Both the position numbers and the translations under genes were made by a program. A stretch of DNA of 22,042 nt from the IMG/VR virus record IMGVR_UViG_3300025128_000387, positions 1-22,042 of that record. One strand, 5' to 3'. The stretch is from a virus. The notes under the pieces were generated by a model. The model did not search any database, was not told the DNA's origin, and saw only the letters and a program-made list of their open reading frames with translations. Shown here one piece after another: positions 1 through 22,042 of this stretch (positions are counted from its first letter, which is position 1; each line of letters begins with the position of its first letter).

Positions 1-1947
1 AACACCAGGAGCAGAGGACGTTCCGTCGTCTCTCGTCACAACCTTCAGCGTCTGGTCGTCAGCGTCGTACGGCAAGACTGCGGTTGTCCGGTCGGTGGCT
101 GCATCGTATGTGCGCGACACCAGGCTAGCTTCTGTGATCCTGCGGTCCAGGTGGCACAGCCAGCCATACTTGGTCACGAGGCCATAGGCGTCCTGCGTCT
201 GCGTGTTCGGGTCGATCTGGCCCTCGCTCGTGTTCACGGACTCCAGGTAGACACCGTCGCTGTGCTGCATCAGGAGGTATAGCGTCTGGTCCACAAAGTA
301 GATCGAGAGGACCTTTGTCCCGGCCATCTGCCAGATTGTCCAGGCGGATTGCAGCTTTGTGGTGCCGGACCAGTAGTACCGGTAGACGAAGATGCGGTTG
401 TCACTGTTCGCCAGCAGTGCCAGCGTCGAACAAGAAGGTGATGCAGTTATGTCTCTGATCGGCCCCGCAATCAGCTTGGGGATGTGCGCTGTGATGCTGG
501 GAGCTCCATCCACGGACTCGATGTCGGCGGGATGGATTTCCCGCACGCTAACAAAGTCGCTCGTTGCTTCGGGGAAGAAGACGACCGCGCCGGCATTCTT
601 TGGCTGAACTTCGACCGCTGTGTTGTACTCCGTCTCTTTCGTGATCGAGAGATGATCGACAGCCAGGGATGGGTCCCAACCCATGTGGAATTGAGCTGTT
701 CGGCTGAACAAGAGAACCCCTCGTTCGACCTGAACTGCGTACTCCAGCTCATGAACCTCGTCGTCTGGCGCCTGGATGTCGATAGGGTCTGAATCAATCG
801 TGGTGAGGGCCGACTCCCGGAAGAAGTTGAAGAACTCGCCGGTGCGGCTCATGACGATGTTGGCGCCGCACAGGATGCCAAGGCGGTTCTCAGCAAAGAA
901 GACGTTGTTCGCCTTCTTACCGACAAAGCTTGGGTCTGGCGTGCTCGTCAGGTCACCGACAGAGCGGGTCGACCAGGTCGCGGCCTCGAACGTGAAGGTT
1001 CCATCGGAATTCCTCACCAGGGTGTGCGGCATGGTGCTCGCAGATAAACCGTCTGTGATCCCTGCGGCTGTGCCTTCTAACCACACCCCGCTGTCGAGGT
1101 TTTGGGTCGAGTCATCCGCTTCAAAGACGACGTAGTAATCGTCAAAGACACTGCTGGGGTCACCCTGCACCTTGCAGCGGTAGCCGTTGGGCGCGATGGT
1201 TGGTAGGTCAATGAAATCCTGAACTCTATCTGTGATCGCCTTGAAGCTGGCCCCAGACTCAGAGTCTTCCACTCGGACATCAAAGGATGCCCCGTCGGTT
1301 CTAAAGAGATGCAGGACATGGCCGGACCTCCGGATGGTGAAGTCCGACCCGATGGATGAAGTAAGAAGCGTGTTGATCTCTTCGGCAATGTTGTCGGTCG
1401 TAATCAGCGATACGTCGGTCGATGACGACGTAAACGAAGCCTTCTCGACACCATCGATGTAGACGACATACTTGTACCCGTAATCACCTCGGCGGACGTT
1501 GAGAAGCGCCTCTGGGGTCCGTGTCGCCGTCGTGCTGGAGCTGGCTGCTACCGATATTGACCGGTTCACGATGAACGTGTGGTCAGCCACGGTCACCGCA
1601 CGGAAGTCTGACTCAGGGTCGGTGGTGTCCAGGTAGCTGAGACCGCCTGGTGCTGTCACAGTCTTTTCTGTTCCATCGCTCAGGTCGAAGACCTTGATAG
1701 CTTCATCCATGATGGCGACGGCGTAGCGTTCGGATGCGTCTCTATCGATCCAGTGGATGTGAGCGCTCGGCAGTGTGCCGGTGTAGCTTTTGGCCGCGAC
1801 GTACTGCGTAGGAGGCCTGCGGCCTAGTCCGTCTACGACGGAGGGGAACGTGTTGTACTCGTACTCTGATTGCGTCGGTTGCCGTATGCTCGCGGGCTGT
1901 TGAGAGATGCCGTTGACCAGGTTTGGAACTGTCTGGTTCGTAGGCAT
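1..1947 (-). CDS. Tail tubular protein B (T7 gp12-like), C-terminus cut by window edge
   Basis: This is the nozzle protein that forms the lower tail tube of podovirus virions. The reading frame is open from the ATG at 1947 to the left edge, giving 649 codons with no stop, so the C-terminus lies outside (T7 gp12 is about 790 residues). The N-terminus reads MPTNQTVPNLVNGISQQP, and the 'NLvnGISQQP..R' pattern followed by a 'GLGRRPPT' stretch is the hallmark start of the gp12 family. The rest is beta-rich and low in cysteine, as expected of a virion protein. The ATG follows the stop of the gp11-like gene with no gap (TAG then ATG), and a GGAGAG ribosome site lies in the end of that gene, so the two are probably translated together. 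Family assignment is firm from the N-terminus and the gene order. Confidence 0.93.
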   Translation of the reverse strand, partial: MPTNQTVPNLVNGISQQPASIRQPTQSEYEYNTFPSVVDGLGRRPPTQYVAAKSYTGTLPSAHIHWIDRDASERYAVAIMDEAIKVFDLSDGTEKTVTAPGGLSYLDTTDPESDFRAVTVADHTFIVNRSISVAASSSTTATRTPEALLNVRRGDYGYKYVVYIDGVEKASFTSSSTDVSLITTDNIAEEINTLLTSSIGSDFTIRRSGHVLHLFRTDGASFDVRVEDSESGASFKAITDRVQDFIDLPTIAPNGYRCKVQGDPSSVFDDYYVVFEADDSTQNLDSGVWLEGTAAGITDGLSASTMPHTLVRNSDGTFTFEAATWSTRSVGDLTSTPDPSFVGKKANNVFFAENRLGILCGANIVMSRTGEFFNFFRESALTTIDSDPIDIQAPDDEVHELEYAVQVERGVLLFSRTAQFHMGWDPSLAVDHLSITKETEYNTAVEVQPKNAGAVVFFPEATSDFVSVREIHPADIESVDGAPSITAHIPKLIAGPIRDITASPSCSTLALLANSDNRIFVYRYYWSGTTKLQSAWTIWQMAGTKVLSIYFVDQTLYLLMQHSDGVYLESVNTSEGQIDPNTQTQDAYGLVTKYGWLCHLDRRITEASLVSRTYDAATDRTTAVLPYDADDQTLKVVTRDDGTSSAPGV

Positions 1948-2529
1948 CTAGCGGACTCTCCGCGTTGCGATCCACTCCATGCCAGGCCCGCTGACCATGT
2001 TGTTCGACGCTCCGTCCTGCATGTCATTGATGAACTCGGCGCGAGATATCTGTTCGTCTCGTGCGGTGAAGCTGTAGTGGTCGTCGTCGCCTATGGTCTG
2101 CTGTTGAAAGACCCTGGCAGCCTTCGTGAAGATGTACTCTCGGGCGCTTTCGGGCATGTCTTCGAAGTCCAGCATCTTGGTCACGTCGGCCTTGATGTTC
2201 CGGTCAAAGACGTATGTGCCGTCCTTGCGGTCGTATAGCCGAGTGCCGCGCCACACAGGGTCCTCAGTGTAGCGCCCTCGTTTGATGACGACCTTCAGTG
2301 TGCTCGAAGGCAGATTGATGAACCCGTCCGCATCAGGAGTGAATTCAAAATCAGGTTCCGTGTTGAAGCGGTAGCCCCTCTTTTGCACCGACCGTGAAGC
2401 TCTATCCAGGGCGCTAACTGCAGTGGCCACGTCGTCGACGTTAGTGCCCTCAAGCGATGACACCGGGGCCTCTTGAATGCTTGCCAGCATGTAGTTCACT
2501 GCATCTAGCTGCGAGGTTGGTGTAGTCAT
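1948..2529 (-). CDS. Tail tubular protein A (T7 gp11-like)
   Basis: A 193-aa protein, close to the 196 residues of T7 gp11, which forms the adaptor ring between the portal and the tail nozzle. The diagnostic N-terminal pattern is visible: 'LDAVNYMLASIQEAPVSSLEG' near residues 8-28, then 'QKRGYRFNTE' near 49-58, and 'DMPESAREYIFTKAARVFQ' near 124-142, each with a direct counterpart in the gp11 family. The ATG at 2529 is preceded by AGGACA about 10 nt upstream. The gene lies between the capsid terminator and the gp12-like gene, the same order as in T7. It abuts the next start codon exactly. Confidence 0.95.
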   Translation of the reverse strand: MTTPTSQLDAVNYMLASIQEAPVSSLEGTNVDDVATAVSALDRASRSVQKRGYRFNTEPDFEFTPDADGFINLPSSTLKVVIKRGRYTEDPVWRGTRLYDRKDGTYVFDRNIKADVTKMLDFEDMPESAREYIFTKAARVFQQQTIGDDDHYSFTARDEQISRAEFINDMQDGASNNMVSGPGMEWIATRRVR

Positions 2530-2564
2530 ATCTATGTCCTGTTTTCCGATGTCGGATGAGGATT

Positions 2565-2601
2565 AAAAAAAAGGGGAAGCCCCTGGGTAGGAGCCTCCCC
2601 T
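2565..2601 (-). terminator. Rho-independent terminator after the capsid gene
   Basis: Read on the minus strand, AGGGGAGGC and GCTTCCCCT form a 9-bp stem with one G-U pair around a 12-nt loop, followed at once by eight T residues. It lies about 20 nt past the capsid stop codon and ahead of the gp11-like gene. T7 carries its late terminator T-phi at the same place, right after gene 10. Partial termination here would keep capsid transcripts more abundant than tail transcripts. Confidence 0.9.
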
Positions 2602-2620
2602 AGATCAAAGCTCTTGGTGA

Positions 2621-3577
2621 TTAGGACGAGGTAACGCTGACAGCGCTCTCCGGGCGGAGAATACCGTGGCCCAGAGCGTAACGCGCAACAATGAGTGTGC
2701 CCTGCCACATGGCGCGGACTTCGTCGCTGGTCATCTGCACCGACAGATCGAGAAGCTTAACCGTGCCGACCGCCGAGCTGTGCATCGCGAGGGCCGTCAC
2801 GTTCGAGAAGTCTGCCAGGTACGTATTGTTCTGGCCCGTCGCCGAGTCACCACTCATGTCCGTAGTAGGCAGGTGGTTGGTCTTCACGACTTCGAGGTCC
2901 GCAACCCAGGGAACCTGAGCGCGGGCAATCGAGCCCATGCCACCGATTTCTGCGTTCAGGACATTCGATGTCTGACCCAGGAGGTGGTACTGGGCGGGCT
3001 TCACGAACGCATAGCGCTCGGTCGCCGGTACGTCATGCTCATCCATAGCCTGGGCGGCGTCGAAGAGCGCACCCTGCATGACGGAGCCGTCAGTGCCTGC
3101 GGTGGCAGCGACAACTGCCGTACCTGCGTGCGCACCCGTGATGTTTGCCGCTGCACGCGAAGCCAGGACGCCTACCTGGAGAACATTCTCATCCAACTTG
3201 TAGGACAGCGCGCGACCCACTTCAGCCGAGTAAATGCGGCGCACATCAAAGTGATTCTTCGCGTCGTCGAGATCGGCGATGAATGCCGAACTGACAAGCA
3301 GGTCATCGATATTGATCACCCGCTCGTTGTGCCGGATTTGATCACCGATGATCTGGTTGCCTGGCGTGTGGTAAGCCGCAGTGGCTTGCCATGTACTCGG
3401 GAATGATGCCGACTTACCTGATTCGATTGTACGAACGGTATGTCGGCCCATGGTCGTGTTGACTTCCTCGAAGGCTTCGAGAACGTCACCGGCGAACACC
3501 TGAAGAAAGAGTGCGTCATCAGCGCCTGTGGCATTCGCCTGGCCCAGGTTGCTGACGGTCATATTTGGGGCTGCCAT
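2621..3577 (-). CDS. Major capsid protein (T7 gp10A-like)
   Basis: A 318-aa HK97-fold-type capsid protein of T7-like podoviruses, somewhat shorter than T7 gp10A (345 aa). Support comes from the N-terminal 'ALFLQVFAGDVLEAFE' (about residues 22-37) followed by a 'GKSASFPSTW' motif (about 54-63). A 'DDLLVSSAFIADLDD' stretch (about 91-105) and a Ser/Val-rich C-terminus 'SAVSVTSS' are also visible. The ATG at 3577 has GGAG 9 nt upstream. It follows the scaffold gene and is followed by a strong terminator, the classical gene 9 - gene 10 - terminator arrangement. No slippery site or second reading frame for a gp10B-type extension is evident at the 3' end. A 280-nt gene-free leader precedes it, fitting a strong late promoter. 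Confidence 0.94.
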   Translation of the reverse strand: MAAPNMTVSNLGQANATGADDALFLQVFAGDVLEAFEEVNTTMGRHTVRTIESGKSASFPSTWQATAAYHTPGNQIIGDQIRHNERVINIDDLLVSSAFIADLDDAKNHFDVRRIYSAEVGRALSYKLDENVLQVGVLASRAAANITGAHAGTAVVAATAGTDGSVMQGALFDAAQAMDEHDVPATERYAFVKPAQYHLLGQTSNVLNAEIGGMGSIARAQVPWVADLEVVKTNHLPTTDMSGDSATGQNNTYLADFSNVTALAMHSSAVGTVKLLDLSVQMTSDEVRAMWQGTLIVARYALGHGILRPESAVSVTSS

Positions 3578-3857
3578 GGTGGCTACTCCATTGTCTTGTT
3601 GATATTTGAAGGATGGTTGTGCTCCAGCCCTCGAACATCAGCGCAATTCCGAGTTATCCGGTGCCTCAGCGATGGGCTCATACATGCTTGCTGTTCTCGG
3701 TTGGGCAAGTCACCGCCGTGATAGGCAAGTGTGACTAGCTTCAAATATCATCACCAAACGGGGCGACAGGGGCAGGGAGAAGGCCCACGCACTATCTCGA
3801 CCCACCCCTGCCACCGAACCCTGGGCCGCTCCACAGTGGAACAGCGCAGGGGGTCAC
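3578..3857 (-). promoter_or_regulatory. Capsid upstream region with an 11-bp inverted repeat
   Basis: This 280-nt gap between the scaffold stop and the capsid start has no supported gene. In T7 the main late promoter lies at this position, so a phage promoter is expected here, but I cannot name its sequence. Two exact 11-nt inverted arms, GATATTTGAAG at 3601-3611 and CTTCAAATATC at 3739-3749, bracket a 127-nt core. The core holds a repeated GGCAAGT motif and a small TCAC-GTGA hairpin. A GGCAGGG/CCCTGCC inverted pair lies nearer the scaffold stop but lacks a T run. Confidence 0.45.
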
Positions 3858-4706
3858 TTAAAGATTGCTGCGGCTCAACTTTGCATCGACCTCAGCACGG
3901 TAAGCGGGGTCAACGTGGTACCGCTTCTTCCCGTTGGATGTTCGCTCACTACGAGCGTCCATGACCTCTCGCCAACTGTTGAAGTTGGTTGTGGTCGTGT
4001 TCGCGCTCGTGTCCCGAATCATTCCAGCCTCTGCCGCGTTCATCTCGTTGTATTTCGCGGCGAGCCATTCAGCACCAGCACGAGCCTTAGGGATTGAGCC
4101 CGACGATACCTGCTCATTGTAGAAGTTCAGGTCTTCTTCGCTGAGATTGCCTGCAGCCCAGTTCAACTTCTCGGCTGTCGACTGCTCACCCCCGAGGACC
4201 CTCTGGCACTCAGCGACCAGCCGTTCGGCTTCAATATCAGCGAGCTGCGTTAGCGCACGGTTACCCTCGATGTACCGGTCGACCGTTGCTCGATCAAAGC
4301 CTGCTCCTTCCAACTTGTCGTACGACGCATCGGATAGCTGTCCGTCTTTGTCAAACTCCGCCTGAAGCGCCGGGACGTCTACTCCAGCACTCGTGAGAGC
4401 GGCCTTTGCAGCTTCGCCAGTCTCAGTGTCAGCATCAGAGTTAGCGCCCATCTTCGACGAAAGCTCGCGGTAACTTTCAGCCAGTTTGGCTGCTGTGGCG
4501 TCGGCATCAAATGTGCCATCGTCACGGACGACTCTGAATTTCTCATCAGCCCATTCTGGGATTACCGGACCCTCAGAAGAATTGCTATCGCTCCCACCGT
4601 CAGGAGAGCTGGCAGTAGCAGCATCAGGGTCAGTGTCAGAACTAACATCGCCAGGCGCGAGAGGGCCTGTCGGGCCTTCTGAAACGGCTGTTGTCTTGAC
4701 CTCCAT
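3858..4706 (-). CDS. Capsid assembly / scaffolding protein (T7 gp9-like)
   Basis: A 282-aa, very acidic, Ser/Asp/Glu-rich protein placed directly before the capsid gene, as scaffold genes are. The first 45 residues are low-complexity and disordered-looking. They are followed by 'PEWADEKFRVVRDDGTFDAD' (about 50-69), typical of podovirus scaffolds ('PEKF' region followed by a lysine/leucine helix 'KLAESYRELSSK'). The last third is helical, and the C-terminus is basic ('GKKRYHVDPAYRAEVDAKL'), which suits binding to the inner capsid surface. It is not expected in the mature virion. The ATG at 4706 is 2 nt past the stop of the preceding small gene, with AAGAGGT as ribosome site. Confidence 0.88.
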   Translation of the reverse strand: MEVKTTAVSEGPTGPLAPGDVSSDTDPDAATASSPDGGSDSNSSEGPVIPEWADEKFRVVRDDGTFDADATAAKLAESYRELSSKMGANSDADTETGEAAKAALTSAGVDVPALQAEFDKDGQLSDASYDKLEGAGFDRATVDRYIEGNRALTQLADIEAERLVAECQRVLGGEQSTAEKLNWAAGNLSEEDLNFYNEQVSSGSIPKARAGAEWLAAKYNEMNAAEAGMIRDTSANTTTTNFNSWREVMDARSERTSNGKKRYHVDPAYRAEVDAKLSRSNL

Positions 4707-4708
4707 TC

Positions 4709-4966
4709 TCAGAACCTCTTGATGATGTTGCCATTGAGCGTCCGCTCCCCATCGACATCAGGGGATGAGCTTAGAGTTGGCTTTCGCCTTCCCTTTCCTT
4801 TGCCCTTCTTCGCTGTCTTTGCAGCAACCTTATTGATGCTCGCAGCGTTGCGCGATTTAGCGACGGCCTCCAGATCGCCATTGAAGTTGGAAGTCGAAGT
4901 TGCAGCGTAAGGTTGTCCGCTAGTGGATGCCTCTGAAAGAAGATCAATCTCAGGCCTGCCTATCAT
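4709..4966 (-). CDS. Small basic hypothetical protein between portal and scaffold genes
   Basis: An 85-aa protein not recognised by sequence. It has a polar first half, then a strongly basic patch 'KTAKKGKGKGRRKPT' (about residues 50-64) and a basic C-terminus 'NIIKRF'. The ATG at 4966 carries a near-ideal ribosome site (AAAGGAG, 6 nt spacing), and the gene ends 2 nt before the scaffold start, so it is almost surely translated. A small gene between portal and scaffold is common in marine T7-like phages. A virion-associated or DNA-binding role would fit the charge but is inference. Confidence 0.75.
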   Translation of the reverse strand: MIGRPEIDLLSEASTSGQPYAATSTSNFNGDLEAVAKSRNAASINKVAAKTAKKGKGKGRRKPTLSSSPDVDGERTLNGNIIKRF

Positions 4967-4989
4967 TGTGGGCTCCTTTGGTTGTGGGA

Positions 4990-6549
4990 CTATTCAGGAG
5001 TTTGTCGGGCAGCCACCGCACCCTTCGTGAGCTCCTGGGCTACTCCTGGGGCAGACGCTGCAGCGGCTTGAGCGATCTGAGCCTGCTGCGCCTCCATCTG
5101 AAGTTGCTGTTGGGTCTTGAACAGGCCGCTTAGATCAGCGCCGAGGGCTGCCCCGTACCGGGAAACGATCACATCGAAGTTTGCTCTCGATGCGACCGAC
5201 TCGGCCCCGAAGACCTGTGCCATCCCGAGCATGACCCGTTCAACTTTGCGCAGGTCCTGACCCCGACCAAGAGCTTCGAGTCCGGTGATGATCACAGGCT
5301 CAATACCTAAGCTCGGGAGCTTCGGGAGGCCTGCTATCGTGTCCATCTTCCGCTTGATATACGGGAGCTGGAATTCCTGAGCCAACAGGCTGAACAGGCC
5401 GCCAAGACCGTCGTCGATCTCGCCAGCCATGTAGCGTATCTCTTCAGCGGTTACTCGCTCAGCATCCCTCTGGATCGACGTGCGCATCAGGAAGGCTTCT
5501 TCAAGTCGACTCTCGATGGCATCCGCTGTGGCGCGTGCCACGGAAAAGTCCCCGGTCTTGTCCATGCGCAGGACTGACACGTCTGTGCTCGATCCTGTGA
5601 CGAACTCAAGGTTCTCAGCCGTGGTCAGGTCCTCGATCTCGGTGATCGAGTTCGGGTCCACCATAAACAACGTCTTGGCCGCAGCCGCGCTGGACTCGAC
5701 GATTGCTCGCGTCAGTCCTTCTAGCGATAGCAAATCACCATAGAACTCTTCGACGTAGCTTCGACCGTATGACTGGCCGCTGACCTTGGCGAAGCGCAGG
5801 GCAATGAACGGTGAGCTTTCAGGCTTGTACTTACCCTCTGACCCTGGGACCACACCGCCAGCAACTTCCTGTCGTGAATGCAGCCAGTTGCCGTCGCGCC
5901 ATACGCGCGTGTAGAGCTCGACCTCTCGGTCCTTGCCGCTGTCAGCGCTGGCTTTCTTCAATCGAGGTGTGATCTTCTCGACGAAGTCATCAGGGAGTGA
6001 CTGCAAACTGGCAGTCTCTTTGATGATTAGCTCCAGAAGGGTGCCCTTGCGATCACGGCGGCACACGTAGCTGTCCAGGTGATAGACGCGCGTGTCTTCC
6101 TTGAAGATCGTCAGGAGGACATTGCCTTCATTGAGCAGGTGTAAGAACGCCTCATTGATATCTGATCGATCACCACCAGACTCGACAGCGCTCTGAACCT
6201 GCCTCTCAACTTTGGCCAGGGTGCGATCTAAATCTGTGCGGAATGTCTCTCCGCCTGGCCGACTCTCGATCTCTTTGATCTCATCCTCAAGGCTTGCAGG
6301 GACCGTGAGGCGGAAGAACGGGTCGTTCGGAGGCATGAGAGTCAGAAGCAGCGAACTCGCCAGGTTCTTGATACCCTTGGCTCCGACAGACTGATAAGGG
6401 CTGTGGAAGTAGCTCGATCCTGTGTTCCCCTCCGGGGGCATCAGGCTTGGTATGGTGAGCTTCGAGCAGTCTCGTGCGCGCGTCAGGAACGGCTCACGGT
6501 CTGGCTCAAGACGGCTGTAGCGCTGCTCCGCGGTGCCTTGGTTCAGCAT
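4990..6549 (-). CDS. Portal / head-tail connector protein (T7 gp8-like)
   Basis: A 519-aa protein, close to T7 gp8 (536 aa). The portal forms the 12-subunit ring through which DNA enters and leaves the head. Visible family features: 'RYSRLEPDREPFLTRARDCSKLTIPSLMP' near the N-terminus, then 'SVGAKGIKNLASSLLLTLMPPNDPFFRL' (about 52-79) and 'RDAERVTAEEIRYMAGEIDDGLGGLFSLLAQEF' (about 360-390). These three blocks are characteristic of podovirus connectors. A Gln/Ala-rich C-terminal segment ('QQQLQMEAQQAQIAQAAAASAPG') precedes the end. The ATG at 6549 has AGGGG 8 nt upstream, inside the end of the preceding small gene. Confidence 0.95.
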   Translation of the reverse strand: MLNQGTAEQRYSRLEPDREPFLTRARDCSKLTIPSLMPPEGNTGSSYFHSPYQSVGAKGIKNLASSLLLTLMPPNDPFFRLTVPASLEDEIKEIESRPGGETFRTDLDRTLAKVERQVQSAVESGGDRSDINEAFLHLLNEGNVLLTIFKEDTRVYHLDSYVCRRDRKGTLLELIIKETASLQSLPDDFVEKITPRLKKASADSGKDREVELYTRVWRDGNWLHSRQEVAGGVVPGSEGKYKPESSPFIALRFAKVSGQSYGRSYVEEFYGDLLSLEGLTRAIVESSAAAAKTLFMVDPNSITEIEDLTTAENLEFVTGSSTDVSVLRMDKTGDFSVARATADAIESRLEEAFLMRTSIQRDAERVTAEEIRYMAGEIDDGLGGLFSLLAQEFQLPYIKRKMDTIAGLPKLPSLGIEPVIITGLEALGRGQDLRKVERVMLGMAQVFGAESVASRANFDVIVSRYGAALGADLSGLFKTQQQLQMEAQQAQIAQAAAASAPGVAQELTKGAVAARQTPE

Positions 6550-6552
6550 TGA

Positions 6553-6789
6553 TTAGGCCCCTGGCAGGTTGAGACCTGAGCCGCCTGGAGAGGGCGTCTT
6601 AAGATCAACGATGAGGGACTGAATGCCTGTCCTGCGCCGTGCAGCCGCATCATCCTTGTTTGTCGCGGCTAGTTTGCCTTCATCACCGATGATTGGCGCA
6701 GCCTGTGATTTCTCAGCCTTAGGAGCTGGCGGTCTTGGCTGCTGTACGATTACTGGGGGAGGCGCTGGCACATCTGGGGCTAAGCACAT
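6553..6789 (-). CDS. Small proline-rich protein upstream of the portal
   Basis: A 78-aa protein with a Pro-rich N-terminus (residues 6-23) and a C-terminal 'LIVDLKTPSPGGSGLNLPGA'. Short proteins ending in a similar 'LRI/LIV..GGSGLNIP' motif sit next to the portal gene in many T7-like phages; I recall this from the family and cannot test it here. Function is unknown. The ATG at 6789 follows AGAGGA, which overlaps the stop of the upstream gene, and the gene ends 3 nt before the portal start, so it belongs to the same translational run. Confidence 0.7.
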   Translation of the reverse strand: MCLAPDVPAPPPVIVQQPRPPAPKAEKSQAAPIIGDEGKLAATNKDDAAARRRTGIQSLIVDLKTPSPGGSGLNLPGA

Positions 6790-6801
6790 AGTCTCGTTCC
6801 T

Positions 6802-7053
6802 CTAGCGTAGCAGGCCGAGCGGGAGGGTTGACTCACCGGATCGGGCTGCCGCTGATTGCTGGTCAAATCTGTGGCGCAGGAAATCGATAACGTCGCGTTG
6901 TCCTGCGGCACGAAGCATGTCTTCGTAGGTTGTTCCAGGCAGTGGATTTCGAAGAGGGAATGCTCCCTCCATCGCATCCATCAGGTCCTCAGGTATCAGA
7001 GGGAAATTCTGCTGGTGTTGGACAGCTTTTTTGCTTTTCAATTGGCCTCTCAT
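6802..7053 (-). CDS. Conserved small podovirus protein (unknown function)
   Basis: An 83-aa protein with a core 'PEDLMDAMEGAFPLRNP' (about 21-37) followed by 'YEDMLRAAGQRDVIDFLRHRFDQ' (about 43-65). This resembles the small proteins with a 'LLDALE..FP.R.P.....E.W..AGQRSVVRFL' pattern that precede the portal in marine T7-like phages, recalled from the family rather than searched. The role is unknown. The ATG at 7053 has only a weak GGAC upstream, unlike its neighbours, and it is the first gene after a 333-nt gap, so it probably begins a transcript or follows a processed 5' end. Confidence 0.72.
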   Translation of the reverse strand: MRGQLKSKKAVQHQQNFPLIPEDLMDAMEGAFPLRNPLPGTTYEDMLRAAGQRDVIDFLRHRFDQQSAAARSGESTLPLGLLR

Positions 7054-7386
7054 TAAGAGTCCAGGCGATGGCTCAGGTCATCCTTGTGGGTGCCCTCGCG
7101 GATGCCCTCGTGGATCGTGAGCGTGCGAGGGGATTGCCGTTGAGTGTGTTTGCACACGTCTGGGAAAACCTGAGCCTCGCCAGTCCACCGACAGCGATGG
7201 GAGCTTCGCTTCGGTGGTAGGGGGTAAATACGCTAATGTCGTCATAAATGCATTTAGAGGCCCGCTGGTGCGTTTTACCTCTTTTCTGGTACAAGGGTAC
7301 TATTGAGGTCCTTAGAGTGCACTCAGCGAGCTTTACAATGCAATGTTGCAAGGACAATAGCTCTCAAGTGGGCCTTATTCGCCGTG
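7054..7386 (-). promoter_or_regulatory. Gene-free region before the structural genes, rich in palindromes
   Basis: No convincing gene fits these 333 nt; the only minus-strand frame of size starts at TTG with no ribosome site. The region holds a strong hairpin (7185-7217), a perfect 12-bp palindrome TAAATGCATTTA (7245-7256), a perfect 10-bp palindrome GAGTGCACTC (7315-7324) and a GTAC-AAGG-GTAC inverted pair between them. It lies at the border between DNA-metabolism and virion genes, where T7-like phages place class III promoters and RNase III sites. I cannot identify a specific promoter. Confidence 0.4.
7185..7217. repeat. Strong hairpin, 12-bp interrupted stem
   Basis: CCACCGA and TCGGTGG form the outer stem; after a one-base bulge, AGCGA and TCGCT form the inner stem around the loop TGGGAGCT. 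No T run follows on either strand, so it is not a standard terminator. A transcript-processing site or RNA-stability element before the structural genes is a reasonable guess. Confidence 0.6.
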
Positions 7387-7710
7387 TCAGCGGAGCTCTT
7401 TAGGCCATACAGCGCCGGAAATGTTGCAGACAGGCCACCTCAATTTGATCGCCCAGGGGCCTATCCAGAGCTCACGCACGCGGCGCTGTCGTGAATTGAA
7501 GCGGTATACCTGAACAAATGAGAATTGTTCGTCCTGACCAACAAGAAGCCCGCCGGCAGCCTTTTCTGTATCGGACGCAACGTCATCGCTGTTGAGGCTG
7601 TGGCGCTCGCAAGACACTCTTGTTTGTGTGAGGAAAAGACGAACACATTCAGCGCGAGCAATCAGATACTTGATCGCAGTAGATACGGTTTTCAGGACAT
7701 CCTTAAACAC
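7387..7710 (-). CDS. Hypothetical 107-aa protein, GTG start
   Basis: Not recognised. The choice of frame rests on translation signals: the minus strand shows GGGGAGGA, five bases, then GTG at 7710, and the GTG overlaps the TAA of the DUF3310 gene by 8 nt, which is typical of coupled phage genes. The N-terminal 30 residues (starting MFKDVLKTVSTAIKYLIARA) look amphipathic helical, with several cysteines and hydrophobic residues but no clear membrane span. The second half is basic and rich in Arg and Trp. It is the last gene before the 333-nt regulatory gap. T7 has small accessory genes in the equivalent position after gene 6, so a virion or host-interaction role is possible but unproven. Confidence 0.62.
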   Translation of the reverse strand: MFKDVLKTVSTAIKYLIARAECVRLFLTQTRVSCERHSLNSDDVASDTEKAAGGLLVGQDEQFSFVQVYRFNSRQRRVRELWIGPWAIKLRWPVCNISGAVWPKELR

Positions 7711-8053
7711 AGTAGTCCTCCCCCGTCAGGTACTGAATGCGCTTGTGGGCGTATGCTTTCACCTTCTGGAGATCAGCAATCTCAGACCGTGTAGCGTCCT
7801 TACCAGGGTATGCCTTGAACCCAGCCCGCATTGCGTACTTGATGATGTTCCCGCGCCAGAACTCAAGATCGTTCTCTTGAATGAATTCTAGCGGTTCGAT
7901 CACCCATTGCTTGTAGTGTTCTGGATTTGTGAGATCGTAAGTCGGCGGGTCTGCGGTGTCGGCGGTAGATTTTTGCTTGTGTACCTTGAACAGCAGGGGG
8001 GCTTCTGTCCTTTCCCCTTGAATCATATCGTCGTCGTCGAGTGCGGCATCCAT
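7703..8053 (-). CDS. DUF3310 family protein
   Basis: A 116-aa protein. After an acidic, disordered 35-residue N-terminus it carries the DUF3310 domain: 'NPEHYKQW' (about 43-50), 'IEPLEFIQENDLEFWRGNIIKYAMRAG' (about 52-78), then 'KDATRSEIADLQKVKAYAHKRIQYL'. These proteins are frequent in tailed phages, sometimes described as nucleotide-kinase-like, with no settled function. Its position next to exonuclease and polymerase fits a nucleotide-metabolism role. The ATG at 8053 lies inside the last 31 nt of the exonuclease gene. Its leader contains a remarkable 14-nt match to the anti-Shine-Dalgarno end of 16S rRNA, suggesting very strong initiation. Confidence 0.9.
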   Translation of the reverse strand: MDAALDDDDMIQGERTEAPLLFKVHKQKSTADTADPPTYDLTNPEHYKQWVIEPLEFIQENDLEFWRGNIIKYAMRAGFKAYPGKDATRSEIADLQKVKAYAHKRIQYLTGEDYCV

Positions 8054-8817
8054 GGGATCACCTCCTTTGTCTTGAAGTTAAAATCGGAGGCGCGGCATAT
8101 GCGAGCTATCTGCGCCTGGATCAGGGCATCCTCTGCAGTTGCGCCTGTTTTTTCGTAGGCCGTGACGATGGCCTGCCAGCGGTCTTCACCGCTTTCGCTG
8201 AGCAACCGCTTGGCCGCAACTGGTCCGACCCCTTTGCAGCCTGGGTAGCCATCGACCGTGTCGCCGGTCAGCGATTGTGTGAGGTGGTTGTAGTCGGCCT
8301 CATCTTCCGTGATCTTCTCGACCGCGTCTGCGAGCGTTAAGCCCTCGTCTGCAGCATGCCGAGGCGACACGAGCTGGCACGGGATGGTGCGCATGTCCTT
8401 GTCCTCGGACACGACGATCTTGTTGCCTGAGACGAGCTTTTTACTCGTCGCAAGCACGCCCATGACGTCATCGGCCTCCAGCGTTTGCCGTTGGTAGGTC
8501 TCGTATCGATCCGGGATGTAGGTCTGCCGCAGCCAGTTGAGAAGCATCGGCCTTCTCTGGTCCCTGCGGTTGGACTTGTACGCTGGGAAGAGACTTCGTC
8601 GCCAATTCTGCTTTGGGTCGCTGAAGCAGAGAATGACTCGGTCCGCTTCAAGCTGCTCAGCGTAGTACTCGACCGTTTGGTCAAACGCTTGGGTGATGTC
8701 CTCTTCGTGGCACGTCAGGGACCAGACGCCGTCGCCCCAGTTGTGGGGCCGTTCAGACGCCGCTGCGGTCCGGTAAGCCACGATGTCGGCGTCTATGAGT
8801 AGTGTGGTCGTTGGCAC
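8023..8817 (-). CDS. 5'-3' exonuclease, FEN/T7 gp6 family
   Basis: Removes 5' ends from duplex DNA. In T7-like phages it degrades host DNA for nucleotides and removes primers during replication. Motifs of the FEN nuclease fold are clear: 'LLIDADIVAYR' at the N-terminus, 'TLEADDVMG', 'VVSEDKDMRTIPC' in the metal-binding centre, and the helix-3-turn-helix 'TGDTVDGYPGCKGVGPVAAKRLL'. I start it at GTG 8817 (264 aa), not the ATG at 8844. GGGGAG lies 8 nt before the GTG, the family normally begins within a few residues of the LIDAD motif, and the ATG has no ribosome site. The GTG is 2 nt past the stop of the GIY-YIG gene. Its 3' end overlaps the DUF3310 gene by 31 nt. Confidence 0.93.
   Translation of the reverse strand: MPTTTLLIDADIVAYRTAAASERPHNWGDGVWSLTCHEEDITQAFDQTVEYYAEQLEADRVILCFSDPKQNWRRSLFPAYKSNRRDQRRPMLLNWLRQTYIPDRYETYQRQTLEADDVMGVLATSKKLVSGNKIVVSEDKDMRTIPCQLVSPRHAADEGLTLADAVEKITEDEADYNHLTQSLTGDTVDGYPGCKGVGPVAAKRLLSESGEDRWQAIVTAYEKTGATAEDALIQAQIARICRASDFNFKTKEVIPWMPHSTTTI
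8055..8068 (-). promoter_or_regulatory. Unusually long ribosome binding site (14-nt match to 16S 3' end)
   Basis: The minus strand reads AAAGGAGGTGATCC and then CATG. This is complementary to the conserved 3' end of bacterial 16S rRNA (GGATCACCTCCTTT) over all 14 positions, and it ends one base before the DUF3310 start codon. The GGAGG core keeps a normal 7-nt spacing. Typical phage sites match 4-7 bases. It lies inside the 3' end of the exonuclease coding region. Confidence 0.85.
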
Positions 8818-8819
8818 CT

Positions 8820-9374
8820 CTAATTCTCCCCAATTGTCATACATTCAGATAAAACTTGAGAAGCTTTTTCTGCCGAGACCATGAACCACTCGCCTCGCCC
8901 CTGGCGGGCATCTTCAAGACTCTGGTGGACCTGGCGTTCAGCTTCCCGCCTGTCGGCGAACCACCGCGAATCAATCAGGCGGTAATTTCTGTAAGGGTCG
9001 CTCGTCTGGAAGCTCCTCAACCTGCTCTCAGCAGAGAGCGCCGACCCTATTTTCACGACGCCAGGCCATACATCGTTGGCGATGACGTACACGAACCCTT
9101 CCCTGACACTCACATGAGGAGCTTCAAGGCTTTTTAGGTCGGTTCCGTAAAGCTCACGGACGCGCGTCTCATGTGCTGAACGCCAATTCTTGTAGCGACC
9201 GGCAGGTATCCCGAGCCCGAGCTGTGTCCCCGCGTATTTACCGGCCACCCATACCCGTTGTGGGTTATGGTAGCCGTTACGGATCGCCCTGTGCTTGCGG
9301 CAGTATGTGTCATCAGGAGCTGGCGCACCGCAATCAGCGCAGCGCCTAGTGTGTGTAGGCCCAGCTAGGTCCAA
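8820..9374 (-). CDS. Zinc-ribbon plus GIY-YIG (T5orf172/MUG113-like) nuclease
   Basis: From the TTG at 9374 this is a 184-aa protein with two parts. Residues about 12-30 hold a zinc-ribbon-like 'RRCADCGAPAPDDTYCRKH'. Residues about 95-180 hold a GIY-YIG fold of the T5orf172 type: 'GFVYVIANDVWPGVVKIGSA', then 'SRLRSFQTSDPY' with the catalytic-type Arg, 'RREAERQVHQSL' with the catalytic-type Glu, and 'GRGEWFMVS'. The open frame extends to 9539, deep inside the polymerase gene, but TTG 9374 has GGAG 9 nt upstream and leaves only a 29-nt overlap. This start is a judgement. The gene sits between polymerase and exonuclease, which are adjacent or nearly so in many relatives, so it looks like a mobile nuclease or an acquired moron. 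Homing activity is inference. Confidence 0.78.
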   Translation of the reverse strand: MDLAGPTHTRRCADCGAPAPDDTYCRKHRAIRNGYHNPQRVWVAGKYAGTQLGLGIPAGRYKNWRSAHETRVRELYGTDLKSLEAPHVSVREGFVYVIANDVWPGVVKIGSALSAESRLRSFQTSDPYRNYRLIDSRWFADRREAERQVHQSLEDARQGRGEWFMVSAEKASQVLSECMTIGEN

Positions 9375-11358
9375 CTCTAAATTCTCCGTCGAGCTGGCAC
9401 TTGAAATTATAGTGCCGTCCAGCGTCTCGGATGCTGGCCACTGCAAGCCTTCCAATTGTCTCACTGTGGGTCTCCTTGGCTGCGTATTGAATTTCGTCGT
9501 GGACGTGGGCGACGTTCGCGAAATCTCGGCCCCACTCAAGGCCAGAGCTAAGGATGCTCTGATGCGCCAGGACGGTGGCTTTCTTCACCACGATGCCACC
9601 ACACGATTGCAGCAAGGTGTTGAGTGCAGCGTGTGTCGACCTGACTTTGACCTTGCGCCCGTCGATAGCCGTGAGGTTCCCCGCCTTCTTGGCCTTCGCC
9701 TTGACCCTATGGGTGAGCGTGTCCAGAGCGGGTAAGGCGCTAAGAAAGGAGGCACGAAGCCTGGCTGCAGCCTTTGGCCCCTGACTTATGTACTCCCCCA
9801 GCGTGGCGTCCGATGCGCCGTACAGGAACGCGTAAATCCAGGTCTTCGCCAGAGCCCGACCGGTCGCGTTGCGGCCCTTGATCCGGTACAGCTTCTCAGG
9901 CTCAAACCCTAGCTTTACCGCGTGGAACGAATGGATGTCTCCGTTCAACAAGCGGTCGGCATACTCGCCCTGGTCATATCGGTGCATGTAATGAGCGAGG
10001 CACCTCAGCTCTAAGCCTGAAGCGTCGACGCCAACCATGACCATCCCCTTCGGAGCTGTGAAGAGATCACGGAAGTCAGCACCGAAGCCCCCTTCTCTAC
10101 CGAAGACCAGGTGCTTCTTGCCGTTGCTATCCTCACGAGTTTTGGCGCTCGGGAATTGGGCGCAGTTTGGCTTCGAGTGCGAGCATCGGCCTGTGACCGT
10201 TCCAGTCGACATGACTCGGCCATGAAGCCTGCCATCCTTGCCGACGCTCTTGAGGATCGCCTCACGTCCTTCCGAGAGCTGACCCAGGCGTTTGCCGACC
10301 ATCAGATACTCAGCGATGACCTTGGCCTCGTCATAGGGAAGCTTCGAGATGATGTCGTCGGTGACCGAAGGCTTTCCATCTTTGCCGAACTCTGTCGGCT
10401 TCCAGCCGTAGCGCTTGATCAGCCGGTCGGCGATGTGATCTCTGCTCGCAGGGTTGAAGGTGACGAGCTTGGCCTTCGTGTATGAACTGCCTTCGTTAAA
10501 CTCCATAAGGACAGGCCCGACGTAGGGCTTGAGTGCCTTGCCGGTCTTCTCGGAGACACGATCAACCGTGACTGTGCCGAGCTCAGGACATTTCAACTTG
10601 CGGTCCGCTTTAGGATCGACCGCTGGCCCTTCCGGCTTCCACCACGGCTGGAATGATTCTTCGAGCTCAACGCCTAGATCGTATTTGAGTTGCGTGAGCT
10701 CGGCCTGGAGACTGGCAGCCTTGTGCAGGTCCACCGGCAGACCAAACTTTTGCTGGCGGTCCATGAGCTCCTGGAAGTCGTGCTCCAGGTTGATGCTCTC
10801 TGACGAAAAGCTCTGCTCGTTGATCTTTAGGACGAGGTCGCGTGTGACACCCGTGTCCAGCTCGCAATAGTCCTGCATCGCAGGGTTCCAGGCCGCCCAG
10901 GGGTCCAGACCCTTTTCCTTCATCTCGGCAGCGTAGTCGCCCTTCCAATTTCCAAGACGATGGCCCCAGGCGTCGAGGCTGTGGCTGCCGTAGAGACGTG
11001 TCGGCAGGGATAAGCGCTTCTGCTCGACCCGTGCCATGTCGCTCTTGCGCAGGTCAGGAGTGGGCCAAACCATGCGCGCGGTGATGAGGCTGTCACGCAC
11101 CGTCGGGCCGTGACGCCAGGATGGGTAGACCTTCTCGATGGCGGGGATGTCGAAGCCCAGGCCGTTGTGCCACCACACGCCCTCAACGTCGTCGCCATTG
11201 ATGCGCGCAAGACCGTCAGGGATGTTTGGGTGGCCGTCAGACGCTGCAGCGCATGACAGGACGAGATCGCCGGTCTCTAAGTCCCGCAGGACGAGCGAGT
11301 GGATGGTCGTCAGCTTGTCGAGAAGCCCGTTCGTTTCTAGGTCAGCAATCAGAATCAT
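9346..11358 (-). CDS. DNA polymerase, family A (T7 gp5-like)
   Basis: Replicative polymerase with proofreading, 670 aa (T7 gp5 is 704). Exonuclease residues: D6 and E8 in 'DLETNGL', D70 in 'HNGLGFD', and Y164/D168 in 'YCELD'. Polymerase motifs: A with D445 in 'GVDASGLELR'; B with R501, K505 and Y509 in 'RALAKTWIYAFLYGAS'; C with D621 in 'HVHDEIQ'. All catalytic positions are intact. Y509 aligns with T7 Tyr526 and E. coli Pol I Phe762, the residue that sets speed and dideoxynucleotide discrimination. The start ATG shares one base with the TGA of the primase gene (TGATG), so translation is coupled. The 3' end overlaps the GIY-YIG gene by 29 nt. It acts with the primase-helicase and single-stranded DNA-binding protein encoded just upstream. 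Confidence 0.97.
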   Translation of the reverse strand: MILIADLETNGLLDKLTTIHSLVLRDLETGDLVLSCAAASDGHPNIPDGLARINGDDVEGVWWHNGLGFDIPAIEKVYPSWRHGPTVRDSLITARMVWPTPDLRKSDMARVEQKRLSLPTRLYGSHSLDAWGHRLGNWKGDYAAEMKEKGLDPWAAWNPAMQDYCELDTGVTRDLVLKINEQSFSSESINLEHDFQELMDRQQKFGLPVDLHKAASLQAELTQLKYDLGVELEESFQPWWKPEGPAVDPKADRKLKCPELGTVTVDRVSEKTGKALKPYVGPVLMEFNEGSSYTKAKLVTFNPASRDHIADRLIKRYGWKPTEFGKDGKPSVTDDIISKLPYDEAKVIAEYLMVGKRLGQLSEGREAILKSVGKDGRLHGRVMSTGTVTGRCSHSKPNCAQFPSAKTREDSNGKKHLVFGREGGFGADFRDLFTAPKGMVMVGVDASGLELRCLAHYMHRYDQGEYADRLLNGDIHSFHAVKLGFEPEKLYRIKGRNATGRALAKTWIYAFLYGASDATLGEYISQGPKAAARLRASFLSALPALDTLTHRVKAKAKKAGNLTAIDGRKVKVRSTHAALNTLLQSCGGIVVKKATVLAHQSILSSGLEWGRDFANVAHVHDEIQYAAKETHSETIGRLAVASIRDAGRHYNFKCQLDGEFRVGPSWAYTH

Positions 11359-13073
11359 CAGAATGGTATCTCCTCGTCCACGGCTGGTGTGGCCTGCCGG
11401 TGATCAAGCGAGCTGCCTCTAGGGAACGGGATGACACCGTCGCGCTGCACAAGCATCGCTCTGTCGTAGTCGTAGCCAAACTCCGTGGTCAGGCCTGTAC
11501 TGCGACCGGTGTACCGGTCCTTCAGGATGCGGAAGGTGGTCGTGTTCTGATCTTCCGGGTCGTCAGCCTGCTGATTCCGTTCCAGCCCAAACATGAAGTG
11601 CGACCAGAAGCCTATGGCTCGCGATCCCTTGAAGTGGCGGATCGTCACCCTGGCTCCTTCCTCATGAGGCTTGCCTTCAGGTGTCGCTAGGTGGCTGATG
11701 AAGTAGAACGCGAAGCCGAGCTCCTGGGCGAGACCGGCGATGTCTGCCATGATCGCTTCAAGAGCCTTTCGCTCATCCACTTCACTGGCAGCCAGCGCTG
11801 TCAGATGATCGAGGAAAACGTGCTTCACGCCGAACCCTACGACGGCGTAGCGGATCGTCTCCCGGATGATGTCCCACTGTGTCGTTCCGAAGTGGTCATA
11901 GAGGTGACACGGGGCACACTCCTGCGTCATGTAGCGGACGGCCTCGTTCAGCTCTGGTTCGGTCCACTCACCGTTCGGGATGTGGAACGGACGCTGTCCG
12001 ATCTTGCTGGCGATGCGCCGCCCGGTCTCGGCGTTGCCCTGCTCCAGGTAGATGACCGCCGCAGGCTGGTGGAGCCCACCGGTCTCTTTCGGCTGGATTG
12101 TCTGGGCGATGATCTCAAGGAAGAAGTCAGTCTTCCCGACACCCGTGCCTGCGCCTAGCGCGTAGACCTCACCTGGTCGCCGTCCGTATGTCGCATCGGT
12201 CAGGAACTTCCAGGGCCAGGGAGCTCCTAGCTCAATAGGCTTCTTGATCTCTTCTTCGAGATCGGAGAGCAGGACCAGACCCTCTGGTCGATAGTCTCGC
12301 GCGCGCCACATCGCGTCGAGCATGCCTTTGATGTTGCCGTCCTGGAGCATGTCAGAGGCATCCTTGTAGCCTCCCGGCAGCGCGGCGATCTTAGCTTTGC
12401 CTGGTGTGAGCAGCGCAGCGCATTGCACTGCAGCATCCTGGCCAGCGTCATCCTGGTCGAACATGAAGACGACTGAATCGAACTTCTCAAGCCAGTCAGA
12501 AGCCGCCGCTACAGCCTTCTTCGCTCCTTGCGCACCTGACGGCACGCTTACCACAGGCCAGCGGTTGCTCTGTGCCTGGCTCATCGAGAGGGCATCGAGC
12601 TCGCCCTCTACGACTACGACCATCCGTCCCTCTGAGGGCCACAGCCACATGCCGTAGAGAGGAGCGGCCTGCTTCTTGTCGCCGAGGAAAACGAAATTCT
12701 TTCCGGGCAATCTGATCTTCTGCGCGACGACCTTACGACCTGAGATGTCCCGGTAGTTCGCGACGTGGCACGTCTGGTCTCGGTAGACACCCTTGGTATA
12801 GCCCCACTTCCGAGCTGTCTCTTCAGTGAGCCCGCGCCTCTTGAACGCGGTGAAAGTCTGCACATCGGTTGCTACGAGGTTAGCTGAGTATCTCCTCGCA
12901 CCAGTTTGTTCTATTGGTACTTGTTCGAGCGTGTGAGCTGGGGCGGCAGCTAGATCGTGGGAGGTACACGAAAAGCAGTACGTGTGGCCGTCAGAGTATC
13001 GGGCCATGGCGTCTGAGCTGCCGCATTCAGGACACGGCTCATGTTGCAGAAATTCACTGTGCTCAAGAGGCAT
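11358..13073 (-). CDS. Primase-helicase (T7 gp4-like)
   Basis: Bifunctional replisome protein, 571 aa (T7 gp4 is 566): the N-terminal half makes primers and the C-terminal half is a hexameric helicase. Seen in order: a zinc-binding domain with C14, C17, C33 and C36 ('CPEC...CFSC'); a TOPRIM primase core with E157 ('VVEGELDAL') and 'FMFDQDDAGQDAA' (about 203-215); Walker A 'GAGTGVGKT' (307-315); Walker B-like 'VFLDHLTAL' (419-427); and 'LKDRYTGRSTG' near 517-527 for the arginine-finger region. The C-terminus 'DEEIPF' is acidic and ends in Phe, like the T7 gp4 tail that docks on the polymerase. GGGAG overlaps the stop of the amidase gene and serves the ATG at 13073. Confidence 0.97.
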   Translation of the reverse strand: MPLEHSEFLQHEPCPECGSSDAMARYSDGHTYCFSCTSHDLAAAPAHTLEQVPIEQTGARRYSANLVATDVQTFTAFKRRGLTEETARKWGYTKGVYRDQTCHVANYRDISGRKVVAQKIRLPGKNFVFLGDKKQAAPLYGMWLWPSEGRMVVVVEGELDALSMSQAQSNRWPVVSVPSGAQGAKKAVAAASDWLEKFDSVVFMFDQDDAGQDAAVQCAALLTPGKAKIAALPGGYKDASDMLQDGNIKGMLDAMWRARDYRPEGLVLLSDLEEEIKKPIELGAPWPWKFLTDATYGRRPGEVYALGAGTGVGKTDFFLEIIAQTIQPKETGGLHQPAAVIYLEQGNAETGRRIASKIGQRPFHIPNGEWTEPELNEAVRYMTQECAPCHLYDHFGTTQWDIIRETIRYAVVGFGVKHVFLDHLTALAASEVDERKALEAIMADIAGLAQELGFAFYFISHLATPEGKPHEEGARVTIRHFKGSRAIGFWSHFMFGLERNQQADDPEDQNTTTFRILKDRYTGRSTGLTTEFGYDYDRAMLVQRDGVIPFPRGSSLDHRQATPAVDEEIPF

Positions 13074-13082
13074 TGCGGCTCC

Positions 13083-13619
13083 CTATCCGGATTGGTGTTG
13101 TTGTGTGCTGAACCCCTTGGACTCCGCCCATTTCTGGACGTCGAACCCTGGGCATCGCTTGTCAGCCACATCGCAATGACCCGCCACGACGAGGTCAGGC
13201 CAAACCTCGATGATGTGTCTGAGTACAGCTTCGAGACTGTCCATCTGGTCATCCTCGAAGTTGTTTTCGTAGCGCTTCAGGTCTGCGCTCGCGCCGCCAA
13301 CCAGGCAGACGCCAACGGACTTGTTGTTGAACCCGATGGCGTGGGCTCCGGCCACCATGAGCTCCCGACCGATTTCAATCTGGCCATCGCGTCGGATCAC
13401 ATAGTGGTAGCCGCAGCTCAGCCACCCCTTCTGCCGGTGCCACTGGTCAATCTCAGCGACTCCGATGTCGTGGGTGCGGGGTGTAAACGCGCAGTGGATG
13501 ATTACGAGTTCGGTGTTTTCACGACCGATCACAGAGCTGCCCTCGGCGTGAAATAGACGCGAGAGGACAGCGGTCGCGGCTGCACCGGTGATACCTGATA
13601 GAGCCGTGCGGCGAGACAT
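13083..13619 (-). CDS. T7-lysozyme-type N-acetylmuramoyl-L-alanine amidase with Tat-like signal
   Basis: Cuts the amide bond between muramic acid and peptide in peptidoglycan. From ATG 13619 it is 178 aa. Zinc ligands H42, H148 and C156 and catalytic-type Y71 and K154 match the T7 gp3.5 set (H17, H122, C130, Y46, K128) with almost identical spacing. 'GYHYVIRRDG' and 'NNKSVGVCLVGG' are strong family blocks. Unlike T7 lysozyme it has about 27 extra N-terminal residues, 'MSRRTALSG' followed by the apolar 'ITGAAATAVLSRLF' and 'HAEG', which has the n-, h- and c-region layout of a twin-arginine signal. The ATG overlaps the endonuclease stop (TGATG); an in-frame GTG at 13631 is a poorer start that would add four residues. 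In T7 this protein also inhibits the phage RNA polymerase; whether that holds here is unknown. Confidence 0.93.
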   Translation of the reverse strand: MSRRTALSGITGAAATAVLSRLFHAEGSSVIGRENTELVIIHCAFTPRTHDIGVAEIDQWHRQKGWLSCGYHYVIRRDGQIEIGRELMVAGAHAIGFNNKSVGVCLVGGASADLKRYENNFEDDQMDSLEAVLRHIIEVWPDLVVAGHCDVADKRCPGFDVQKWAESKGFSTQQHQSG

Positions 13620-14014
13620 CACGTCACCCACTCTTCAGGTATCGTTCTGTCGGCGTAGATAAACCCGTGCTTCTCGCACCAGTCTCCGTAGCTCGTCCGA
13701 GAACGCTTCGTGATCCGCGTCTTAGAGTTGGAGAACACGAACCGCAGGTCCAGGTCAGGGTGCTGGTCCCGGATGAGAAGGTGCTTGTTCCTGTCCGCCG
13801 CGACGAACCGGCCCTTAGCTTCCACGACGATCCCGTTCGCGAGTACGAAGTCAGGTGTGTACCGCGCCACTCGGGAGGGCACGGTGTAGCGCAGGAACCA
13901 CCGCTCGTACTCGTACTCTGTAGAGCCGAGGTTCTTAGCGATCCTCCGTTCGAGACCAGACCTGAAGTCGCCCTGAGCGACCTCACGTCTCTGAAGGCCT
14001 GGCTCAAAATTCAT
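13619..14014 (-). CDS. Endonuclease I, Holliday-junction resolvase (T7 gp3-like)
   Basis: Resolves branched DNA and helps break down host DNA. At 131 aa it is slightly shorter than T7 endonuclease I (149). The active-site residues fall almost at T7 numbering: E22 in 'RSGLERRIAKNL', D55 in 'RYTPDF', and E65 and K67 in 'GIVVEAKGRF'. The C-terminal 'YGDWCEKHGFIYADRTIPEEWV' is also family-typical. The start at 14014 overlaps the single-stranded DNA-binding protein gene by 11 nt, and its stop overlaps the amidase ATG by one base, giving continuous translation of recombination and lysis functions as in T7 (genes 2.5-3-3.5). Confidence 0.96.
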   Translation of the reverse strand: MNFEPGLQRREVAQGDFRSGLERRIAKNLGSTEYEYERWFLRYTVPSRVARYTPDFVLANGIVVEAKGRFVAADRNKHLLIRDQHPDLDLRFVFSNSKTRITKRSRTSYGDWCEKHGFIYADRTIPEEWVT

Positions 14015-14687
14015 CGTCTAAGTCGGCCTCGGCGTGCTCGACGTCACACGGAAGAAGATCGTCGTCCTCGTCCTCAAACGGGTCGCCGACCACACCGAAC
14101 CCTGAAGCACTTCCGTTGCTCGTCCCCAGGGCCAGAACTTGGACGGCCTCCAGGTACAGTTTCACGCCGTATGCGCAGGTCGCCATGACATAAGGCTTGG
14201 CTGTGAAGGCTGCCCGGATGATGGAGCCGCCAGTCACCATCCGATTGGTCGGGCGACCGGCTGGGTCTACGATTGTGAGTTTGCGAGACCAGGGCCGACC
14301 ATCACTCTTTCTGGTGCCTCCGGCCATGGTGGAGACCTTGTAAAAAATTTCGCCGGTCGGCTCGTCATCCTCATCCAGAACGTCGTGGACAAAAGGCACC
14401 ATCTCGACGGCGGCCTTGGACTTCTTGCGACGGGCCTCAGACATATTGTCGAACTGCTCTTGAGCCTCTTCGCGGGCAAGTGCCATCAAGGGCTCAAGGA
14501 TGTCGTTGAGGCCGCCTACCTGCTGTCCTTTAGCGTTCGTGCAGGGTTCGTCGCCGAGGCTCACTGGCCCCATCAGGTCGACCTTATATCTGCCTGGCGT
14601 GTCGAACTTTGTGTCCGGTTTGTTCAACCAAGGATAGCGTGCAGTGGCGGGCGGGCTGTAATACGTGGGGGTCGCGAGATTACTCAT
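14004..14687 (-). CDS. Single-stranded DNA-binding protein (T7 gp2.5-like)
   Basis: Coats single-stranded DNA and coordinates the replisome. The length of 227 aa matches T7 gp2.5 (232). The N-terminal region 'ATARYPWLNKPDTKFDTPGRYKVDLMG' is typical of podovirus gp2.5 proteins, followed by a region ending in 'GGSIIRAAFTAKPYV..YGVKLYLEAVQVL', an OB-fold edge block seen in the family. The C-terminal 35 residues are strongly acidic and end 'DLDDEF'. A terminal Phe after an acidic run is the feature T7 gp2.5 uses to bind polymerase. GGAGAA lies 9 nt before the ATG, and the ATG overlaps the stop of the 60-aa gene by 8 nt. Confidence 0.93.
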   Translation of the reverse strand: MSNLATPTYYSPPATARYPWLNKPDTKFDTPGRYKVDLMGPVSLGDEPCTNAKGQQVGGLNDILEPLMALAREEAQEQFDNMSEARRKKSKAAVEMVPFVHDVLDEDDEPTGEIFYKVSTMAGGTRKSDGRPWSRKLTIVDPAGRPTNRMVTGGSIIRAAFTAKPYVMATCAYGVKLYLEAVQVLALGTSNGSASGFGVVGDPFEDEDDDLLPCDVEHAEADLDDEF

Positions 14688-14862
14688 CGTCAGCTTCTCC
14701 TTTTGGCTCTGAAGCAGTCAGCTTCGAGACGTCAACGCCCTCGACCAGAAGGTCCGTGAGGATGTCGACAGGCACCTGCGCGCCGTCGTTCGCCATGGCG
14801 AGAGCGAAGGCGTACAGAGTGTTTCTTCGATCTAAAACCCCATTTGTCATAGATCGGGTCAC
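14680..14862 (-). CDS. Hypothetical 60-aa protein
   Basis: Not recognised. It is a short protein with a Leu/Val-rich middle ('VPVDILTDLLVEGVDVSKL') and an acidic end 'KGEADDE'. Its GTG start at 14862 overlaps the TAG of the upstream 88-aa gene by one base, and its stop overlaps the next ATG by 8 nt. This contact on both sides supports a real, coupled gene. The ribosome site is weak (GAAGAA). An ATG four codons further in is the alternative start. In T7 the interval between gene 1 and gene 2.5 also holds small host-takeover genes. Confidence 0.6.
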   Translation of the reverse strand: MTRSMTNGVLDRRNTLYAFALAMANDGAQVPVDILTDLLVEGVDVSKLTASEPKGEADDE

Positions 14863-15128
14863 TAATTTAGTTCTTCGCGGACGTAAGCTTGGACCGCAGC
14901 GAATTCAGGCCTGCGGCCATCGGCCCAGTTCATGATGGTGGTCACCCGACCCATCAGTTCAGGGACCGAGAGCCCTTGGTCTTCGGCGATGATGCGGAAT
15001 GCAGCGCACAGGCCGACCAGTTGGGCTTCCTTAGAGAATCGAATTTGCGTGGCGTCGATGACGGCCATGGCAGCGTTAGACGCCTCGCGCAGGTCAATGT
15101 TCGAGAGGCGGTCTGGATCAATTTTCAT
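14862..15128 (-). CDS. Hypothetical 88-aa protein
   Basis: Not recognised. It is a mostly helical protein with 'LREASNAAMAVIDATQIRFSKEAQLVGLCAAFRIIAEDQGLSVPELMGRV', about half of it hydrophobic but with no membrane segment. The frame stays open to 15170, but the ATG at 15128 has an excellent GAGGTGA ribosome site 5 nt upstream and lies in the last codons of the preceding gene (11-nt overlap). The frequent Ala, Ile and Leu spacing suggests a compact helical bundle. A small early protein acting on host or replication factors is possible from its place between RNA polymerase and single-stranded DNA-binding protein, but that is position only. Confidence 0.7.
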   Translation of the reverse strand: MKIDPDRLSNIDLREASNAAMAVIDATQIRFSKEAQLVGLCAAFRIIAEDQGLSVPELMGRVTTIMNWADGRRPEFAAVQAYVREELN

Positions 15129-15381
15129 AAGCGTCACCTCGCTTTGATGTCGACATGGATTGAAAGCCACGGGCTATGGACCAACCGTCCAGAAGGAGGC
15201 GACGGACGCGCGGCGAGGGAATCATGCGCGCGGCTCCGCGCTTAACCCAGCGCGACCTGCAGCCAGGCTCCTCACCGGCCCCTGGGAGGGACATATGCGT
15301 GGTGGAGGTTTTCTCGAACACCGTAATCGAGTGGTCCGATGCACCCATATGCAGCTTAATTTTCAGTGACTTCGGTTCCAT
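15118..15381 (-). CDS. Hypothetical 87-aa basic protein directly after RNA polymerase
   Basis: Not recognised. From ATG 15381 the frame gives 87 aa beginning MEPKSLKIKLHMGASDHS, with a basic second half ('RSRWVKRGAARMIPSPRVRRLLLDG'). It lies immediately after the RNA polymerase stop (15404-15406) and overlaps the next gene by 11 nt. A GGGA 5 nt before the ATG is the best ribosome site. An upstream in-frame ATG at 15399 has none. The frame stays open back into the RNA polymerase gene, but that part is shadow. The basic charge would suit nucleic-acid binding, which is inference. Confidence 0.58.
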   Translation of the reverse strand: MEPKSLKIKLHMGASDHSITVFEKTSTTHMSLPGAGEEPGCRSRWVKRGAARMIPSPRVRRLLLDGWSIARGFQSMSTSKRGDAYEN

Positions 15382-15403
15382 AGCAATCCCATTTGGCATA
15401 GAT

Positions 15404-17887
15404 TCATGCGAAGAAAAAATCGGACTCCAGGACGTCTTCGATCTGCAGCGACCCGCTGTCAGGCACTGGTGGAAGATCATCCTCACCTCCAGGCAGCGCC
15501 TCGCCCACCTGGCGGCGGAAGTCCTGCAGCACATCACTGTCGGTGTAGAGCTCGACGAACGCTACCCGGAGGCACTGGTTCATCAATTCGATGTTGGCGG
15601 CGTGTGTCGCGTAGCTGTCATGCACCATGCCCCAGTGCTTGATCCCGAGTTCGTCGCCGATGCAGACCGTCCTCGCAAGGTGGGCCGCGTCTAAGCTGTG
15701 AACCCAGTTCGGCGACACCCCGTTGCGCTGGCGGCGGGTGTCGACCTTGTCCGTCTCGGACGTCATGTTGAGCTTGATGATGACGTCACCGATCTTGGTT
15801 TTCAGCCTGCGGCGGCGCATCTCTCTGTAGGGCTGCACGACCGGCAGGCCGGAAGGTGATGTCCAAGAGACCGGGACGCCATGCTTCGTGACAATCGATG
15901 AAACTTCGCGCAGCCAAGCCATTGCTTGTCGAGCAGCTACGACGACCTCGCCGATGCTGTCCCACACAATCTTCGCAAGGAACTGTGTCGCCTTGAACCT
16001 GTTGAAACGCCCGAACGGGTCAGGCCTTGTCTTCGGATCGCAATCCTCGTCCAGCCACGCTTCGACGTACTCACGGCAGCTATGAAGCGTCCCGCCATAG
16101 GGGAGCACCATGACAGGACGCTTCGTGCCTCGGCGATCAACGCCGAACTCTAGCCACAGCGGCGCAAACCCGGTCGGGTCCGCTTCGTCATCTCCGCTCA
16201 CGGCTTCCAACTTCTCGACCACGACATCAGCCACGAGCTGATAGATGTCCTGCGGCCCCTCCGATGGCGTCAGGTTTGTGGCCGCACCGCCTATCGGGTC
16301 GCGCAAAGCTGAAGAGAAATGCTGCAGCCCGTTACACGCGCCGTCGACCTGAACCGGGATGCGGCTGACGTAGCCATAGCCATGCTCCAGTAGGCCAGCG
16401 ACCTCGAAACAGGCCGCGAGGAACTGCCAGGGCTTGTCGGCGTTTTCCCACCAAGTGTTGCCGAGCGGGTCCGAGGCTGTCTCGATCATGAGATCGCTGT
16501 GCTCATCGGTCCATCCCACCCTCTGATCGAGCGGGCACTTGTCCTCGCCGTACATGTTGGCTGCGTGGATGTAGAGCCATCCGGCAGCTTCCTCGCTGTC
16601 TATGGGAAGGCCGTCAGCAAACTCTAGGAGGCTGCGAGCATGGTCATTGCCCTGCGGCGTGAAGCCGTTCGCTGCGACCGCGTAAATGCGCCCTCGGAAA
16701 TCAACCTGGTGAACAAAGAAGAACGCCTTCTCGTCACGATAGCGCTCGGCCACATGAACGGTCTTTGCGATCATGAGGCGGCGGCTGATAAGGCTTGCAT
16801 TGTGGTCGTGGACGGCTGTCGCACGCTCCTTCCAGCGCAGGAAATCAACCAGCTCAGCCTTGGTCATCTCAGCCTTGCGGATGCGCTCTGGAATGTGAGC
16901 AGGGCGCGGCGGGATATCCTCGGCATCGGGAGGTGGCGTGTTGCCGACCGTGAGGCCGGCATCGACGACGTGGCGCATCACGTCTAGCACCCTCGTGTTG
17001 ACCCGCCAGCGTGTCGACTGGACCGCGTTGATCGAGCGGTAAACCTGGGTCAGGTGCGGCGTGAGATTGGTCAGCTCTTCGAGGTAGGGCTGGTTCCTGG
17101 TTTTAACCAAGGTCAGCCCCGGCCCGATCTCCGTGTGGTATCCGCCATCGCGCGGGCTGGTCCACGGTCGCGGGGCGACAACGCAAGGCAGGTAAGCTGG
17201 CGTCAACAACTCGCAGGCATCGATCTTGCGCGACACCCAGTCGAGTGTTGCTGCCGTAGCTCGCACAAATATCCTCGTGTCCTTCAGGCCCCGCGCGTCT
17301 TTGTCCAGTTCCACCAGGCCGGTGGATTTGATGAACAGGTCGATGGCCTTCAGGCCGACGTGGACCCGGCTGACCTTGCCCCAAGACTCAAACGTCTTGT
17401 CGCCCCGCTTAGCACCAGCGACCAGGACGGCTCGCCGATGCTTTTTGTGCGACGATGTGGACAGCTTGAGCAGCTGATTCCAGCGCCACTGGTCTGTCTC
17501 GGTGATGAACGACGCGAGCCTCACTTCGTCTTCCAGTGCCGTACCAACAAGCAGCGCGGTGTGCTGGAGCTGAAAACCTGGCGTCAGTGTGTTCAGGATT
17601 TGGCGAGCGATGATGAACGCCGCTACCTCCGGGTCGAGCATCTCAAAATACTTGAGCGAGCTGTGTCGCCGCCCCACCTGACCTGCCCGAGCCGCCGTAA
17701 TGAACTCCTGGATGGCGACAGCCAGCGGCTCAATGGCTTGCTTGATCAACCGCTGGCCGTAAGGTGTCGAACCCTCGTCGCCCCTATCCTGTGCACGGCG
17801 GATGGATCGCATGTAGCGCTCAGCGCCGAGATTCGACATCTCAACCTCAAGCTCAATCTGCCTGGTCATCAAGCTGTCGTCTGTCAT
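15404..17887 (-). CDS. Single-subunit DNA-dependent RNA polymerase (T7 gp1-like)
   Basis: Transcribes phage middle and late genes from phage promoters. From ATG 17887 it is 827 aa (T7 883). The frame is open 60 codons further, but GGGAG lies 7 nt before this ATG, and the extra stretch is Cys-rich and unlike the family. Catalytic residues by motif: D515 in 'QVDGACNGLQHFS', K589 and Y597 in 'TKRPVMVLPYGG', and D757 in 'GMVHDSYATH'. These match T7 D537, K631, Y639 and D812. 'VDFRGRIYAVAANGFTPQGND' and 'GVSPNWVHSLDAAHL' are further diagnostic blocks. The C-terminus 'DFFFA' matches the 'FAFA' foot of T7 polymerase, which is needed for activity. It is preceded by the integrase and a 315-nt regulatory gap, so host RNA polymerase must transcribe it first. 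Confidence 0.97.
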   Translation of the reverse strand: MTDDSLMTRQIELEVEMSNLGAERYMRSIRRAQDRGDEGSTPYGQRLIKQAIEPLAVAIQEFITAARAGQVGRRHSSLKYFEMLDPEVAAFIIARQILNTLTPGFQLQHTALLVGTALEDEVRLASFITETDQWRWNQLLKLSTSSHKKHRRAVLVAGAKRGDKTFESWGKVSRVHVGLKAIDLFIKSTGLVELDKDARGLKDTRIFVRATAATLDWVSRKIDACELLTPAYLPCVVAPRPWTSPRDGGYHTEIGPGLTLVKTRNQPYLEELTNLTPHLTQVYRSINAVQSTRWRVNTRVLDVMRHVVDAGLTVGNTPPPDAEDIPPRPAHIPERIRKAEMTKAELVDFLRWKERATAVHDHNASLISRRLMIAKTVHVAERYRDEKAFFFVHQVDFRGRIYAVAANGFTPQGNDHARSLLEFADGLPIDSEEAAGWLYIHAANMYGEDKCPLDQRVGWTDEHSDLMIETASDPLGNTWWENADKPWQFLAACFEVAGLLEHGYGYVSRIPVQVDGACNGLQHFSSALRDPIGGAATNLTPSEGPQDIYQLVADVVVEKLEAVSGDDEADPTGFAPLWLEFGVDRRGTKRPVMVLPYGGTLHSCREYVEAWLDEDCDPKTRPDPFGRFNRFKATQFLAKIVWDSIGEVVVAARQAMAWLREVSSIVTKHGVPVSWTSPSGLPVVQPYREMRRRRLKTKIGDVIIKLNMTSETDKVDTRRQRNGVSPNWVHSLDAAHLARTVCIGDELGIKHWGMVHDSYATHAANIELMNQCLRVAFVELYTDSDVLQDFRRQVGEALPGGEDDLPPVPDSGSLQIEDVLESDFFFA

Positions 17888-17954
17888 ATCCAGCTCCCTA
17901 TCTGAGGCAAAACGGTTGCAAGGGTTGCAACAGGTTTGGGCGGTCGCAAAAATT

Positions 17955-17985
17955 CTACCCAATTGGGGTAGTATCGTATGATACT
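17955..17985. repeat. Two abutting palindromes upstream of RNA polymerase
   Basis: CTACCC-AATTG-GGGTAG (17955-17971) runs directly into AGTATC-GTAT-GATACT (17970-17985). Both are exact inverted repeats with short centres. On the minus strand a TAGAAT resembling a -10 box overlaps the edge of the first palindrome, so binding here could block host transcription of the RNA polymerase gene. Confidence 0.65.
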
Positions 17986-18032
17986 CAAACGGCCTGTGAT
18001 AATGCGTTGTAAATACTCGGATTTTCATAGTT

Positions 18033-18046
18033 ATCCCGATTGGGAT
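18033..18046. repeat. Second CCCRATTGGG palindrome
   Basis: ATCCC-GATT-GGGAT is an exact inverted repeat. Its core CCCGATTGGG differs by one base from CCCAATTGGG in the 17955 palindrome, about 75 bp away. Two matching palindromes between integrase and RNA polymerase suggest paired operators. Confidence 0.6.
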
Positions 18047-18127
18047 TTCACCACGCAGAATCGACAATTACATAGAGAAATAAAATTTCCTTTAATTACA
18101 TGTACTTAGGCTTAGACACGCTCTCTA

Positions 18128-18186
18128 ATTTTGCAGATTTGCAACAAATTTTGCACCTTATTTGCGACCAAACTCGTGTCGCAAAA
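18128..18186. repeat. Clustered TTGCA / TCGCAAA boxes just past the integrase stop
   Basis: TTGCA-like boxes begin at 18131, 18139, 18151 and 18162, followed by GTCGCAAAA at 18178-18186. Spacings are 8, 12 and 11 nt, near one helical turn. Related GGTTGCAA and GTCGCAAAA copies recur on the other side of the central palindromes (17914-17951). Integrase arm sites or repressor half-sites are the main options. Confidence 0.55.
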
Positions 18187-18202
18187 CCCGCAGAACATGT
18201 CG

Positions 18203-19297
18203 TTATGATGGGCCTCGGTTATTGAAATTGTCCAGCGCCTTGATGGCAACGCTCAGGCTGGTCGTGTTGAGGTGAGCGTACCGCATCGTCTGAATGATAC
18301 TCGAGTGTCCCATGAGTTTTTGGATCATGAGTATATCGACGCCAGCCTGGGCCAGTCTGCTGGCGAACGTGTGGCGCAGAACGTGAGGCACGTACTGCTT
18401 GTCCTCTCCCAAGCCGAGCTCGACCCGTATCTTCCTGAACTTTTCTTCAAATCTCCAGTTCGCCGCCTGGCCTTCCGGCATCTCGCTGAAGACGCGCTGA
18501 GACGGTTCAACTGACCGCTTACGTAGGATCGCTAGCGCTCTTTCCGTCAGCGGCACAGCGGTGCTGTTGTGCGTTTTGCCGCGCCAGACGTTTATCCAAG
18601 GATCGCTGCCGCTGAGGTGGCAGTCTTTGCCTGTCAGCTTCCAGCACTCGTTGAGCCTCATGCCGGTGTCGATGAGCAGGATGAACTGATCGATATAGGT
18701 GTACCAGCCCTTGACCATAGCCCGCTCGATGTGCCGAAGCTCCTCATCCGGGGTCAGGTAGCGAACACGTCGGTTTGTGACCTTGCGACGCGGGATGTGC
18801 GGCACATAGCGGAGGCCGCTCTGACCCGGCCTCATCGACGCCTGCTTGAGGACCGTTGAGACATAACTCAATTTCTTGTTGATCGTCCCTGACGCATTTC
18901 CAGTCGCCAGCAAATGTTCGACTACGTTGTCGATCTTCGGCGTGTCTATGGCCGTGACGGGCGTGTCGTGGCCGACTAGTGCCATCAACTGCCTGAAATG
19001 GTGCCAGGACTCATTCTCCTGGGGCGTCCCGGACCAGACGTTGTTCAGCGTGAACTCCCAGGCCTCGCTGAAAGTCCATGGCCGCGAGTCTGTGTCTCGC
19101 TTCTTTGTCCTGGCCAGCGACGACGACGACGACAACTCCTCGTATAGCTCAGCTCGCTTCTCGCGTGCCTCCTCTAGTGTTGGGTAAGTCGCCGTCCGCC
19201 GCACACCATCGACCATAAGGTCGACCATGAACTTGCCACGGCGCAGGCGGATGCCCTTGGGCAGTTTAGCCTCAAGGCTCACACCAGCTTCAGTCAC
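18203..19297 (-). CDS. int: Tyrosine-family site-specific integrase
   Basis: Catalyses strand exchange between phage attP and bacterial attB. From GTG 19297 it is 364 aa. The catalytic set is complete: R214 ('DTGMRLNE'), K241 ('WRGKTHNS'), H305 and R308 ('HVLRHTFASRL'), H331 ('KLMGHSS') and the nucleophile Y340 ('TMRYAHL'). The N-terminal 'KGIRLRRGKFMVDLMVDGVRRTATYPTLEEA' resembles an arm-binding domain, and residues about 70-170 form the core-binding domain. The start choice rests on GGAGGTGATC 3 nt before the GTG (core spacing 8 nt); the further open frame to 19345 has no such site. The GTG overlaps the stop of the MarR-like gene by 8 nt (GTGACTGA), indicating co-expression. Its 3' end faces the candidate attP. 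Confidence 0.95.
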   Translation of the reverse strand: MTEAGVSLEAKLPKGIRLRRGKFMVDLMVDGVRRTATYPTLEEAREKRAELYEELSSSSSLARTKKRDTDSRPWTFSEAWEFTLNNVWSGTPQENESWHHFRQLMALVGHDTPVTAIDTPKIDNVVEHLLATGNASGTINKKLSYVSTVLKQASMRPGQSGLRYVPHIPRRKVTNRRVRYLTPDEELRHIERAMVKGWYTYIDQFILLIDTGMRLNECWKLTGKDCHLSGSDPWINVWRGKTHNSTAVPLTERALAILRKRSVEPSQRVFSEMPEGQAANWRFEEKFRKIRVELGLGEDKQYVPHVLRHTFASRLAQAGVDILMIQKLMGHSSIIQTMRYAHLNTTSLSVAIKALDNFNNRGPS

Positions 19298-19658
19298 CCC
19301 GATCACCTCCGAGGAGATCGACCAGGCGGTCGCGGGTCTGCTCACCTTTAGGGGTGAGCCGCGCGCACTTGCGCCGTCGCTCTTCCGGGTCCTCGAAGGA
19401 CTCGATCAAGCGAAGAGGCTGGTTGCCGCGTTGTCCCCACTCGGCCAGCTCAGACATATGGCGTGACATCGATGATTGGCTGATTCCCAGGCGCTTGCTG
19501 TACTCCTTGAACGGTCGTCCAGGGTCGGCCGCGACCATCAGGAATGTTCTTATGAGCTGCAGCGGCATGTCCCGCCGCAGGTCAGCGAATAGCTCCATCA
19601 CGTTGGCGAGATCACGCACTCTGCGTGTACGAAAAGGGTTTTCAAATGCGTCATCCAT
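19290..19658 (-). CDS. MarR-like winged-helix DNA-binding regulator
   Basis: A 122-aa protein with a winged-helix core. 'MPLQLIRTFLMVAADPGRPFKEYSKRLGISQSSMSRHMSELAEWG' (about 31-75) gives the scaffold helix, the helix-turn-helix and the recognition helix 'SQSSMSRHMSEL'. The wing and 'ARLTPKGEQTRDRLVDLL' (about 99-116) match the 'LT.KG' signature of MarR-type proteins. It lacks the long C-terminal dimer helix of full MarR proteins, so it is a short version. The ATG at 19658 has GGGAG 7 nt upstream. It is translationally coupled to the integrase and is the only regulator-like gene in the window, so control of lysogeny or of integrase dose is plausible but inferred. Confidence 0.82.
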   Translation of the reverse strand: MDDAFENPFRTRRVRDLANVMELFADLRRDMPLQLIRTFLMVAADPGRPFKEYSKRLGISQSSMSRHMSELAEWGQRGNQPLRLIESFEDPEERRRKCARLTPKGEQTRDRLVDLLGGDRGD

Positions 19659-19670
19659 TCAGTTTCTCCC

Positions 19671-19690
19671 ACCGGGCTTTTCGTCCCGGT
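19671..19690. repeat. Hairpin directly before the MarR-like gene's ribosome site
   Basis: ACCGGG (19671-19676) and CCCGGT (19685-19690) pair around an 8-nt loop. On the minus strand the second arm runs straight into the GGGAG that serves ATG 19658. It could be an autoregulatory operator, or an RNA hairpin that limits translation of the regulator-integrase pair. Confidence 0.55.
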
Positions 19691-19763
19691 TCTTGACCCA
19701 CTGCAGATCATATAATCCGCTTCGGCACCCGCCCAGGCCTTGTAAGCCGCCGGTCGAGAGTGA

Positions 19764-19777
19764 GGTTAGTCCTAACC
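19764..19777. repeat. Palindrome over the stop codon of the 71-aa gene
   Basis: GGTTAG-TC-CTAACC is an exact 6+6 inverted repeat and contains the TAG stop of the 71-aa gene. No T run follows, so a terminator is unlikely. An operator for the regulator encoded just downstream is possible. Confidence 0.5.
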
Positions 19778-19987
19778 AGGGGGGGATCGGCCCTTTTGGT
19801 GGTTTGTGATCCCCGCAGAAGCACGAAATCGCCCTGCCTCGATGAATACGTCCGCTTCGTCCTTAAACAGAGACCATCTACTTTCATTCGAGCCTAACCG
19901 CTCGATGTAAACGTCCACCGTGAAGGGCGTGAACCAAACTGTAACCGACCTACCTATTACTCCTCCTGACGAATTTGAACTTACCAT
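19772..19987 (-). CDS. Hypothetical 71-aa protein upstream of the MarR-like gene
   Basis: Not recognised. From ATG 19987, with GGAG 9 nt upstream, it reads MVSSNSSGGVIGRSVTVWF and continues with a beta-rich stretch ('TPFTVDVYIERLGS', 'RWSLFKDEADVFIEAGRFRASAG') and a basic end. In-frame ATGs at 20086 and 20020 have no suitable ribosome site. The sequence looks like a small beta-sheet protein and not random translation. It is the first gene behind the candidate promoter at 20317-20345 and is followed by the regulator and integrase, so it probably belongs to the same early operon. A GGTTAG-TC-CTAACC palindrome (19764-19777) spans its stop codon. Confidence 0.58.
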   Translation of the reverse strand: MVSSNSSGGVIGRSVTVWFTPFTVDVYIERLGSNESRWSLFKDEADVFIEAGRFRASAGITNHQKGRSPPG

Positions 19988-20136
19988 GGGTTTGTTCTCC
20001 AGGGTAACCTGACCCGACATCGCTCCCAGGACCGGTCCTCCGGTAAATGCTGGCTCACAACGAGCACGGTAGCGCCTCTGACTCATTGGATAATAATGGG
20101 AAGGCGGTGAGCCTGCTGTTATCCAAGATCAGGGTC

Positions 20137-20178
20137 TGATGTGAAGCCTACGGTCCGCCGTAGGCCTTGGTCACATCA
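20137..20178. repeat. Large hairpin / cruciform, 42 nt
   Basis: Outer arms TGATGTGA (20137-20144) and TCACATCA (20171-20178) are exact inverses. The inner arms GCCTACGG (20146-20153) and CCGTAGGC (20158-20165) are also exact inverses around the loop TCCG. A few unpaired bases (CTTGG, 20166-20170) interrupt one side. No T run follows on either strand. Confidence 0.75.
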
Positions 20179-20316
20179 CGAATAAAGGTTCATTCCTTAC
20201 GCTCAGCATAGCAATCTCGGTGGGGCATGCTGTCGATCACGATTGATGACAATCCCGACCCCCTGTATCACCAACAATTATCGCTGTTGGTCAACAACTC
20301 CTTTCTTATGCGCTAA

Positions 20317-20345
20317 GATATAAGTACTATGCCTGTTGGGGTCAA
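20317..20345 (-). promoter_or_regulatory. Candidate sigma70-type promoter, leftward
   Basis: On the minus strand TTGACC (20345-20340) is followed by a 17-nt spacer and TATATC (20322-20317). The -35 matches 5 of 6 consensus bases and the -10 matches 4 of 6. It starts just after the reductase stop and points at the 71-aa, MarR-like and integrase genes. A similar TTGACC-AACAG stretch lies about 50 nt downstream and may be an operator. Confidence 0.5.
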
Positions 20346-20362
20346 TACGTATATTGCAAATT

Positions 20363-22042
20363 TTATCCACAGGCTGATGAGCCGCAGCTAGTGCATGTCG
20401 CGCAGCCACTGGAGCGCACCACCGCTAGCTCGCCGCACGCGCGACACAGCGATGCGTCCGTGGGGGCAGGCTCAGTCTTTGTCTTGCAGTCACAGTCACC
20501 CTGGCAGTCACCCTGGCAGTCACAGCCACAGTCACCCTGGCAGGCTCGCCCGACGACACTCTCTTCGATAATCCCGCCGATCACGGCTAGCAGGCTGGGC
20601 GTCATCCTGCCGTTGTGCCACTGGCCACCACGCGGGTCATAGACGGCCTTCAGCTCCTCGACCACGAAGCCTAAGTCACCCCCTCGTCGCATCACTGCGC
20701 TGATCATCCGAGTGAGACCGGCCATCAGGTCAGCCCCTTCGACATTCTTGGAGGTCACGAACAGCTCGAAGGGACGCCCGTCAGCGTCCGAGTTGATCGT
20801 AATGTAGTAAGCGTGGGGCGAGCTGGCGTACCTGACCTTGTGCGTCACACCTGTGAGCTTGTCGGGTCGTTCCGCTGGCACAGTGACAGTGGCTGCAGGA
20901 CCAGGGTCAGCAGGTGCGTCAGAGTTAATTGACAGCACCGACCCTCTCACCTCGTTCGGGCGATAGGTCGTGCAGCCCTTACAGCCTTCTTCGTAGGCCA
21001 TCAGGTAGACGTTCTTGAAGTCCTCGAAGGCGATGTCCTCAGGGACGTTGATGGTCTTTGAGATCGAGGTGTCGACGACACGCTGCACGGCACCTTGCAT
21101 CTTAACGTGTGCCGCTGGGCTGATGTCCTGGGCCGTCACGAAGTAGTCAGGCAGCGGTGCGTCGTCACCCCGCATGCGACGGTAGAGGCGCACGGCATAG
21201 TCGGCGACCTCCTCGTCACGCTTGCTGCCATCCTTCTGCAGAACCTTGCGCGTGTACGAGGTGGCGAAGATGGGTTCGATGCCGGAGCTGACGTTGTCTG
21301 CGAACAGGGAGATCGTGCCCGTCGGAGCGATGGAGGTCAGAGTTCCGTTGCGAAGCCCCTGGTTCGCGAAAGTCTTCTGGAGGTCAGGCGGAAGGTCGAG
21401 CATGTTGTAACTGGACAGCGCGGCCTCACGCCAGGCCGGGTAGGCCCCCTTCTCCGCAGCCAGGTCAGTCGACGCCTGGTACGCTGCGACCTTCATCGCG
21501 TAGGCCCACTCGTTCGCCAGGGCACGCCCTTCATCGCTGTCATAGCGCACCTGCATCATGGCAAGGGAGCTGGCGAGACCAGTCAAGCCCAGACCCAACC
21601 GCCTCTTCGCGTTGGCCTCAGCCTCTTGCTCGGGGTGCGGAAAGCGTGACACGTCAATCGTGTTGTCGAGCATACGGATGGCGAGAGCGACGTCCTGCGT
21701 GAACTGATCTTTATTGAAGCGGACACGCTCGGTGAATGGGTCCGAGATGTACCGGGTCAGGTTCATCGAGCCGAGAAGACACGCGCCGTGCGGTGGTAGG
21801 GGCTGCTCGCCGCATGGGTTGGTCGCCGCCAGGTCCTCGCAGTGCGACAGGTTCGACCGTTCGTTGATCCTGTCGATGAACAACACGCCAGGTTCGGCAT
21901 AGGCGTAGGTCGAACTGATGATCTCATGCCAGAGGTCACGCGCTTGAATCGTTTGGTAGACCACCCCGTCGAACTTCAAGTCGAACGATGTGTCCTCAGC
22001 CACAGCTCGCATGAGCTCGTCGGTCACTGCGACGGACACGTT
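20363..22042 (-). CDS. nrdJ: Class II (adenosylcobalamin-dependent) ribonucleotide reductase, N-terminus cut by window edge
   Basis: Reduces ribonucleotides to deoxyribonucleotides for phage DNA synthesis. 559 residues are visible. The frame stays open to the right edge; the first visible residues 'NVSVAVTDELM' are an internal family block, so the true start lies outside. Class II features: 'TNPCGEQPLPPHGACLLGSMNL' with the active-site Cys, 'LDNTIDVSRFPHPEQEAEANAKRRLGLGLTG', 'IAPTGTISLFADNVSSGIEPIF' and 'YEEGCKGCTTYRPN'. The C-terminal 'CRACGELAVVRSSGCATCTSCGSSACG' region is the usual redox or metal-binding tail, but before it lies an extra Cys-rich repeat of CQGDC blocks. The gene is early and upstream of the integrase and RNA polymerase, whereas T7-like cyanophages carry it among later DNA-metabolism genes. 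Use would depend on host cobalamin. Confidence 0.93.
   Translation of the reverse strand, partial: NVSVAVTDELMRAVAEDTSFDLKFDGVVYQTIQARDLWHEIISSTYAYAEPGVLFIDRINERSNLSHCEDLAATNPCGEQPLPPHGACLLGSMNLTRYISDPFTERVRFNKDQFTQDVALAIRMLDNTIDVSRFPHPEQEAEANAKRRLGLGLTGLASSLAMMQVRYDSDEGRALANEWAYAMKVAAYQASTDLAAEKGAYPAWREAALSSYNMLDLPPDLQKTFANQGLRNGTLTSIAPTGTISLFADNVSSGIEPIFATSYTRKVLQKDGSKRDEEVADYAVRLYRRMRGDDAPLPDYFVTAQDISPAAHVKMQGAVQRVVDTSISKTINVPEDIAFEDFKNVYLMAYEEGCKGCTTYRPNEVRGSVLSINSDAPADPGPAATVTVPAERPDKLTGVTHKVRYASSPHAYYITINSDADGRPFELFVTSKNVEGADLMAGLTRMISAVMRRGGDLGFVVEELKAVYDPRGGQWHNGRMTPSLLAVIGGIIEESVVGRACQGDCGCDCQGDCQGDCDCKTKTEPAPTDASLCRACGELAVVRSSGCATCTSCGSSACG
20486..20543. repeat. Degenerate tandem repeat (GCAGTCACCCTG units) inside the reductase gene
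   Basis: Near-identical 12-nt units GCAGTCACCCTG, with variants ending in CAGCCA or CAGT, follow one another. On the coding strand they encode repeated CQGDC blocks in the C-terminal tail of the reductase. The unit length is a multiple of three, so gain or loss of units keeps the frame. Confidence 0.85.

Follow-up and report, generated by a model that had tools for sequence, protein, structure and literature searches.

At which point does a T7-like phage that carries an integrase open its genome to recombine with a bacterial chromosome? The question is raised by a 22-kb IMG/VR virus fragment from a T7-like phage (the window, i.e. the whole stretch of 22,042 nucleotides that was analysed), whose genes lie on the minus strand. 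They follow one another in the order ribonucleotide reductase, small ORF, MarR-type winged-helix regulator, tyrosine integrase (int), a 315-bp gap and T7-like RNA polymerase (RNAP). A sequence-only reading had proposed the block 17888–18202 as a candidate attP adjoining the 3' end of the integrase gene. This block turned out to be the entire int-RNAP gap: it is bounded by the end of the integrase stop codon at 18203 (minus strand) and by the start of RNAP at 17887. The gap contains 42% G+C versus 58% for the window. The features of the locus are as follows.

15404–17887, minus strand: T7-like RNA polymerase (Pfam PF00940, 9.2e-108; PHROG 414, 1.1e-253)
17888–18202, minus strand: int-RNAP intergenic gap, proposed attP (junctions of 20 relatives' prophages in the equivalent gap)
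18203–19345, minus strand: tyrosine integrase, 380 amino acids, GTG start (Pfam PF00589, 1.1e-26; alignments, AlphaFold2, Foldseek)
19290–19658, minus strand: small winged-helix (MarR-type) regulator, overlapping the integrase start (PHROG 9665, transcriptional regulator, 5e-26)

The MarR-type regulator has the equivalent position in the CRP phages and in LUZ100. No tRNA or Rfam element was found in the gap, and no tRNA gene in the 22-kb window, which is a partial genome. Elsewhere in the window, the ORF at 8820–9539, which overlaps the ends of the DNA polymerase and exonuclease genes, contains a T5orf172/MUG113 (GIY-YIG-type) domain and is perhaps a homing endonuclease. The sequence TTATCCACA, the same as a DnaA box, lies at about 20363–20372, at the 3' end of the ribonucleotide reductase gene.

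Related prophages recombine between the integrase and the RNA polymerase

The MarR-int-gap-RNAP order is the same in Roseobacter CRP phages, pelagiphages, Rhizobium RHEph phages and LUZ100. A profile search with RNAP provided 80 loci each from IMG/VR and from GTDB genomes. In free phages with an integrase, int lies directly before RNAP with a gap of mostly 170–630 bp, while the chromosomal loci usually have no integrase within 10 kb before RNAP. When 31 chromosomal genomes were searched with an integrase profile, int was found on the contig and strand of RNAP, 37–43 kb downstream of it, in 20. The two genes are thus adjacent in free phages and 37–43 kb apart in these 20 prophages, which indicates recombination between int and RNAP. 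In the window, too, they are adjacent; the separation was observed in prophages of relatives.

The DNA after int was then compared with the DNA before RNAP. This comparison yielded shared cores at the junctions of 17 of the 20 prophages, the remaining three being L105, L123 and L129; an eighteenth junction came from L120, which stands outside the 20 with int only ~9 kb from RNAP. Most resolved cores belong to tRNA-Leu (UAA or UAG), those of two Xanthobacter prophages to tRNA-Cys and that of Roseomonas to tRNA-Ser. In some cases the shared core is the anticodon stem-loop alone (8–17 nt), in others a long half tRNA of as much as about 80 nt, mismatches included. Rejoining the host flanks gave an intact tRNA gene at every one of the 17 sites tested, among them L120 and one Xanthobacter prophage of the two. 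Together, these results show that the int-RNAP gap is the recombination site in this lineage, and they strongly support the proposal of the gap as an attP candidate.

An attP elsewhere in the phage was also considered, for example in the gap on the ribonucleotide reductase side (19988–20362), another non-coding gap near the integrase module and the place that the sequence-only reading had itself named for possible contrary junctions. None of the 20 prophages has a junction there or anywhere upstream of MarR-int, all 17 resolved cores sit after the int stop and before RNAP, and the density of the boxes described below is at background in 19988–20362 (one box hexamer). A location outside the int-RNAP gap is highly improbable.

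Repeated boxes occupy both sides of the gap

Direct reading and counting confirmed that all boxes named in the sequence-only reading are present at their positions, with two corrections of detail. GTCGCAAAA occurs at 17943–17951 and 18178–18186, with no other copy in the window, and GGTTGCAA is in tandem at 17914–17921 and 17923–17930. The inverted 9-nt element is indeed found at 18161–18169 (TTTGCGACC), but as the strict inverse of GGTCGCAAA (17942–17950) rather than of GTCGCAAAA; it has 8 nt in common with both GTCGCAAAA copies. The TTGCA cluster reported at 18131–18166 comprises three TTGCA (18131, 18139 and 18151), whereas the fourth site, at 18162, reads TTGCG. The boxes are grouped as follows.

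17914–17930, no strand assigned: RNAP-side candidate arm-type boxes, tandem GGTTGCAA (GTTGCA/TGCAAC is the most enriched hexamer in 45 relatives' gaps)
17942–17951, plus strand: RNAP-side box GGTCGCAAAA (8-mer in common with two int-side copies)
18127–18155, no strand assigned: int-side boxes AATTTTGCA, TTTGCAAC, AATTTTGCA (reading and hexamer enrichment)
18161–18186, no strand assigned: int-side inverted pair TTTGCGACC ... GTCGCAAAA (shared 8-mer)

Box hexamers (TTGCAA/TCGCAA/TTGCGA; TYGCAA/TTGCRA) number 6 in the gap versus a mean of 0.24 per 315-bp segment elsewhere (maximum 2), a statistic that was picked after the sequence was seen. The 8-mer statistic was not tuned to the sequence and gave 10 repeated 8-mer pairs in the gap, where 1.86 are expected from dinucleotide shuffles (p ~0.005, the lowest value that this test can give). 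Five boxes are common to both sides of the gap versus 0.65–1.03 expected (p 0.002–0.03, by choice of split). The boxes in the gap are clearly non-random.

In an unbiased search, all hexamers were counted in the gaps of 45 non-redundant relatives, with tRNA genes masked and the window excluded. GTTGCA/TGCAAC ranked first (39 versus 9.2 expected, in 20 of the 45 gaps), ahead of GTGAC-type boxes and of words from the tRNA-Leu core; GTTGCA is present 4 times in the window versus 0.26 expected. Repeated 8-mers are also in excess in the relatives' gaps, at p ≤0.02 in about half of those tested. Where junctions define the site, repeated 8-mers are common to the int-side and the RNAP-side arm in 7 of 15 prophages (p about 0.013 or less), and boxes flank the core on both sides in 10 of 18 gaps of free-phage relatives with a located core, typically at a distance of tens of bp to about 150 bp. 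The two-sided arrangement is therefore common, although not universal, in the lineage.

The sequence-only reading had made its proposal depend on conservation of the boxes among phages with the same integrase. The box class is enriched lineage-wide, but a site-by-site alignment lacks a close relative: single-protein scans of IMG/VR with int or RNAP found none, and the best integrase match (~37–38% identity, IMG/VR) is too distant to align the boxes site by site.

The integrase is intact and has a predicted arm-binding domain

The integrase ORF is intact and alignments identify all the catalytic residues (R230, K257, H321, R324, H347 and Y356; R-K-H-R-H-Y). In the AlphaFold2 model (pLDDT 85.5), residues 32–79 form three strands plus a helix, of arm-binding type, and Foldseek aligned the model with Tn1549 Int and full-length lambda Int (~365 columns for the latter). 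The integrase has no match to a Pfam arm domain; from the model, an N-terminal arm-binding domain is predicted, and it fits the presence of arm sites. The lineage-wide enrichment of GTTGCA and the modelled domain both support reading the boxes as putative arm sites that the integrase would bind.

Taking these elements together, we consider it highly likely that 17888–18202 serves a temperate or potentially temperate T7-like phage as its attP, with arm boxes and a core between the box clusters. This phage probably integrates. The catalytic and core-binding domains of the integrase would bind the core somewhere in the following interval, and its N-terminal arm-binding domain would bind the TTGCAA/GTCGCAA boxes on both sides.

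17952–18126 (approximate limits of core binding), no strand assigned: interval between the box clusters, presumed place of the crossover core (two-sided boxes in 10 of 18 relatives' gaps)

Recombination with a bacterial attB would then open the phage genome between int and RNAP, and these two genes would come to lie at opposite ends of the prophage.

Palindromes and possible regulatory elements

Three palindromes, CTACCCAATTGGGGTAG, AGTATCGTATGATACT and ATCCCGATTGGGAT, are present in the gap.

17955–17971, minus strand: CTACCCAATTGGGGTAG, palindrome CTACCC-CAATT-GGGTAG then AATTTTT (terminator-like scan; fold z -2.8 for 17945–17985)
17970–17985, no strand assigned: AGTATCGTATGATACT, palindrome AGTATC-GTAT-GATACT, possible operator or core (reading, fold)
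18033–18046, no strand assigned: ATCCCGATTGGGAT, palindrome ATCCC-GATT-GGGAT, possible core-type inverted repeat (reading, fold)

Their initial interpretation as cores found no support: one of them looks like an intrinsic terminator, and no IMG/VR contig searched contains any of them. Exact scans of IMG/VR found neither the palindrome at 17970–17985 together with its neighbour nor the one at 18033–18046. The palindrome at 17955–17971 is more likely a terminator of the MarR-int transcript than a core, because it scores in the terminator-like scan and because the LUZ100 gap also holds a terminator; most likely, it would end this transcript before RNAP. Two terminator-like hairpins (17915–17931 and 17955–17971) were detected on the phage coding strand just before RNAP, versus 0.5 expected. 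The tandem GGTTGCAA was also considered as a terminator, since it scores as a weak hairpin terminator, but the box reading was preferred because the same word is enriched in the relatives' gaps.

A point against the attP reading is that several boxes lie 27–43 bp upstream of the RNAP start codon, a position at which binding of a regulator is also conceivable. Boxes and palindromes might then be operators in a promoter/terminator region through which the MarR-type repressor shuts off RNAP in lysogeny, independently of recombination. The winged-helix regulator is encoded next to the gap, the palindromes are on the RNAP side with a terminator score for one of them, and the LUZ100 gap contains both a terminator and a phage promoter, MarR having been suggested to bind ahead of RNAP in that phage. 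However, the box words recur on the int side, where no RNAP promoter is expected, the boxes of relatives often flank a junction-defined or located core, and recombination in the lineage takes place in this gap. Regulation alone is thus a rather unlikely explanation of the boxes, and operator and attP functions can coexist.

Core and bacterial target

Anticodon-loop cores are conspicuous in many relatives, 15 of which are at the floor of the test. In the window, the best match to such a core is 9 nt (shuffle mean 9.0, p 0.64), in a search that rare isoacceptors or very short cores would escape. A search for attB in 385 Alphaproteobacteria, 369 genomes in the class of G002 and 398 genomes phylum-wide (~1,150) gave no match; this result is uninformative because cores can be as short as 8–17 nt and would escape it. 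Exact matches of 18–20 nt to gap positions 213–232 in two genomes were attributed to chance, as they lie in unrelated genes. A 12-nt partial tRNA-Leu relic, CGTGGTGAAATC, was no better than the best shuffles, and AAAATCC at a matching distance from it, spotted by eye afterwards, is not claimed.

The sequence-only reading had suggested a target other than a tRNA gene from the lack of a visible tRNA 3' end. The target may lie outside tRNA genes, but the argument is weak because cores in this lineage can be 8–17 nt of an anticodon stem-loop, invisible to tRNA finders. Tentatively, the phage may have left the anticodon-loop targets of most resolved relatives and may integrate at another, probably protein-gene or intergenic, site while keeping the arm-box architecture of the lineage.

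The lack of an anticodon-loop core in the window and of an attB in the genomes searched would also fit a degraded, non-functional att site, with a relic integrase module and a core that no longer exists. Some T7-like phages gave no stable lysogens (PMC8776855, PMC10134795). The integrase ORF, however, is intact with all its catalytic residues and the two-sided boxes are still strongly non-random, so that degradation appears improbable.

Comparison with known systems

Recombination sites of T7-like phages had been described as rarely mapped, but attP sites have already been mapped in cyanophages. According to PMC8776855, P-SSP7 and S-TIP37 are, as here, T7-like phages with a tyrosine integrase and an attP just downstream of int; both int and attP are required for integration in this system, the attP of S-TIP37 having been shown to be required by deletion. 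A T7-like attP downstream of int is thus already known experimentally, and the window very probably adds one with no located core. That source reports a core matching 39 bp of a host tRNA-Leu gene, whereas none is visible in the window; its passages cited here do not describe arm boxes.

Pelagiphages, Roseobacter CRP phages, LUZ100 and Pasto share the MarR-int-RNAP order with the window, and their integrases are 27–34% identical to that of the window. Their gaps measure ~250–380 bp in most cases and are much longer in Pasto, compared with 315 bp in the window. Most resolved relatives have a tRNA-Leu, tRNA-Cys or tRNA-Ser core in the gap, unlike the window, where none is visible. Phage lambda likewise combines a three-domain integrase, whose arm-binding domain is predicted here, with repeated boxes flanking a core, whose place in the window is presumed. 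In contrast, the lambda boxes differ from those of the window in sequence and spacing, and the lambda core is mapped while that of the window is not.

A possible tRNA-dependent mode of lysogeny in relatives

Among the 17 sites tested, six prophages (L172, L126, L102, L099, L116 and L107) leave the host tRNA-Leu split at the anticodon loop and not rebuilt, and each of the six brings along a phage tRNA-Leu whose anticodon is that of the split host gene. The other eleven (L103, L114, L120, L168, L124, L117, L111, L115, L136, L147 and L137) rebuild the tRNA, and none of them has a further tRNA in the 3 kb upstream of int. For independent sites, the probability of this pattern by chance would be about 1 in 12,000; the relatedness of L172 and L126 makes the real significance lower. 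An intact tRNA, always tRNA-Leu, is present beside the integrase in 27 of 101 free-phage int-RNAP loci (near-duplicates included; examples are L208, L211, L149, L210, L009, L010 and L008). In these loci the gap usually also contains an anticodon-loop core of that isoacceptor, separate from the tRNA gene.

This pattern looks like the signature of tRNA-dependent lysogeny in T7-like phages, in which the phage tRNA would replace the split one. This mode has been described in actinobacteriophages, its prevalence elsewhere being left open (Guerrero-Bustamante and Hatfull 2024, PMC10865867); there, as in the relatives analysed here, a short core splits the host tRNA and the phage carries the cognate tRNA. 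Since the window contains no tRNA, its use by this phage is not implied.

For the phage of the window, which is an unclassified T7-like phage, these results narrow the integration site down to 315 bp. They also provide a rule for the lineage: once the int-RNAP gap is located, the prophage ends follow. The authors of the LUZ100 study suggested imprecise excision as a possible origin of its tRNA-Leu, which would then be a remnant (PMC10134795); a phage tRNA-Leu that matches the anticodon of the split host gene would give a direct use for the tRNA-Leu of phages such as LUZ100. The pattern seen in the relatives suggests that T7-like phages use tRNA-dependent lysogeny, the mode that PMC10865867 describes in actinobacteriophages.
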